From Pyrinomonas methylaliphatogenes (GTDB lineage: Bacteria; Acidobacteriota; Blastocatellia; Pyrinomonadales; Pyrinomonadaceae), in NCBI RefSeq assembly GCF_000820845.2, contig NZ_CBXV010000004.1, positions 372,001 through 436,000 of the forward strand: DNA of 64,000 bases, written 5' to 3'. The notes under the pieces were generated by a model. That model did not search any database, was not told the origin of the DNA, and worked only from the letters and a program-made list of their open reading frames with translations. The translations under genes were made by a program, and so were the position numbers. This document shows positions 1 through 64,000 of the stretch, piece after piece. Position 1 is the stretch's first letter. Each line of letters starts with the position of its first letter.

Positions 1-569
1 CGGTGAAAAGCTTACGCGCCGGAGCCGACCCGTCGATCGGCACGACCCAGATCGCGCGGTCGCGCACGAAAGCGACTTGATCTCCGCGCGGCGAGATGAC
101 CGGTTCGTCTCCTTCGGCTAGCATCTTCGGCTCACCGCCCGCAAACGGCACGCTCCAGATGGCGACTTTGGGCGGGACGGGGCTGGAGGTCGGATTGACC
201 GGCAGTGAATCGTCCCAGTTCGCGCCGTGATCCCCGCCGCGCACATAGACGACCCAGCGCCCGTCGGGCGAGATCGATAGGCTCGAAATCTCTTGCCCAT
301 CATCCGTCTCATAATTGGTCAGCTTGCGTGCGCGCCAATCGGGTGCCTCCGCCACCCAAACGTTGCGCCGCCCTTGCTCGTTGAAAGCCCACGCTATGCG
401 CGCTCCGGTCGATGAGGCGACGAGTTCATTGGGGAATGGATAACTGCGCACCTGTTCGAGCGAGAATATTGCTGTCGATCCGATCTGCGCGATCGCCGGG
501 ATGGGCGCTTGAACTGCGATGAGCAAGGCGATGGCGAATAAAGAGAGGCCGCTATCCCTCTCTCTCATA
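1..569 (-). CDS. Secreted S9-type peptidase, N-terminal part (beta-propeller), truncated by window edge
   Basis: Reading the minus strand from an ATG at 569 gives MRERDSGLSLFAIALLIAVQ, a Sec signal peptide ending near PAIAQ, followed by about 165 residues of TolB/DPP-IV-like propeller. Signs of the propeller are the repeated phrases SLSISPDGRWVVYVRG, KVAIWSVPFAGGEPKML and PVISPRGDQVAFVRDRAIWV. A GGAGGA ribosome-binding site lies just upstream of the ATG. Family knowledge: such N-termini precede an alpha/beta-hydrolase S9 domain in periplasmic dipeptidyl/acyl-peptidases. The catalytic domain lies beyond the window, so the enzyme class is inferred; a plain TolB-like protein remains possible. 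Confidence 0.7.
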
Positions 570-640
570 TCGCTTCCTCCGTCGTTTCAGCGTGATGAGA
601 CAGCCTTGGGCTAAAGCATAAATCCATTCGCCTTCTCCAT

Positions 641-788
641 CAATGGACGCCGATAGAGCCCTCGGAGATATGAAGAGAGTAAGCCGAACCATTATCTCGC
701 CTTCAATGGACGCTGAAGAACAGTGCTCAAGGGCGAAGGAGAAACGCCCAACATTAAATTATCTCGCCTTCAATGGACGCTGAAGAAC
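641..788. repeat. Repeat-spacer-repeat locus 1 (CRISPR-like, two perfect plus one degenerate copy)
   Basis: A 31-bp unit occurs identically at 691-721 and 758-788, separated by a unique 36-bp spacer (722-757). A third, degenerate copy upstream shares the 10-bp core CAATGGACGC at 641-650, giving core spacing of 63 and 67 bp. The unit contains a short inverted repeat, CTTCA-8 nt-TGAAG. On the minus strand the unit starts GTTCTTCAGC. This is the geometry of a tiny CRISPR array, but no cas gene is in the window and only one clear spacer exists. It lies in the 346-bp gap before the paa operon. Confidence 0.75.
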
Positions 789-843
789 CTCGTCCTCTCG
801 ATTGGCGGCGCGGGGGGCGGTCCGATGGGTGGCTCGGGGGCTG

Positions 844-872
844 TTGATTTTGACCGTGCGGTCAGCTAAACT
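844..872 (+). promoter_or_regulatory. Sigma70-type promoter of the paa operon with palindromic operator in the spacer
   Basis: TTGATT (844-849) and TAAACT (867-872) are separated by exactly 17 bp. Inside that spacer lies the palindrome TGACCG-TG-CGGTCA (851-864), a 6-2-6 inverted repeat. A repressor bound here would occlude RNA polymerase. The only DNA-binding regulator in the cluster is the TetR-type gene at about 3575-4213, so it is the natural candidate ligand-responsive repressor; that pairing is inference. Expected transcription start is near 879, giving a leader of about 37 nt. Confidence 0.65.
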
Positions 873-915
873 CGATTGTCGTAGTTGAATTTGAAGCTGT
901 CTAAGGGGAGAGGCC

Positions 916-1848
916 ATGGTGACCGACAGCGCGTTGTTGGAGCGGATCAGGGCGGGGAAGCTGGTCGAGCGACCGGAACATGCCAATGAGCGGTATATCG
1001 AAGGCCTCAAACGGACGTTGATCGTCTCGGCTGACACTGAGCTGATCAGCGCGCCGGCCTATCTACGTGCGGCGCAGGATGCGCCGAACATCAACGCATA
1101 CATCTCGGCGCTGGGGATCATTCAAGACGAACTCGGGCACGCGCATATCGCCTACCGGTTGCTGCGCGACCTCGGAGTTGACACCGATGCGCTCGTTTAC
1201 GAAAGGCGCCCCGAAGAGTTCAAACACCCTTACGCCTTCGACGTTCCGCTCGAGTCATGGACCGAGTTGGTCGTCGCCAACGCTTTCTACGATCGCGCCG
1301 GCTTCGTGCTTTTGGGCGATGTTTTTCGTCATACGAGTTACGGGCCGTGGAAGAGGGCATTGGTCAAAGTGGATCGTGAGGAGAATTTCCATCTGCGTCA
1401 TGGCGAACGTTGGATGAGCATTCTGGCCCAAGATCCGGAACGGAAGGAAGAATTGCAGCGCGCGGTCGATTGGATGTTCGTCCTTACGCTCGAATGGTTC
1501 GGTTTGCCGGACCACCTCAAGCGGCATACGGAGCAGATCTCTTATGGCCTGAAGGGAAAGACCAACGATCAGTTGCGTCAGGAGTGGATGTCGACCACCG
1601 TGCCGTTCTGCGAGAGTTTGGGGTTGCGTGTCCCCGCCCATTATGATGATCGGACCGGTCAGTATGTGATCGATGTGCCGTTTCCGGCGGAATTCGATGC
1701 CGAGAGGAAGCGTTGGCTATTCGAGCGGGGGCCGATCACTTGGGAGCAAGTGTTGGAACGGTGGCGAAAGCGCGGTCCGGCGAACGGCGAATTGGTCGGC
1801 GCCATTCAGCGCGGGTATGCGCAATTGAGGCGCGCCATCGCCTCATGA
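916..1848 (+). CDS. paaA: Phenylacetyl-CoA epoxidase subunit PaaA (catalytic diiron subunit)
   Basis: The 310-residue protein matches the size and fold signature of PaaA, the ferritin-like catalytic subunit of the phenylacetyl-CoA 1,2-epoxidase. Two diiron motifs are visible: QDELGHAH near residue 71 and REENFHLRHGE near residue 155, both carrying ExxH. The ATG at 916 follows GGGGAGAGG. It is the first gene of a compact set with paaD-like, PaaB-like and paaC genes. Family role: O2-dependent epoxidation of the aromatic ring of phenylacetyl-CoA. The downstream paaG/Z/F/H/J genes and the paaK ligase are not in this window, so the rest of the pathway must lie elsewhere. Confidence 0.9.
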   Translation: MVTDSALLERIRAGKLVERPEHANERYIEGLKRTLIVSADTELISAPAYLRAAQDAPNINAYISALGIIQDELGHAHIAYRLLRDLGVDTDALVYERRPEEFKHPYAFDVPLESWTELVVANAFYDRAGFVLLGDVFRHTSYGPWKRALVKVDREENFHLRHGERWMSILAQDPERKEELQRAVDWMFVLTLEWFGLPDHLKRHTEQISYGLKGKTNDQLRQEWMSTTVPFCESLGLRVPAHYDDRTGQYVIDVPFPAEFDAERKRWLFERGPITWEQVLERWRKRGPANGELVGAIQRGYAQLRRAIAS

Positions 1849-1874
1849 TCGCGGATGGATCGGAAGGTGACGGA

Positions 1875-2195
1875 ATGGCGGAAGAGAGGGGATTGACGGT
1901 CGAAGCCATCATCTCTGCGTTGAGTGAGGTTTACGATCCCGAATATCCGATCAGCATCGTGGATCTCGGCTTGATCCGCGGCGTGGAGATCGATGGTGGA
2001 GTCGTTCGCGTAAAATTGACCTTCACGAGTTTAGGCTGCCCTTGCACGGAGTTGATATGTGATGATATCCGCGCCCGGTTGTCACGGATCGGCGGCGTCA
2101 AACGCGTGGAGATCGAGGAAGTCTTCGATCGTTGGGACGCCAGCGCGATCAGTCGCAAAGGGCGTGAGGTGCTGCGCAACTTGGGAGTCATCTGA
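1875..2195 (+). CDS. paaD: PaaD N-terminal half: MIP18/DUF59-type iron-sulfur assembly factor
   Basis: The protein (about 106 aa) is a MIP18/DUF59 domain: SEVYDPEYPISIVDLGLI near the N-terminus, then LGCPCTELI with the conserved Cys, as in PaaD/PaaJ. The ATG at 1875 is chosen because GGAAGGTG precedes it; an ATG at 1845 overlapping the paaA stop is an alternative. Usual PaaD proteins (about 165 aa) continue into a C-terminal zinc ribbon. Here the gene stops after the DUF59 domain and the ribbon is encoded separately at 3361-3561. PaaD is thought to mature metal centres of the epoxidase system. Confidence 0.85.
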   Translation: MAEERGLTVEAIISALSEVYDPEYPISIVDLGLIRGVEIDGGVVRVKLTFTSLGCPCTELICDDIRARLSRIGGVKRVEIEEVFDRWDASAISRKGREVLRNLGVI

Positions 2196-2235
2196 AAGCG
2201 GCATCCATCTTCGAAAGAGGTGAGGGGCGGGAGCC

Positions 2236-2433
2236 TTGAATCGGCGAGAGGAATACTACGAAGTCTTCGCGCGTCATGAAGCTGGTGACCCTTTGCATCA
2301 TGTCGGGACCGTGAAGGCGAGATCGGTGAGTGATGCCAAGGTCTTCGCTTACACGCTCTACGATGAGCTGAAGTGGCGCGATATGTTCGTCGTCGCGCGG
2401 CGCGAACTGATCTGGATCATCGCACCGGCTTGA
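2236..2433 (+). CDS. Short PaaB-like subunit (first of two)
   Basis: A 65-residue protein starting at TTG with a G-rich upstream stretch. The phrases YYEVFARHEAGDPLHHVGTV and ARSVSDAKVFAYTLYDEL resemble the start of PaaB (YEVFxRxxxGxxHxHVGS then helix ARxAY). Ordinary PaaB is about 95 aa and bridges PaaAC heterodimers. This version lacks the C-terminal extension. It is packed between paaD and a second small gene of identical length with a related pattern, suggesting that PaaB is represented by two half-size or duplicated proteins. Assignment rests on position and the N-terminal motif. Confidence 0.65.
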   Translation: MNRREEYYEVFARHEAGDPLHHVGTVKARSVSDAKVFAYTLYDELKWRDMFVVARRELIWIIAPA

Positions 2434-2448
2434 GTTTGGGGATAGGCG

Positions 2449-2646
2449 ATGCGACGTTATCTGGTGTTCGGTCGAACGGAATATGCTGAGCCGCTGAAGG
2501 AACAGGGCGTGTTGTCGGTCGAAAGCGAGCAACTAGCCCGACATCAGGCGGTCGAAGAGTTCGGTGAGCGATGGGTCGAACTCGTTTTGATCCCCGAGGC
2601 TGAGATTCACTGGGTGGTGCGTGCGGAGGGGAGGGATGGAGCGTGA
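2449..2646 (+). CDS. Short PaaB-like subunit (second of two)
   Basis: A 65-residue protein, MRRYLVFGRTEYAEPLKEQG, with a helix SEQLARHQAVEEFGERWVEL followed by a strand ending IHWVV. This parallels the upstream small gene (strand, GTV, helix, strand WxI), so both look like PaaB-fold proteins, perhaps a duplication. It starts 15 bp after the previous stop and overlaps the start of paaC by 11 bp, implying translational coupling. No motif beyond the fold-like pattern is decisive; an unrelated accessory subunit cannot be excluded. Confidence 0.55.
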   Translation: MRRYLVFGRTEYAEPLKEQGVLSVESEQLARHQAVEEFGERWVELVLIPEAEIHWVVRAEGRDGA

Positions 2647-3415
2647 TTGGATGGAGGACGATGCCGCGCTGGCCGCGATCGTCAACCTCATCGTCGTTCT
2701 GGCCGATAACAAGTACTATCTGGGACGGCGCCTTTCCGAATGGGTCGTCGGCGCCCCGTCGCTCGAAGGGGCGGTAGCCGCTGCCGCTTTGGCGCAAGAA
2801 GAGCTCGGCCATGCGCGCGTCCTTTATCCGCTTCTCGAAGAGCTGCCGTTCCCGGGGCGCCCCAGCCCATTGGAACGCGGTAACGGGCGTCATCGGCGTT
2901 ACGCCGTCAGCTTCGTCGTCGAGCCGTGGTCCAGTTGGGTTCACGCCGTGGCGGGCCTCGCCTTGATCGATCCGGCCATCAATACGATGTTCGAACATCT
3001 GACCGATTCGACTTACGTCGCCCTAGCGCGTCGCGCCGCGCGCATCCTGCAGGAGGAAAGTTTTCACTCGGAGTATGCCGAAGGGCGCGTGCGCGAGTTG
3101 GCGGAAACTTCGGAGGGGCGATGCGCGCTGCAATCTTGCGTCGATGGGCTGCTTCCGGAGATGTTGCTCTGGTTCGGTCCACAGCATGAGCCAGGCGTCG
3201 AAGCTCTGCGGCGGGAAGGGTTGATCGCCGGAGAGAATGAAGTATGGCGACAGCGTTACTTGAATCGTGTCGCCCCTCTTCTGCTCGAAGTCGGCTTGCG
3301 GTTGCCTGCTCATCTGAGTTGGAATCGGACCCGATCGGCGTGGGAATATGAGGCGTTGCCGTGGGAGGATTGGGATCAACTCGAACGCCGCTTGAGGAGG
3401 AAGGCGAAGCTCTGA
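2636..3415 (+). CDS. paaC: Phenylacetyl-CoA epoxidase subunit PaaC (structural ferritin-like subunit)
   Basis: The 259-residue ferritin-like protein has QEELGHARVLYPLLEEL and a second EESFHSEYAEGRVREL motif, the PaaC arrangement. PaaC is the paralogous partner that holds PaaA in the epoxidase core. The ATG at 2636 sits inside the end of the preceding small gene and follows GGGGAGGG; 2651 is an alternative start. The 3' end overlaps the zinc-ribbon gene, so the last three subunits are translationally coupled. Confidence 0.87.
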   Translation: MERDWMEDDAALAAIVNLIVVLADNKYYLGRRLSEWVVGAPSLEGAVAAAALAQEELGHARVLYPLLEELPFPGRPSPLERGNGRHRRYAVSFVVEPWSSWVHAVAGLALIDPAINTMFEHLTDSTYVALARRAARILQEESFHSEYAEGRVRELAETSEGRCALQSCVDGLLPEMLLWFGPQHEPGVEALRREGLIAGENEVWRQRYLNRVAPLLLEVGLRLPAHLSWNRTRSAWEYEALPWEDWDQLERRLRRKAKL

Positions 3416-3561
3416 TCTGCCCCTGGTGCGGATCGCGCGAAGTGGAGCGTCTTGGCGCGTTCGGCCCGCAGTTGATGACCGAGCAGTATCTGTGTCTTCG
3501 CTGTCGCAGCCCGTTTGAGCGCATACGTCAGCGAAGCGATTCCGAGAGGGAATCGCGCTGA
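3361..3561 (+). CDS. Detached PaaD C-terminal zinc ribbon
   Basis: The 66-residue product starts at GTG inside the end of paaC (55-bp overlap). It contains CPWCGSREVERLGAFG and YLCLRCRSPFERI, i.e. CxxC-(about 26)-CxxC with the spacing of the C-terminal zinc ribbon of PaaD. In common PaaD proteins this ribbon is fused to the DUF59 domain; here the two parts are encoded at opposite ends of the operon, with the PaaB-like genes and paaC between. The function inferred is to complement the DUF59 protein in metal-centre assembly. Confidence 0.75.
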   Translation: MGGLGSTRTPLEEEGEALICPWCGSREVERLGAFGPQLMTEQYLCLRCRSPFERIRQRSDSERESR

Positions 3562-3563
3562 CG
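3526..3563 (+). terminator. Strong hairpin at end of paaD2
   Basis: The sequence forms a stem of CGTCAGC plus GCGATTCC pairing with GGAATCGC plus GCTGACG around a GAGAG loop, followed by ATCTTTATT. It contains the stop codon of the zinc-ribbon gene. It could partially terminate or attenuate paa transcription ahead of the TetR gene, or stabilise the paa mRNA 3' end. Confidence 0.6.
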
Positions 3564-3574
3564 ATCTTTATTGT

Positions 3575-4213
3575 GTGGCGGATTCATCGAAGGTGGCGCA
3601 TCTAAGGTTAGCACGTCGAAGCGCTGAATTCACCGATAAGCAACTTAATTTGCTGAGAGCGACCTACAGGATATGCGGCGAGCGAGGGCTGCGCGCGTTG
3701 TCTTTGCAGCGTGTGGCTGAGGCCGCGGGCGTCAGCAAGGGGGCGATCCTTTACCACTTCAAAGATAAGGAAGAGCTGTTGCATGCCACTATGAAGTGGG
3801 TGTTGATGCGCGTGGCCGAGCGCATCCGTCAAGCCGTTGACCGGACGATCGCGCCGCGCGAGAAGATCGCCGTCGCCATCGATGCGATCTTCATCGGTCC
3901 GGAGGCGAATCGCCGTTTCTATCTCGTCTACTTGGATCTCATCGGATTGGCGGCGCGCAGCGAAAGGTTCGCCCGCCTGATCGCGGATATGCGCGCGATC
4001 GAAGAGGGCGTGTATGCGGAAATCGTGCGAGTCGGGGCGGCTCAAGGGGCGTTTCGTGTTACGGATGTCGACGCTGCGGCCAAAGTGGTGCGCGCCATCA
4101 TCGACGGCCTCTTCATCGAGTGGTTGCAAGAGGCCGATTGGCGGGCGATGCACGAGCGTTACCGAACGCTCTGTAAGCGATCGGTGCTGGCCTACTTGAG
4201 TCACGCCGATTGA
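3575..4213 (+). CDS. TetR-family transcriptional regulator, probable repressor of the paa operon
   Basis: A roughly 212-residue TetR protein. The helix-turn-helix is GLRALSLQRVAEAAGVSKGA followed by ILYHFKDKEELL, the canonical TetR_N ending. The C-terminal ligand domain is helical with no catalytic motif. The start is uncertain: an ATG at 3515 lies upstream inside the hairpin-bearing end of paaD2, so GTG at 3575 (or 3593) is preferred. Position directly after the paa genes, and a TetR-like 6-2-6 palindrome in the paa promoter, suggest phenylacetyl-CoA-responsive repression; both are inferences. It is convergent with ppc. Confidence 0.8.
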   Translation: MADSSKVAHLRLARRSAEFTDKQLNLLRATYRICGERGLRALSLQRVAEAAGVSKGAILYHFKDKEELLHATMKWVLMRVAERIRQAVDRTIAPREKIAVAIDAIFIGPEANRRFYLVYLDLIGLAARSERFARLIADMRAIEEGVYAEIVRVGAAQGAFRVTDVDAAAKVVRAIIDGLFIEWLQEADWRAMHERYRTLCKRSVLAYLSHAD

Positions 4214-4239
4214 GTCTTCGGTCCGCCGCGGCGCGCGCG

Positions 4240-7185
4240 TCACCCTGTATTTCGCATGCCCGCGGCGATCCCGTTGATCGTCAGCAAGATGGCATAGAGA
4301 AGTTTATCTCGATCGATGTCGCCGCACTTCGCTTCGTCCCCCGTTTCGCAAGCGCGCTTGCGCGCCAAAAGCTCGACCTGGAAATAGCTCAACGGATCGA
4401 CGTATGGGTTACGCACGGCGATCGAGCGTTGTAGTACGGGAAGATTGTCGAGCAACTGCTTCTCTCCGGTGATGGCGAGAAGCATACGGCGCGTGCGCTC
4501 GTATTCGTCGGCGAGCATGTGGAAGATGCGTCGTCCTAGCTTCTTGTCGGGCGTGCGCGCCGCATACTGACGGGCGATCCGCATGTCGGCTTTGGCGAGT
4601 GCCATCTCGATATTCGACAGCGTGCTGTGGAAGAAGGGCCATTCGCGGTACATCTCGCGCAGCAGGCGAAGGTTGGCGCGCGGGCTTTGGCGCAAGAACT
4701 TCTCGAGCGCAGTGCCGACGGCCAACCATCCGGGCACGAGGTGTCGGCTTTGCGTCCAACCGAAGACCCATGGGATGGCGCGCAGATCGTCTAGGCTGCG
4801 CGAGCCTGCCTTACGTTTCGCCGGACGCGAACCGATACGCAAATGCTGGAGTTCTTCGATCGGCGTCGCTTGGGCGAAGTAGTCATAGAACCCTTCGGTC
4901 TCGCGCACAAAGCGGCGATAGGCGGCGAAGGCTTCTTCTGAGATCTGCTCCATCACCTCTTTCCACTTAGCGAGCCGTTGCTCATCTATATCTTCGTGGG
5001 GAAGGCTGGCCGCGATCGTCGCTGCCGTGGTCGTCTCAAGGTTGCGCAAGGCGATCTCAGGTAGTCCGTACTTTGACGAAATGACCTCGCCTTGTTCGGT
5101 GATCTTGATGCGCGCGGCGACCGTGCCGGGCGGTTGTGCGAGGATGGCTTCGTGCGTTGGCCCGCCGCCGCGCCCGATGCTCCCCCCTCGCCCGTGGAAG
5201 AGTCGCAGTTCGATCTCGTGCGCGCGCGCCACCTCGCAGAGTCGTTCCTGCGCCTTGTAAAGCTCCCAACTCGAGGTCAAGATCCCGCCATCCTTGCTGC
5301 TATCCGAGTAGCCGATCATGACCTCTTGCAGTCGGGCGTGCGCGGCGATCTGTCGCTGGTAGATCTGATTTTCGAATAGACGGCACATCACCGTAGGAGC
5401 GCGCCTGAGGTCATCGATCGTTTCAAAGAGCGGGACGACGCCCAACCTGGTGAGCAGCCGCGGCGCTTCTGCGCCGTCGCTCTCCCATTGCCACAATCCA
5501 GCTTGTTTAGCTAAGACGAGGACGGCCAGAAGATCGCTCACGTTGCGCGTCATGCTGACGATATAGGTGCGAATGGCGCGCGGGCTGATCTCGTCCAAAG
5601 CCCGCCGTGCGACGCGGAAGACGTTGAGCGTTTCGGTCGTCTCGTCGCTGAAATGCGCGTCAGGGCTGATGAGCGGGCGCGGTGTCGAAAGCTCGTCGGT
5701 GAGCCACGCGACGCGCTCTTCTTCGCTCATCTGCGCGTAACTCGGAGTTATCCCGAGCGAGCGCGTGATCTCGTCCAACGCAGCCGTGTGACGATCGCTG
5801 TGCTGTCGAAGATCGAGCGTCGCCAGATGCAGATCGAAGGCGGCAACTTGGCGCATCAAACGATCCACTTCGCGCGCCGCGTGGACGGCTCGATTGGCTC
5901 GTAAACTGTCGCGCAGCACGCGCAGGTCTTCCCACAATTCATCTCCGGTGCGATAGACGCTCGCCGCGTTCGATTTGGATTTAGTGAGCGCCGCGATGAT
6001 CGGCAGCCCCGGTCGCGTCGAGATGAGCGTTTGCGGCGATTCGATGCGCAGCGCCGTCGCTAGATCGCGATTGCGCCTGAGGGTGTTCTCCAAGCGCACG
6101 TAGATGTACGAAAGCTTCTGCCTGTAAGGCTCTTCTGGATTTCGTCGGTTAATATCTTCAGCGGCTTCCGGTAGTTCGCGCGCGTCCTTCGCCAGCGAAG
6201 CGCGCAGCTCTTCTGTCGGCGGCGCGAAGCGCGCTGATTCGCTCAGCCGTTTGCTCAGTTCGGCGACGGCGGCTAAGTATTTGCGCAACACTAAACGTTG
6301 CTGTCGCCGCAAGGTCTCCCACGTCACTTCCGGTGTGACGTAGGGGTTGCCGTCTCGATCGCCGCCGATCCATGAGCCGAAGCGGATCGGCGCGGCACCG
6401 TCGCGCAAACGCACGCCGGGGAAATATTCGGCGAGTTGGCGTTCGAGCTCTTCAAGCAGAGTCGGCAACGCATCGAAAAGCGTCGTGTCGAAATAGTAGA
6501 GGCCGTTGCCCACTTCGTCGAGCACCGTCGGCTGCGTTTGCCTGACCTCGTCCGTTTGCCAGATCATTTCGATCTCGGTCGCCAGTTGTTCGCGCAACTG
6601 TTCGCGCTCGCGCCGCGTCAGATCCTTCCGATCGAAAGCGGCGAGCAGATCGGCGACGCGCCGATGCTTCATCAGGAGCGTCCGGCGCGCAGCTTCGGTC
6701 GGATGGGCCGTCATTACGGGCATGATCTCCAGGCGGTCGATCACCTCTTGCATCCGCGCGCGCCGTCTCTCGGCGCAATCATCGCCGGTCGCCGAGAGGC
6801 GGCGGAAGGTATCGGCGAGCGATCCGCGTTGCGGATGATCCGGCGTGTGCCGTTCGTAGTAGCGTTTACGTCGGATGCGGTGATACTGCTCGGCGATATT
6901 GACCAACTGGAAGTAGACCGAAAAGGCGCGAATTACGCCGATGGCCTCATCGAGGTCGAGGCTGCGGATCAGTCTCTTCAACCGGCGTTCATCCGCCAGC
7001 GAATATTGTGCGCGCAAACGTTTGCAGAGTAGGCGCACCTGCTCTTCGGTCTCGAAGAGGCGTTCGCCGCCGAGCCTTCTGAGCGTTTCGCCGAGTAGAT
7101 CGCCCAGCCTGCGAATGTCAGCTCTAAGGGGAGCATCCTTAGCCCGTCTCCCCGCCTGTTGAGACGCTGCTGTCGCTGTGCTCAT
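4240..7185 (-). CDS. ppc: Phosphoenolpyruvate carboxylase
   Basis: A protein of about 980 aa, typical for bacterial PEPC. Visible signatures are VMTAHPTEAARRT (catalytic His), FGSWIGGDRDGNP, GYSDSSKDGG, FHGRGGSIGRGGGPT and the C-terminal NGIAAGMRNTG. The reaction is carboxylation of phosphoenolpyruvate to oxaloacetate, an anaplerotic step feeding the TCA cycle. The start was set at ATG 7185; a GTG at 7212 in the same frame would add nine residues. A 220-bp structured region separates it from menG upstream on the same strand, so it may have its own promoter. Confidence 0.95.
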   Translation of the reverse strand: MSTATAASQQAGRRAKDAPLRADIRRLGDLLGETLRRLGGERLFETEEQVRLLCKRLRAQYSLADERRLKRLIRSLDLDEAIGVIRAFSVYFQLVNIAEQYHRIRRKRYYERHTPDHPQRGSLADTFRRLSATGDDCAERRRARMQEVIDRLEIMPVMTAHPTEAARRTLLMKHRRVADLLAAFDRKDLTRREREQLREQLATEIEMIWQTDEVRQTQPTVLDEVGNGLYYFDTTLFDALPTLLEELERQLAEYFPGVRLRDGAAPIRFGSWIGGDRDGNPYVTPEVTWETLRRQQRLVLRKYLAAVAELSKRLSESARFAPPTEELRASLAKDARELPEAAEDINRRNPEEPYRQKLSYIYVRLENTLRRNRDLATALRIESPQTLISTRPGLPIIAALTKSKSNAASVYRTGDELWEDLRVLRDSLRANRAVHAAREVDRLMRQVAAFDLHLATLDLRQHSDRHTAALDEITRSLGITPSYAQMSEEERVAWLTDELSTPRPLISPDAHFSDETTETLNVFRVARRALDEISPRAIRTYIVSMTRNVSDLLAVLVLAKQAGLWQWESDGAEAPRLLTRLGVVPLFETIDDLRRAPTVMCRLFENQIYQRQIAAHARLQEVMIGYSDSSKDGGILTSSWELYKAQERLCEVARAHEIELRLFHGRGGSIGRGGGPTHEAILAQPPGTVAARIKITEQGEVISSKYGLPEIALRNLETTTAATIAASLPHEDIDEQRLAKWKEVMEQISEEAFAAYRRFVRETEGFYDYFAQATPIEELQHLRIGSRPAKRKAGSRSLDDLRAIPWVFGWTQSRHLVPGWLAVGTALEKFLRQSPRANLRLLREMYREWPFFHSTLSNIEMALAKADMRIARQYAARTPDKKLGRRIFHMLADEYERTRRMLLAITGEKQLLDNLPVLQRSIAVRNPYVDPLSYFQVELLARKRACETGDEAKCGDIDRDKLLYAILLTINGIAAGMRNTG

Positions 7186-7298
7186 CGCTTCGCCATCCGG
7201 ATGATCGCGCACCGAAAGCCGAATTTTACCGGAATGTTGTTAGCAGTAGGAAGCGGGGAATTCGAGAGAGTCTTCTTCGGTGAGAACCTGAATAAAAA

Positions 7299-7446
7299 GA
7301 TCGCAGTTCAGAGCATCCGATGCCCCGACCCGATAGCCCCGACTACTATCGGATCAAACATGCTTTCGCGCGGACCTCTGAACTGCGATCGAAGGTTGCG
7401 CTGCGACGCAACCGAACTCTGGGGAGTAGGCTCTCAGCGTACTCCC
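7299..7446. repeat. Cluster of three nested hairpins between menG and ppc
   Basis: Perfect 15-bp arms GATCGCAGTTCAGAG (7299-7313) and its complement (7376-7390) enclose further inverted pairs, CCGATAG/CTATCGG (7330-7336, 7346-7352) and ATCCGAT/ATCGGAT. Two more stem-loops follow: GGTTGCG/CGCAACC (7394-7413) and GGGAGTA/TACTCCC (7422-7446), the last overlapping the menG stop. It may be a MITE- or REP-like palindromic element acting as terminator for menG, or a structured leader of ppc. No coding potential. Confidence 0.6.
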
Positions 7447-8162
7447 ACGTGAATCGCCGCGATGCCCCCCGTCAAATTCCGATAAGAGACCTTTTGAAAA
7501 CCCATCTGCTCCATCATCTTCGCTAGCTTCCGCTGATCGGGGAAGTTGCGAACCGAGCGTGGCAGATACTGGTACGCTTGCCGATCGCCGCTGATCCACC
7601 CGCCGATCCTTGGAAGCAGATGGTCGAAGTAGAGGTTGAAGAGCGCGCGAAATCCGGGCACCTGTGGGTGCGAAAACTCTAGGATCGCGATCATCCCGCC
7701 CGGACGCAGCACGCGCCGAAACTCCCCTAATCCCGCTTCAACGCTCGCCAGATTGCGCAATCCGAAAGCGATGGTGACGATATCGAACGTCGCATCGGCG
7801 AAAGGCAACCGCAGCGCATCGCCTTCGATCAGTGGAAGCGGCAGATCGGCGACCGCCGCTTTGCGCTTGGCGAGCGTCAACATTGGCCGACAGAAGTCCA
7901 GACCGATGACGCGCGCTTCGACTTGGCTGGCGATGGCGAGCGCGAGGTCGCCCGTCCCACAAGCGACATCCAGCACGCGCGACCTCGCCTGACCCGCCGC
8001 TTCGCGCACACGCTCGACCACCGCTTGACGCCATCCTCGGTCGAAGTTGGCCGACAGCAGATGATTTAAAAGATCATAGCGGGCGGCAATGGCTTCAAAC
8101 ATCGCACGAACCCGCCGTGCGTGCTCCGTTCGCGCCTCAATCTCTTCGTTGACGTTCGTCAC
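7434..8162 (-). CDS. menG: Demethylmenaquinone/ubiquinone C-methyltransferase (MenG/UbiE)
   Basis: A 242-residue class I SAM methyltransferase. It shows the UbiE family signature YDLLNHLLSANFDRGWR, the SAM-binding motif VLDVACGTGDLALAIA, IGLDFCRPML, and FGLRNLASVEAGLGEFRRVL followed by LRPGG. Near the C-terminus lie SVRNFPDQ and NLTGGIAAIHVG, which are diagnostic of UbiE/MenG. It methylates demethylmenaquinone (or the ubiquinone precursor). Acidobacteriota generally use menaquinone, so MenG is the more probable role, as an inference. Confidence 0.92.
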   Translation of the reverse strand: MTNVNEEIEARTEHARRVRAMFEAIAARYDLLNHLLSANFDRGWRQAVVERVREAAGQARSRVLDVACGTGDLALAIASQVEARVIGLDFCRPMLTLAKRKAAVADLPLPLIEGDALRLPFADATFDIVTIAFGLRNLASVEAGLGEFRRVLRPGGMIAILEFSHPQVPGFRALFNLYFDHLLPRIGGWISGDRQAYQYLPRSVRNFPDQRKLAKMMEQMGFQKVSYRNLTGGIAAIHVGVR

Positions 8163-8228
8163 GATAATCCTTGCGATGCGGAAAATGGTTGCGGGAATCT
8201 TGCGATTGACTTAAATAATCGCACTCGA

Positions 8229-9587
8229 TCAGTTCGATTTCTCCGTCGGTATCGTCACGCGCACGATTTCAACCTCACCGCGATTCGCCATCGCCGAGCG
8301 AAGGGCTGCCCCATCGCCGAGAGCGACGGTGACCGCCGGCGCGTCTTTGAATAAGCGTATTGCCACCTTCTGCAGATCAGCGGGCGTGAGCGCGGCCAGA
8401 CTGCGCGCTTCATCTGAAGTCGTCACGCCATATGTCTCTTCGTCGAGCCAGAGATCGGCTAAAGCGTCCGCGCTGCTGAGCGGGCGGTTGATCGTCGAAA
8501 GGCGCTCGCGCCGCGCGCGTTCAAGCTCTTCGTTCGAAGGTGGGGTTGCCGTAAGATCGCGTATCACTCTTTGAGCCGCATCGAGGGCCGGGGCGAGATC
8601 GGCGGCGCGCACGGACGCGCCGAACGTGAAGAGTCCAGAGATCATGTGCGCTTCGTGGCGCACGAAGGATGCGGTGCGCGCGAGCGCCGGAAGTTCGTTC
8701 GTCCATCGCGTGCGGGCGATGAGCGCGAGGATCTCCGCGGCGGGGCGGTCACGATCGCGACGCGGCAGGCCGCGCAGGGCGAAGCGCACCTCAGCTGTCT
8801 CCGCTCCGGGCAGATCGAGGATCAGTGGGCGCACGTTGGGCGCTTCGGGCTGGCGGAAGGTGGCCGGCACGCGAGTTTCGCTCTTGCGCCACGGGCCGAG
8901 CAATTGGCGGAAAGCGCGCATCGCACGAGTTCGATCGACGCCGCCGATCATTACGAGCGTCGCGTTGTTCGCGTTAAGGAAGCGTTCGCGGGCGAAAAGG
9001 AGATCGGCGCGCGTAATGCGTGCGAGCGACTCGGCGGTGCCGATGATCGGTCGGCCAAGCGGATAGCTGCCGAACAGGCGCGCGGCGGTCGCGCGATCGG
9101 CGATCAGATTGGGGGCGACGCTCGTCCCGCGCAAAAGTTCGAGACGCGCTTCGCGCAGCCGCGCAAAGGTCGCCTCATCAGGCGGTTGATTCAAAACGGC
9201 GTTTCGCAATAACTCGACGAGCCTTTCGAAATCATCTTTCGGGGCGACGAGCGTGATCTCGATCAGATCGTAATCGGTCACGACATCCAATCGCCCATCG
9301 AGTTCTTCACTGACATAGCGGCGCGTCCCGGGATCCGGGAAGAGGCTGTCGGCGAGAAGCGCCATCGTTCCCTCTTTGCCGGCTAGATCGAAGATCGCGC
9401 CGCTGTGAATGCGCAGTTTCAAAAGGACGTTCGGATCTGCGGGTCTGTATTGCAGGAGGATCTTCAGCCCGTTCAGCAGTTGCTCGCGCTGCGGTTCGAT
9501 AGAGTTCTGATAAGCGTATGCGGACAGAATCGGCCAGCCGCAGATCGTGAGCAAGAGAAGAGCTGTGCTAAATGAAATTCGCCTCAT
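8229..9587 (-). CDS. M16 (insulinase-like) family protein without the zinc motif
   Basis: A 452-residue protein with signal peptide (MRRISFSTALLLLTICGWP, then ILSAYA). The fold signature of M16 peptidases is present: an N-terminal half ending in YPLGRPIIGTAESLARITRA and a C-terminal half with STINRPLSSADALADLW. However, the HxxEH zinc-binding motif expected around residues 60-70 is replaced by IFDLAGKEGTMALLADSLF, with no HxxEH anywhere. It is therefore probably a non-catalytic partner of an active M16 peptidase, as known for M16B heterodimers. No active partner is adjacent in the window. Confidence 0.75.
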   Translation of the reverse strand: MRRISFSTALLLLTICGWPILSAYAYQNSIEPQREQLLNGLKILLQYRPADPNVLLKLRIHSGAIFDLAGKEGTMALLADSLFPDPGTRRYVSEELDGRLDVVTDYDLIEITLVAPKDDFERLVELLRNAVLNQPPDEATFARLREARLELLRGTSVAPNLIADRATAARLFGSYPLGRPIIGTAESLARITRADLLFARERFLNANNATLVMIGGVDRTRAMRAFRQLLGPWRKSETRVPATFRQPEAPNVRPLILDLPGAETAEVRFALRGLPRRDRDRPAAEILALIARTRWTNELPALARTASFVRHEAHMISGLFTFGASVRAADLAPALDAAQRVIRDLTATPPSNEELERARRERLSTINRPLSSADALADLWLDEETYGVTTSDEARSLAALTPADLQKVAIRLFKDAPAVTVALGDGAALRSAMANRGEVEIVRVTIPTEKSN

Positions 9588-9812
9588 CTTCCGATTCCGA
9601 TCCGTCGTGAAACTCTGCTCGTGGTGCCCATCCTTTCGGGAGAGCCTCGCTTTCGACCGCTTGCGCCTCCCGAAGGGAAGGCCAACCTGATGGCCTGGGG
9701 GAGCGGCAGACAGTTTAGAGACGCTTTTTCGTCGGCGTCAACCGTTCACGCCATCGGCGCATCCAAGAACGTGGCTGAAAAAGGCTTGTACGCGCTCATC
9801 GTCGTCTTGAGG

Positions 9813-9818
9813 TATAAT
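9813..9818 (+). promoter_or_regulatory. Consensus -10 box upstream of the TonB gene
   Basis: A perfect TATAAT lies 92 bp before the tonB-like ATG. A TTGTAC at 9786-9791 is 21 bp away, longer than the ideal 17, so the -35 is weak. This is the only promoter-like signal seen in the 323-bp gap 9588-9910 between the divergent M16-like and TonB genes. The rest of the gap holds a few short GC-rich inverted repeats (around 9665-9705) and no gene. Confidence 0.45.
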
Positions 9819-9910
9819 CGCATTCGGTTTTGCGATTGGGTCGGGATGAGTGAAAGTTCGAAATTCGCCGCACCTTTACATTTCCCCGCGTGCGGTTATA
9901 AGGTGGAGCC

Positions 9911-11233
9911 ATGAAGAGATGTCCGACTTGCCAAGAGGAGTTCGCCGATCAGTTCAGCTTCTGTCCCGTCGACGGCACTCCGCTCAACGGTCTACATGCG
10001 GTGAGCGCGCTTACGGCGCTCGAGGAAGATACGGTGAACGTCGCTGCCGACTCCGAAACTCGGACGTTCACGCAGGCAGGAGAGCAGTCGGTTTCGCCCG
10101 TTAGCGCGGAGAGCCGCGAGGTCCCCGAGCTGCACCTGACAATTATCGACGACATCGGTTTGTGGCAACGCTTGGTGGGTGAGCTGCGTGAAGTCGCCCA
10201 TCAATCGCAGCTTACGTGGCCCGAGTTCAAGCGTGATCCGATCGGCTTCATCCGGCGCTCGATCGCCGGCTATGGGCTCTTATTGTGGCGTTTCTTCTCG
10301 CGCCCGAACGTCGCGCTGGCGGTGACCTCCGCCTTCGTCATCGTCTTCTCGCTGATAGCGTTGGTCTTGGTCCTCGATCGCGCGCGCGGGCGATTGGTCG
10401 CCGAGCAGGTGCGCGACGATCTCGAATTCAAGGGATTGATCAATGCGGAGATCCCGCTAGAGGAGGAGCAGAAGCCGAAGGATCAAGGCATCGGGACCGG
10501 AGAGCAGGGGAGAGCCGGTTTCAATAAAGGGCGCGGCGAAGGTTCAAAGCCTCAGTTCGAACGCGCTGGTGGCGGTGGCGGTGGCGGACAACAGGAAACG
10601 ATGCCCGCTCAGCAAGGCAAACTCCCCCCGCCCGCTCCGATCCCCGCGCCCATCCCGAAAGAGCCGCCTAAGTTGAAAGAGCCGCCTAAAATCGTCGGCG
10701 GGATGGATATCGATCCGGCGCTTTACCGCGATATCCCTATGCCTAATTTCGGCGATCCGCGTTCGAATTCGCGGATCTCGTCCTCCGGTCCAGGAACCGG
10801 CGGAGGCATGGGGTCGGGTGAAGGGACTGGCGTCGGTTCCGGTAGCGGCGGCGGTTACGGTCCGGGACGCGGCGGCAATATCGGCGGCGGTGATCGCAAC
10901 ATCGGCGGCGGCGGTGGGGGCGGCGGCACAGGCGATGATGTCGGCCCGTTCCCGGCGAGCCGCGTGACGCAAAGAGCGCGAATACTATCCAAGCCTGAGG
11001 CGCGCTACACGGAAGAGGCGCGCAAGAACAACATCACGGGCACGGTCGTCCTACGCGCCGTGCTCGCGGCAAACGGTGAGGTCACCAATATCGTGCCGAT
11101 TCAGCGTTTGCCCTACGGGCTGACGGAAAGCGCGATCGCGGCGGCAAAGCAGATCAAATTCATCCCCGCGATGAAGGATGGGCGCCCTGTTTCGCAATAC
11201 GTCAGGCTGGAGTACACCTTCACCATCTACTAA
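9911..11233 (+). CDS. TonB-like energy transducer with N-terminal zinc ribbon
   Basis: A 440-residue protein. Residues 1-25 form a zinc ribbon (MKRCPTCQEEFADQFSFCPV, CxxC-CxxxD/G type). A single transmembrane helix is near residues 130-155 (NVALAVTSAFVIVFSLIALV). It is followed by a long Pro/Gly-rich linker with poly-Gly runs and a C-terminal TonB domain (KPEARYTEEARKNNITGTVV, then FIPAMKDGRPVSQYVRLEYT). TonB proteins couple ExbBD proton-motive energy to outer-membrane receptors. The unusual part is the cytoplasmic ribbon and about 120-residue N-terminal extension, a potential regulatory input. No exbB/exbD is adjacent. Confidence 0.85.
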   Translation: MKRCPTCQEEFADQFSFCPVDGTPLNGLHAVSALTALEEDTVNVAADSETRTFTQAGEQSVSPVSAESREVPELHLTIIDDIGLWQRLVGELREVAHQSQLTWPEFKRDPIGFIRRSIAGYGLLLWRFFSRPNVALAVTSAFVIVFSLIALVLVLDRARGRLVAEQVRDDLEFKGLINAEIPLEEEQKPKDQGIGTGEQGRAGFNKGRGEGSKPQFERAGGGGGGGQQETMPAQQGKLPPPAPIPAPIPKEPPKLKEPPKIVGGMDIDPALYRDIPMPNFGDPRSNSRISSSGPGTGGGMGSGEGTGVGSGSGGGYGPGRGGNIGGGDRNIGGGGGGGGTGDDVGPFPASRVTQRARILSKPEARYTEEARKNNITGTVVLRAVLAANGEVTNIVPIQRLPYGLTESAIAAAKQIKFIPAMKDGRPVSQYVRLEYTFTIY

Positions 11234-11245
11234 GAGTTCAAACTT

Positions 11246-11289
11246 CGATGGCCCAACGCTTCGATAAAGCTCGAGGCGTTGGGCCATCG
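11246..11289. terminator. Bidirectional terminator hairpin between convergent tonB-like and aspC
   Basis: A perfect 14-bp stem, CGATGGCCCAACGC paired with its complement, encloses a 16-nt loop and is followed by TGTTGTTTG. It lies 12 bp after the tonB-like stop and 58 bp before the end of the convergent aminotransferase gene, so it can serve both. Confidence 0.8.
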
Positions 11290-11347
11290 TGTTGTTTGCT
11301 CCCTGGGCCAATTGCTTTCTGGCAGAAGGTCGAGCCGCCACTTCCAT

Positions 11348-12553
11348 TCAAGCTGCGGCGAGCTTTTCGGCCAGCTTTCGTATCCGGCGCACGCCTTCCT
11401 GCAACCGTTCGAGCGAAGTTGCATAGGAGATCCTGATGTAGCCTTCGGCTCCGAAGCCAGCCCCATCGGTGACGACTGTGTGCGCTTCTTCGATCAATCG
11501 CTGTACGAACGCTGCCGATGTTTTGACCTCTCCGCGTAGGCAACCGCGAACATCGGGAAAGGCGTAGAACGCGCCTTCGGGTTCGAGGACGCGGAAGCCC
11601 GGAATCTCGCGCAACGCACCGATCAGCCATTCGCGCCGCCGGCTGTATTCGGCGAGCATCGCAGCGACGCAATCTTGCGGACCATCGAAGGCTTCCGCCG
11701 CCGCGCGTTGCGCGATCGAAGTCGGATTGCTCGTCGAGTGTTGCTGAACTTTAAGCATCGCGCTGGTCCACTCGCGTGGCGCGATCGCGTAGCCGATCCG
11801 CCAACCGGTCATCGCGTAGGTCTTCGAGAATGAGCCGGCGATGCATAGGCGATCGCGAAGTTCTCGCGGGAGCGTCGCCGCGCTCCACACTTTCGCTGGC
11901 GGATAGACGAACTGTAGGTAGCATTCGTCGGAGATCGTATAGATGCCGTGTTCTGTGGCGACTTCCATGATCCGTCGGAACTCGTCCGGCGGGATCACGC
12001 GCCCCGAAGGGTTGGACGGCGAATTGATGATGAGAAGGCGAGTGCGCGGCGTAATGGCGCGTTTGACTTGTTCGGCGGTCAGCGTGAAGCCGGTCTCTTC
12101 CGTTTCGATGAAGACGGGTTTTGCGCCGGCGAAAACGACGATCTCCGGGAAAGTGACCCAGTAGGGTTTGGGGATCAAAACTTCGTCGCCCGGATCGACG
12201 AGCGCGACGATGGCGTTGAAGATCGCTTGCTTCCCGCCAGCCGTCGCCATCACTTCCGAGAGATCAAAGCGCGTGCCGAAATTGCGTTCGTAGTAGCCGA
12301 TGATCGAGGTGAGCAACCGGCGCGTCCCCGCCGTCGGCGTGTATTTCGTCTCACCGGCCCGCAGAGCTTCGATCGCCGCTTGTTTGATGTGTTCGGGCGT
12401 ATCGAAGTCTGGTTCTCCCGGGCCGAGATCGACCACATCGATCCCCGCCGCGCGCATTTCGACGGCCTTTTGCATAGCCATCATCGTTGAAGAGGCTTGC
12501 ATTTTGGCCACATTAGCTGACACGTGGAAGCTTTCTTGCACTCGAGCAGTCAT
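11348..12553 (-). CDS. aspC: Class I/II pyridoxal-phosphate aminotransferase, probable aspartate aminotransferase
   Basis: The 401-residue protein has the class I aminotransferase pattern. It contains DLGPGEPDFDTPEHI near residue 41, KYTPTAGTRRL, INSPSNPSGRV, a conserved DE in YTISDECYLQF, and the PLP lysine motif GSFSKTYAMTGWRIGY. The order and motifs fit subgroup Ib aspartate aminotransferases that transfer the amino group from aspartate to 2-oxoglutarate. Other class I specificities (e.g. prephenate or alanine) are possible. It converges on the TonB-like gene and is separated from it by a strong hairpin. Confidence 0.87.
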   Translation of the reverse strand: MTARVQESFHVSANVAKMQASSTMMAMQKAVEMRAAGIDVVDLGPGEPDFDTPEHIKQAAIEALRAGETKYTPTAGTRRLLTSIIGYYERNFGTRFDLSEVMATAGGKQAIFNAIVALVDPGDEVLIPKPYWVTFPEIVVFAGAKPVFIETEETGFTLTAEQVKRAITPRTRLLIINSPSNPSGRVIPPDEFRRIMEVATEHGIYTISDECYLQFVYPPAKVWSAATLPRELRDRLCIAGSFSKTYAMTGWRIGYAIAPREWTSAMLKVQQHSTSNPTSIAQRAAAEAFDGPQDCVAAMLAEYSRRREWLIGALREIPGFRVLEPEGAFYAFPDVRGCLRGEVKTSAAFVQRLIEEAHTVVTDGAGFGAEGYIRISYATSLERLQEGVRRIRKLAEKLAAA

Positions 12554-13111
12554 CTTTCAATCGTCCTTCTCTCTTGAGTCAATCGCATTACGCGGTAGGC
12601 TCCGAAGATCAACTCGCGCTGCGCCTTCGCGTTAAGCCATGAAGGATAACCGAAATGATGGGCATCGTTCAATCTATGAGTACGGGAACAACGATCGAGC
12701 AAAAGGGCGCTCTCTTGCTCGATGCCGACATCGTTCAATCCGGTGAGTACAGGAACAACCTTGACGCTCCTATCGCCGCTTGCCTTATATTACCCGCGCT
12801 TGGTCGTCGCCGATTCTCTCACGGCGGGGCAAACTAACGTCTCTGGTCTCGATCTGCTGGTCTGAGACAGCGGATCGGTCTTTAGGCCAGCGAACAAGCT
12901 GCGCTTCTGGTCAGATGGGCGCGATCACTCTCTCGCTGATCCGTCCTCGTATCTTCGGAGAGAAGCACATGGATGCGCGTTTACGAACTCTTATCTCACA
13001 CATAAGTGTAGGAATCTGCATCGTCGTCTATCGCTTGAAGAACTAGCTGAAGCGGTAAGTCTTTCTCCTTCCGGTCTTTAACAGCTTCACCACTCTGCGC
13101 TTGGAAGGTGC
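12554..13111. other. Gap with gene remnant and repeat locus, no intact gene
   Basis: No credible intact gene was found. On the minus strand around 12590-12770 a reading frame can be followed (NDAHHFGYPSWLNAKAQREL then IFGAYRVMRL) that becomes continuous with SVKVVPVLTGLND if one repeat-spacer unit is removed. It may be a remnant of an unidentified gene. The rest (12800-13080) shows no recognisable product or RNA. Confidence 0.4.
12663..12759. repeat. Repeat-spacer-repeat locus 2
   Basis: Copies at 12663-12692 and 12729-12759 share CATCGTTCAATC, TGAGTAC and GGAACAAC, differing by one indel and about three substitutions. The spacer (12693-12728) is 36 bp. The spacer itself is an inverted repeat, ATCGAGCAA...TTGCTCGAT. 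The period is 66 bp, so reading frames are preserved. On the minus strand the copies begin GTTGTTCC and contain GATTGAACGATG. Confidence 0.7.
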
Positions 13112-13117
13112 TATAAT
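13112..13117 (+). promoter_or_regulatory. Extended -10 box giving a probable leaderless PIN-toxin mRNA
   Basis: TGC-TATAAT ends at 13117 and the GTG start codon of the PIN gene is at 13124, exactly where transcription would begin. There is no room for a ribosome-binding site, so translation is expected to be leaderless. No good -35 was seen, consistent with an extended -10 promoter. Confidence 0.55.
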
Positions 13118-13123
13118 CGTCGC

Positions 13124-13447
13124 GTGAAGATATACCTCGACCTTTGCGCCATTCAAAGACCGTTGGATACGCAGAATCAGGTCAGGATAGTTCTCGAATC
13201 GGAAGCTGTTTGGGGTCCCATTTCGTATTGCGAGCACGGTTGCGCGGAAATAGTCTGCTCGGAAGCGTTGTTGTACGAAGTCGAGCAGGGTAATTTAGCC
13301 GTTCGAAGAGAGCACGCGGTGGCGGTTCTGGCGAAAGCGCGCAGCATGATCGAAGTCACCGATGGGGACAAGGAGCGAGCAGCGGAATTCGTGCGGTATG
13401 GCATCAAGCCATTGGACGCGCTTCATCTCGCCCTAGGGGAATCGTGA
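13124..13447 (+). CDS. PIN-domain toxin-like protein, C-terminally truncated
   Basis: The 107-residue product starts KIYLDLCAIQRPLDTQNQVR, the typical N-terminus of a VapC-like PIN ribonuclease (first Asp in YLDLC). It has the second acidic region SSEALLYE-like (CSEALLYEVEQ) and PLDALHLALG. Family members continue about 25-35 residues further with the ADVFLTTDDRLL strand carrying the last acidic residues. Here a stop follows GES. The protein is therefore probably inactive or reliant on an odd form. It overlaps the next, antitoxin-like, gene by 4 bp. Confidence 0.7.
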   Translation: MKIYLDLCAIQRPLDTQNQVRIVLESEAVWGPISYCEHGCAEIVCSEALLYEVEQGNLAVRREHAVAVLAKARSMIEVTDGDKERAAEFVRYGIKPLDALHLALGES

Positions 13448-13653
13448 TCACGGAAGCAAAAACGCTGGCGGAAATAGATCAACAGGCCCTTCGCCTGCTC
13501 TACAAAGAATTGGGCGTGGCGAATACAGCGCGCTTTTTGAAGCAGTTCACCTTGGGCTACGGTGACTACACCGAGGAGAGAGCGGCTCTTTTCGCCGATG
13601 TGTCGTTGGACGAGATCGCCGATGACGTCAAAAGGCGGAGAGAGAAGGCGTAA
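13444..13653 (+). CDS. Antitoxin-like small protein paired with PIN toxin
   Basis: The 69-residue protein (GTG start in a GTGA overlap with the PIN stop) reads ALRLLYKELGVANTARFLKQ, then GYGDYTEERAALFADVSLDE and a basic tail KRRREKA. This pattern (YKELGxxxTxRFLxQF-YTEER-LxxxSxDEI) is that of small proteins usually encoded next to this PIN family as antitoxins. In the commonest arrangement the antitoxin gene precedes the toxin; here it follows a truncated toxin. Function is inferred from pairing. Confidence 0.6.
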   Translation: MITEAKTLAEIDQQALRLLYKELGVANTARFLKQFTLGYGDYTEERAALFADVSLDEIADDVKRRREKA

Positions 13654-13742
13654 ACTGGTAGCGCTCGAGGTCTACTCTGCTCTCGCCAATAGATGTGGGG
13701 AGGATCAAGCGTGCCAGATTTCTCTGCTCTATAAGGCTTTGA

Positions 13743-13889
13743 ATCAAAACTGCCGAGAATCTGGCTCCACTCGCCCCGGAAGATGCGCCGCCCGGGGCCA
13801 TTCTGACCAAACGGGAGGTGGATGAGAAACTTTCGTCTCTGAGTAAGCTAGGCAGGCTGGCTGTCGTGGTAGATGATTGGTTGGCGTGA
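13743..13889 (+). pseudogene. Fragment of an unidentified gene, no start codon
   Basis: An open frame of 48 codons follows a stop and contains AENLAPLAPEDAPPGAILTK, then REVDEKLSSLSKLGRLAVVV and DDWLA before a stop. The protein-like composition suggests a true coding remnant whose 5' part is out of frame just upstream, where another frame reads LLYKALNQN. No family was recognised. It overlaps nothing else and lies in a decayed patch. Confidence 0.35.
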
Positions 13890-13904
13890 GCCGCTTTAAC
13901 GGAA

Positions 13905-14153
13905 ATGATCTCGGCGATAAACCGGACCACCGTCGCCGCCGAATTGGGCCGGTTGGGCTTCGACGTGGAGCTGTTCGGTTTGGGCGCGCAGAAGGACGAA
14001 GTTTACGTCCGGTCCTTGGCAACCGGGATCGCAGATGCCCTTCGGCAGATCTCGGCCCTCGCCGCTATCGATGAGTGGAAAGCCAAGGAGTTGACGGATA
14101 AGGAAGCCGATCCACAGCCGTTGAAACGAAAAAACAACCGATCACCACTTTAG
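13905..14153 (+). CDS. Small hypothetical protein
   Basis: The 82-residue product reads TTVAAELGRLGFDVELFGLG, then AQKDEVYVRSLATGIADALR, QISALAAIDEWK and a basic tail ending KRKNNRSPL. No family was recognised. The last 12 codons and the stop are the first copy of a 38-bp repeat that recurs 74 bp further on, so the original C-terminus may have differed. No convincing ribosome-binding site precedes the ATG. It may be a remnant of the same decayed gene as the fragment just upstream. Confidence 0.4.
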   Translation: MISAINRTTVAAELGRLGFDVELFGLGAQKDEVYVRSLATGIADALRQISALAAIDEWKAKELTDKEADPQPLKRKNNRSPL

Positions 14154-14349
14154 GCCTTCCTCTCGCGCCCAATATCTTTTCCCATCTGCCGCAGTTGAAA
14201 CGAAAAAACAGCCGATCATCGTGTTAGGAAAGCTCTCGCTCTGGCAAGCAGTTTCGAACGACGATTATTGTGAGAAGCTTCCGGCTCCGAGCGTTGGGAG
14301 TTAGGCTTTGCTCTAGCAAGCAGCTTCGAACGACGATTATTGTGGGAAG
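14117..14349. repeat. Repeat-spacer-repeat loci 3 and 4 (degenerate four-copy array)
   Basis: Copies at 14117-14154 and 14191-14228 match at 32 of 38 positions with a 36-bp spacer (14155-14190). Copies at 14238-14277 and 14310-14349 match at 37 of 40 with a 32-bp spacer (14278-14309). The two families share features, e.g. CGATCATCGTG in the first and CGATTATTGTG in the second, and TTAGG marks at 14150, 14224 and 14301. All four may therefore be one degenerating array. The stretch 14154-14412 contains no gene. Confidence 0.65.
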
Positions 14350-14412
14350 GGGGAAGCAAAGGGATCGGGAGCTTGAAGGGTTCAGGGGCGATCCACGCGG
14401 GCGATTTGCGCG

Positions 14413-14727
14413 TTAGCGCTTCTGGCTCGACTTCCTGCCCCTCTTTTTGGCGGCCTTTTTTGCCGATTTGGATTTCGCCGTTTTTGAGCGCGAGGCTGAA
14501 GCGCGACCGCCTTTCTTGCCGCCCTTGCGCGCCGGCGACTTGTTGACTTTCTTGCCGCGTCCAGATCCGCCGGGTTTTTTGCCGCCGCCGGTCATCTTGT
14601 TGACCGTCGCCCAAGCGAGACGTTCGGCCTCGTCTTCGGAGACGCCGCGCCGCTCGTAGCTCTCTTCAATATGCTCGGCTTGGCGTTTCTGTTTGTCGGT
14701 GTATTTGGACTTATCCCCTCTTGGCAT
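14413..14727 (-). CDS. Small Lys/Arg-rich protein of the 'plasmid stabilization' type
   Basis: The 104-residue protein begins MPRGDKSKYTDKQKRQAEHI, continues ERRGVSEDEAERLAWATVNK, and ends in a very basic Lys/Ala/Gly/Ser tail like histone H1-type tails. Proteins with this N-terminal core are widespread and often labelled plasmid-stabilization or hypothetical; no activity is established to my knowledge. The tail suggests nucleic-acid binding. The start ATG is at 14727. It is transcribed towards the repeat array. Confidence 0.65.
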   Translation of the reverse strand: MPRGDKSKYTDKQKRQAEHIEESYERRGVSEDEAERLAWATVNKMTGGGKKPGGSGRGKKVNKSPARKGGKKGGRASASRSKTAKSKSAKKAAKKRGRKSSQKR

Positions 14728-14796
14728 AAGTGACCCTCCGTGATGTTTGGGTAAAGCGAATGCGCGGAGTATAGCACGAGGCGGGCCTAGAGTGTC

Positions 14797-15291
14797 TCAA
14801 CTTTTCCGAAATTTTTCGCGCATGCGTCTTTCGACCGATGGCGGGACCAGACCCTGAGCGGCGCCGCCGAGTTGATAGATCTCCTTGACGAGTCGCGAAC
14901 TGACATAGGAATAGGCTTCCGCCGCCATCAGGAAGACCGTTTCGATGCGCGGTTCCAAGCGCCGGTTCATCAGGGCCATCTGTAGTTCGTATTCGTAATC
15001 GGAGATGGCGCGAATGCCGCGAATGATCGCGTCGGCTTGACGTTCGATGGCGAAACGGACCAGCAACCCTTGAAACGATTCGACGCGCAGGTGACACGCG
15101 CCACTGTTTATGTTGGCGAGCGCTTCGGCGAGCATCTCCTGCCGCTCTTCGAGCGAAAAGAGCGGGCGCTTTTCCGGGTTGATGAGGACGGCGATGATGA
15201 TCTCGTCAAACAGTTTGCAGCTTCGTTCGATGATGTCGATGTGACCGTAAGTCACCGGATCGAATGAACCTGGATAGATGGCGCGTCGCAT
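14797..15291 (-). CDS. coaD: Phosphopantetheine adenylyltransferase
   Basis: The 164-residue protein matches CoaD in length. Motifs include YPGSFDPVTYGHIDIIER (nucleotidyltransferase HxGH variant T-x-G-H), RAISDYEYELQMALMNRRL and the C-terminal YSYVSSRLVKEI. It transfers AMP from ATP to 4'-phosphopantetheine, the penultimate step of coenzyme A synthesis. coaE, the last step, is elsewhere in the window at 47916. It lies between the Lys-rich gene and rodA on the same strand. Confidence 0.95.
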   Translation of the reverse strand: MRRAIYPGSFDPVTYGHIDIIERSCKLFDEIIIAVLINPEKRPLFSLEERQEMLAEALANINSGACHLRVESFQGLLVRFAIERQADAIIRGIRAISDYEYELQMALMNRRLEPRIETVFLMAAEAYSYVSSRLVKEIYQLGGAAQGLVPPSVERRMREKFRKS

Positions 15292-15397
15292 GGCGTATGC
15301 ATCTCGCTCGATAGTGCCAAGCCGTAGCGAAAATTAGCATAGCGACGTTGTTTGAGACAACCGTTCGAGGGTTATGGCTTGCCGAAAGTGGGCCATT

Positions 15398-16522
15398 TCA
15401 ATTGACGAATCTCCGCATGCGCACGCTGATCGCAAAGCCGATGCCGATGAAGGTGGCGAGCACGGATGAGACTCCTGCGCTCATCAATGGGAGCGGGACG
15501 CCGATGACCGGCAGCAAACCGAGCACCATCCCGATGTTGATGAAGATTTGAAAGGCCAAACCGCCGATAAGGCCCATGATGACGAGCATGCCGGTGCGAT
15601 CGGGCGCTCGCCGCGCGTTGGAGAAAAGGCGTGAAAGAAGCAGCACGTAAGCGATCAGCAGCGAAATGGAGCCGACGAAGCCGGTCGTCTCGGCGGTCAC
15701 GGCGAAGATGAAGTCCGTATGAGGCTCGGGCAGAAATTTGAGACGGCTCTGCGAATATTCCGTCTCGCCCCATGTGCCGAAGACCCTCCCGCGCCCGACC
15801 GTTAGGATCGATTGCCATGTGTGATAGCCGTAACCGCGACGGTCGGCGTTCTCCGGATCGAGGATGACCTTGATGCGTTCTTGCTGATAGCTTTTGATGA
15901 AACCGGTCTTCACGCCGATCGTGTAAGCGGTCGGGACGCTCGCCAGCCCGAGGACCAGCGCGGCGATGACGATCCACAGGCGGATGGCTGAGAGGAAGAG
16001 GACGACGGCCAGCAACGGAAAGTAGGTGAGCGCCGAGCCGGCATCGGGTTCGAGCAGGATGAGCCCGACCGGCAAAGCGAGGATGGCGATCCCTATCGCT
16101 ATCTCTTTCCACGAGAGCGGCCCTTGGCGCGGTTTGCCGAATTGACGGGCGAGCATCAGGATCGTCGGGATTTTGACGAATTCTGAAGGTTGGAATTGAC
16201 CGACGCCCGGGACGCCTATCCAGCAGCGTTGGCCGTTGATCTTGAGCCCGATCCCCGGGATGAGGACGATGACCAATAGCAGTAGACCGAAGATGTAGAA
16301 GGCGGGGGCGTACTGGACCACTTTGCGGTAGTCCGTCAGCGCGACGACGAGCATCGTCACGAGCGCGATCGCTAGCCCGATCAACTGCTTTTGCCAATAG
16401 TTCGCCGTCGGTTGCGCGTTGTAGATCTGCCAGGTGCCGAACAGCACGATCCCTGTCGCCAAGATGGCGAGCAACCAATCGAAGTCGCGATAGCGGCGTT
16501 TCTCAAAGATGGCAGCCATCAT
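15398..16522 (-). CDS. rodA: Rod-shape peptidoglycan glycosyltransferase RodA
   Basis: A 374-residue polytopic membrane protein of the SEDS family. It has about ten hydrophobic segments, the conserved LIPGIGLKINGQRCWI and PSEFVKIPTILMLA motifs, LILLEPDAGSAL and the C-terminal VLGLLPVIGVPLPLMSAGVS. It polymerises lipid II in the elongasome with its cognate PBP2, whose gene overlaps it by 4 bp (ATGA-type). It is the last gene of a minus-strand mreB-mreC-mreD-mrdA-rodA series. Confidence 0.95.
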   Translation of the reverse strand: MMAAIFEKRRYRDFDWLLAILATGIVLFGTWQIYNAQPTANYWQKQLIGLAIALVTMLVVALTDYRKVVQYAPAFYIFGLLLLVIVLIPGIGLKINGQRCWIGVPGVGQFQPSEFVKIPTILMLARQFGKPRQGPLSWKEIAIGIAILALPVGLILLEPDAGSALTYFPLLAVVLFLSAIRLWIVIAALVLGLASVPTAYTIGVKTGFIKSYQQERIKVILDPENADRRGYGYHTWQSILTVGRGRVFGTWGETEYSQSRLKFLPEPHTDFIFAVTAETTGFVGSISLLIAYVLLLSRLFSNARRAPDRTGMLVIMGLIGGLAFQIFINIGMVLGLLPVIGVPLPLMSAGVSSVLATFIGIGFAISVRMRRFVN

Positions 16523-18396
16523 CTATTCATCGCCAGTTGTGGTGCGGGCGCGCCGCGCGTCTTCTCGTAGTAAACGTCGTAGATGGCGCGCACCGCCGGA
16601 GCCGCGTAACTGGCGCCGAACCCGACGTTTTCGATGAGCGCGAGGGCGGCTATTTCCGGTTTATAGGCTGGCGCATACGAGACGAACCAGGAGTGGTCTT
16701 TGTTCTTGCCGACGTCTTTGCCGAGGCTGACGACTTGCGCCGTTCCCGTTTTACCGGCGATGTCGAAGCCCGGCATGCGGATACGAGCCGCCGTGCCCGC
16801 ATCGTTGACCACGGCCCACATCCCGTCCACGACGAGCTTGTGATGTTCGGGCCGGATCGGGACGATCTTCGGCGCCGGTTGCTCGTAAACCTTTCCCGGG
16901 CGAGCGGGGAACGGCCCCATTTCGCGCACGGGTCGGAACTCTTTGAGCAGATGCGGAGTGTAGAGTTTGCCTCCGACGCCGATCGCCGCGATCGCTCGCA
17001 GCAGCGCTAGAGGCGTAACGAACTCGTAAACCTGACCGAACGAAGCGTAGACCGTATCGATATCCTTCCACTGCGGATCGCGCGGATTGAATCGCGCTTT
17101 GAACTCCGGTGACGGGGTCCAACTGCGCAGCTCGTGCGGAAGATCGACCCCCGTGCGTTTGTTGAGCTCAAGCTCATCGACCATACGCATGATGCCGTCG
17201 ATGCCCATCTTCAGACCGAGCCGATAGAAATAGCCATCGCACGACTTCATGATCGCTGTCCGCAGATCGGGCATCCCGTGATTCCCCATGCAGCGCGTGA
17301 ACTTGTTGCCGATCAGGATCCCGCCGCCGCAAAGCAGGCGCGAATGCTCGACGGTGATCGCGCCTTGCTCCAGTCCAGCGATCGCCATCGGGATCTTCCA
17401 GGTCGAGCCGGGCGGGTAGCGCCCACGAATGGCGCGGTTGTAGAGCGGATGTTGCGGGTCGCGCAGCAGCGCGGCGTATTCGGCCCGCCCTTCGCGCGTC
17501 GTGATTCGCTGCGAGAAGAGGTTCGGATCGAACGTCGGGTAAGAGGCCATCGCGAGGATCTCGCCGTTGTTCGGATCCATGACGATGATGACGCCGCGTT
17601 TGGTCGGCATCTTCTTTAATTGCTCTTCCGCCGCGCGTTGCAGGTCAAGATCGATCGTCAAGACCATGTCTTGGCCCGGTTGCGGCGGAACCTCTTCGAG
17701 CACCGCTTGGATATGACCGCGGCTATCGACGACGACGCGACGATAACCATCGCGCCCGCGCAGGTACTCATCGTAGACCGCTTCGACGCCCTCCTGCCCG
17801 ATGATGTCGCCCGGTTTGTAACCCTTCTCCTTGTACTTCGGATCTTCGAGTTGTTTCGGGCTGATCTCGCCGACGTAACCGAGGACGTGCGCGAGCAAGC
17901 CGTCGGGCGGATACTGGCGTTGCGGTTGCTGCTCGACGCGCAATTCGGGAAACTCCAGTTTATGCGCTTCGACCCAGGCGATGTCGGCTGGCGTAGCGTT
18001 CTCCTTGATGCGCACGGATTCAAAAGCGGGCATGGTGCGCATCTGTTCGAACCTTTCGCGCAAAAATTCGGGATCGAGGTTCAGCCCTTGAGAAAGCGGT
18101 TCGACGAGCGCAGAAAGATCCTTCCCCTTCACGTCTTCGCGCGAAAGGATGATGTTGTAGATTGGGCGCGAATCGACGATCACGCGCCCGTATCGGTCCA
18201 TGATGACGCCGCGCGGGGCCGGAATCGGAAGCAGACGGATGCGCTGATTTTCAGCGCGCTCAGCATAGTAGCTGCCGCGCACTATCTGAAGAAAGTAGAG
18301 TCTCCCGGCGAGCACGGCGAGCAGGGCGAAGACGATGATCTGGATTGTGGCGAAGCGCGCGCGCAAGTTTTGCGATTCGTCTTCGAAGAACTTCAT
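16519..18396 (-). CDS. mrdA: Penicillin-binding protein 2 (elongasome transpeptidase)
   Basis: About 625 residues: an N-terminal membrane anchor (FATIQIIVFALLAVLAGRLY), a PBP dimerisation domain with RGVIMDRYGRVIVDSRP, and a transpeptidase domain. The catalytic motifs are PGSTWKIP (SxxK), KSCDGYF (SxD/N) and GKTGTAQV (KTG). It cross-links peptidoglycan with RodA. The start MKFFEDE at 18396 is preferred because an AGAGGCG site precedes it; an in-frame ATG at 18423 would add nine residues. rodA follows with a 4-bp overlap. Confidence 0.94.
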   Translation of the reverse strand: MKFFEDESQNLRARFATIQIIVFALLAVLAGRLYFLQIVRGSYYAERAENQRIRLLPIPAPRGVIMDRYGRVIVDSRPIYNIILSREDVKGKDLSALVEPLSQGLNLDPEFLRERFEQMRTMPAFESVRIKENATPADIAWVEAHKLEFPELRVEQQPQRQYPPDGLLAHVLGYVGEISPKQLEDPKYKEKGYKPGDIIGQEGVEAVYDEYLRGRDGYRRVVVDSRGHIQAVLEEVPPQPGQDMVLTIDLDLQRAAEEQLKKMPTKRGVIIVMDPNNGEILAMASYPTFDPNLFSQRITTREGRAEYAALLRDPQHPLYNRAIRGRYPPGSTWKIPMAIAGLEQGAITVEHSRLLCGGGILIGNKFTRCMGNHGMPDLRTAIMKSCDGYFYRLGLKMGIDGIMRMVDELELNKRTGVDLPHELRSWTPSPEFKARFNPRDPQWKDIDTVYASFGQVYEFVTPLALLRAIAAIGVGGKLYTPHLLKEFRPVREMGPFPARPGKVYEQPAPKIVPIRPEHHKLVVDGMWAVVNDAGTAARIRMPGFDIAGKTGTAQVVSLGKDVGKNKDHSWFVSYAPAYKPEIAALALIENVGFGASYAAPAVRAIYDVYYEKTRGAPAPQLAMNR

Positions 18397-18442
18397 AACG
18401 CCTCTTCCGTGCCCCCCTTTCAAGGGCGCGAGCGGTCCCGAT

Positions 18443-18982
18443 TCATAGGTGACGATTGGTCAATCGGCGGGCCAGACGCCGCCGAACGGCGAACTGGCGA
18501 CGCCTTTGGGCCCTCTCACCGAAGTTGTAATCGTAGATCAACATCAGAATCGTACCGCCGATCGTCGTCGCGATCAATTTGAAAGCTAGCGTCTCAGCGA
18601 ACGGGTAGATCAGCGGTTGGTTGAAAATAGCGTGCAAGAGCGCATAGACGATCGCATCGAGCGCCGTCGCCCCCGCCAGGACGAGGATGCGCATCAAGGG
18701 AGTGTTGAGCATAACGCGCGTGCTGAGCGCGGCGATGATGTAAGCGATCAAGGTTCGGCTGAACCCCCCAGCGCCGAGCAGTCCGCCGCTTAGGGCATCG
18801 ACCGCGAGTCCGATCGCGCCGCCGATCACCACCGCTTGTACGGCGTCGTACTTGAGGGCGTAGTGAACGACGACGATGAGCGGAAGGTCGAGATAGACCG
18901 AGGGCGGCCACACTACGCGAAGGGCCGCTTGGATGGCGACGACAAGCGCGATGGCGATGGCCGCTCGTATCTTTATGCTCAT
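18443..18982 (-). CDS. mreD: Rod shape-determining protein MreD
   Basis: A 179-residue hydrophobic protein with five or six predicted membrane helices (e.g. AAIAIALVVAIQAALRVVWP and PLIVVVHYALKY), position and topology of MreD. It lies between mreC and mrdA. The first eight codons and their 5' flank (18960-18990) are the downstream member of a perfect 31-bp duplication. The upstream copy also carries an ATG at 19050, which opens only a short dead-end frame. The true start at 18982 is the one continuing into the MreD helices. Confidence 0.88.
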   Translation of the reverse strand: MSIKIRAAIAIALVVAIQAALRVVWPPSVYLDLPLIVVVHYALKYDAVQAVVIGGAIGLAVDALSGGLLGAGGFSRTLIAYIIAALSTRVMLNTPLMRILVLAGATALDAIVYALLHAIFNQPLIYPFAETLAFKLIATTIGGTILMLIYDYNFGERAQRRRQFAVRRRLARRLTNRHL

Positions 18983-19058
18983 TTCGGAAATTTTGTCGCT
19001 CTCACTGCTTCTGCTTGTGAAGCAAGTGCCGCTCGTATCTTTATGCTCATTTCGGAAA
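18960..19058. repeat. Repeat-spacer-repeat locus 5, duplicating the mreD start
   Basis: A 31-bp unit, identical at 18960-18990 and 19028-19058, flanks a unique 37-bp spacer (18991-19027). The unit contains the mreD start codon and first codons. Flanking bases differ on both sides, so the match ends sharply at 31 bp. It fills the mreC-mreD junction. Removing one unit would put mreD 17 bp after mreC. Confidence 0.9.
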
Positions 19059-19067
19059 CCCCGGCGC

Positions 19068-19958
19068 TCACCGCCCCTTCTTCTCCACGTTCGGAAGCGA
19101 GCGATCCATCTCCGGACGTTCCGGATGGTAGAGGAGGACGGCGACTTCCTCTAGCGATTCGATCCGCGCGCTCGGTTTCAACAGAATCTCATGGGTCGTC
19201 GTCGCCGCTCCGGGTTTGACTTCGACTACTGTCCCGATCTTCAATCCCGGCGGATAGATCCCATCTTGCCCCGTACTGATCACATAGTCGCCGATATTGA
19301 CCGTCTCTAAGCCGGAAACGTAAAGCATTTTGAGCAGACCGTTATGCTCTTCAGATCCGCGCACGACGCCGATCGCGCTCGATGACCCGAGTTGCCCGAC
19401 GATGGCTCCGACGCCGCTACGTTCATCGGTGATCAGCATCACTTGGGCCGTCCAAGGGCTTGTCGCGACGACGCGCCCGACGAGCCCGTCGCTCGTCACG
19501 ACGGGCATCTGAAGCTCAACGCCCGAGGCCCGCCCTCGATTGATGATGATGGTGTCGAACCACGCAGAAGGATCGCGCGCGATGACGCGCGCCGGAACCA
19601 CCCTGTATTGGCTCTGCTCCTTGAGCTCGAGGAGGCTCTTCAACCGTTCATTCTCGTCGCGCGCGGCGCGCAACTCGCGCAGTTCGGCTTCGGTCGCCGC
19701 CAGACTTCGCCGCAGTTGTTCGTTCTCGTAAGCCGCTCGGTGTAAATCGACCACGTAGCGCACGGCAGCGGAAGCGGAACCGAATAAACTGGTCGCCACG
19801 CGCTCCACAGGCGCGATGATTGCCTGCGCCCAGACGCGAATCAGACGCTGCTTGGTGACAGGGTCGCGCGCATCGATCGTCATCAAAGCGAAGTTGATGG
19901 CGAGCAGAGCGCCGAGCCAAAGCGGGGCGCGTTGTCTGATCTCCCTTTGCGAGAGCAT
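19068..19958 (-). CDS. mreC: Rod shape-determining protein MreC
   Basis: The 296-residue protein has one N-terminal transmembrane segment (APLWLGALLAINFALM). A coiled coil follows at about residues 70-110 (YENEQLRRSLAATEAELREL, then RAARDENERLKSLLEL). The periplasmic double beta-barrel includes WFDTIIINRGRASGVELQMP and VGRVVATSPWTAQVMLITDE. It scaffolds the elongasome in the periplasm. It lies directly after mreB, with about 100 bp between. Confidence 0.93.
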   Translation of the reverse strand: MLSQREIRQRAPLWLGALLAINFALMTIDARDPVTKQRLIRVWAQAIIAPVERVATSLFGSASAAVRYVVDLHRAAYENEQLRRSLAATEAELRELRAARDENERLKSLLELKEQSQYRVVPARVIARDPSAWFDTIIINRGRASGVELQMPVVTSDGLVGRVVATSPWTAQVMLITDERSGVGAIVGQLGSSSAIGVVRGSEEHNGLLKMLYVSGLETVNIGDYVISTGQDGIYPPGLKIGTVVEVKPGAATTTHEILLKPSARIESLEEVAVLLYHPERPEMDRSLPNVEKKGR

Positions 19959-20057
19959 GGCCGTTCGCGCGCGGAGGATGAAGGGAAGTGGGCGCTCTTA
20001 ACATTGTCAGAGGCATGGGAGAGGCGCGCCGCAAAAACCCTTCATGCTGCCGCTCAA

Positions 20058-21104
20058 TTAAACGCCAGTCGCCAGCGCGTTATCCCACTTGACGCGCTTC
20101 AGCAGATTGAAATCCGAAAGCATCTTGCCCGCACCGAGCACGACCGATGAGAGCGGATCTTCGGCGATCGAGACGGGCAAGCCCGTTTCGATCGAGAGAC
20201 GTTTGTCGAGGTTCTTCAAAAGGGCGCCGCCGCCCGTCAAGACGATCCCCCGCTCGACGATATCCGCCGACAGTTCGGGCGGCGTCCGCTCGAGCGCGAC
20301 GCGTACGGCGTTGATGATCGTCGAGACTGAATCGGCCAGCGCTTCGCGCACCTCTTCATCGGTGATCGTGATCGTTTTGGGAATGCCTTCGATCAGATTC
20401 CGCCCGCGCACTTCCATTGAGAGCGGCTCGTCGAGCGGATAGGCCGAGCCGAGCTCGATCTTGATCGTCTCGGCGGTCCGCTCCCCGATCAAGAGGTTGT
20501 ATTTGCGCTTGATGTACTGCGTGATGGCTTCGTCCATCTCGTTGCCGGCAACCCGCACGGCGCGCGAGTAAACGACGCCACCCAAGCTGATGACGGCGAT
20601 ATCCGTGGTCCCGCCGCCGATGTCGACGATCATGTTACCGTGCGGTTCGGTGACGGGAAGGCCAGCGCCGATGGCCGCCGCCATCGCCTCTTCGACCAGA
20701 TAGACTTCGGACGCGCGCGCGCGATAAGCTGAATCTTCCACCGCGCGCCGCTCAACCTGCGTGATCTCGCTCGGAATGCCGATGACGACGCGCGGGCTGA
20801 CCCACGTCTTGCCGTTGTGGGCTTTGCGGATGAAGTGCTGAAGCATCTTCTCCGTCACCTCGAAGTTGGCGATCACGCCGTCTTTCATCGGACGGATGGC
20901 GACGATGTTGCCCGGCGTGCGCCCTAACATCTCTTTCGCCTCTTTGCCCACGGCTTCGACTTCGCCCGTCACCTTGTTGATGGCGACGATCGAGGGTTCA
21001 GAGACGACAATCCCGCGCCCCTTGGCATAGACGAGCGTGTTGGCGGTGCCAAGATCGATGGCCAGATCGCTGGAGAATAGACTGAAGATAGACTTGAATG
21101 CCAT
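20058..21104 (-). CDS. mreB: Rod shape-determining actin homologue MreB
   Basis: The 348-residue protein carries actin-fold signatures: [20 protein letters not shown] (phosphate 1), [36 protein letters not shown] (phosphate 2) and [19 protein letters not shown]. It is the cytoskeletal organiser of lateral wall synthesis. It is first in the mre-mrd-rodA series and 148 bp after the GGDEF gene on the same strand, a gap that may hold the mre promoter. Confidence 0.97.
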
Positions 21105-21252
21105 TTACTCTTTTACCATTTTTCACATGATTTAGATGCATTCGAGAAGTGAACCGTTCTCGCCCTCTCTCATGCCCCAGCCCGCTTCTTCTGCGGCGTA
21201 GCGAAGCGAGGGTTAACGGGCAAAGATACACGAACTAGCCGCACAACGCTAA

Positions 21253-22692
21253 TCAACCGGGGTGATTTTCGCTGTGGGCGTTGGAAGCGGCTGCGGCGGC
21301 GATGCGCACGCAATCTTTCCGTGCCGCTTTCGCTTCATACATAGCAGCATCGGCCCGCGCAAGCAACTGTTGAGGGGACTGGGCGTGTTCCGGAAAAGCC
21401 GCGACGCCGAAACTGGCGGTCAATTGAAGGCGCAGTCCGCGCCCACCTGTGAAGCGGTGATTAGCGATGCGCGCCCGCACGCGCTCGGCGACATGTGCGG
21501 CGTGTTTGGCATCCGTCTCCGGCAGGATGATGACGAACTCGTCGCCGCCGTAGCGTGCCACGATGTCCGTGTCGCGGACCGAAGAGAGGATGACGGCTGC
21601 CATCTCCATTAGCACATGGGAGCCGACTAAGTGGCCATGTTCGTCATTGACGCACTTGAAATCATCGAGGTCGAGGAAGAGGGCGGAGACTGGCGAGCCG
21701 TAGCGTCTGGCGCGCTTGATTTCGCTGATGAGGTGTTGGCGGAGGAAACGTGCGTTATGAAGCTTCGTCAAATCATCGGTTTGCGAGAGGCGCTCCGCTT
21801 CGGCCAAACGAATCGCCCGGAAGATGGCGGCGGCGATCGGCGGGGCCAGCGCCGTCACTAGCATCTCGTCTGCTGGCGAGAAGGCGTTGCCGCGCTCGGC
21901 TTCGATGACGCCCAGAACCTTATCTTCGTGGACCAGCGGCGCGGCGAGCAACGCGCGCCCTTCATCGAGTGCGCTCATGAGTTTGACTTGGGAGGCCGCC
22001 GCTTGAGCGAAGGCCGAGACGCTCGCCACAGATGTGGCGTTTGGCGATGAGCTGGATTGGATGTAGGTCAAAAAGGGTTCGAGCGAAGTCGCGATGCCTT
22101 CATCCTGAGCGAGATAAAAGGTCAAACGCTCGGCGCCGATGAGCGGAGCGAGTTTACGCAAGGTGATCTCGACGGCGCGACGCTGATCTTCCGTAAAATG
22201 GAGCGCTGCGACGAGCGCGAAAGCGGCGCGTAGTGGTTCGGAGGCGAGATCGTCCGGGATTTCGATCTCCGGGAGCGGCCTTCTTTCCGCTTCTTCCTCG
22301 GCGGCGATCTCTGCGACGATATCGCGGCCCTCGATCTCGTGAAGGAGGGCTGGTAGCTGAGCCGCCTCATCGGCGACGAGATGGAAGCCTATGCGCTTCA
22401 GGGCCGCATGGCTGAGACGGCGCGCCGTTTGCGATTCATCGGGCGAGTGGAGGCGGCAGGCGATGATCGGGACTGAAGGCCACCGCGCTTTGGCCCACTG
22501 GACGTTTCGATTGAGCGCGTTCATCCGGTCGCCGGCGATGACTCCGTGGATGATCGCAGATGGGGGCTCGGCAGAGCTCGCTTGATCTTGAACGAAAAGG
22601 ACTTCGATGCCGGCAGCGCGCAGCGCCTCGGTCAGCTCTCCGACCGCGGGCGCGCTCCTTTCACAGTTAAGAAGGATCACTCGTTTGGTCAT
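21253..22692 (-). CDS. Diguanylate cyclase with degenerate receiver-like and GAF domains
   Basis: The 479-residue protein has an N-terminal alpha/beta domain resembling a receiver but lacking the usual phospho-Asp strand. A GAF-like region lies at about 165-310 (LLAAPLVHEDKVLGVIEAER). The C-terminal GGDEF domain shows SQTDDLTKLHNARFL, LFLDLDDFKCVND and the active-site RYGGDEFVIILPE. It should make c-di-GMP from two GTP. It is soluble (no membrane segment). No EAL or HD-GYP gene is adjacent; the HD-GYP gene of this window is at 60062. Confidence 0.88.
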   Translation of the reverse strand: MTKRVILLNCERSAPAVGELTEALRAAGIEVLFVQDQASSAEPPSAIIHGVIAGDRMNALNRNVQWAKARWPSVPIIACRLHSPDESQTARRLSHAALKRIGFHLVADEAAQLPALLHEIEGRDIVAEIAAEEEAERRPLPEIEIPDDLASEPLRAAFALVAALHFTEDQRRAVEITLRKLAPLIGAERLTFYLAQDEGIATSLEPFLTYIQSSSSPNATSVASVSAFAQAAASQVKLMSALDEGRALLAAPLVHEDKVLGVIEAERGNAFSPADEMLVTALAPPIAAAIFRAIRLAEAERLSQTDDLTKLHNARFLRQHLISEIKRARRYGSPVSALFLDLDDFKCVNDEHGHLVGSHVLMEMAAVILSSVRDTDIVARYGGDEFVIILPETDAKHAAHVAERVRARIANHRFTGGRGLRLQLTASFGVAAFPEHAQSPQQLLARADAAMYEAKAARKDCVRIAAAAASNAHSENHPG

Positions 22693-22716
22693 GCCTGAAG
22701 CCCCCGTCTGCTCGCC

Positions 22717-23964
22717 TCAACGGCTACGTTCTCCGATGGGAAAGCGGTAGCGCTCGCGATGGCCCTGCGAGTCTTCGGCTTCGACAGAAAGTTCGCGTGT
22801 ACCTGCCGGGATGGCGACCTGCAACCGAAAGGATCCGTCGCGCGCCGCGAGCGTTTCGCGCCCGGCGATGCGGACAGTATTGCCCGGCTGGGTGCGTCCG
22901 CGCACGATGTAGATGTTTCCGGCGACGTATTCGGTCTCAACGTCCCACACGACGAGCCGAGCGCTATCTTGAGCGACGATGATGCTGAACTTCTGAGGTT
23001 CGCTCCACTCGCTGACCTGCCCCGAGGGGGCGACGGCGCACACGCGCCAATAGTAGACGCCCGGGCGCAACTCACCGACGTTGAACTCCGTTGAGGTCAA
23101 TTGATCGCGTTCGATCACCTTGCCGGTGGCGACGAAGAAGGGAGAAGTGGCGACCTCGACGCGGTAGTAGGCCGGCGTGCCCGTGCTCGGACGTTGCCAT
23201 CGCAAGACGATGGAACTGGAGCTGCCCGCGCGCACGATGATCCGTTCGAGGTCGCGGGGCGCTGTCGGGATCGGGACGTCGAGCAGATGCTCGCGCCGCG
23301 CGATGTTGCCCATCTGATTGATCGCCAAATATTCGCCGGCGCGTATGACCGTCTTCTCGCCGCTGCGCGTGGTGGTTTCGATGCTGCCCGTGCTGACGCG
23401 AATGTCCTCGGTGTTATCCTCGCGCACGCCGAAACTGGCTCCCGTTTGAGCGGCCAAGCGGCTTTCGGTCAGGCGCGTTTCGATGATGTTGTTGGTCTTA
23501 TCGGTCTGCTCCTCGGTGCGGACGTTGATCTGGCCGCGTTCGACTGCAACGCGCACGTTGGTCTGTTGCCCGCCATCGATGATCTGATTATCGCGTATCG
23601 TGACCACGCTGTTGGGGCGGACCAGCAAGGTCGAACCGTCAGCCAAAAGGATGCGCGCTCGTCCATCGGTCTGCGTCTGCACGATGTCGCCCGGGAAAAG
23701 CTGCGTGTTAGCGTTGACCTGAACGGTTTCGCGCGTTTGCGCGCGCACGACGCGGACGTCGCCCTCGAAGGAGAGGAAGCGCGCTCCAGTCCTGATGGTC
23801 GCTTCATCGTTCTTGAACGGGTTGCCGTGCCGCCAAAAATAGATAAGCGCGCTGCCCAGCGCGATCCCGAGCAGAAGAAGAGTGATGAAGATATAGACGG
23901 ATCGTTTGGAAAGGACCAACCATTCGATTTCGAAAAGGGATGGCTGCTTGGTACGCATGGCCAA
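22717..23964 (-). CDS. Membrane-anchored FecR-domain protein with fibronectin-like tail
   Basis: A 415-residue protein with one transmembrane helix at about 20-45 (YIFITLLLLGIALGSALIYF). The periplasmic FecR domain reads FLSFEGDVRVVRAQTRETVQ, LFPGDIVQTQTDGRARILLA and TLLVRPNSVVTI, then TGSIETTTRSGEKTVIRAGE. A fibronectin type III-like segment follows (RPSTGTPAYYRVEVATSPFF, then YWRVCAVAPSGQVSEWSEPQ). FecR domains sense or bind in the periplasm, often with sigma factors. None is adjacent, so it may have a structural role. It follows the GGDEF gene in reverse order on the same strand, 24 bp away. Confidence 0.82.
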   Translation of the reverse strand: MAMRTKQPSLFEIEWLVLSKRSVYIFITLLLLGIALGSALIYFWRHGNPFKNDEATIRTGARFLSFEGDVRVVRAQTRETVQVNANTQLFPGDIVQTQTDGRARILLADGSTLLVRPNSVVTIRDNQIIDGGQQTNVRVAVERGQINVRTEEQTDKTNNIIETRLTESRLAAQTGASFGVREDNTEDIRVSTGSIETTTRSGEKTVIRAGEYLAINQMGNIARREHLLDVPIPTAPRDLERIIVRAGSSSSIVLRWQRPSTGTPAYYRVEVATSPFFVATGKVIERDQLTSTEFNVGELRPGVYYWRVCAVAPSGQVSEWSEPQKFSIIVAQDSARLVVWDVETEYVAGNIYIVRGRTQPGNTVRIAGRETLAARDGSFRLQVAIPAGTRELSVEAEDSQGHRERYRFPIGERSR

Positions 23965-24006
23965 AACATATCAAACCAAGATTGCGGGGCTTCAAGCTGA
24001 AAACTC

Positions 24007-24039
24007 TTTCTGCCGAAGCGCTCTTCGCTTGGGCAGAAA
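24007..24039. terminator. Long stem-loop in the divergent gap upstream of fecR-like gene
   Basis: TTTCTGCCGAAGCG (24007-24020) pairs with CGCTTGGGCAGAAA (24026-24039) through a 5-nt loop, with one mismatch in 14. It lies in the 433-bp gap 23965-24397 between the divergent FecR-like and amidohydrolase genes, where no gene was seen. Its role is unknown: leader structure of the fecR-like mRNA or a mobile palindromic element. Confidence 0.5.
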
Positions 24040-24397
24040 ATCGCTGGGTGAGGGGGCAGGCGCAGCCTTCCGAGCGGCACCCACGTGCAAATTATCATAG
24101 CCTCATTTCGGCTTCAAGCTCTATGCTCTCTTCGCTGAAATAGGTCCTCTTGCAGGCTGATCGGCATCCATCCGCGCATGGATCGGTGGCGCTCGTCGCC
24201 TCGAATCTCGCTCCTTTTTATTCGGCTGCGCATCGCGAACGCTTGACTTCTCATGCCACTTTAATGGATGTTAAGCGCCCAAGCTCTTCTCATTAACTCA
24301 AAAGGATCGAAGGCCTTCGCTTTTTGCCGAGGAAGGCGAAAGATGCTTGGCAGGCATTGGCTTTCCCGTAACTGGCTTTCTTAGGAGGAAAGGGGGA

Positions 24398-25720
24398 ATG
24401 AAAAGTCGCTTCATTACGTTCCTCGCGCTCTTCTTGTGTTTCGGCGCGGCGAGTCGGGCGCAAGATAAGCCGCAAGCCTTCGTCGGAGCGCAGATCATCC
24501 CGATCTCTGGTCCACCGATTCCGAACGGCGTGCTTGTCGTCCATCGCGGCAAGATCGTCGCCGTCGGTCCGGCTTCGCAAGTCGCCATCCCGTCCGATGC
24601 GGAGCGGCATGACGTCACGGGCAAAGTCATCATGCCCGGGCTCGTCGATACGCACAGCCACATCGGCGGCGGCGCGGGCGGCGACGCTTCGGCCCCGATG
24701 CAGCCCGACGTGCGCATCCTCGATTCGATCAATGTTCGCGACACGTCGCTCAAGCGGGCGCAAGCGGGCGGCATCACCACCGTCAACATCATGCCCGGAT
24801 CGGGCCACTTGTTGAGCGGCCAGACCGTGTACGTCAAGCTTCGGAACGGCAATACGATCGAGGATCTGCTGATCCGCGACGCGCAGGGCAACTACATGTG
24901 GGGCATCAAAATGGCCAACGGGACGAACTCGTTGCGCCCAAACTCGCCCGGTCCCTTCCCGGGCACGCGCGCCAAATCGGCGGCCATCGTCCGCGACATG
25001 TTCACCAGAGCGGTCGAGTACCGCGACAAGATACGGCGCGCCGGAGGGGATCGCTCGAAGCTGCCGCCGCGTGATCTGGGGCTTGAAGCCTTAGTTGAAG
25101 CGATGGAGGGCAAGAGGATCGTACACTTCCACACGCATCGCCACGATGACATCCTGACGGCGATCCGTTTGTCGAAAGAGTTCGGTTTTCGCGTCGTGCT
25201 TCATCACGTCTCCGAAGGCTGGCGTGTGGCGGACGAGATAGCGCGGGCGCGCGTTCCCGCTTCGATCATCGTCATCGACAGTCCCGGCGGAAAGCTCGAA
25301 ACCGTCAACCTCGTCTTTCAAAATGGAGCGATTTTAGATCGGGCCGGTGTGCCGGTCGCTTTCCACACGGATGACTACATAACGGATTCGCGTCTGTTGC
25401 TCCGATCGGCGGCGTTGGCCGTGCGCGCCGGGATGTCGCGTGACAAAGCGCTCGCCGCGCTGACGCTCACTGCGGCGCAGATGCTCGATCTGCAGGATCG
25501 CATCGGAAGTTTGGAGCGCGGCAAAGACGCCGATTTCATCATCCTCTCGGGCGACCCGCTGAGCGTTTACACCAAAGTGCTCGAGACCTACGTCGAAGGC
25601 ATCAAGGTCTTCGACCGCAGCAACCCACAGGATCGCCTCTACGCTGTCGGCGGTTACGGCGCGAGCCGCGATCAGGACGTGCACATCGAATGCTTCGAAG
25701 ATGGGGAGGGACAAAGATGA
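24398..25720 (+). CDS. Secreted amidohydrolase (imidazolonepropionase-like)
   Basis: About 440 residues with signal peptide MKSRFITFLALFLCFGAASR-AQ. The amidohydrolase fold is shown by DVTGKVIMPGLVDTHSHIGG (metal-binding HxH), a later His-rich VHFHTHRHDD, VAFHTDDYITDSRLLLRSAA (catalytic Asp region) and SLERGKDADFIILSGDPL. The substrate is unknown; such periplasmic enzymes act on cyclic amides or peptides. The start ATG at 24398 follows AGGAGG. It overlaps the next, homologous gene by 4 bp (ATGA), so both form an operon with the CocE gene likely. Confidence 0.88.
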   Translation: MKSRFITFLALFLCFGAASRAQDKPQAFVGAQIIPISGPPIPNGVLVVHRGKIVAVGPASQVAIPSDAERHDVTGKVIMPGLVDTHSHIGGGAGGDASAPMQPDVRILDSINVRDTSLKRAQAGGITTVNIMPGSGHLLSGQTVYVKLRNGNTIEDLLIRDAQGNYMWGIKMANGTNSLRPNSPGPFPGTRAKSAAIVRDMFTRAVEYRDKIRRAGGDRSKLPPRDLGLEALVEAMEGKRIVHFHTHRHDDILTAIRLSKEFGFRVVLHHVSEGWRVADEIARARVPASIIVIDSPGGKLETVNLVFQNGAILDRAGVPVAFHTDDYITDSRLLLRSAALAVRAGMSRDKALAALTLTAAQMLDLQDRIGSLERGKDADFIILSGDPLSVYTKVLETYVEGIKVFDRSNPQDRLYAVGGYGASRDQDVHIECFEDGEGQR

Positions 25721-26982
25721 AGATGATCGAAAAAGTTTTGCGCGCGCTCACCTTCATCAAGAGGCATGAGAAATCGTCGGGCGCATTGGTCGTCCTACTG
25801 TTGGCTTCCGCCGCGGCGCAAGCGCAGATCGCCGTGCGGGGCGAGACAGTTTACACCATGGCGGGCGCACCCATCCGCGATGGCGTCGTGCTCATCCGCG
25901 ACGGCAAGATCGAACGCGTCGGTCCAGCTTCGCAGGTGGCGATCCCAGTGGGCTACCGGACCTTGACGGCGCGCGTCGTCACGCCTGGACTCATCGACGC
26001 GCATTCGACCGTCGGGCTTTCCGGCTACTTGAATCAGCCGCACGATCAGATGCAGCTCGACACCTCGGCCCCGATTCAGCCTGAACTGCGCGCCATCGAT
26101 GCCTACGACGCGCGCGAGTTTCTGGTCGGGTACTTGCGCTCATTCGGCATCACGACCGTGCACACGGGACATGGCCCCGGCGCGCTCATCTCGGGCCAGA
26201 CCATGATCGTTAAGACCGTGGGAGACACGATCGATCAAGCGGTGATCGTCCCGGAAGCGATGATCGCTGCGTCGCTCGGTCAGGCCGGACTGGGCCAGGG
26301 CGGCAAGTCTCCGGGCACGCGCTCGAAAGAGATCGCCATGTTGCGCGCTGAGTTATTGAAGGCACAAGATTACGTCGCCAAGCAGAAGGCCGCAGGCAAC
26401 GACCCGTCCAAGGCTCCATCGCGTGACATACGGATGGAAGCGCTCGCGCGCGTCATACGCGGCGAGATCCCATTGCTCGTCAACGTCCACCGCGCGCACG
26501 ACATCATGTCGGCTTTGCGCGTCGCCAAAGAGTTCGGCATCAAGATCGTGCTCGACGGCGCGGCGGAAGCCTATCTCGTCATGGACCAGATCAAAGCCGC
26601 GGGCGTGCCGGTCATCATCCACCCGACGATGTACCGCGCGGCGGGCGACGCCGAAAACTTGAGTATGGAAACGGCAGCGAAACTCCGCCGCGCTGGCATC
26701 CCAGTCGCTTTGCAGAGTTGTTATGAATCTTACGTGCCGAAGACGCGCGTCGTGCTCTTTGAAGCCGCCATCGCTGCAGCTAATGGATTATCGTTCGAAG
26801 AAGCGTTGGCGACCGTCACGATCGATGCGGCGCGCATTCTCGGCATCGCCAACCGCGTCGGCTCGCTCGAGCCGGGCAAGGATGCGGACGTCGTGCTGTT
26901 CGACGGCGACCCGTTCGAGTACACGTCGCACGTCACAGGCGTCATCATCAACGGTCAGGTGGCGAGCGAAGAACGACGCTGA
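25717..26982 (+). CDS. Secreted amidohydrolase-like protein with altered metal motif
   Basis: About 421 residues, same family as the upstream gene, with signal sequence SGALVVLLLASAAAQAQ. The first metal motif is altered: VVTPGLIDAHSTVGLSG has only one His of HxH. Elsewhere it reads LLVNVHRAHDIMSALRVAKE, and near the C-terminus SLEPGKDADVVLFDGDPF. Loss of one metal ligand suggests weak or altered catalysis; it may form a heterodimer with its upstream paralogue. The start at 25717 overlaps the previous stop. Confidence 0.82.
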   Translation: MKMIEKVLRALTFIKRHEKSSGALVVLLLASAAAQAQIAVRGETVYTMAGAPIRDGVVLIRDGKIERVGPASQVAIPVGYRTLTARVVTPGLIDAHSTVGLSGYLNQPHDQMQLDTSAPIQPELRAIDAYDAREFLVGYLRSFGITTVHTGHGPGALISGQTMIVKTVGDTIDQAVIVPEAMIAASLGQAGLGQGGKSPGTRSKEIAMLRAELLKAQDYVAKQKAAGNDPSKAPSRDIRMEALARVIRGEIPLLVNVHRAHDIMSALRVAKEFGIKIVLDGAAEAYLVMDQIKAAGVPVIIHPTMYRAAGDAENLSMETAAKLRRAGIPVALQSCYESYVPKTRVVLFEAAIAAANGLSFEEALATVTIDAARILGIANRVGSLEPGKDADVVLFDGDPFEYTSHVTGVIINGQVASEERR

Positions 26983-27000
26983 AACGACGGACGAGGGCGC

Positions 27001-27045
27001 AAGATGAGTGCATCTTCCGCCCGATATAGAAGATCGGCTCATCTT
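27001..27045. other. Stem-loop between amidohydrolase 2 and CocE-like genes
   Basis: AAGATGAG (27001-27008) pairs with CTCATCTT (27038-27045), with flanking partial pairing (GACGG/CCGTC). It sits in the 98-bp intergenic space and could attenuate or process the transcript. CATCTTCCG occurs twice within it. Confidence 0.4.
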
Positions 27046-27080
27046 CCGTCCCGTCCACAACCGATGAGGAGATTCGGCAA

Positions 27081-28973
27081 ATGAGATCATGGCGTAATGC
27101 TTTAGTCGCACAAATCCTGGTCCTGCTCGCGCTCTTCTCCGTTCATGTCACCGCGCAACAGCAGGCAGCCTCGGCAGCTTCCGAAGTCCGGGCGAGCTAC
27201 GAAAAGAGCGAGTATCAGATCCCGATGCGCGATGGCGTCAAGCTCTTTACGGTCGTCTACTCGCCGCGCGATAAATCGAAGAAGTACCCGATCCTGCTCA
27301 ACCGCACGCCGTACGGCGTCGGTCCATACGGCCCCGATGCTTACAAAACTTCGCTCGGGCCATCGCCGCTCTTCATGAAAGAGGGCTACATCTTCGTCTA
27401 TCAGGACGTGAGAGGGCGATATATGTCCGAAGGCGAGTTCGTCAACATGCGCCCGCACAAAGAGCAAAAAAGCGGTCCAACCGACACGGACGAAAGCACC
27501 GATACGTATGACACCATTGACTGGCTCATCAAGAACGTGCCGAACAACAACGGGCGCGTCGGCATGTGGGGCATCTCGTACCCGGGCTTCTACGTGGCGG
27601 TCGGGATGATCGATGCGCATCCGGCATTGAAGGCCGCGTCGCCGCAAGCGCCGATCGCCGATTGGTTCATCGGCGACGACTTCCATCACAACGGCGCTTT
27701 CTTCCTGCCGCACGCTTTCAACTTCTTGGCGACCTTTGGCCGTCCGCGCCCGCGCCCGACGACCGAGACGCCGCCGCGTTTTCAGCACGGCACGCCCGAC
27801 GGTTACAAGTTCTTCCTCGAACTGGGCCCGCTACAGAACGCCGACCGCAAATATTTCAAGGGCGATGTCGCCTTCTGGAACGAGATGATGGAGCATCCGA
27901 ACTACGACGATTTCTGGAAGGCGCGCAACACGCTGCCGCACTTGAAGAACATCCGTCCGGCGGTGATGACCGTCGGCGGCTGGTTCGATGCCGAAGACCT
28001 GTACGGCGCGCTTCATACTTATAAAGCGACCGAGAAACAGAGTCCGGACGCTTACAACATCCTCGTCATGGGGCCGTGGTACCACGGCGGATGGGCGCGA
28101 TCCGATGGTGACTCGCTCGGGGCGATCCAGTTTGGTTCCAAAACGGCGGAGTTTTACCGCAACGAGATCGAACTGCCGTTCTTCAACTGCTTCTTGAAAG
28201 ACAAGTGCGACCGGAAGCTTCCGGAAGCGTATGTCTTCGAGACCGGCTCGAACCGCTGGCGGACGTACACCGAGTGGCCGCCGCGTGCGGCGCAACCGCG
28301 CGCCATATATTTGCGCGAAAATGGAAAACTATCGTTCGATCCGCCGGCCAACGAACGCGATGCGTTCGACGAGTACGTGAGCGATCCCAGCAAGCCCGTC
28401 CCGTACATCAACGGCATCGCCATCGGCATGACGCGCGAGTACATGGTCGAAGATCAACGCTTCGCCGCGCGTCGTCCCGACGTCCTCGTCTATCAAACGG
28501 AACCGCTCGCGCAAGACTTGACGGCGGCTGGACCGGTCAAGGTGACGCTCTACGTCTCTTCGACGGGCACGGATGCCGATTACGTCGTCAAGCTGATCGA
28601 TGTATTTCCGGATGATGCGCCCGACCCGGAGCCGAATCCGACCGGCGTGCGCATGGGCGGTTACCAGATGCTCGTGCGCGGCGAACCCTTCCGCGCGCGT
28701 TTCCGCAACAGCTTCGAGCGTCCCGAGCCGTTGCGTCCGGGCGAAGTGACCAAGATCGAGTTCGTCATGCCGGACATCAACCACGCTTTCCTCAAAGGGC
28801 ATCGCATCATGGTTCAGGTACAGAGCACGTGGTTCCCGCTCGTTGACCGCAATCCGCAAAAGTTCGTCCCGAATATCTATAAAGCCAGCGAGTCGGATTT
28901 TCAGAAAGCCATTCAGCGCGTGCATCGTTCGCGCGCACACGCTTCACACATCACCTTGAATGTGATGCCGTGA
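27081..28973 (+). CDS. Secreted CocE/NonD-family hydrolase (X-Pro dipeptidyl-peptidase S15 type)
   Basis: The 630-residue protein has a signal peptide (LVLLALFSVHVTAQ) and an S15 alpha/beta-hydrolase domain. Evidence includes YQIPMRDGVKLFTVVYSPRD, VYQDVRGRYMSEGEFVNMRP, the nucleophile elbow GRVGMWGISYPGFYVAVGMI (GxSYxG Ser), TVGGWFDAEDLYGALHTYKA and MGPWYHGGWARSDGDSLG (catalytic His). A C-terminal beta-jelly-roll (GPVKVTLYVSSTGTDADYVV) completes the family. It hydrolyses acyl or ester/peptide bonds, substrate unknown. It follows two amidohydrolases on the same strand. Confidence 0.9.
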   Translation: MRSWRNALVAQILVLLALFSVHVTAQQQAASAASEVRASYEKSEYQIPMRDGVKLFTVVYSPRDKSKKYPILLNRTPYGVGPYGPDAYKTSLGPSPLFMKEGYIFVYQDVRGRYMSEGEFVNMRPHKEQKSGPTDTDESTDTYDTIDWLIKNVPNNNGRVGMWGISYPGFYVAVGMIDAHPALKAASPQAPIADWFIGDDFHHNGAFFLPHAFNFLATFGRPRPRPTTETPPRFQHGTPDGYKFFLELGPLQNADRKYFKGDVAFWNEMMEHPNYDDFWKARNTLPHLKNIRPAVMTVGGWFDAEDLYGALHTYKATEKQSPDAYNILVMGPWYHGGWARSDGDSLGAIQFGSKTAEFYRNEIELPFFNCFLKDKCDRKLPEAYVFETGSNRWRTYTEWPPRAAQPRAIYLRENGKLSFDPPANERDAFDEYVSDPSKPVPYINGIAIGMTREYMVEDQRFAARRPDVLVYQTEPLAQDLTAAGPVKVTLYVSSTGTDADYVVKLIDVFPDDAPDPEPNPTGVRMGGYQMLVRGEPFRARFRNSFERPEPLRPGEVTKIEFVMPDINHAFLKGHRIMVQVQSTWFPLVDRNPQKFVPNIYKASESDFQKAIQRVHRSRAHASHITLNVMP

Positions 28974-29292
28974 AATTTCGATCGGTGGTTTGGTCGGGGG
29001 CTTCTTCGAGGAAGAGCGATAGGAAGGGATGATTGGAGCACGCTCTCCAACGCCGAGGGCGTCGAACTAATCTACGATCTTACGGAAGGCAATTGCACCA
29101 GAGCTGTTGGTTCGAGATCATCTTGGTGCCGCCCCCCTCGGCGTCATCCACCCGTTGATCAACGTGTTCCCCTATAGTTCTACTTTTACGAGAGGCCGCC
29201 GTCCATCCCACCCGTATCTATCTTCCCCGGCTTCTCCAGATTCTTCCAGAGCGCCTCATCTAGCTGCTGGGCCTCAACCTGCTGCTGGCGAG
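28974..29292. other. Intergenic stretch without a gene
   Basis: No gene was found. A loose pair of 10-bp inverted arms (ACGCCGAGGG at 29050-29059 and CCCTCGGCGT at 29135-29144) encloses smaller inverted sequence near GCACCAG. It may be the terminator region of the CocE-like gene. Confidence 0.35.
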
Positions 29293-29864
29293 TCATGGCC
29301 GTGTCTCCTCGGGTTCTTCGAACAGGCGCAGATACGGTTCGAAACGTAATCGTCGGTTGCGGGCATAGCCCGTAATCTCTCTGAGCAATCCGATGTCAAC
29401 CAAGCGGCGAACAAGGTCGTTGGCAGCAGGCGTTGTGGTGTTCAACCAGTCGCGCACGATATTCACCGTGACGATGGGGTGGTCGAAGAGCTTCTCCATG
29501 ACGCGATGTCCGTTCGCCGCTGCTCGCCCGGGCTTTTCGGTGATCCTAGCTCGGTACTCTTCGCACATGCGCAGGATCGCTGCTGCTTGCTCGGTTGCCT
29601 GCCGGCTCACTTCGGCAACACCGCGGAGGAAAAAGCCCAGCCATCCTTCCCGATCTCCCTCGTCGCGCACAGCCTGAAGCCGGTCGTAGTATTTGGCGCG
29701 ATGCCGTTTGAAGTAGTACGAAAGGTAGAGGACCGGTCGGGATAGAAGGAGCGTGCAGCGAGTCAAGCCAACGCTCAGCCAACAGACGAAAGGTAGAGGA
29801 CCGGTCAGGATAGAAGACCCTTTTCTATCAGCAGAAAGGTAACCAGCAACCGCCCGATACCACG
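29293..29864 (-). pseudogene. Broken fic-like gene, split by a repeat-spacer insertion
   Basis: The 3' piece (29293 to about 29766) encodes the C-terminal half of a Fic-family AMP-transferase: RPVLYLSYYFKRHRAKYYDR followed by LQAVRDEGDREGWLGFFLRG and a C-terminal helix-turn-helix-like end. The catalytic HPFxDGNGR motif is missing. Upstream (29812-29864, minus strand) the same protein resumes as GIGRLLVTFLLIEKGLLS, the conserved stretch that directly follows the Fic motif. Between them is exactly one 31-bp duplication plus a 37-bp spacer. The upstream copy also has an Arg codon turned to stop (CGA to TGA). The N-terminal half, including the catalytic His, is gone. Confidence 0.8.
29718..29816. 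repeat. Repeat-spacer-repeat locus 6, inserted in the fic-like gene
   Basis: Copies at 29718-29748 and 29786-29816 are 31 bp with one mismatch, separated by a 37-bp spacer (29749-29785). On the coding (minus) strand both copies code LLSRPVLYLS. The upstream fic frame GIGR...EKGLLS reads straight into copy B, and the downstream frame YYFKRHRA straight out of copy A. So the ancestral gene had one copy, and a 68-bp unit was added. This is the clearest evidence that the pairs arise by insertion with target duplication. Confidence 0.93.
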
Positions 29865-30007
29865 GCAGCGTGGCAGACCCAGCTCACGAGGGCTGGGGAA
29901 AGGGGACACTAATTCTTGGTTGCTGAACACTTCAACCATTTGCAAAGGCATGTCCAACAAGACGCTCAAGCAGACCGTTCAACCAGCCTGTCTTTACATT
30001 AGAGATT

Positions 30008-30667
30008 TCAGCGTATCGGCCCTTGATGCCGAGGTGGACTGATTCTCTCTTTCCAAGATGCAACTTTGTTGACGAAGAACGCTTTGATTTCAGACCAGCG
30101 ACTTTCCACCGTTTCTTGCTCCTGCATATTTTCCGCATCATCGAAGTATGTCAAAGCTTTGATTAAGATGCTGGAATTGTAGTTCGGGTATTTCTTTTCG
30201 GCCATTTGGATCAAATCATCGATCTCCCAATCGTGTGTTTCCATCAGATACCAAAGATCGTAGAAGTCTTTCTTCTCGCCACGTTGCGCGACTGCCACCG
30301 CTTTCATGCAGGCGATGTCTTTGTCGCTCGCCAGTTTGATGCCAACAGATGGCAACGTTTCGGTTTCCGCAAGCAGATCATATGGGTATTCGAAGAAAGA
30401 GATCTTTGTTCGTTCAATTCCGATCGTCAGCGTATGAGAAGCTTCATAGATGGTCTCGAAATGTGGACTGATCCGGGCGAGCTCTCCTTTGTAGAAGGAT
30501 GTGTTAAGCTCCATGCCCGGCAGAAGGAAGAGATCCAGGTCCGTAGAAATGCGGTGCTGATACTTCAGAAGCAATGCTGTTCCACCCGCCAAATAGACCT
30601 CAGCGGAAAGGGGGCATGTTCCAAGCAGCGCGAGGATTCTCCGCAAGCGCTCGATTGTACTCTTCAT
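30008..30667 (-). CDS. AbiEii-like nucleotidyltransferase toxin
   Basis: The 219-residue protein has the type IV AbiEii motif set. It has YLAGGTALLLKYQHRISTDL followed by DLF (GG-x9-10-DxD), an EYPYDLLAE strand, KDIACMKAVAVAQRGEKKDF and YDLW. AbiEii proteins are nucleotidyltransferases that inhibit growth during phage infection unless controlled by AbiEi. The gene overlaps the preceding small gene by 68 bp, an unusually long overlap that implies tight coupling. The downstream side abuts the fic remnant (about 140 bp). Confidence 0.75.
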   Translation of the reverse strand: MKSTIERLRRILALLGTCPLSAEVYLAGGTALLLKYQHRISTDLDLFLLPGMELNTSFYKGELARISPHFETIYEASHTLTIGIERTKISFFEYPYDLLAETETLPSVGIKLASDKDIACMKAVAVAQRGEKKDFYDLWYLMETHDWEIDDLIQMAEKKYPNYNSSILIKALTYFDDAENMQEQETVESRWSEIKAFFVNKVASWKERISPPRHQGPIR

Positions 30668-30887
30668 CGGTGACGTCCAACATCAGCTTCCAGAAAGTCC
30701 GGTTTGAAGCGACAAACTCGCCGATACGACGCAAATAGATCTCCCGAAGGCGCTCCGTTTCGTATGTCTTCATTATCGTGATGATCTCATCGGTCGTGCC
30801 CAGACACATGGCGCGGATGATGAGCGACTCCTCGTCGCGTTTCCCGTCCCACGAATATTTCTCCAGAAATTCTTTCGGAGCAATCAT
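30600..30887 (-). CDS. Small partner gene of the AbiEii-like protein
   Basis: About 95 residues: MIAPKEFLEKYSWDGKRDEE, then RLREIYLRRIGEFVASNRTF and WKLMLDVTDEEYNRALAENP. No known domain was recognised; it lacks the helix-turn-helix of AbiEi. The start ATG at 30887 has GGGAG upstream. Its position directly before the toxin-like gene, with 68 bp of overlap, makes it a candidate antitoxin by context only. Confidence 0.5.
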   Translation of the reverse strand: MIAPKEFLEKYSWDGKRDEESLIIRAMCLGTTDEIITIMKTYETERLREIYLRRIGEFVASNRTFWKLMLDVTDEEYNRALAENPRAAWNMPPFR

Positions 30888-31931
30888 TTTGACGTTCTCC
30901 CTAGCCCCCGTTAGCTGTCCCATGACACGAAGCCAGTCGCTTGAAGTTGTAAGTCTGCGCTATATGCGCATGGTTGATTGACAGCAGCCCTGCGGCGAAT
31001 GCACACCGCAACGATTGCGTCGGTCGGGATGACAAGCCCGCAAAGTACACAACAAAATTGAACCGTTTGATCATCTCAAGCAACCTGTTCGGTTATGGGT
31101 GGGTGCTTGATCATCAACGTCAGATTCAGTTATTTCAGCTCAAATTGTAGTACAAATCGTTCAATGCAAAGAGCGCGCTTCCTCCAAGGCAGAAGCTCCC
31201 GCGCAAATTATATCGCAAATTATATTAGGCGTCGCGGCTCATGAGATCGCGTTCACTTGGTTCTCGAGCGCGTCGGCGAACCGATCAATTCGGCACATCC
31301 TCAACAGCAGGCCAAGCGCGATGGCGAGACAAAGCATCAAGGTGCACCTACGTGGTGCAACGAAGCGACGGCAAAATCCCGGTGAACAAGATCGTCGTCG
31401 ATGACCCGAGAAGGTAGGCGCGCCTTGTTCACTTTACGCGAAAAGCAAGCAGCTCACCACACAACAGAAATTAAGAGAGGCAGCGATGATGTACGGAGTG
31501 GTGCTTCATGAAAGATAAAGGTGCGGTGTTTTCTAATTTCGTCGAAACTGATAAGATACATGAGGCGCTGCAACGAAAGTCCGCGTGCTTTGCTCAAAAG
31601 AGCAAGCCCGGACGCGCGCGCCCCCCGGAGAGCGCTGCGCCGCCCCCTGGAACGCGGCGCGCCTTCTGCTGCCGTCAAGCGTTCTTCGGCAGCGAGTCGG
31701 CGCCTTTCGGTGTTGACTTCTGCACCGCAGTTTCAAGGCAACTCCGCCTACGTCAACTACCCCACGCCTGAGGGTTGGGGCACCCGGCGCCGCAAAAACC
31801 CGTGGGTGAATCGCATTGCCACCGGGACGCTACGCGCGGCGAGCAACAGCTTGGCAGCGGCGTCGAATCCGCCAGAAGGAATTCCCGCGCCTTGCGGCCC
31901 TGGGGAGGAAGTCGAAACCATCCTTGTAGCC
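30888..31931. other. Long accessory gap without a recognisable gene
   Basis: About 1 kb with lower and uneven composition and no convincing gene. Notable: a tight tandem repeat GCAAATTATATC around 31203-31225, and a frame near 31349-31417 reading YVVQRSDGKIPVNKIVVDDP before a stop, possibly a remnant. From 31521 to 31931 an open frame runs into the peptidase gene, but its Arg/Ala/Pro-rich content suggests it is not translated. Probably a junction of deleted accessory DNA. Confidence 0.35.
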
Positions 31932-34079
31932 ATGAGCACACGAATAGAACGAAGTCTCTTTCTGACGATAGTTGTCTTAACGCTGTTTTGTTCGTATCCG
32001 TTCGCTATGATGTCGCAAAACATCTCGTCTGACCCCGTTGCGGCGAAGCCGCCGGTGGCGAAGAAGATCCCGAAAGTCATTACCGCACACGGCGAAACGT
32101 GGACCGATGATTACTTCTGGATGCGCGACAAGAAGAACCCGGAAGTGATCGCCTACCTCGAAGCGGAGAACGCTTACGCCGATGCGGTGATGAACCACAC
32201 GAAGGCGCTGCAAGAAAAACTCTATCGTGAAATGCTTGCGCGCATCAAAGAGACGGACACCGATCCACCGTACCGCGAGGGAAACTACCTCTACTACACG
32301 CGCAGCGAGCAGGGCAAACAGTACAAGATCTACGCGCGGCGGCGCGGCTCGATGGATGCGCCTGAACAGGTCTTGTTAGATCTCAACGAAATGGCCAAGG
32401 GCCATCCGTTCATGGCTATCGGCATCTTCGATGTCAGCCGCGACGAAAACCTGCTGCTCTATTCGACCGACACCACGGGCTATCGCGAATACACGCTTTA
32501 CGTCAAAGATTTGCGCACCGGTCAAAACACGAAGATCGCTGAGCGCGTGAGCAGCGCTGCCTGGGCCAACGACAATCAAACGATCTTCTACGTCGTCGAT
32601 GATCCGGTCAGCAAGCGGCCCTACAGGTTCTATCGCCACGTGCTTGGAAAATCTGGCGACGAACTTCTTTACGAAGAGAAGGACGAGATGTTCGCCGCGC
32701 GCGTCGGTCGCACGCGCAGCCGCGGCTTCATCCTGCTGACGCTGGCGAGCCACACGACTTCGGAAGTGCGTTACGTGCCGGCTGATCGGCCCGCTGAAGT
32801 GTTGCGTGTCATCGAGCCACGCGCGCACGGGCACGAATACTACGTGGATCACCGCGGTGATACGTTCTACATTCGCACCAACGACGATGGTGCGCTCAAT
32901 TTTAAGCTGATGACAGCCCCCGTCACCGATCCGCAACGGAAGAACTGGCGCGAACTTGTGCCGCATCGGCGCGATGTGATGCTCGAAGACGTTGACCTGT
33001 TCGCCGACTTTATGGTCCTGTCAGAGCGCGAACAGGGCTTGCCGCGACTGCGCATCACTGACTTCAAAAGCGGTCAAACCCATTACCTGCAATTCCCCGA
33101 ACCGGTCTATACGGCTTCGCTTGGCGTCAACCGCGTGTTCGACACGCGCACGCTGCGTTACAACTATCAATCGTTCATCACGCCTGTGTCCGTTTACGAT
33201 TACGACGTTGACAAACGGCAGAGCCAATTGGTCAAGCAGCAGCCCGTGCTCGGCGGCTACGATCCGACGCAGTACCAGTCGGAACGCATCTATGCGACGG
33301 CCAAGGATGGGACGCGGATTCCGATTTCGCTCGTCTATCGCAAACCTTTGGTGCGCGATGGCCGCCGCCCGCTGCTGCTGCAAGGCTATGGTTCTTACGG
33401 CATTCCATTGAACGTTACGTTCAACTCGAACCGTTTGAGCTTGCTCGATCGCGGCGTCATCTTCGCCATCGCGCACATCCGCGGCGGCGGCGAACTCGGC
33501 AAAGCGTGGCACGATGCCGGACGGATGATGCAGAAGAAGAACACGTTCACCGATTTCATCGCTGCGGCGGAGCATCTGATCGCTGAGAAATACACCTCAA
33601 AGGATCGTCTGGTCGCGACGGGCGGGAGCGCCGGCGGCCTTTTGATGGGCGCGGTGGTCAACATGCGGCCCGATCTGTTCAAGGCGGTCGTCTCCTATGT
33701 TCCGTTCGTCGATGTCATCAATACGATGATGGATGCTTCGCTGCCGTTGACGGCAGGCGAGTGGGAGGAGTGGGGCGATCCCATCAGAAACGCGGAACAC
33801 TTCCGTTACATGAAATCCTATTCGCCTTACGACAACATAGAGGCGAAAGAGTATCCGGCGATGCTGGTCCGCACGGCGCTCAACGATAGCCAAGTGCTCT
33901 TCCACGAGCCGACGAAGTATGTGGCGAAGATGCGCGCGTTGAAGAAGGACAAGAACCCGTTGATCTTGAAGATCAACATGGGCGCCGGACACGGCGGGGC
34001 TTCGGGCCGCTACGATGCGTTGCGCGAGACGGCCTTCGATTATGCCTTCATCTTGTGGCAGCTTGGCATTCAGGATTAA
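31932..34079 (+). CDS. ptrB: Oligopeptidase B / prolyl oligopeptidase family (S9A) peptidase
   Basis: From the ATG at 31932 a 715-residue enzyme with N-terminal signal-like segment (LFLTIVVLTLFCSYPFAMMS). The beta-propeller starts DYFWMRDKKNPEVIAYLEAE. The catalytic domain carries GGSAGGLLMGAVVNMRPDLF (nucleophile Ser) and a C-terminal GAGHGGASGRYD (His). The AVVSYVPFVDVINTMMDASL-GEWEEWGDP segment is characteristic of oligopeptidase B. It cleaves oligopeptides after basic or Pro residues. An upstream in-frame extension to 31521 is not used in this call because its composition is implausible. Confidence 0.87.
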   Translation: MSTRIERSLFLTIVVLTLFCSYPFAMMSQNISSDPVAAKPPVAKKIPKVITAHGETWTDDYFWMRDKKNPEVIAYLEAENAYADAVMNHTKALQEKLYREMLARIKETDTDPPYREGNYLYYTRSEQGKQYKIYARRRGSMDAPEQVLLDLNEMAKGHPFMAIGIFDVSRDENLLLYSTDTTGYREYTLYVKDLRTGQNTKIAERVSSAAWANDNQTIFYVVDDPVSKRPYRFYRHVLGKSGDELLYEEKDEMFAARVGRTRSRGFILLTLASHTTSEVRYVPADRPAEVLRVIEPRAHGHEYYVDHRGDTFYIRTNDDGALNFKLMTAPVTDPQRKNWRELVPHRRDVMLEDVDLFADFMVLSEREQGLPRLRITDFKSGQTHYLQFPEPVYTASLGVNRVFDTRTLRYNYQSFITPVSVYDYDVDKRQSQLVKQQPVLGGYDPTQYQSERIYATAKDGTRIPISLVYRKPLVRDGRRPLLLQGYGSYGIPLNVTFNSNRLSLLDRGVIFAIAHIRGGGELGKAWHDAGRMMQKKNTFTDFIAAAEHLIAEKYTSKDRLVATGGSAGGLLMGAVVNMRPDLFKAVVSYVPFVDVINTMMDASLPLTAGEWEEWGDPIRNAEHFRYMKSYSPYDNIEAKEYPAMLVRTALNDSQVLFHEPTKYVAKMRALKKDKNPLILKINMGAGHGGASGRYDALRETAFDYAFILWQLGIQD

Positions 34080-34137
34080 TCCGAAAGATCATTCAGGATG
34101 GTGAAGGTGCGATAGTCTCTGCGCATTGTCCGAATCG

Positions 34138-36048
34138 TTACATATGCTCTCGCGCTGCGTCGTCCAAACCGAGCGCGCGTAGCAGTTTATCGAAGCGGGG
34201 ATCGAAGTGAAGCGCGTCGAAGGCCGGGTCCGTGCCAAGGAAAGGCACGCTCGGGTCGTGCGCCCGGTAGGCTTTCTCAAGCCATTCCAATGCCTTCTCC
34301 TTCTCTCCGAGGCGCAGGTGTTCCACTGCCAACGTATAGCCAGAGGTGTAACCGGTTGAGGATGATCGCGTCGCTCGCTCCTCTTCATCGATTCGTTTGC
34401 GCCAGAGCGCCTCCCACTTCAGAGCATGATGTCGGTTCGCCGATGGATTCGAAGCGGTGCCCGAATTTATCACCATCGCCGTCATAAACTCTTCGGCGGC
34501 TTCCGGCAGCATCCCTTTGTGTTCGTAAGCTCTGCCGAGTTCGAAGCGGGCGCGGACGAATTTCGGATCTATCTCTAGCACTTTCCGGCACGCTTCGATT
34601 GTTTGATCATAGCGGTGCCAGTAATAAAAGACCTCTCCAATATCGGTATTAATCGCAAGCGATGTCGGATCAAGCTCTTGTGCCGATTCCAATTCAGAGA
34701 GGGCCTCATCGAAGCGGCCCATCGCGGCTAAGTATTCACCGTACCAGTGGTGAGCTGCCGCGTAACCGGGTTTAAGATGGATGGCGCGTTGGAACTCCTG
34801 TTCGGCGCCGGCCCAGTCCCAATCGAACCGGAATTTGATGTAACCTAAAGAGGCGTGCGCTTCGGCCAGCTGATCATCTATTTCAAGGGCTTTGGTGATG
34901 GCGGTTTTAGCTTGCGCGAATGATTCGGCGGGCGGAGCTATCCCGTACAGGCTGAACAGATTGTAACAATCGGCTAGACCGACATAGGCAAGGGCGAAAT
35001 TGGGATCTACGGTCACCGCTTGTTGGAAATACTCGATCCCACGCTTGATCCCTTCCGTCGTCCTTCGGCTCCAAAAATAGCGCCCCTTCGCGTAGGCCTG
35101 GAGCGCCTCGATCTTCTCCGTCGCATGTCGTGTCAGCCTCACTGCGGCTCGATTCCCGATGTTAATCCTCAAGGATTTGAGGACGTGTGCCGAGATCCGG
35201 TCTTCCACAGAAAACAGATCAGTGAACCGTTCATCGTAACTGTCCGTCCATAGTGTGCGGCCATCCGCCACTCTGACGAGGCGAATGGTCGCGCGAAGCC
35301 TATCGCCGTCCCTTTGGAGCGTCCCTTCCAATATCGCATCGACGCCAAGTTCGCGCCCGATCTTGATCCCATCGAGTCCCTTCGCCGTGTATCCGCTCAC
35401 GGCGCTTGTCGGGCGCACGGCGATCTGATCTATGGCCCCTAGCCGCGTGATCAACATATCGGCGAGGCCGAGGCTAAGGTACTGATCGTTCTCACTGTTC
35501 CCGATGGTCTTAAAGGGCAGGATCGCAATGGCGCGTATGGGCTGATCCGCGCGTGGATCGAGGGGGCGAGCCGAGCGAGTGTACAAAGCGATGAGAAGCG
35601 CGCTTGATAGGAGCGCGCAAATCGACAAAAACAGTCGCAAATTCTTTGGTCGCGTAAATGCGGACGGCGAACTTCGGTCGACGTGTTGCGGCGAAAGCAT
35701 CCCTGCTTCGTTGCTTTCACCAGGCTCGATTAATTTTACTTCATGGACGAAACGGTAGCCCCTTTTGGAGACCGTCTCTATGTAACGCCGCCCGTTTGCG
35801 TCGACGCCCAAAATCTTCCTCAGCGCCGAAACGTGTACGGTTAAGTTGCTCTCTTCGACGAACGTATCCGGCCAGACGGTTCTTAACAGTGTGTCCTTAT
35901 CGACTACGTGACCATGCTTTTCAACGAGCACAAGCAGGAGATCGAAAGCCTTGGGATAAAGGGGAACGATTTGACCGTTTCGCCAAAGGATTCGTTCCTT
36001 GGGATCGAGGCGGAAGGAGCCGAACTCGTAGATCAGATCGGGCTTCAT
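34138..36048 (-). CDS. CadC-type winged-helix regulator with TolB-like and TPR domains
   Basis: A 636-residue protein: residues 1-110 an OmpR/PhoB-type winged helix (LLVLVEKHGHVVDKDTLLRT, ESNLTVHVSALRKILG, YIETVSKRGYRFVHEV), then one transmembrane helix (LFLSICALLSSALLIALYTR). A periplasmic TolB-like N-terminal domain follows (AIAILPFKTIGNSENDQYLS to GRELGVDAILEGTL), then about six TPR repeats. This architecture is abundant in Acidobacteria. It is divergent from the downstream SnoaL-like remnant and convergent to ptrB. The signal sensed is unknown. Confidence 0.88.
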   Translation of the reverse strand: MKPDLIYEFGSFRLDPKERILWRNGQIVPLYPKAFDLLLVLVEKHGHVVDKDTLLRTVWPDTFVEESNLTVHVSALRKILGVDANGRRYIETVSKRGYRFVHEVKLIEPGESNEAGMLSPQHVDRSSPSAFTRPKNLRLFLSICALLSSALLIALYTRSARPLDPRADQPIRAIAILPFKTIGNSENDQYLSLGLADMLITRLGAIDQIAVRPTSAVSGYTAKGLDGIKIGRELGVDAILEGTLQRDGDRLRATIRLVRVADGRTLWTDSYDERFTDLFSVEDRISAHVLKSLRINIGNRAAVRLTRHATEKIEALQAYAKGRYFWSRRTTEGIKRGIEYFQQAVTVDPNFALAYVGLADCYNLFSLYGIAPPAESFAQAKTAITKALEIDDQLAEAHASLGYIKFRFDWDWAGAEQEFQRAIHLKPGYAAAHHWYGEYLAAMGRFDEALSELESAQELDPTSLAINTDIGEVFYYWHRYDQTIEACRKVLEIDPKFVRARFELGRAYEHKGMLPEAAEEFMTAMVINSGTASNPSANRHHALKWEALWRKRIDEEERATRSSSTGYTSGYTLAVEHLRLGEKEKALEWLEKAYRAHDPSVPFLGTDPAFDALHFDPRFDKLLRALGLDDAAREHM

Positions 36049-36124
36049 CTTTCCGTGCCTGTTCCCTTTGCCTTAGGAACTTTTTAGGAAAATTTTAAGC
36101 CTTTTTTCGAGACTCCTTGAGCCG

Positions 36125-36601
36125 ATGGGCGAAATTATAGCCCTCGATCTGACGGTTCACAACTTCGTTGATTGGATCGTGGCTTCCCCTACCTGGGCTA
36201 TCTTCTCTGCGACTTTGCAGGGTAGACGATCGAGATTGATTCGCGTTCTTTGCGGGCTGATAGAAGTGGAACGGCGCGGACTACCGCGTAGACGATCGAG
36301 ATTGATTCGCGTTCTTTGCCTCACCGTATGCAAGGACTGGGAGACTTTTCTCGGCATGTTCGATGGGCCGATTACTTTTGAGATCAGCGACCTGAAGGTC
36401 ACGACGGGCGAGGACGTGGCCTTTAGTCACAGCATCCAGCACTTCGCTGGAAAGTTGAAGAACGGTAGTCCGCTCGACGTTACGGTGCGCGTGACGGACG
36501 GTTATCGCAGGGTCGGAGGCAAGTGGCTAATCGCGCACGAGCACGTTTCCGTGCCAGTTGATCTTGAGACTGGAAAGGGCGACTTATCGTCGAAGCCGTA
36601 G
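36125..36601 (+). pseudogene. SnoaL-like (NTF2-fold) protein with replaced N-terminus
   Basis: From about 36330 on, the product is a recognisable SnoaL-like domain: KDWETFLGMFDGPITFEISD, HSIQHFAGKLKNGSPLDVTV and KWLIAHEHVSVPVDLETGK. The N-terminal third of such proteins (usual length about 140) is missing. Instead the frame holds unrelated sequence with the repeated phrase RRSRLIRVLC, encoded by repeat locus 7. No ribosome-binding site precedes the ATG. Probably a truncated relic of a nutritionally unessential enzyme; the frame happens to be open because the repeat period is 66 bp. Confidence 0.65.
36222..36319. repeat. Repeat-spacer-repeat locus 7
   Basis: A 32-bp unit is identical at 36222-36253 and 36288-36319, with a 34-bp spacer (36254-36287). 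Outside the unit the flanks differ at once. It lies just 5' of the intact SnoaL-like segment. Confidence 0.9.
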
Positions 36602-36892
36602 TTGTCGCCGCGTCGGTCAACTTAGGTTAGCCAAGCTGCCTTTTAACTGCGGAAGCGCGCCTGATCAGTCAATAGCTGGTGAGGTCACAGAAGATCTGTG
36701 CGCTATGTCTCCCATGGTGAGTTGCGCTTTCTCAATGTCAATGGAGAGCGAGATGCCAATCTATTCTGTGATTGAACCTGACGAGCAGGGATTCCACTGG
36801 GCGATTTCTGAAAAAGGGATTTCGGTATGCGGTTACAACGGGAGCCGCTTGACTGGAAAGACCAGAGAGGAAAGAGAGGAAAGGAGGATCAC
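36602..36892. other. Intergenic stretch with palindrome and short open frame
   Basis: A CACAGA-AGA-TCTGTG palindrome lies at 36686-36700. A short open frame beginning near 36738 reads MESEMPIYSVIEPDEQGFHW before running into the cytochrome start region; no family recognised. Confidence 0.3.
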
Positions 36893-37531
36893 ATGAGACT
36901 GAAAATCTGCTCGATCGTTAGCCTTCTCTTCGCTTTGGCCGTCGTGTACGTCATCGGTGCCAAGGTGGAGGCGAACAAGAATGGGTCGTCCTCGGCGCGT
37001 TACCAGGGGCAGCACGTATCCGACTTCGACGATCGTGACGATCGGTTTGATGACTTTGAGAGCCGGGTGCGGAAAGGATTTGCCATCGCTCCGGTGCCGC
37101 TCAATCTCAAGGGGAAGAACCGCGATCTGGTCGGACTTGGTAGCTATCTGGTCAACGCCGTCGCCGGTTGCAACGATTGCCATACCTGCCCGTCTTATGA
37201 TCCGAACGATAACCCTTACAGGGGGCAGCCAGGGAAGGTCAATGCGCAGAACTATCTGGCCGGAGGCGTTCCGTTCGGACCCTTTGTCTCGCGCAATATC
37301 ACGCCTGATGCGAGCGGCAAGCCTGCGGGCATGACCTTTGAAGAATTTCTCCACGTGATGCGCACCGGCGAAGACATCGAACATGAGCATCCGCAGTTCG
37401 GCCCATTGTTGCAGGTGATGCCGTGGCCCGTCTATCGGCACATGAACGAACGCGACATTCGGGCCATCTACGAATATTTGCGTGCGATCCCGCATGCGGA
37501 GCCGGGAGTTTGCTCCGGCGCCGGTCAGTGA
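36893..37531 (+). CDS. Secreted monohaem cytochrome c-like protein
   Basis: The 212-residue protein starts at an ATG preceded by AAGGAGGATCAC. It has an N-terminal hydrophobic segment (ICSIVSLLFALAVVYVIG), a haem-binding CNDCH in VAGCNDCHTCPSYDPN and a candidate Met ligand in LQVMPWPVYRHM. The final helix (ERDIRAIYEYLRAI) is typical of class I cytochrome c C-termini. It would be periplasmic and carry electrons from an unidentified dehydrogenase. A second, broken cytochrome c gene follows, so the pair probably once served one oxidation pathway. Confidence 0.8.
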   Translation: MRLKICSIVSLLFALAVVYVIGAKVEANKNGSSSARYQGQHVSDFDDRDDRFDDFESRVRKGFAIAPVPLNLKGKNRDLVGLGSYLVNAVAGCNDCHTCPSYDPNDNPYRGQPGKVNAQNYLAGGVPFGPFVSRNITPDASGKPAGMTFEEFLHVMRTGEDIEHEHPQFGPLLQVMPWPVYRHMNERDIRAIYEYLRAIPHAEPGVCSGAGQ

Positions 37532-37598
37532 GAGTTGTGACCGATTGGGATGCCTCGCATTTCGCTGCGGCGAACATTATTGATGGAGGTCTCGGTTG

Positions 37599-38028
37599 AT
37601 GAGAGGGAGATTGGAACTGATAGCGATCGGTGGAATTGCGTTTCTAGGCTGTACCGTCTCTTGCTCCGACATGTCTTCACCACAAGCGCAAATAGAGCGC
37701 TGTCGTTACTTGGTTGAGCGCGTCGCCATGTGCGGCGATTGTCATACGACGATGACGGCGAGCCTGACCGAGCGCATTGGTTGCAAGGCAGCCAACTCGA
37801 TTTCGTCCCACGCCATCCGATCCCGAATTGGGCCGATGCTGCGCCCGCCATAGCTGGTTTGCCAAGTTACACGGTAGAGCAAGCGGCGACGATTCTGGAG
37901 ACGGGGATCACCCCGGAGGGCATCATCTCCGCTCGCCGATGCAGCAGTTTCGCATGAGTCACGAGGACGCGATGGCCATCGCTGCCTATCTGAAGTCGCT
38001 TGGACAGCAGGACCAGCAGAGGCGATGA
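37599..38028 (+). pseudogene. Frameshifted cytochrome c gene
   Basis: Three frames must be joined. Frame 1 encodes a lipoprotein-like start and haem motif, RVAMCGDCHTTM. Frame 2 continues DDDGEPDRAHWLQGSQLDFV and PSYTVEQAATILETGITPEG. Frame 3 ends SPMQQFRMSHEDAMAIAAYL. Two frameshifts (near 37750 and 37925) separate them. Joined, it is a typical small cytochrome c with CxxCH and MxxF-type Met ligand. Broken unless these are sequencing errors. Confidence 0.75.
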
Positions 38029-38047
38029 TGAGGCTGAACGATTAACG

Positions 38048-38155
38048 GCAGCTTACGGCCCTAATTGGGAACGGCTTCGCGAGCTGAAGTCGCGTTGGGA
38101 TCCGGACATCTTCTTCCGCATGAATCAAAACATCGAGCCCCAAAAGGCCGTGTAA
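38048..38155 (+). pseudogene. C-terminal remnant of an FAD-linked oxidase (BBE domain)
   Basis: The 35-codon frame reads AAYGPNWERLRELKSRWDPD, then IFFRMNQNIEP before a stop. This matches the C-terminal signature of berberine-bridge-enzyme-like oxidases (YGxNxxRLxxLKxxYDPxNxFRxNQNI). No start or flavin domain remains. It lies between the broken cytochrome c and the kinase. Confidence 0.7.
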
Positions 38156-38195
38156 GAGTTGAGGGCAGCGCGGACCACGCAATCAGAGCAAAGCC

Positions 38196-39176
38196 ATGAG
38201 CGGAACGGTGATCGGAAATTATCGGATCATTTGCAAGCTCGGCGAAGGCGGCATGGGGCAGGTCTTTCGCGCCATTGATGTGACGCTCCAGCGCGAAGTC
38301 GCCATCAAGATCCTGCATCCGTATTTGACGCAAGATGAGGCCATGCTTCAACGCTTTCGCGCCGAAGCGATCACCTTAGCGAAGCTCAACCATCCGAACA
38401 TCGCCCTGCTTTACAGCTTCATCGAACACGGCGATGAGTGTTTCATGGTGATGGAATACGTTCCGGGCGAAACTTTGGAGAGCCTTTTGAGGCGCTGCGG
38501 AGCGCTGCCTTTACGCCAGGCTTTGGAGTTGTTCTGCCAAGTGCTCAGAGGTTTCGAGCATGCCCACGCCAAGAGCGTCATCCATCGCGACATCAAACCG
38601 AGCAATGTGATGCTGCGCGAAGACGGTCAAGTGAAGATCACCGACTTTGGGATCGCGCGTGTGCTCGGCGCGACTAAATTGACGCGAACCGGAAGGCTCA
38701 TCGGTACTCCTGAATATATGTCGCCTGAGCAGATTCAGGGGCGCGAACAAGACGCGCGTTCAGACATCTACTCATTGGGGATACTGCTTTATGAAATGGT
38801 GACCGGACGTGTGCCGTTCAGCGGGGCGAGCGATTTCGAGATCATGCGCGCGCAGTTGGACTCATCGTCGCCTAGCGCGCGCGACTTGATCGCCGGGTTG
38901 CCGTCAGAGGTTGAAACGAGCATACGGAAGGCGCTGGAAAAGGATCCCGAAGCCCGATTTCAAAGCGTCGAGCAATTTCGCCAAACGCTCGAGCCAGTCA
39001 TCGAACGGCTGCCTGCAACCGGGCAGCGAATACTTCCGCAAACGCCAACCGTGCCGGAGACAAGAATCGTCAACTCGCCGGATGGAGTGATCCTCAAAGA
39101 GACGCGCCTCGCCGATCGAACCGGCGCTGAAGCGGCGAGCTTGCCCTTCGCGACGACGAACGCCCGACAAGATTGA
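38196..39176 (+). CDS. Serine/threonine protein kinase (Hanks type), frameshifted at the 3' end
   Basis: A 326-residue kinase: GEGGMGQVFRAIDVTLQREV (P-loop and VAIK lysine), HRDIKPSNVML, DFGIARVLG and GTPEYMSPEQIQGREQDARS. The kinase domain fills residues 5-265. The gene stops at ATTNARQD, but the neighbouring frame continues in full with a trypsin-like protease domain. Kinase-protease single polypeptides of this type exist in related bacteria, so the split is likely a frameshift. Note that no transmembrane segment is in the kinase portion. Confidence 0.88.
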   Translation: MSGTVIGNYRIICKLGEGGMGQVFRAIDVTLQREVAIKILHPYLTQDEAMLQRFRAEAITLAKLNHPNIALLYSFIEHGDECFMVMEYVPGETLESLLRRCGALPLRQALELFCQVLRGFEHAHAKSVIHRDIKPSNVMLREDGQVKITDFGIARVLGATKLTRTGRLIGTPEYMSPEQIQGREQDARSDIYSLGILLYEMVTGRVPFSGASDFEIMRAQLDSSSPSARDLIAGLPSEVETSIRKALEKDPEARFQSVEQFRQTLEPVIERLPATGQRILPQTPTVPETRIVNSPDGVILKETRLADRTGAEAASLPFATTNARQD

Positions 39177-40008
39177 ACCTTACCTCACCTACGACCACAA
39201 CCCTTACAATATTCCGATCAACGGGAGGCACACCGGCTCTGGTTTTGTCGTTTCGAGCGATGGTTTCATCTTAACCAATCGCCATGTGGGAGCGGCGTGG
39301 CGGACGCGATTCGAGTTCCCCAGGGATAACCCTCTTTACCAGTTCGGCGTCGTCTTCTCCGCGGATAAGAGACGTCCGATCTATGTCGGGCGGATGCAGC
39401 CGCCGTTCGATTGGGTGCCTGCCGAGACTCAGCAAGAAGGCATTAGCGGCACCTTTGAGGGACAGAATGATATTTTGGATGTCGCCTTCCCTAATAGCGA
39501 GCAGCGTATCCCGGCCAAACTGGTGCGCGTCTCCGACCGGCATGATGTCGCCATGCTGAAGATCGATGTGCCGGAGGCGGTGCCGAAAGTGGAACTCAAT
39601 GATAACTACGACACGATCAAGCCGGGGGATACGGCGATCGTCATGGGATATCCGTCGGTCTCGCCTCCTGTGGTCGGCATCATCAAGTCGGAGGACGCTT
39701 TCAATCGACAACCGAAAGTAAAATTGATCCCCGATCCGACCATCGCCGTCGGCAACATCGGGCGCATTTTGCGCAGCAAGGATCAGCCCAGCGATAAGGA
39801 TTTGATCTATAGTTTGATAGGCGATGCCTATCAGCTTCAGATCAATACCACAGGCGCTGGCAACTCAGGAGGGCCAGTGTTCGATGACCGCGGTCGCGTC
39901 ATCGGCATCTTTTATGCCGGGTCGGCGGCTGGAGGAGCATCCGTCACCTTTGCTGTTCCGATTCGGTATGGGAAGCAGTTGATGTCGGTCGGCGCAGCGT
40001 CAAATTGA
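39166..40008 (+). CDS. Trypsin-like (S1C) protease domain, out of frame with upstream kinase
   Basis: An open frame without its own good start (a GTG at 39286 exists) encodes a trypsin-like protease. The triad is visible: His in SDGFILTNRHVGAAW, Asp in DRHDVAMLKIDV, Ser in GAGNSGGPVFDDRGRVIGIF. The His region lies upstream of GTG 39286, so starting there would remove the catalytic His. The domain continues the kinase by a single frame change near 39160-39175 (kinase ends with TGA at 39174). Either a frameshifted pseudogene, an assembly error or ribosomal frameshifting; no obvious slippery site was seen. Confidence 0.7.
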   Translation, partial: DKIEPYLTYDHNPYNIPINGRHTGSGFVVSSDGFILTNRHVGAAWRTRFEFPRDNPLYQFGVVFSADKRRPIYVGRMQPPFDWVPAETQQEGISGTFEGQNDILDVAFPNSEQRIPAKLVRVSDRHDVAMLKIDVPEAVPKVELNDNYDTIKPGDTAIVMGYPSVSPPVVGIIKSEDAFNRQPKVKLIPDPTIAVGNIGRILRSKDQPSDKDLIYSLIGDAYQLQINTTGAGNSGGPVFDDRGRVIGIFYAGSAAGGASVTFAVPIRYGKQLMSVGAASN

Positions 40009-40048
40009 GCGGTCGGCGCGTTGGAGGCGAAAAGCGCGAAGCCTTGAT

Positions 40049-41317
40049 ATGCGACCGTGCCTTCTTCAGCTCGGTTCAATTGTCGGCGATTATCGCATCC
40101 TCGGCTTTTTGGGACGTGGCGGGATGGGCGAAGTCTACCGCGCGCAGCACATGAAGCTCGGGCGTGTGGTCGCCATCAAGATCCTCACCGGCGCGCTCCA
40201 GGATGCGACGGCGCTGGAGCGCTTTCGTAACGAAGCACGCATCCAATCGCGTCTGCAGCATGCGAATATCGCTACGCTTTACGATTTCATGGAGGTTGAT
40301 GGGCGCCCGTGCATCATCATGGAATATGTTGACGGGCTGACCCTGACGGAATTGATCGCCAGGCGCGGTCAGTTGAGCGTCTCCGAAGCGCTTGACATCT
40401 TCCGCTCGCTCGTTAAAGCGATCGCCTATGTTCATGAGTGCGGGATCGTCCACCGTGATCTTAAGCCGAACAACATCAAAGTCGATTCCAAAGGCGAAGC
40501 GAAGCTCCTCGACTTCGGCATAGCGCGCGCCGAATTGACGCCGAGGTTGACGGCCTCTGGACATATCGTTGGCACGATTGAGTACTTGGCTCCGGAGCAG
40601 TTGCAAACTGGATGCGCGGACCAACGATCAGATATCTGGGCCCTCGGCGCTCTGCTTTACGAAATGCTCACAGGGCGCGCGCCTTTTGCCGCTTCCACCA
40701 TCGGCGAGATTTGCGATCGGATCAATCGCGCAGCTTATGAACCGCCGTCGCATCTTAATCCGGCTATCTTCCCGGAGTTGGAAGGTCTGATCGCTCGTTG
40801 TTTGAAGCGCGATCCGTCGGCGCGCTATCGATCCGCGGATGAACTTCTGGCCGATGTCGAGCGCCTCGGACGGCAGTTGGAGCAGAGAGCGGCTGGATCG
40901 CCCCGCGATCGGCTTGAACCGGCCAAGATGCATCGTCGACAATGGGCGCTGATCGGCGTGGCTGCGGGCACGCTCATCGTGCTAATCATCTTGGCGTTTT
41001 GGGCTTCAAGTTACAACGAGGGTCAAAGCGGTTCAGTCTCCCTGACTCGATCGGTCGCTCAGTCGGCCTTCCTCTCTCCCAAAGTAGACTCAACCATTGG
41101 AACGGCGCGGCCTCACACCATCATCATCGATGTCTTTGAGGGCCACGCTCAAGTCTACCGGGATAATCAGTTGCTGGGAACGACGCCATACGAGTTGACT
41201 GCGCTTCCGGGCCAGGTCGTGCGATTGAATTTAAAGAGCGAAGGCTTCAAAGATAAGACCGTCGAGTTCACCGTGAGCGAAACGCGCCACGTCTATACCT
41301 TCAGGATGGAAAGATAG
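40049..41317 (+). CDS. Membrane-bound serine/threonine protein kinase with PEGA-like tail
   Basis: A 422-residue kinase: GRGGMGEVYRAQHMKLGRVV, IHRDLKPNNI-like (IVHRDLKPNNIKVD), DFGIARAELTPRLTASGHIV and YLAPEQLQTGCADQRSDIWA. After the kinase domain (about 12-280) comes one transmembrane helix (ALIGVAAGTLIVLIILAFWA). A C-terminal PEGA-like beta domain follows (VFEGHAQVYRDNQLLGTTPY, LPGQVVRLNLKSEGFKDKTV). It starts 40 bp after the protease. Together with the adjacent PP2C it forms a phospho-signalling module. Confidence 0.9.
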   Translation: MRPCLLQLGSIVGDYRILGFLGRGGMGEVYRAQHMKLGRVVAIKILTGALQDATALERFRNEARIQSRLQHANIATLYDFMEVDGRPCIIMEYVDGLTLTELIARRGQLSVSEALDIFRSLVKAIAYVHECGIVHRDLKPNNIKVDSKGEAKLLDFGIARAELTPRLTASGHIVGTIEYLAPEQLQTGCADQRSDIWALGALLYEMLTGRAPFAASTIGEICDRINRAAYEPPSHLNPAIFPELEGLIARCLKRDPSARYRSADELLADVERLGRQLEQRAAGSPRDRLEPAKMHRRQWALIGVAAGTLIVLIILAFWASSYNEGQSGSVSLTRSVAQSAFLSPKVDSTIGTARPHTIIIDVFEGHAQVYRDNQLLGTTPYELTALPGQVVRLNLKSEGFKDKTVEFTVSETRHVYTFRMER

Positions 41318-41321
41318 CGCT

Positions 41322-42218
41322 ATGTTCGGCAGATACCTGTCTCGTCTCCGACGCGGCGGCAAAAACGGGGGGCTGGCGAGCGGATTTCAGCAAGAGCGCG
41401 TGACGTCAGCCTTCGAAGTGGTCGCCAGTTTGCGAACTGATCCCGGTTGCATGCGCGATGTGAATGAAGATAGCGGATGCCATGTCCATCCGGGTGATCC
41501 TCATCTTCTCGGCGAACGTGGGATTTTAACCGTGGTCGCCGACGGCATGGGCGGTCACGCTGCCGGAGAAGTCGCCAGTCGGATCGCCATCGAAACCATC
41601 AGTCGGTCCTACTATTATGGATCGGGCGAACCTTCGGCGGCGCTCCGTCGCGCCTTTATGGAAGCAAATCGTCGGATCTGCGAAGTCGCCGCCGGGGCCG
41701 ACAATCTACGCGGTATGGGGACGACTTGCACGGCGTTAGCGCTATGCGGAGAGAGGGCTTTTATCGCGCATGTCGGCGATAGCCGACTCTACTTGTTGCG
41801 CAACGGCAGGCTCTATCTTCTGACCGAGGATCATTCGATCGTTATGGAGATGGTGCGTCGCGGCACGCTCTCGCGCGAAGAAGCGCGTCATCATGCGGAT
41901 AGGAATGTGATCACGCGCGCCTTGGGCACGAACTCGAACGTCGATATCTACATGCCCGCTTCACCGCTCACCGTACGGATTGGCGATATCTTCATGCTCT
42001 GTTCGGACGGCTTGCATGACTTAGTCGAAGATCGGGAGCTGGAGCAGATATTAGTCATGACCAGTACGCCTTATGAGGCGAGCGAGCGATTGATCGCCCT
42101 AGCGCGTGCGCGCGGCGGCTACGACAACATCACGATCGGCGTCGTGAAATTGCGCCCGGTGAATCGATCGGCGACCGAGCGGGCGCCAGTCACGCGCGAA
42201 ACGGAAGCCGTGGAGTGA
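41322..42218 (+). CDS. PP2C-type protein phosphatase
   Basis: The 298-residue protein has the PP2C metal motifs. They are RTDPGCMRDVNEDSG, VVADGMGGHAAGEVA, AFIAHVGDSRLYLLRNGRLY, EDHSIVMEMVRRGTLSREEA, FMLCSDGLHDLVEDRELEQI and the C-terminal GGYDNITIGVVKL. It dephosphorylates Ser/Thr residues, plausibly reversing the neighbouring kinases. It starts 4 bp after the kinase stop, so probably one operon. The N-terminal 40 residues are basic and have no known domain. Confidence 0.92.
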   Translation: MFGRYLSRLRRGGKNGGLASGFQQERVTSAFEVVASLRTDPGCMRDVNEDSGCHVHPGDPHLLGERGILTVVADGMGGHAAGEVASRIAIETISRSYYYGSGEPSAALRRAFMEANRRICEVAAGADNLRGMGTTCTALALCGERAFIAHVGDSRLYLLRNGRLYLLTEDHSIVMEMVRRGTLSREEARHHADRNVITRALGTNSNVDIYMPASPLTVRIGDIFMLCSDGLHDLVEDRELEQILVMTSTPYEASERLIALARARGGYDNITIGVVKLRPVNRSATERAPVTRETEAVE

Positions 42219-42242
42219 ACGAACATCCTTCGGGGACGGTTC

Positions 42243-43142
42243 TCAAACGAGGCCTGACATGATGAGCGGTTCGCGATCCGCGTCCGCTGGCGCATCGATG
42301 ATCTCCCACGCCCGCTCATCGCGCAAGAGGCGCGTAAGCAGCAGCGCGTGAAGCAGGTGTCCGCTGCGTTCAGCCGTGACCCGACCGATGATCGGCAGTC
42401 CGACTAACGCCAGATCGCCGATGATGTCAAGCGCTTTGTGGCGCACGAACTCGTCGCGGTAGCGCAATCCGGAAGGGTTGAGGATCCCTTCGGGAGTTAG
42501 AACGATGGCGTTATCGAGCGACCCGCCGCGGATCAAGTTGGCGCGGCGAAGCTGTTCTATTTCCGCCGTGAAACCGAAAGTGCGCGCCGGCGCGATCTCG
42601 CGCGCGAAGAACCGCTGGTCCAGTCCATCGACGCACAGCCGTTGTCGTCCGATGATGGGATGCGCGAACTCGATCTCGCAATCTATTTCGTACCCATCGA
42701 AAGGCTCGATGCTGATGCGGCGTTCCCCTTGCTCGATCGACACTCTACGTCGCACACGAAGCGCTTTGCGCGCCGCCGTCTGCTCGATCAACCCGGCGCG
42801 CTCGATCAACGCGACGAAAGGCTCAGCCGAACCATCCATGATCGGGATCTCCAGATTGTCGACCTCGATGTAGACGTTATCCACGCCGCAGCCGCGCAAC
42901 GCCGCGAGCAGATGTTCGACGGTCGAGAGCATCACGCCTGTGCGCATGAGCGTCGTCGCGTAGCTGCAATTGGCGATATATTCGATGCTGGCTGGAATCT
43001 CGAAGCCGCCCAGGTCGGTTCGAATGAAGACGTATCCCGTATCGGGCGGCGCCGGGTGGAGTTTGACCGTGACCGACACGCCCGTATGTAAGCCGATCCC
43101 GCTCGTCTCCACCCCTTTCGCTAGCGTCGTCTGTCTGATCAT
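42243..43142 (-). CDS. lpxC: UDP-3-O-acyl-N-acetylglucosamine deacetylase
   Basis: The 299-residue protein matches LpxC. Motifs include GIGLHTGVSVTVKLHPAPPD, MLSTVEHLLAALRGCGVDNV (zinc His), a central FAHPII, and the HKALDIIGDLALVG zinc-site motif (His and Asp). It performs the committed step of lipid A synthesis, showing that the cell has an LPS outer membrane. It is convergent with the PP2C gene with a 24-bp gap. Confidence 0.95.
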   Translation of the reverse strand: MIRQTTLAKGVETSGIGLHTGVSVTVKLHPAPPDTGYVFIRTDLGGFEIPASIEYIANCSYATTLMRTGVMLSTVEHLLAALRGCGVDNVYIEVDNLEIPIMDGSAEPFVALIERAGLIEQTAARKALRVRRRVSIEQGERRISIEPFDGYEIDCEIEFAHPIIGRQRLCVDGLDQRFFAREIAPARTFGFTAEIEQLRRANLIRGGSLDNAIVLTPEGILNPSGLRYRDEFVRHKALDIIGDLALVGLPIIGRVTAERSGHLLHALLLTRLLRDERAWEIIDAPADADREPLIMSGLV

Positions 43143-43421
43143 CGCGTCTTAACGCCAGTTCGTTAAGCAAGCTTCATACCTTACGAGTCGAAAGATCGGT
43201 CCGACGGTCGCCTATGAACGTTTCGTCTAGCTCGCGAACTGAAAAATAGCCACTGAGCCTTGTGCTTTAGCGCTTCCCGGAGCGAGCGGATGGGATGGCG
43301 ATGTGTGGCGCGAGCGCAACAATGATGTGGCTTGGGCGCGACACTGAGCTTGCGACGCTTGCTCTGTGGAGCGCTTGGGGGCGGCGCAAGATGGTGTTTG
43401 ACACCGCCTAGAGGGGCACTT

Positions 43422-46172
43422 ATGATCATCTGCAGCATGCCGGAAAAGGAGATAAGCAAGAGGGAAGAGAAGCCTACGGCGCGACTCTTTCTGATAGATT
43501 CGATGTCGCACATCTTTCGCGCCTATTTCGCCCCGATGGGCGCGCGGCTCGAACCGCTCACTAATAGCAAGGGCCAGGTGACGCAAGCCATCTTCGTCTT
43601 CACAAACATGTTGCGCAAGCTCCTCACCGAAGAGAAGCCGGATTACATCGCTGCGATCTTCGAATCTGGCGTGCCGACTTTTCGCCACGAAAGCTTCACC
43701 GCCTATAAATCGAATCGCGCCGCGATGCCCGATGAGCTCGAATCGCAGCTTCCGTGGATCATCAAAGTTTGCGAAGTCTTTCGTATTCCGGTCATCAACT
43801 TTCCGGGCTACGAGGCTGACGATGTGATCGGCACGTTGGCTGTACGCGCTGCCGAGCGGGGCATTCAAGCCGTCATCGTTTCGAACGACAAGGATCTCTG
43901 CCAGCTCGTGCGCGATCCGCTGATCATTTGCTTGAGGCAGAATCCGCAGAACATCAAACGGCGTGAACCGGTGCCGCCCATCGAGTGGTGCGATGAAGCG
44001 TGGGTCAAAGCGCGTTTCGGCGTCCCGCCCGAAAAGATTCCCGACCTGTTGGGATTGATGGGCGATCCGATCGACAATATTCCGGGCGCGCCCGGCATCG
44101 GCGCCAAAGGCGCAGTGCAGATCCTCGAGCAGTTCGGCTCGATCGAAAACGCGCTTGCGCATTGGGCGGAAGTGAAGAACAAAAGATACCGTGAAGCATT
44201 GCGCGACCATGCGGACCAGATCTTGAAATCGCGCGAGTTAGCGACGATCCGCACCGATGTCCCGATCGCAATCGAAATCGAAAGTCTGCGCGCGCAAGAA
44301 CCCGACCGCGCCGCAGCTTACGCGCTCTTCCGCGAACTCGAGTTCCGTTCGCTGATGCGCGAATTTGCCGACGCCGCACACTTCGTGCAGGTGCGCGAAG
44401 GGCGAAACTATCAACGCCTCAGGACGAAGTCTCAACTGGAGGGGCTCGTCCGTCGTTTGTGGGATACGGACGGGTGGAGCTTCGCCGTCGCGGATTCGAC
44501 TCCAGCTGGGGCCGGAGAACAGGGCGGCGCGCACGATGCGCGCGGAGCGCCTTCGGGAGTGGCGATCGCGACCGCCGCCGGCGCGGCAAATTACATCGAC
44601 CTTAAGAATTTCGAGGGCGGACTGGATGAGGCTGCCGCGCTGCTGCGCGACGCCTTCGGCAACGGCTTGGTGAGCAAAGTCGTGCATGATCTCAAGCGCG
44701 CTGTCGCGCTGTTGGACCAGTTGAAGATCGAAATCGAAGGCGTCGCTGACGACACGTTGATCGCTGCCTACTTGCTCGATCCGGTGCGTAGCCGCTACGA
44801 GTTGAACGATCTGGCGCGCGATGCGACGGGAGCGGAAGCGTGGACCGAACCGGCGGAAGGCTGGACCGGCGATGAGTGGCGCGCGGCAGAAGCCGCCGAC
44901 CTGACTCTGCAAGCGGCGGATGTTCTTCACGGGCGCGTGCTGGAGAACGGGCTGGAGATGATCTACAAGGAGATCGAGCTGCCGCTTGCCCCGCTTCTTT
45001 ACCGCATGGAGCGGGCCGGGCTGCGCGTCGATTTGAAGGTCCTGCGTGAGCTGTCCGGTTACTTTGGCGAGGAGCTGCGCAAACTGACCGAGAGGATATA
45101 TCGCGTCGCCGGACGCGAATTCAACATCAATTCGCCGAAACAGGTCGCCGAGGTCTTCGAGGAGTTGAACATCACGACCGGACGCAAGACCTCGACGGGA
45201 AGGATGTCAACCAGCCGCGCGTTGCTCGAAGAGTTGGCCCAGCAGCATGAGTTGCCGCGCTTGATCATCGAATATCGCGAGCTGGATAAATTGAAGAGCG
45301 TCTATACTGACTCGCTGCCCAAGCAGATCGCCGCTGATGGGCGCATTCACTGCCGATTGAACCAGACGGTGACGGCCACCGGCAGACTCTCTTCGAGCGA
45401 GCCCAACCTTCAGAATATTCCGATTCGCACCGAACTCGGCCAGCGCATTCGCCGCGCCTTCGTGCCGGACGATGGCTGCCTGTTCGTCGCGGCTGATTAC
45501 TCGCAGCTCGAGCTGCGGCTTCTCGCACACATCACGCGCGATCCGGTCATGCTCGAAGCCTTCCAAAAAGGCGAAGACATCCACGCGCGCACGGCGCAAC
45601 TCGTCTTCGGGGCCAAGACCGAAGCCGAGTTGCGAGAGAGAAGGCGATTGGCGAAGATCGTCAACTTCGCCATCGCCTACGCCATCGAACCTTACGGGCT
45701 CGCGCAGCGAGTCGGCATCTCGCGCAAAGAGGCCAAGAAAGTCATCGAAGATTACTACGAAACTTACAAAGGGGTGCGCCGTTTCATGGAGGAGACGGTC
45801 GAACGCGCGCGGCGCGAGGGCGTCGTCCGCTCCATCTTCGGGAGGATTCGCCCGATCCCGGCGATCAACGACCGCAACGCGCAGGTGCGCGCCCGGGCCG
45901 AACGCGAAGCGATCAACATGCCGATCCAAGGCACGGCGAGCGACATCGTCAAACTCGCCATGCTGCGCGTCGATGAGGCTTTCCGCCGCGAACGTCTGCG
46001 CGCGCAGCTCGTCATGCAGGTGCACGACGAGCTGCTCGTCGAAGCCCCGCGCGAAGAGGCTGAACGTGCGGCGCAGATCTTGCGGCGCGAAATGGAGGGC
46101 GCCGTGGAACTTGACGTGCCGCTTCAGGTCGAGGTCGGCATCGGCCAGAATTGGATGGATCTGAAGGAGTAG
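43422..46172 (+). CDS. polA: DNA polymerase I
   Basis: A 916-residue polymerase. The N-terminal 5' nuclease domain starts LFLIDSMSHIFRAYF and has SNDKDLCQLV. A central 3'-5' exonuclease-like domain follows (about 340-530). The polymerase domain carries TATGRLSSSEPNLQNIPIRT, VAADYSQLELRLLAHI and MQVHDELLVEAP. In the central domain the expected DxE motif (DTET-like) reads FAVADSTPAG, so proofreading is probably lost. The start ATG 43422 is behind GAGGGG; 43437 is possible. Confidence 0.95.
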   Translation: MIICSMPEKEISKREEKPTARLFLIDSMSHIFRAYFAPMGARLEPLTNSKGQVTQAIFVFTNMLRKLLTEEKPDYIAAIFESGVPTFRHESFTAYKSNRAAMPDELESQLPWIIKVCEVFRIPVINFPGYEADDVIGTLAVRAAERGIQAVIVSNDKDLCQLVRDPLIICLRQNPQNIKRREPVPPIEWCDEAWVKARFGVPPEKIPDLLGLMGDPIDNIPGAPGIGAKGAVQILEQFGSIENALAHWAEVKNKRYREALRDHADQILKSRELATIRTDVPIAIEIESLRAQEPDRAAAYALFRELEFRSLMREFADAAHFVQVREGRNYQRLRTKSQLEGLVRRLWDTDGWSFAVADSTPAGAGEQGGAHDARGAPSGVAIATAAGAANYIDLKNFEGGLDEAAALLRDAFGNGLVSKVVHDLKRAVALLDQLKIEIEGVADDTLIAAYLLDPVRSRYELNDLARDATGAEAWTEPAEGWTGDEWRAAEAADLTLQAADVLHGRVLENGLEMIYKEIELPLAPLLYRMERAGLRVDLKVLRELSGYFGEELRKLTERIYRVAGREFNINSPKQVAEVFEELNITTGRKTSTGRMSTSRALLEELAQQHELPRLIIEYRELDKLKSVYTDSLPKQIAADGRIHCRLNQTVTATGRLSSSEPNLQNIPIRTELGQRIRRAFVPDDGCLFVAADYSQLELRLLAHITRDPVMLEAFQKGEDIHARTAQLVFGAKTEAELRERRRLAKIVNFAIAYAIEPYGLAQRVGISRKEAKKVIEDYYETYKGVRRFMEETVERARREGVVRSIFGRIRPIPAINDRNAQVRARAEREAINMPIQGTASDIVKLAMLRVDEAFRRERLRAQLVMQVHDELLVEAPREEAERAAQILRREMEGAVELDVPLQVEVGIGQNWMDLKE

Positions 46173-46454
46173 GTGGCACGGCCGTTCCCATCCCGCAAGA
46201 TTTCTTGCGAACTGAGTTAAACCTTTGGCTGACGGTCAGTTATCCTGATTGGAGGCGGGCCGTTGGGAAGGATTTTCCGATTCGCGCTGGTCTTCAGCTC
46301 TATCATCGCGAAGCTCGGTCGAGGCCGCTAACCTCTTTGCAATCTCTCACATAGTCGGCAGATCGAAAGGTACGGGGCGGAAACGGCATACCCCTTGCTT
46401 CAGTCGCTTCAGCTAGTCGGGAGTCGAGCGCGACTACGCATGAAGGGTCAAATC

Positions 46455-46859
46455 ATGGCTTTGTCAACGGTCAGGATCCTTTACGTCGAAAATCAAGCGT
46501 TAGTTTTCCTCACAGTCAAACAGATGCTCGAGCAAGAGGGATGGGAGGTTGACTACGCGCGCAACATGATCGGTGCGCTTCAGAAGATAGAGCGAGAGGA
46601 AGAGCGCTATGATCTGATCATTCTCGATTCAAAACTGCGCGGCGGGCGTGGGCTCGAACTCTTGCGGCGCGTCCGCGAATTGCCCTATCGGCGGCGAACG
46701 CCGGTCCTCATGTTCACCTCGGAGGAGTGTTTGAGCGAAGCGTTGAGCGCTGGCGCGGACGCTTATCTGCCGAAGCCCGAAGGCATAAGGAGCATTACGG
46801 CCACGATCCGTCGGCTGCTGAAGGCTCGAAAGGTGAGCCTCAGTCGAAACGTTCACTGA
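46455..46859 (+). CDS. Stand-alone response regulator receiver protein
   Basis: About 134 residues forming a single CheY-like receiver: ILYVENQALVFLTVKQML, phospho-acceptor Asp in YDLIILDSKLRGGRG, a Thr/Ser in TPVLMFTSEECLS and the Lys in DAYLPKPEGIRS. No output domain. The start ATG was set at 46455; 46440 or 46395 are also in frame. No histidine kinase is adjacent; the partner is unknown. The gap upstream (46173-46454) has no gene. Confidence 0.82.
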   Translation: MALSTVRILYVENQALVFLTVKQMLEQEGWEVDYARNMIGALQKIEREEERYDLIILDSKLRGGRGLELLRRVRELPYRRRTPVLMFTSEECLSEALSAGADAYLPKPEGIRSITATIRRLLKARKVSLSRNVH

Positions 46860-46947
46860 CGGGTTTTCGGCTCCGCGAGGCGAGGTCTCTGAAGAGGCGG
46901 TTGTGGGCTTGTGCGGCGTGATGTGCTAGTATCTCGCCCCGGAAGTT

Positions 46948-47904
46948 ATGGTTATGGCAGAGAGGAGACAGGAACGCGCCACTTTGCTCGATGGCGCTCG
47001 CGTTGCTGAGGAGATAAAGGCTGAGGTCAGAGAGGAGGTCGCCCGCCTCGAAAGGGAGCACGGGATCATCCCTTGTTTGGTGACCGTTCTGGTCGGCGAT
47101 GATCCGGCATCTGCTGTCTATGTGCGCAACAAAGTGAACACGAGCATCGCGCTCGGTCTACGTTCTGAGCACCATGCGCTCCCGCACGAGACGAGCACCG
47201 AGCAGTTGCTCGCGTTGATCGCTCAATTGAACGCGCGTGCAGATGTCGATGGCATACTGGTGCAATTGCCATTGCCCAAAGGCGTCGATGCGATGCGCAT
47301 TCTGGAGGCGATCGATCCGGCGAAGGATGTCGATGGATTTCATCCGGTCAACGTCGGGCGTATGATGTTGGGGCAGACCGCTCTTCCACCTTGCACGCCT
47401 GCTGGGATCATCGAGCTATTAGATCGTTATGGGATCGCCATCGGCGGCGCGCACGCTTGCGTCGTCGGACGGAGCAATATCGTCGGGCGTCCAGTCGCGC
47501 AATTGTTACTGCAGCGTGACGCGACCGTGACGATCTGTCATTCGCGCACGCGCGATCTCGCCGCGTTGACGCGCCAAGCCGATATTCTGATCGTCGCTAC
47601 GGGGCGCGTGGCTTTGATCCGCGGCGAACACATAAAACCGGGCGCCGTCGTCATCGATGTCGGGACCAATCGCGTGACCGATGAAGAGACGATACGCGCC
47701 CTCTTCGGTGAGCGAGCGGAAGAGCGCGTAAACGCTCTGCGGCGGCGCGGCTATACTCTGGTCGGTGATGTGCATCCAGCGGAAGCTGAAAAGGTCGCGG
47801 GCTATTTGACTCCAGTGCCGGGCGGGGTCGGTCCGTTGACCGTCGCCATGCTTATGCGCAACACCGTCATGGCTGCACGCCAACGCAGGTTAAGATCGAA
47901 TTGA
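46948..47904 (+). CDS. folD: Bifunctional methylenetetrahydrofolate dehydrogenase/cyclohydrolase
   Basis: A 318-residue FolD: ARVAEEIKAEVREEVARLER, a YVRNK motif with catalytic Lys, GILVQLPLPKGVDAMRILEA, PAKDVDGFHPVNVGRMMLGQ, VVGRSNIVGRPVAQLLLQRD (NAD(P) fold) and the C-terminal TPVPGGVGPLTVAMLMRNTV. It supplies formyl-THF for purine synthesis and one-carbon metabolism. coaE follows 11 bp downstream. Confidence 0.96.
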   Translation: MVMAERRQERATLLDGARVAEEIKAEVREEVARLEREHGIIPCLVTVLVGDDPASAVYVRNKVNTSIALGLRSEHHALPHETSTEQLLALIAQLNARADVDGILVQLPLPKGVDAMRILEAIDPAKDVDGFHPVNVGRMMLGQTALPPCTPAGIIELLDRYGIAIGGAHACVVGRSNIVGRPVAQLLLQRDATVTICHSRTRDLAALTRQADILIVATGRVALIRGEHIKPGAVVIDVGTNRVTDEETIRALFGERAEERVNALRRRGYTLVGDVHPAEAEKVAGYLTPVPGGVGPLTVAMLMRNTVMAARQRRLRSN

Positions 47905-47915
47905 AGTGACCGAAG

Positions 47916-48527
47916 ATGTTGCGTGTCGGTCTTACGGGGTCGATCGCGGTCGGCAAGTCGTTTGTCGCTTCGGTGCTGCGCGAGTTGGGATGCCACGTCA
48001 TAGATGCGGATGAGATCGCGCGCGCCGTCGTGGCGCCGGGCACGCCCGGATTGCGCGCCATCATCGAAGAGTTCGGGCCCGAGTTTTTGCGCGCCGATGG
48101 GAGTTTGGATCGCGGACGATTGGCCGCGGTCGTCTTCGCAGATGAGAGGAAGCGTAAGCGACTGAACGCGATCCTTCATCCGCTGATCATCGCCGTTCAG
48201 GAAGAGCGCTTGAAGGCTCTTGAGCGGGAGGACCCGAATGGGATCGCCGTAGTGGAGGCCGCTTTGCTGGTCGAAACGGGCGGATACCAACGTTTCGATA
48301 AGTTGATCGTCGTCCATTGTCGTCCGGAGATACAACGCGAGCGCCTGATGGCGAGAAATAAGCTGACGCGCGACGAGGCGGAACGTTGGATCGCCGCGCA
48401 GATGGCTCAGGAAGAGAAGATGCGTTATGCGGACTTCTTGATCGATACCTCAAACGGATTCGAGGATACGCGCCGGCAGGTGGAGGAAGTCTATCGCCGA
48501 TTACGTGTGTTGGCTGGATCGAATTGA
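47916..48527 (+). CDS. coaE: Dephospho-CoA kinase
   Basis: The 203-residue P-loop kinase has LRVGLTGSIAVGKSFVASVL, VIDADEIARAVVAPGTPG, and NGIAVVEAALLVETGGYQRF. It phosphorylates the 3'-OH of dephospho-CoA to finish coenzyme A. It follows folD by 11 bp on the same strand. Confidence 0.95.
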   Translation: MLRVGLTGSIAVGKSFVASVLRELGCHVIDADEIARAVVAPGTPGLRAIIEEFGPEFLRADGSLDRGRLAAVVFADERKRKRLNAILHPLIIAVQEERLKALEREDPNGIAVVEAALLVETGGYQRFDKLIVVHCRPEIQRERLMARNKLTRDEAERWIAAQMAQEEKMRYADFLIDTSNGFEDTRRQVEEVYRRLRVLAGSN

Positions 48528-48865
48528 AGATCGCAGTTATTGGGAGGGTGTGGCGATTGTTGCATTGAGCATCTTGTCTATCGATTGTGCGCCGTGATAA
48601 CGTGATGACGCCAGTGAACTCCCCCCCGTTCTTCGATAAGGTGGGAAATCAGATCCGTTTTCAGATCTCGCGGCGCGCGATCGCGCAAAAGGCCGTTTCC
48701 CGCGAGCGGCCTGCGGGCGGGATCGAGCGAGGATGGCGATTGGGTGATCGTTCGAACTTGCCCTCTCTCGTTTGGGATAGACTCTGCGAAAGCATAAGAG
48801 TTGGGGATTGGGCGAGAAGATGCTGAGCGCATGAGATGAGCGGGCTAATCTTTGGGGGACGGAGG
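48528..48865. other. Intergenic stretch before the opp operon, no gene
   Basis: No gene found. Features: a perfect 12-bp palindrome GCGCGATCGCGC (48675-48686) and a small stem AGGCCG/CGGCCT (48690-48712). These may form structures or binding sites in the oppA leader. No clear promoter was identified. Confidence 0.35.
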
Positions 48866-50797
48866 ATGAGAGGACGAGCGATCGGATCAACGATCTTAGC
48901 GCTCACGTTAGCGATCGCCTCTTGTTCCGTTCAATCTGGAGAAGCGGAGTACTTCGGAAAGACTGCTCCACCCGAAGGGCAAGTATTGCGTTACGTCTCC
49001 GGAGCGGAGCCGGAATCGCTCGATCCGCAGATGAGCACCGGACAGCCCGAAGCGCGCCTCTATATGGCGCTGTATGAGGGGCTGGTCGAATATCATCCGG
49101 TGACGCTTGAACCGATTCCGGCGATCGCCGAAAGATGGGAGGTGAGCGCTGACTCGACCGAGTTCACCTTCTATCTCAGGCGAAACGCGCGTTGGTCCAA
49201 CGGCGAGCCGATCACGGCGCAAGATTTCGTCTACACGTTCCGCCGCGGACTGTCGCCCGAACTGGCCTCGCGGGCGGCTTATTTGGCCTATTACATCAAA
49301 TACGCGCAGGCTTATAACGAGGGCGGCGTCTTCGTGCGCGATCCGCGTACCGGCGAGTTTCTGTTGAAGAGGGATGTTCCGCCGAGTGGCGATGAGAGCG
49401 CGCCATCGGCTGAGGGCGCGACCGTGATCGAAGGCGGAGCGCCCGATACCCCTTTTCATCGCTTCATCCGTTCGCCGTCGCGCCTCGTGCTTCCCGGGAC
49501 GGAGCAGGAGCGCGCGCGCCTTTTCGCCGCGAACCCGAAGCTCAAATCGTTCGTCGCCGGCAAGGAGTTCGTCCCCGTGCGCGCTGAGGATATCGGCGTC
49601 GAAGCCGTGGACGATTACACGTTGCGCATCACGCTGGATCAACCGGCGCCTTTCTTCGTCAAACTGCTGGCCCACCAACTCTTCCGTGTCGTGCCGCGTA
49701 AGGCGATTGAAAGATATGGTGAAGCATGGACCAAGCCGGGGAATATCATTACCAGTGGTCCATTCATCCTGCAGTCGCATCGTCCGTATAGCGAGATCGT
49801 CATGGTGCGCAATCCATACTATTGGGACGCCGCGAACGTCAAGCTCGATAAGCTGATCTTCTATCCGATCGAAGATATGACGACGATGATGAATCTCTAC
49901 AAGGCGGGATATATCGATGCGACTTACAATCACACGGTGCCGACCGGTTGGGTCGATTTCGTTCGCCGACTCAAAGATTACATGGACGCCCCGGAGGCTT
50001 CGATCTCCTACGTGATGATCAACACGACGCGCCCGCCGATGAACGATATCCGCGTGCGGCGTGCTTTCAGTTTGGCGATCGATCGGCAGGCGCTGGCGAA
50101 GTATCTGCGCGTCGTCAAACCTTTGACGGCTTTCTCTCCCGAAGGCATCTTCCCGAACTATCCGCAACCGAAAGGTGAAGACTTCAATCCGGAACTGGCT
50201 AGGAAACTTTTGGCGGCGGCGGGATATCGCGACGCGGCGGGCAATTATGATCCGAGCAAGTTTCCGGTGAGCGAGGTCGAGTACGTCTACAACACGAGCG
50301 ATCGTAATAAAGAGGTCGCCGAATTTTTACAAGCCCAGTGGAAACAGAACTTAGGTCTGACGATCCCGATCCGGAACATGGAGTGGAAGACCTTCCTCGA
50401 TTATCGGGCGAAGCTCAACTACAAGGGATTCGCGCGCGGCGCGTGGGTCAGCGACTATATGGATCCGAACACATTTCTCTCGCTCTTCTACACGAGGGGC
50501 GGCGACAACGGCACGGGGTGGTGGGATCCGAAATATATGCGCCTACTTGATCAAGCGAATCGCACGCTCGATCCGCAGAGGCGTTACGAACTGTTGGCGA
50601 AGGCGGAGAAATATCTGCTTGACGCCTGCCCGATCATCCCTCTTGCCACGTATGCGACAAATTGGTTGAAGAAACCTTACGTCAAAGGCATGTACCCGAA
50701 TCCGATGACTTTGCATCCGTGGAAATTCGTCTACATCGAACACGATCCAGCGAAATGGGATCGCGGCATGCCGCAGATGGCCGAGGTCGTGAGATGA
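48866..50797 (+). CDS. oppA: Oligopeptide-binding lipoprotein of ABC transporter (OppA-like)
   Basis: About 643 residues with a lipoprotein signal (STILALTLAIASCS). The SBP_bac_5 fold is shown by YVSGAEPESLDPQMSTGQPE, LVEYHPVTLEPIPAIAERWE, FTFYLRRNARWSNGEPITAQ and the C-terminal AKAEKYLLDACPIIPLATYA. It binds oligopeptides (or similar solutes) in the periplasm. The start 48866 has GGGGGA upstream; 48836 in the same frame is possible. It is first in an oppABCDF series, all plus strand. Confidence 0.9.
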   Translation: MRGRAIGSTILALTLAIASCSVQSGEAEYFGKTAPPEGQVLRYVSGAEPESLDPQMSTGQPEARLYMALYEGLVEYHPVTLEPIPAIAERWEVSADSTEFTFYLRRNARWSNGEPITAQDFVYTFRRGLSPELASRAAYLAYYIKYAQAYNEGGVFVRDPRTGEFLLKRDVPPSGDESAPSAEGATVIEGGAPDTPFHRFIRSPSRLVLPGTEQERARLFAANPKLKSFVAGKEFVPVRAEDIGVEAVDDYTLRITLDQPAPFFVKLLAHQLFRVVPRKAIERYGEAWTKPGNIITSGPFILQSHRPYSEIVMVRNPYYWDAANVKLDKLIFYPIEDMTTMMNLYKAGYIDATYNHTVPTGWVDFVRRLKDYMDAPEASISYVMINTTRPPMNDIRVRRAFSLAIDRQALAKYLRVVKPLTAFSPEGIFPNYPQPKGEDFNPELARKLLAAAGYRDAAGNYDPSKFPVSEVEYVYNTSDRNKEVAEFLQAQWKQNLGLTIPIRNMEWKTFLDYRAKLNYKGFARGAWVSDYMDPNTFLSLFYTRGGDNGTGWWDPKYMRLLDQANRTLDPQRRYELLAKAEKYLLDACPIIPLATYATNWLKKPYVKGMYPNPMTLHPWKFVYIEHDPAKWDRGMPQMAEVVR

Positions 50798-50846
50798 GCG
50801 GGGAGGTGGCGCGCAAAATTCGTCGGGCGAGGGGATCAAGAGTCAG

Positions 50847-51773
50847 ATGACTATGTTTCGATTCATCATCCGTCGTTTGGTCATCACCGTTCCACTGGTT
50901 CTCGTCGTCATCTCTTTGACTTGGGGGCTGATCCGTTTAGCGCCGGGCAACTTTTACTCCAGCGAAAAGGCGCTGCCGCCCGCGATCGAGAAGAACATAC
51001 GCGAGAAATACGGCCTCGATAAACCCTGGTATGTGCAGTATGGGCGGATGATCGGCAACGTTTTGCGCGGCGATTTCGGCCTTTCGCTCAGATATCAAGG
51101 CCAATCGGTCAATCAGATCCTGGCGCAGACGTTGCCCGTCTCGGCGACGCTCGGTTTGCTCGCTTACGGGTTGGCGCTCGTCGTCGGCGTCGCCGCCGGA
51201 ACGCTGGCGGCGGTCAAGCAGAATTCGCGCCTCGATTACATTTCGATGGCGCTGGCGATGCTCGGGATCTCGGTCCCGAACTTCGTCCTCGGACCCATCC
51301 TCGTCCTCATCTTTTCGCTGAACCTGTATTGGCTCCCGCCATCCCGTTGGGGAGGTTTCCCGAGTTGGAACTTGGTCCTTCCGGTGCTGACGCTGTCGGC
51401 CGTTTACATGGCCTACATCGCGCGGTTGACGCGCGCCGGGATGCTCGAAGTATTGCGCTCGGATTACATCCGGACCGCGCGCGCTAAGGGATTGAGCGAG
51501 CGAGCGGTCATCTTCCGCCATGCGATGCGCGGCGGTCTTTTGCCGGTCGTTTCGTTCACTGGACCAGCGCTCGCCTTTCTGATCTCGGGCACGGTTGTCG
51601 TTGAGCGCATCTTCGCGCTGCCCGGGCTGGGGAACTATTTCATCAATGCGAGTTTGAATCGGGACGAACCGTTGATCATCGGCATCGTCGCTTTCACCTC
51701 GATCTTGATCATGTTGCTCAATCTGGCCGTGGATATCGCTTACGGGTTGATCGATCCGCGGATAAGGTACTGA
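50847..51773 (+). CDS. oppB: Oligopeptide ABC transporter permease OppB
   Basis: A 308-residue permease with an N-terminal membrane segment (FIIRRLVITVPLVLVVISLT) and about six helices. It has the EAA-type ABC permease loop, VLRSDYIRTARAKGLSERAV. Order and size match OppB/DppB, which forms the membrane pore with OppC. It lies 50 bp after oppA and 5 bp before oppC. Confidence 0.92.
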   Translation: MTMFRFIIRRLVITVPLVLVVISLTWGLIRLAPGNFYSSEKALPPAIEKNIREKYGLDKPWYVQYGRMIGNVLRGDFGLSLRYQGQSVNQILAQTLPVSATLGLLAYGLALVVGVAAGTLAAVKQNSRLDYISMALAMLGISVPNFVLGPILVLIFSLNLYWLPPSRWGGFPSWNLVLPVLTLSAVYMAYIARLTRAGMLEVLRSDYIRTARAKGLSERAVIFRHAMRGGLLPVVSFTGPALAFLISGTVVVERIFALPGLGNYFINASLNRDEPLIIGIVAFTSILIMLLNLAVDIAYGLIDPRIRY

Positions 51774-51778
51774 GGGCG

Positions 51779-52819
51779 ATGAGTGAGAGAAGTGATGAAC
51801 GCCTGACGGGGATCGAAGATACGGTAAACGGCAAGCCGCATCTCATCTCGCCTGAAGAGATGGTTCCCGATAGAGCTGAGGCGTTCGGCGCTCAGGATGA
51901 GGAAGCGGTTGCCGGCGTCTCGCTCTGGCGGGATGCATGGCGGCGATTGCTGCGCAACAAGCTCGCCGTCTTCGGTCTGATCGTCGTCATCTTGATCGCT
52001 TTGGCTTCGCTCATCGGTCCGCCCATCATTCGTTGGGCCACCGGTTACACGTACGATTACATCCCGCGCGATCCCGATCTGATTCGCGCCTTCCCGCCGT
52101 TTACCGCGCCGGATGGCTCTTTCTCGTGGGCGCATCCGATGGGCACGGACACCGCCGGTCGCGATCTGTTGGCGCGCGTGTTGATCGGCGGACGGATCTC
52201 GCTTCTGGTCGGCATCATCTCGACGCTCGTTTCACTGTTGATCGGCGTCGCTTATGGGGCGACGGCTGGTTATCTGGGCGGGCGCGTTGACAACGTCATG
52301 ATGCGTATCGTCGATGTGCTCTATGCGCTGCCATATATGATGATCGTCATCGTCCTGCTCGCCGTCTTCGGGCAGCGCTCGCCGATGGGGCAGCTCATCC
52401 TGCTCTTCATCGCGCTCGGCTCGGTCTCTTGGTTGACGATGGCGCGTATCGTGCGCGGGCAGGTGATCTCGCTCAAAAATCAAGAGTTCATTCTAGCCGC
52501 CCGCGCCACCGGCGTATCCACCCCAAAGATCATCTTCCGTCATCTCGTGCCGAACGTGCTCGGGCCGGTCATCGTCTATGCGACGCTCACCGTCCCGTCG
52601 GTCATGTTGCAGGAGGCGTTCCTTTCGTTCCTCGGTTTGGGCGTGCAGGCGCCGCTCTCCTCTTGGGGGAGTTTGGTCGCGGAAGGCATCCAGAATATCG
52701 CCATCTTCCCCTGGCAGATGATCTTTCCGGGTGCGACGATGGCGTTGACGCTCTTTTCGCTGAACTTCTTGGGCGATGGATTGCGCGATGCGCTCGATCC
52801 GCAGATGCGTAAAGTCTAG
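51779..52819 (+). CDS. oppC: Oligopeptide ABC transporter permease OppC
   Basis: A 346-residue permease with a cytoplasmic N-terminal region. Its helices include LLRNKLAVFGLIVVILIALA, and the ABC loop reads NQEFILAARATGVSTPKI. HPMGTDTAGRDLLARVLIGG and FLSFLGLGVQAPLSSWGSLV are conserved in DppC/OppC. It pairs with OppB. The end is 21 bp before oppD. Confidence 0.92.
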   Translation: MSERSDERLTGIEDTVNGKPHLISPEEMVPDRAEAFGAQDEEAVAGVSLWRDAWRRLLRNKLAVFGLIVVILIALASLIGPPIIRWATGYTYDYIPRDPDLIRAFPPFTAPDGSFSWAHPMGTDTAGRDLLARVLIGGRISLLVGIISTLVSLLIGVAYGATAGYLGGRVDNVMMRIVDVLYALPYMMIVIVLLAVFGQRSPMGQLILLFIALGSVSWLTMARIVRGQVISLKNQEFILAARATGVSTPKIIFRHLVPNVLGPVIVYATLTVPSVMLQEAFLSFLGLGVQAPLSSWGSLVAEGIQNIAIFPWQMIFPGATMALTLFSLNFLGDGLRDALDPQMRKV

Positions 52820-52840
52820 TCGGGGCTCGGCAGGTTAACG

Positions 52841-53875
<1,035 letters not shown>

Positions 53876-54008
53876 AGGAGTTCCGTCGGAAGTCAAAAGG
53901 CGATCTTCCCTCGAGTCGCTTTCACCAAAAGGTCGGTTTGCGGGCAAGACGCTCGCTCGGAAGCGCACGGGGGCGTCGATCCGTTAACTGAAAGGGGCGA
54001 ACATCAAC

Positions 54009-55145
54009 GTGTCTGAGGGGATGTGGGAAGCCATCAGCTCACAGAACGCATCGAGCGGATCGCCGAAGGTTCCGCCATCCGGCGATGGTCGCGATCTGCT
54101 GCTCGAGATACGCGATCTGCGCGTTCATTTCGATCTCGGTGGCGGGACGTTGTGGGATCGGATCACGGGCGGCAGCCCGGCGCGGCGCGTCGTCAAGGCC
54201 GTAGATGGCGTGACGCTCGTCGTCCGCTCAGGAGAGACGCTCGGACTCGTCGGCGAATCGGGATGCGGCAAATCGACTCTGGGGCGCGCCATCTTGCGTC
54301 TGATCGAACCGACTGGCGGACAGATCATCTTCCGCGGGCGCGACCTGGCGCGCTTATCGCGCGAAGAGATGCGGCGCGAGCGGCGACATCTGCAGATGAT
54401 CTTTCAAGACCCATACGCTTCGCTTAACCCGCGCCTGACTGTGCGCGATATCATCGCCGAACCGCTTGAGACATTCGGCCTTACGCGCGGACTCGAAACG
54501 GAAGAGCGCGTGCGCGATCTGATGCGCAAAGTCGGCTTGAGTCCACGTTTCATCAAACGCTACCCACATGAATTCTCCGGCGGGCAGCGACAACGGATCG
54601 GGATCGCGCGCGCGCTCGCGCTTAATCCGAAATTGATCGTTGCCGATGAACCGATCTCCGCGCTCGATGTTTCGATCCAAGCGCAGATCATGAACCTGCT
54701 GAAACGGCTGCAACGCGAGTTCGATTTGACCTATCTCTTCATCTCGCATGATCTGCGCGCCGTGCGCTACGTCTCCGATCGCATCGCGGTGATGTACTTG
54801 GGGAAGATCGTGGAATTGGCCGAGGCGCGGGCCATCTACGAAGAGCCATTGATGCCGTACACTAAGGCGCTCATCTCAGCGGTTCCGGTGCCGGATCCGA
54901 CGATTGAACTCACGCGCCGGCGAATCGTGCTCGAAGGCGACGTGCCATCGCCGCTCGATCCTCCGTCTGGTTGTCGTTTTCGTACGCGCTGCCCGTATGC
55001 GATCGCGCAGTGCGCCGAGGTCGTGCCGCCTTTGGTCGAGATCAAGCCGCGCCATTTTGCCGCTTGCATCCGGATCAGCCCGGATGAGCCGCAAATCGAG
55101 CGAGTCGCGGCAGGCGAAGCGCCGGGGTTGAAGCGCGCTTCGTGA
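54009..55145 (+). CDS. oppF: Oligopeptide ABC transporter ATP-binding protein OppF
   Basis: A 378-residue ATPase: [20 protein letters not shown], signature [54 protein letters not shown]. The C-terminal cysteine motif is present ([20 protein letters not shown]). The start GTG is at 54009 (GTGTCTGAG); an ATG at 54021 is possible. A 133-bp gap separates it from oppD, larger than elsewhere in the operon. Confidence 0.93.
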
Positions 55146-55407
55146 AAATTTGGTCCCATTCGGATTATTTTATTGTTTGGACGGGCGGGCATCTTCAGAC
55201 GCGCTCTCGCGCTTTGCCCCGGTCGGTGCGAGGGACGATCGGAATGTGAACTCTCGCCCTCTTCGATACAAGGAGTACATGGCAGATCGGTTCCAGGCGG
55301 TCGGCTGAAACTCCCTGCCATACTGAACCGCTAGTTTCTCTGGCTCCCGTGGCTTATGAGCGGAAAGAGCGTGTTGGAGGTGACCTCAGATTTCGGGAAC
55401 GAATGAG

Positions 55408-57435
55408 ATGACCGACGCAGCGCGGGGAAAAGTTGAAGGGCGTAGTGAATGGAGAGACGATGCGCCCGCCGATTGGCTCGAGAGGAATCGCGAGTTAGCG
55501 ACTTCCTCAGGGCTCGCTGTCGCCATCGCCGCTCAGGATGAAGTGACGGTGGCCGCGTTCAATGACAACTCGATCTGTCGCGCGCTGCAAGCTTCGCCCA
55601 AGCATGCGCCGTCGTGCCAACCTTTCTGCGGGCGGGCGCTTGAACGCGCGCGCGAGGCTGGAGGCCTGGCCCACTATCGGTGTCATGTGGGGTTGCGTTG
55701 CGTCGCCGTTCCGATCGTCATCGGTGGGCGAGAGGTGGCCGTCGTCGGTGGCCGCGCCTTCCTCTTCAGCGCTGACTATCGCGCCTTCATCGAGCGCGTG
55801 CGTAACGGGGATTTGAGCGAAATAGATTTGAGCGAGCTCTTCCGGAACGTGCTTTTCACCACGCAGCAGCGTTTGGAACAGCTTGCAGCGCGGTTGGCGG
55901 AGATCGCCGCACGTCCGCAACCTTCGCTGGACGAGGCGGGCGCGGCGCACGTCGCCGAAGACCGGCGGGAGGAGCGTCTACAAGACGCGCTCGAAATCGC
56001 CTCGGGACAGACGTTGCGCGAAGTCTGCCATCGCCTTGGGCGAAAGTTGTCCGCGATGCTGAAGATCGACGCGCTCGCCGTGCTCGCGCGCTCGGGCCGC
56101 ACGCTCGTCCCGCTTTATGTGAGCGGGTTGCTCATCTCGGAAGACTGGCGCCTCGATATTCAAGCGTTGGGCGGCGCAGCGCAAAGCTCCACTTTGCTCC
56201 TCGAAGCGGATGGGCACGGGAGAAGAGGAAGATCGGAGAGTTTGGAGATCTTCCCGCTTCACGCCGCCGAGGGGATCAGCGGCGCGATTGCGGTCAAAGT
56301 CGGCGCGCTTCTAGCTGAAAAACGCCAAGCGTTTCATTCTCTGTGCACGCAGATCGGCGCCGTGCTCGAAGTAGCGCGGTTGCGTGAAGAGCTCGGACGA
56401 CGAAAGCACGCGACCGCGACGCTGCGATCTTTCCTCGAACGCGCGAGCGAGTTGGAAGTCGATCAGATGTATATCGCCATCTTACATCAGGTGGCGGAAC
56501 TGTTGCGCGCGGAGCGTAGCTCTCTGTTGCTCTTCGATGAGGAGGCGAACGAATTGATAGTGCGCGCCGCTGTCGGTCCGCATGCGGAGGTGGTCCGCAT
56601 GGAGCGGGTCCGTTTGGGTGAGATGACGTCTGGAAAGGTGTTGTGTGAAGGGCGCCCATTGCTCGTCCGGGACTTGACGGAAAGGCCTTCGGGAGCGGAG
56701 GAGAGGAGCTACCGGACGCGCTCCTTCATCAGCTATCCGCTCATCATCGGCAGCAAACGGATTGGCGTATTGAACGTAACCGACAGAAGCGATGGCGAGG
56801 CGTATGATGAGTTCGATCTGGAGTTGATAGAGATCTTGGCGCCGCAGATCGCTCTCGCCCTTTCGACCGCTGAGTGGCAGGAGAAGGCGCATCGCTTCCA
56901 GCAGCTTTCGGTCACCGATCCGCTCACCGGATTGTACAATCGCCGCTATCTAGAAGCGCGCATAATCGAGGAGTTGGAGCGGTCGAAGCGTCAAGGTTAC
57001 GCGATGAGTTTCATGATGATCGATGTTGACGATTTCAAGCATTACAACGATCTCCATGGCCATCAGGCGGGCGATGTCGTCTTGCAGCGAATCGCCAAAT
57101 GTTTGCGCGCAGATTTGCGCGCTAGCGATTCGGCGGCGCGCTATGGCGGCGAGGAGTTCAGCGTCCTTCTTCCGGAGACGAATTTGGCTGAAGCGGAGAT
57201 TATCGCCGAGCGTGTGCGCCAGCGCGTTCAGTTGGATCAGCATCCCTTCGCCGAAGCGCAGCCGCTCGGAGCGATCACGGTGAGCATCGGGCTCGCCGCT
57301 TTCGGTCCAGCCCTCGATACGGCTGAAGCGATCATCGGCGCGGCTGATAAGGCGCTCTATATGGCGAAGAAGCGCGGCAAGAATCAGATCGCCCTTTATT
57401 CGGAGTCCGATGATGTCCTCAGAGGCGCAGAATAG
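55408..57435 (+). CDS. PocR-like sensor, GAF, GGDEF diguanylate cyclase
   Basis: A 675-residue soluble protein. N-terminal about 35-170 is a PocR-type ligand-binding domain with several Cys (CRALQASPKHAPSCQPFCGR, YRCHVGLRCVAVPIVIGGRE). It is followed by two GAF-like regions (LFDEEANELIVRAAVGPHAE and ISYPLIIGSKRIGVLNVTDR). A C-terminal GGDEF domain has LTGLYNRRYLEARIIEELER, DVDDFKHYNDLHGHQAGDVV and RYGGEEFSVLLPET. It should make c-di-GMP, gated by its sensor. It overlaps the next gene by 26 bp. Confidence 0.88.
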   Translation: MTDAARGKVEGRSEWRDDAPADWLERNRELATSSGLAVAIAAQDEVTVAAFNDNSICRALQASPKHAPSCQPFCGRALERAREAGGLAHYRCHVGLRCVAVPIVIGGREVAVVGGRAFLFSADYRAFIERVRNGDLSEIDLSELFRNVLFTTQQRLEQLAARLAEIAARPQPSLDEAGAAHVAEDRREERLQDALEIASGQTLREVCHRLGRKLSAMLKIDALAVLARSGRTLVPLYVSGLLISEDWRLDIQALGGAAQSSTLLLEADGHGRRGRSESLEIFPLHAAEGISGAIAVKVGALLAEKRQAFHSLCTQIGAVLEVARLREELGRRKHATATLRSFLERASELEVDQMYIAILHQVAELLRAERSSLLLFDEEANELIVRAAVGPHAEVVRMERVRLGEMTSGKVLCEGRPLLVRDLTERPSGAEERSYRTRSFISYPLIIGSKRIGVLNVTDRSDGEAYDEFDLELIEILAPQIALALSTAEWQEKAHRFQQLSVTDPLTGLYNRRYLEARIIEELERSKRQGYAMSFMMIDVDDFKHYNDLHGHQAGDVVLQRIAKCLRADLRASDSAARYGGEEFSVLLPETNLAEAEIIAERVRQRVQLDQHPFAEAQPLGAITVSIGLAAFGPALDTAEAIIGAADKALYMAKKRGKNQIALYSESDDVLRGAE

Positions 57436-59656
57436 ACGGCATCCGATCCTCGGCCACGTCGCGCGCGCAGATTTCGTCGGGCGCGATGCGGAGTTACAGC
57501 GTATCGTGAATCTGGCGCGGCGCGAGACCGCCGAGCGCGGTCTGTTTCTGCTTGCGCCGCCGGGGGCCGGGCTTTCGGAGTTGCTGCGCCAAAGCTATGA
57601 CGCGCTTTTCCATGATGAACTGGCGATCCCCATCTACTTCGCATGGAGTCTGCATGATCGAACGGCGAGCGCGGCGGCCCGCCACTTTCTGCAAACCTTC
57701 CTGTTGCAGTTGACGGCCTATCGGCGGCGTGAGCCCGCATTGATCGATGCTCATCCGACGCTCAACGATCTTTTACAATTGGCCGCCCCATCGGATTACG
57801 TCTGGCTCGAACAGTTGCTCGAATCCTACGAGCAGGTGCGCGCCGATGGGGACGAGCGTCAACTCGTTCGACTGTGCTTAAGCGCGCCGCAGCGAGCCGC
57901 CGCTGGCGGGGTGACGACCGTTCTCCTCTTCGATGACGTGCATCTTGCGGAACATCTGAGCGGCGAGACGGCGCTCGGCGCGGAAGTGGCGCGCGCTTGC
58001 ATACGCGCCGGTACGCCATTCGTCATCGCCGGATTGAGGCGGCGCGTGTTGGAGGTCGTTTCTGCCGCCGACATGCTCTTCGAGCAGACTGGAACGCTTC
58101 ACCTGGACCTGCTGAGCGAGGCGGATGCCCGTTCGTTGATCGAACGGTGGGCCGCGCGGCGGCAGATCCGGCTCAACGGCGCGACGTGCGATCTCATCGT
58201 TCAGGAATTGAAGGGAAGGCCGTTCTTTCTTACGGCTTTGCTACGCGCGGCGCAAGAGGCTAAAGAGGATCTCGACAACTTCCTCGCTTGTCAACGGCTT
58301 TATGTCGATGAGTTATTGGGCGGGCGCATCAATCGCCGTTTTGCTGAAGTTTGGGAGCGCATCGTGCCGAACGGGGCGATGCGGCGCGCCTTCGTGCGCG
58401 CCCTCTACGAGACGGCGAACGCGGCGCAGGGGCAGAGCCCCGTCGAGGCTTGGCTGAAGCGCTTGAGCATGAGTTCTGATGAGCTTCAGCGCACGCTGCG
58501 CCAGATGCACGCGCAGGAGTTGATCAACTTCAGCGGCACTTTCATCGAGGTTGCGGACGACACTGTTTGGCGCGATTATCTAGAGATCACTTACAGATTG
58601 GAGGTGGCCGCCGAACGGCGCGCGCTCGTCGTCGCCGATACGCTGTTGTCGTTGTTGATGCGCGCCCCGCAGACGATGGCGCGCCGTTATCGCAGCGAGG
58701 CGGCGCTGCATTTGCGCGAGTTGCTCGCGCGCTTCAACTGTCAGCGCGTGCCGGCCAGTCTCCTACATTACGATCGTTTCAGTCGGATGTACAAGGGGAT
58801 GGAGCCGGAGGCGATCGCTTCGGCCCTCGATGCGGAGACCGATCTCGTGCTTTTGCCGCAGATCATCCATACCGCCCCGTGTCTCGCCTTTCATCAATCG
58901 TTCGAACGTCTGTGCGAGGAAGCGCAGTGCGTCGTCGCACACGGCTTCGATGCTGGCCAGTATGCGGAGGCGAATCAGATCGTTTGGTTAGCGGCGGAGA
59001 TCGAGGCGAAGGTCGAGGTCGGGCGGGCGGTGGCCGAAATGTGGCATAATCGGCTCGTCGAACTCGCTCGCTCTTGCGGATTTAAGCGATTCCGGGTATG
59101 GTTAGTCGCGCCAGCGGGTTTCTCCGCCGAGGCGTGCGAATTCTTACGCGAGCGCGAGGCATACGGCTCGAATCGTCAACAGTTGGAGTTTCTGACGGCG
59201 CGCTTGAGCGTGCCTCTCTCCAAATCGACGACCGAAGCGCAGGCCGATGAATTCGAGATGGTCATCCCGATCGGCGAGGATACGGAGTTGATCGCCGCTC
59301 ACACGGTCGAGCAGATTGCGCGCCGTTTGAACTTCGAGCCGGAAGCGATCAATCAGATCAAGGTGGCGCTCGTCGAAGCCTGCCTCAACGTGGCGGAGCA
59401 CAGTTTGAGTCCGGAGAGGAAAATTTATCAACGCTTTCGCGCCGAAAGTGATAGATTAGTGATCACCGTGTGGAGCCGCGGTGTGGCTTTCCATGGCGAA
59501 CCCAACAACAACGGCAAACAGACAAGCGGGAGGAGCAAACGAGGGTTGGGGCTGAAACTCATCCGCACGCTCATGGATGAAGTCGAATTCAAGCGTGTCG
59601 ATGATGGGGCTTGTCTCCGCATGACGAAGTACTTACATCCACGGACATCTTCGTAA
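57410..59656 (+). CDS. AAA-type ATPase domain fused to RsbW-like anti-sigma kinase domain
   Basis: A 748-residue protein. Residues 20-270 are an ORC/AAA-type domain with FVGRDAELQRIVNLA and Walker B TVLLFDDVHLAEHL; the Walker A position reads LLAPPGAGLSELLRQS with no GK[ST], so the P-loop is degenerate. A middle helical region (270-600) follows. C-terminal about 610-745 is a GHKL/HATPase_c_2 domain of RsbW type (INQIKVALVEACLNVAEHS N-box, RGLGLKLIRTLMDEVEF G-box). Such domains phosphorylate STAS antagonists; one is encoded next. Confidence 0.8.
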   Translation: MMSSEAQNRRHPILGHVARADFVGRDAELQRIVNLARRETAERGLFLLAPPGAGLSELLRQSYDALFHDELAIPIYFAWSLHDRTASAAARHFLQTFLLQLTAYRRREPALIDAHPTLNDLLQLAAPSDYVWLEQLLESYEQVRADGDERQLVRLCLSAPQRAAAGGVTTVLLFDDVHLAEHLSGETALGAEVARACIRAGTPFVIAGLRRRVLEVVSAADMLFEQTGTLHLDLLSEADARSLIERWAARRQIRLNGATCDLIVQELKGRPFFLTALLRAAQEAKEDLDNFLACQRLYVDELLGGRINRRFAEVWERIVPNGAMRRAFVRALYETANAAQGQSPVEAWLKRLSMSSDELQRTLRQMHAQELINFSGTFIEVADDTVWRDYLEITYRLEVAAERRALVVADTLLSLLMRAPQTMARRYRSEAALHLRELLARFNCQRVPASLLHYDRFSRMYKGMEPEAIASALDAETDLVLLPQIIHTAPCLAFHQSFERLCEEAQCVVAHGFDAGQYAEANQIVWLAAEIEAKVEVGRAVAEMWHNRLVELARSCGFKRFRVWLVAPAGFSAEACEFLREREAYGSNRQQLEFLTARLSVPLSKSTTEAQADEFEMVIPIGEDTELIAAHTVEQIARRLNFEPEAINQIKVALVEACLNVAEHSLSPERKIYQRFRAESDRLVITVWSRGVAFHGEPNNNGKQTSGRSKRGLGLKLIRTLMDEVEFKRVDDGACLRMTKYLHPRTSS

Positions 59657-59675
59657 GAAGGGGGAGCTTACGGCG

Positions 59676-60050
59676 ATGGAGAGACTACCGTCCGGAGGGC
59701 GTCAAGAGCCTCCCGGGATGACAGAGGCCGCGGTCGTCTACGCCGGGAATTACTTGAACCGATTGAGCGGCGAGAGGATCGAACGTGAATGTCGGCTTCG
59801 TTTAGAAGCGGGATGTCGCACGCTCATCGTCAATTTCCGCGATACGGAATTGGTCAACAGCATTGGCATTTCGATATTGCTCGGCATTATCGATATCGCA
59901 CAGCAGTACAACGCCTCCGTAACGTTCGCCGAAGTCAACGCGCAGACGGCTGCGCTCTTTGAGATGCTGGGACTGACGCGATATGTCTCGTTGGTGCAGG
60001 GCGAGAGCGCGACGAACGGACCGAGACCTATCTGGCCGATGGATTGCTGA
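59676..60050 (+). CDS. STAS-domain anti-sigma factor antagonist
   Basis: A 124-residue protein with a STAS domain: GNYLNRLSGERIERECRLRL, RTLIVNFRDTELVNSIGISI (the NSxGIS phosphoacceptor loop with Ser) and VTFAEVNAQTAALFEMLGLT. It resembles SpoIIAA/RsbV. It lies 19 bp after the AAA-RsbW-like gene, its probable kinase. A sigma factor or other target is not in the window. Confidence 0.88.
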   Translation: MERLPSGGRQEPPGMTEAAVVYAGNYLNRLSGERIERECRLRLEAGCRTLIVNFRDTELVNSIGISILLGIIDIAQQYNASVTFAEVNAQTAALFEMLGLTRYVSLVQGESATNGPRPIWPMDC

Positions 60051-60061
60051 AAGGGGAGTCT

Positions 60062-61333
60062 GTGCTGGAGAAGACTGACCGTTTGCTGCACGCCTTTGCG
60101 GCGTTGGCGGATTTGGGGCAGGAGATCGCGGATGCGCAGAACTTCGAAGAGATGGCGCGCGCCTCGCTCTATGTCGTGCTCGGCGCGCTCGCCATCCGGC
60201 GCGGCGCGCTCGCCATCTATGACCCGAATCTCGAACGGTTACGATTCGTCGCCGCGCGCGGCCTCCAAAGTGAGTTGGCGGAGGAGGCGCTCGATCGGGA
60301 GACGGCTTCGCGCTTGGGCGATGGGCCGACGCGCGGCATATGGCTCGCGAAAGCGAGGGATCTGCCGGCGTTGAAGGCTTTGGCGGCGGCGCGGTTCGAG
60401 TTGTTGATGCCGCTTGTCGTGCGCGGCGAGTTGATCGGCCTTCTCTTGCTGGGCGATAAGGCGAGCGGAGAGCCTTTGCGCGACGGCGATCGCGAGATCA
60501 TCGCGGCGATGGCGCGCCATATCGCCGTTGGGATTCACAATCATCGTTTGATGGCTGAAGTCAGATGTCGGGCCGATGAGAATCGCAAACTCTACGATGA
60601 TCTGCGAGAGCTTTACCACGACACGGTGCGCGCTTTTGCCGTCGCCATCGATTGTAAAGACGCCTACACGCGCGGCCACTCCGAACGGGTCGGAAAGTAT
60701 GCCGCGATCATCGCACGCGAACTCGGCTGGGATGATGATGCGGTCGAAGGGATCCGTGTCGCCGGATACCTTCACGACATAGGCAAACTGATCGTCGATC
60801 GCGAAGTGATGAATTCGCCGCGCAGGTTCTCAGCGCGCGACGTGCCGGAACTTCGGGAGCACACGATCGCTGGCTACGAGATCTTGACGCGCATCAAACA
60901 CCCTTATACGGATCTGCCATTGCTTGCGCGATACCATCACGAAAGGCTCGATGGGACCGGTTATCCCGAGGGTCTACAGGGCGATCAGATTCCCTTGGGG
61001 GCGAAGATCGTCGCGCTCGCCGATGCTTTCGACGCGATGACGACGGATCGCCCATACCGAAAGAGACGGCACTTCACCGAAATCATCGCCGAATTGAGGC
61101 GTTGTACCGGGACGCAGTTTGCCTGCGACGTCGTCTCGGCGCTCTGCCGTGCGCTATTGCGCGAAGTCGATGAGGCGTTGCGGAGTGGCGAGCGACGCAA
61201 GATATTCGACGAACTCGAATGGGATTACATACAACCGGAGCACACGCGCCCGTTGCTCGAGGCGCTTCTTACCGAAGCCCATCTTCCGCCCCAGTTTAAC
61301 GCTCCATCAGGCCTCGCCTGGGGGATCGAGTGA
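60062..61333 (+). CDS. GAF and HD-GYP c-di-GMP phosphodiesterase
   Basis: About 423 residues: N-terminal GAF domain (RGALAIYDPNLERLRFVAAR), then an HD-GYP domain with AFAVAIDCKDAYTRGHSERV, AGYLHDIGKLIVDREVMN, and RYHHERLDGTGYPEGLQGDQ. The HD-GYP family hydrolyses c-di-GMP. The start was set at GTG 60062 after AAAGGGGAG; a TTG at 60044 overlaps the STAS stop. It is the last of four tightly linked genes and would oppose the GGDEF protein at the start of the set. Confidence 0.9.
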   Translation: MLEKTDRLLHAFAALADLGQEIADAQNFEEMARASLYVVLGALAIRRGALAIYDPNLERLRFVAARGLQSELAEEALDRETASRLGDGPTRGIWLAKARDLPALKALAAARFELLMPLVVRGELIGLLLLGDKASGEPLRDGDREIIAAMARHIAVGIHNHRLMAEVRCRADENRKLYDDLRELYHDTVRAFAVAIDCKDAYTRGHSERVGKYAAIIARELGWDDDAVEGIRVAGYLHDIGKLIVDREVMNSPRRFSARDVPELREHTIAGYEILTRIKHPYTDLPLLARYHHERLDGTGYPEGLQGDQIPLGAKIVALADAFDAMTTDRPYRKRRHFTEIIAELRRCTGTQFACDVVSALCRALLREVDEALRSGERRKIFDELEWDYIQPEHTRPLLEALLTEAHLPPQFNAPSGLAWGIE

Positions 61334-61343
61334 GCGCTCGATC

Positions 61344-61370
61344 GCGCGCTTGTCGTATTGACAGGCGCGC
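61344..61370 (+). terminator. Hairpin after HD-GYP gene
   Basis: GCGCGCTTGTC pairs with GACAGGCGCGC (one mismatch) across a 5-nt loop, 11 bp after the HD-GYP stop. No U-run follows, so Rho-independent strength is uncertain; it ends the signalling gene set. Confidence 0.5.
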
Positions 61371-61504
61371 TTGCCCTATAGTAGCGTCTTTGTCTAGACG
61401 CGATGAGCTATAGATGGTGCGTAAGCGCTATTGTCGCCGATGGTCTGCCATCCGCTGAACCTGCGTCCCTTTTACCTCGACGAGCAAGGAGATAGTTTCG
61501 CGGT

Positions 61505-62458
61505 TTGAAGAAGGTAGCTCTTCCACCACGAGGAGTAGAGACCCTTTTCGGCGTCCATGACCAGAACATCAAGTATCTGGAGTCGCTGCTGGACGTGCGC
61601 GTGGACGCGCGCGGACAGGAGTTGATCGTAACGGGCGATCCACAGGATGTCGAGACGGTCGAGCGCATCTTGGAGGATTTCGCCGCGCTCATGACCGAGG
61701 GGCGATCGTTCACCGATCGCGAACTACGCGAAGCCTTCGCCCAGATCGCCGAAGATCGCGCCTACAGCCTGCGCGATTACTTCACCAAAGCGCGCTTCAA
61801 TCCGGCGGGCAAGAAACAGGTGGCGCCGAAATCGGCCAATCAACGCCGTTACATCGAGGCGATCCAAAAGAACGACATCGTCTTCGGCATAGGCGTCGCC
61901 GGAACGGGGAAGACGTATTTGGGAGTCGCAATGGCCGTGCAGGCGCTCATGCAGAAGCAGGTGAGCCGCATCATACTGGCGCGTCCGGCGGTGGAAGCGG
62001 GCGAAAAGCTCGGTTTCTTGCCCGGCGATTTGCAGGACAAGGTCGATCCCTACTTGCGCCCGCTCTATGATGCGCTCTTCGATCTGATCGATGCCGATCG
62101 CGTGACGCGCCTTATCGAGAAGAGGATCATCGAAGTCGCTCCGCTCGCTTTCATGAGGGGCAGAACCCTCTCTGATGCCTTCATCATCCTCGATGAGGCG
62201 CAGAACACGACGAGCGAGCAGATGAAGATGTTCCTGACGCGCATCGGCTTCGGATCGAAAGCCGTGATCACGGGCGACGTGACGCAAATAGATCTACCGG
62301 CAGGGAAACGGAGCGGATTGGTCGAAGCGCAGCGTGTGCTTTCCGGCATCGAGGGGATCGAGTTCGTCTATTTCACCGAAAAGGATGTCGTGCGGCATCG
62401 CCTGGTGCAGATGATCATCAAAGCTTACGAAGAGCATTCGAAGAAGAGTCAGCTTTGA
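61505..62458 (+). CDS. phoH: PhoH-family ATPase
   Basis: The 317-residue PhoH protein has an N-terminal KH-like region ([20 protein letters not shown]) and the P-loop [20 protein letters not shown]. Downstream are [20 protein letters not shown], the DE-x box [20 protein letters not shown], and [20 protein letters not shown]. It is a likely RNA helicase/NTPase in RNA processing, commonly next to ybeY, as here. The start is a TTG at 61505. Confidence 0.93.
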
Positions 62459-62510
62459 CCCTTTCGACCTTGCGGCGTGTGGTCCAGCGATGAGGATCCA
62501 GTCGTGAAGC

Positions 62511-62948
62511 ATGAGCCGAAACGTCGTCGAAGTCATCAACAGACAACGTCGTCGCTCGATGGATTGCGCATACTGGAGACGGTTTGCCGAACGCGCGCTC
62601 GACGCCATAGGGTTAGAGGGCGCGGTGGCGACGGTCGTCTTCGTCTCGGATCGCACGATCAAGCGTTTGAACCGGCAGTTCCGCGGGCGCGATGCGGCGA
62701 CCGATGTGCTTTCGTTCCCCATGGCTGAAGATCCGGTCGATCGGCGCCCTGAGGAGCCGCTCGGGGATGTGGTCGTCTCGGTCGAGCGGGCGGCGGAACA
62801 AGCGGCTGAACATGGTTTAAGCTTCGAACGCGAGGTGGCCCAGCTCATTCTGCACGGATTGCTGCACCTGTGCGGTTACGATCATGAGACGGATGATGGA
62901 GAGATGAACCGCTTAGAACTTCGCTTGCGCCGCCGCCTCCGCGTATGA
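62511..62948 (+). CDS. ybeY: Endoribonuclease YbeY
   Basis: The 145-residue protein has the UPF0054 signature: FRGRDAATDVLSFPMAED, PLGDVVVSVERA and the zinc motif LHGLLHLCGYDHETDDGEM (HGxLHLxGYDH). YbeY acts in rRNA maturation and ribosome quality control. It follows phoH by 52 bp. Confidence 0.95.
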   Translation: MSRNVVEVINRQRRRSMDCAYWRRFAERALDAIGLEGAVATVVFVSDRTIKRLNRQFRGRDAATDVLSFPMAEDPVDRRPEEPLGDVVVSVERAAEQAAEHGLSFEREVAQLILHGLLHLCGYDHETDDGEMNRLELRLRRRLRV

Positions 62949-62964
62949 TTCACCTGCGCAACGT

Positions 62965-64000
62965 ATGGAGATCGAGCTAGCCTTAACCGTGCTGTTCCTC
63001 GTTGCATTGGCCTTCCTCGCAACGATCGATATCGCCTTCAGTTGCCTGAGCGATGTGGGGCTCAGGCTCCTGTTGGCCGATCTCGAGGAGCGACCCAGTC
63101 GCGCGCGACTCTTCTTGAAGGAGATACTCGACGATCGCGCGCGTTTCCGCTTCACGCTCTCGACAACGATCCAGGTGCTCATCGTCTCGACGACGGTGCT
63201 CGTCACCTCGCTGGTCCTGCGATTCTATCCCTATCAAGGGTTCCTCGGCATCGCGTTCATCATCGCGCTCGCTCTAGCGCTCTCGTTTCGACAGATCATC
63301 CCGCGTCTGATCGCGCGTTACAGTCCAGAGCGGATCATCCTCTTTCTGCTGCCGGCGTTTCACCCGCTGTATCGCGCCCTCAGGTGGCTCCCGATGCCCG
63401 CTAATGGCGGATTGTCGCGCTGCCGACGAAAGGAGGCGGAGGACGAGGGCGAGACGATCGAGGATGAAGAGGACGATGACGAGATCCAGGCGCTCATCGA
63501 TGTCGGAGAGGAAGAAGGGATTTTAGAGGAAGAGGAGAGCAAGCTGATCCACTCGATCATCGAGTTCAGCGAAACGCGCGTGAGCGAAGTGATGACGCCG
63601 CGCACGGAGATCGTCGCGCTCCCGATCACCGCGACGGTTCGCGAAGCGCGCGATACGATCATCGCCTCAAAATATTCGCGCCTGCCCGTTTATCGCGATC
63701 AGATCGACAACATCGAGGGGATCATCTACGTGCGGGATCTGTTGCAATATTGGGCCGAAGGGCGCGAAGATGAAAAGATCGCCGCGCTCTTGCGCCAGGC
63801 CTATTTCGTGCCGGAAACGAAAGAGGTCGCGGATCTGCTCGAAGAGATGCAAAAGGCCCATGTCCAACTCGCGATCGTCATCGACGAATACGGAGGCGTC
63901 GCCGGGCTCGTGACGGTCGAAGACATACTCGAAGAGATCGTCGGCGAGATCGAGGATGAGGATACAAAGCGCGAGGGCGTCGATGAGATCATCGAAGAGG
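62965..64000 (+). CDS. CorC/HlyC-type CBS-domain membrane protein, truncated by window edge
   Basis: From ATG 62965 about 345 residues. A short CNNM-like membrane region comes first ([20 protein letters not shown], then [20 protein letters not shown] and [16 protein letters not shown]). A highly acidic linker ([17 protein letters not shown]) follows, then the CBS pair with [40 protein letters not shown] and [20 protein letters not shown]. This is the CorC/HlyC arrangement of divalent-ion transport or efflux proteins. Its C-terminal part lies outside the window. phoH-ybeY-corC is a common gene order. Confidence 0.88.

Follow-up and report, generated by a model that had tools for sequence, protein, structure and literature searches.

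A repeat–spacer unit in a fic remnant of Pyrinomonas methylaliphatogenes has the format of an off-target CRISPR integration

A 68-bp repeat–spacer unit within fic sequence of Pyrinomonas methylaliphatogenes K22 very probably arose in a single event, in which a CRISPR adaptation complex integrated a spacer off target. It looks like one of roughly 300 misplaced CRISPR insertions across the chromosome, which suggests that a CRISPR integrase is able to litter and mutate the genome of its own host at large scale. The unit lies in a stretch of 64,000 nucleotides (contig C4:372001-436000), hereafter the window, of a genome assembled in 16 contigs and 3,788,560 bases. In the accessible text of its genome paper, strain K22T is described as a thermophilic acidobacterium isolated from geothermal soil (PMC4644332).

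Structure of the fic unit

The components of the unit and the fic sequence on either side are as follows (positions within the window).

29293–29717, minus strand: SoFic-like fic gene, 3′ portion, encoding the C-terminal Fic segment and HTH_13
29718–29748: target copy 1, the duplicated 31-nt target, which on the minus strand runs on into the fic 3′ part
29749–29785: inserted 37-nt spacer, with a single occurrence in the genome
29786–29816: target copy 2, in which one mismatch gives a stop in the fic frame
29817–29864, minus strand: short fic fragment (GIGRLLVTFLLIEKG...) upstream of the unit, the remaining 5′ part being absent

The two 31-nt copies are identical at 30 of 31 positions and are spaced 68 apart. 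On the minus strand, the fic frame ...GIGRLLVTFLLIEKGLLS runs into the 29786–29816 copy, where the single mismatch creates a stop, and the frame LLSRPVLYLSYYFKRHRAKYYDRLQ... exits via the 29718–29748 copy. Because 68 mod 3 = 2, the reading frame is shifted across the unit, which bears out the original prediction of a frameshift combined with a stop in one copy.

A genome search placed the core of the fic repeat at no location beyond its two copies, and the spacer had no second genomic match at up to 3 mismatches. With no other copy in the genome, a reading of the fic repeat as a member of a repeat family was dropped. The fic repeat differs from both native CRISPR repeats, so it does not fit recognition by a native system through the same sequence. 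The fic remnant is adjoined by an AbiEii-type nucleotidyltransferase gene (window 30008–30667).

Evidence for insertion

The two fic parts were each matched to homologues on their own. Six intact Fic homologues from the same class carried GNGRIGRLL...LLSxPxLYLSxYFK, or close variants of it, unbroken, and in solved SoFic-type structures LLSxPILYLS aligned directly to the part downstream of the unit; the short upstream fragment gave no alignment to the solved structures. Since the intact homologues are uninterrupted, carrying the stretch once and lacking the 68-bp unit, the target was originally single-copy, and 37 nt of new sequence together with a second target copy were gained, in agreement at the protein level with the predicted 37-bp insert and 31-bp target duplication. 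That the unit is instead ordinary coding sequence of this fic family, as the frame open downstream through the first copy might hint, is contradicted by its absence from the six homologues and the SoFic structures, by the frameshift and by the stop, and can safely be set aside.

The Fic-like sequence upstream of the unit extends for only about 18 codons. Both the HPFxxGN active-site segment and the N-terminal part are absent. The gene is thus a 3′ remnant, and the insertion need not have been what first broke it. The proposed insertion into a fic gene is supported, but the gene is otherwise not intact. The proposed search for an uninterrupted allele at the DNA level found none among 60 relatives, and the fic site alone is thus no proof of insertion, contrary to the earlier claim that this unit proves the pairs to be insertions.

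Direct evidence that such pairs are insertions came from two other sites. In a congeneric Pyrinomonas metagenome-assembled genome (MAG; G001), a single repeat and no spacer were found at two pairs of the K22 locus L041. At the first break the K22 sequence aligned as 3476-9174 and 9209-11008 with a 27-nt overlap in the subject, which thus has a single copy; at the second it aligned as ...12191 and 12230... with a 36-nt subject overlap. Two other pairs were common to K22 and G001. One of these lies in a near-identical region, which may stem from recent transfer or assembly contamination. Separately, L051:13087-20000 had 99–100% identity to G001 contigs C821 and C171, compared with 70–94% elsewhere, which may likewise reflect transfer or assembly contamination.

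Orphan units across the genome

The window contained further pairs with the geometry of the fic unit and unrelated repeats.

691–788: unit with a 36-nt spacer between 31-nt repeats at 691 and 758, and a third, degenerate copy at ~634–653
14107–14349: two adjoining long-class units, with spacings of 74 and 72
18960–19058: unit with identical 31-nt repeats, a 37-nt spacer and a spacing of 68
36222–36319: unit with identical 32-nt repeats, a 34-nt spacer and a spacing of 66

The last of these forms an in-frame 66-bp insertion in a SnoaL-like ORF (36125–36601), directly before the Pfam match.

To 1.62 Mb, or 43% of the K22 genome, a search for repeat–spacer–repeat pairs was applied; this sample consisted of chosen, non-random stretches and included both cas loci. 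Once native arrays and the most obvious tandem repeats had been removed and overlapping pairs merged, 141 orphan pairs with spacings of 58–76 remained, nearly all with a repeat of their own, although a few are low-complexity coding repeats (L046:6021, L050:16880). Triplet-shuffled K22 DNA (275 kb) yielded 0 pairs at spacings of 55–78, which excludes chance and confirms the predicted fic repeat–spacer pair as real. Away from the cas neighbourhoods the density was about 80 per Mb (126 pairs in 1.57 Mb), and extrapolation gives a genome total of roughly 300 orphan units.

Direct-repeat pairs were scarce at most spacings but piled up at 65–69 and 70–74, with start-to-start peaks at 66–67 and 72–73. 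Elsewhere the spacing histogram contained almost nothing except multiples of the native array periods and a small excess at 60–61. This excess may tentatively represent a third, I-E-like format, as in a five-repeat array at L065:4248-4512 with a ~29-nt palindromic I-E-like repeat and ~32-nt spacers.

Pair midpoints fell predominantly outside larger ORFs (106/141, against 17.6 expected), which fits a loss of genic insertions and survival of harmless ones. Many of the orphan repeat copies were degenerating. Several targets had three repeats enclosing different spacers (L066:17220, L044:6931, L076:9363 and L083:900-1154, as well as window 634–788, where one copy is degenerate). Locus L083 (C5:1-20000) holds a dense cluster of orphan pairs adjoining a second segment of the 30-nt-repeat array, and about five ~30-nt repeats, unlike either native repeat, lie beside the type III-A array at L013:19085-19370.

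Size classes and the native CRISPR systems

Two cas1/cas2 sets are encoded in the K22 genome. The first belongs to a type I-B operon (cas6-cas8b-cas7-cas5-cas3-cas4-cas1-cas2) whose array has a 30-nt repeat and 35–38-nt spacers. The second belongs to a type III-A csm locus, in which a cas4-cas1 fusion and cas2 adjoin a 36-nt-repeat array with periods chiefly of 72 (18 occurrences), 73 (15), 71 (6) and 74 (6).

The orphan pairs fell into two corresponding classes. The median repeat length was 30 nt at spacings of 65–68 and 36 nt at spacings of 71–75 (p=4.5e-8), and these medians equal the lengths of the two native repeats; the median spacer length was 37 in both classes (p=0.15). In the fic unit (31+37), the duplicated target is close to a native repeat in length and the insert falls within the native spacer range. 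The unit is thus laid out like a Cas1-Cas2 product, in line with the original suggestion of a CRISPR connection. Judged by size, the fic unit would fit the type I-B system and the 36+36 class the type III-A system with its Cas4-Cas1 fusion.

Off-target Cas1-Cas2 integration has been reported to prefer guanine (PMC6895254). In the 30-nt class, G was outermost at 48 of 88 repeat ends, compared with 30% expected (p=1.3e-6), and at the right end T was also favoured at the next positions, as in the native GTT...AAC ends. The 36-nt class had no clear guanine preference (22/56), and the fic unit itself is without the terminal guanine preference.

The N-terminal domain of the type I-B Cas1 (L015:8624-9985, contig C9) contains an insertion of roughly 100 residues that is acidic and probably disordered; this insertion is shorter in two other Blastocatellia and absent in two Poribacteria relatives. 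An orphan pair with 38-nt repeats and a spacing of 74 is located between cas1 and cas2 of the same operon (L015:10157-10268).

Origin of the spacers

The suggested search for a protospacer and PAM of the 37-bp fic spacer gave no source in the genome, phages, plasmids or IMG/VR. There was no significant match in the phage collection, plasmid matches all had E of at least 3, and no exact 24-mer core was present in IMG/VR. The 24-mer search of IMG/VR was equally negative for three other window spacers, and no protospacer with a PAM was found for any of these four.

Matches to the sampled chromosome were found for 3 of 111 orphan spacers, each over 31–33 nt with one mismatch and without spanning the whole spacer. 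Such partial matches would be consistent with a related strain as the source of the DNA, and the spacers are presumed to derive from foreign DNA. Self-derived spacers as a rule were rejected on these 3/111 matches, obtained against 43% of the genome, and on the lack of any for the fic spacer. In the 36-nt class, a stretch of 17 nt is common to one orphan spacer and one spacer from the native 36-nt array.

Proposed mechanism and alternative explanations

In the favoured model, Cas1-Cas2 loaded with a prespacer of ~36–37 bp would attack chromosomal fic DNA, at points about 30 bp apart on its two strands, rather than the leader–repeat junction of an array. Two staggered strand transfers, one repeat-length apart, followed by gap filling that duplicates the target, would give the arrangement repeat–spacer–repeat. 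The integrase would fix both spacer length and target length, and two target sizes with one spacer size would follow from this.

The same repeat–filler–repeat geometry could arise through DNA repair alone and without a mobile element, if nicks about 30 bp apart led to a staggered break, fill-in duplication and capture of filler before joining. The single-copy empty sites fit this route equally well. However, repair would not be expected to yield two discrete target sizes (30 and 36) and a single fixed filler size, matching the native CRISPR formats, or terminal guanine, or the reuse of one target with new fillers, and we consider it improbable.

It is somewhat less probable still that the units are functional mini-CRISPRs, maintained by selection for immunity or regulation. 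The three-repeat targets with different spacers and the two pairs common to the congener would be compatible with maintenance, but many copies are degenerating and the mostly non-ORF locations point to survival of harmless insertions. The repeats are also unrelated to the native ones, so crRNA processing is not expected.

A very small MITE-like mobile element with a target duplication of ~30 bp would account for duplicated targets at dispersed, mostly intergenic sites, but the ~37-nt inserts have almost no mutual similarity in an all-against-all comparison and duplications of 30–36 bp far exceed the target duplications usual for transposons, making this explanation hardly credible. An insertion sequence or MITE was rejected on the same finding of unrelated inserts.

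Under the preferred reading of off-target Cas1-Cas2 integration, it is likely that the Pyrinomonas Cas1-Cas2 has lost, or never had, tight leader specificity. Adaptation would then mutate sites throughout the genome and seed new CRISPR loci, with about 300 fixed integrations per genome, contributed by two systems and in some cases growing into new arrays.

Relation to known systems

Non-canonical spacer integration has been described in E. coli (Nivala, Shipman and Church 2018, as summarized in passages of PMC11788318 and PMC9456107). As far as those passages describe it, the likeness is that spacers enter chromosomal sites outside arrays; the E. coli events followed Cas1-Cas2 overexpression, whereas those in Pyrinomonas are natural, occur at about 80 per Mb in a wild-type genome and have two target sizes. 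Purified Cas1-Cas2 of S. thermophilus, like the 30-nt class in Pyrinomonas, prefers guanine at non-array sites, but that system is in vitro, type II-A and probably produces half-site products, unlike the Pyrinomonas units (PMC6895254). Ectopic acquisition within arrays also involves integration away from the leader-proximal site, but it uses authentic array repeats in place of the unrelated chromosomal sequence used in Pyrinomonas (PMC7999890, PMC7316486). Orphan or mini CRISPR arrays have the same repeat–spacer–repeat layout and sizes, but the Pyrinomonas repeats vary by site and are non-native.

The accessible text of the K22 assembly paper reports 15 CRISPR repeats and notes that CRISPR abundance may have contributed to scaffold junctions; within that text no mention of the dispersed pairs was found (PMC4644332). 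Most knowledge of off-target integration comes from laboratory work, in which it figures as a by-product suppressed by cells, and such natural abundance appears to be undescribed in the open-access literature searched. With its many fixed events, a natural pair of genomes provides a statistical record of integration-site choice. This record extends to the control of target length by two integrases in one cell, the birth of new CRISPR loci and the mutational cost, with mostly intergenic survivors and one unit in a fic remnant. The origin of arrays and the confinement of Cas1-Cas2 to the leader thereby become directly testable in a culturable thermophile.

Distribution among relatives

Outside K22, orphan pairs of the same format were found in the congener G001 (6 in 72 kb). 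No orphan pair occurred in 177 kb from five relatives lacking cas1, against about 14 predicted from the K22 density. In five relatives that carry cas1 but lie outside the genus, about 200 kb contained none, save for a simple-sequence cluster in G046, so the presence of Cas1 is not sufficient. The trait seems specific to Pyrinomonas. Near related cas1 genes in Poribacteria, isolated pairs of similar size were observed at L249:13132 and L251:6349.
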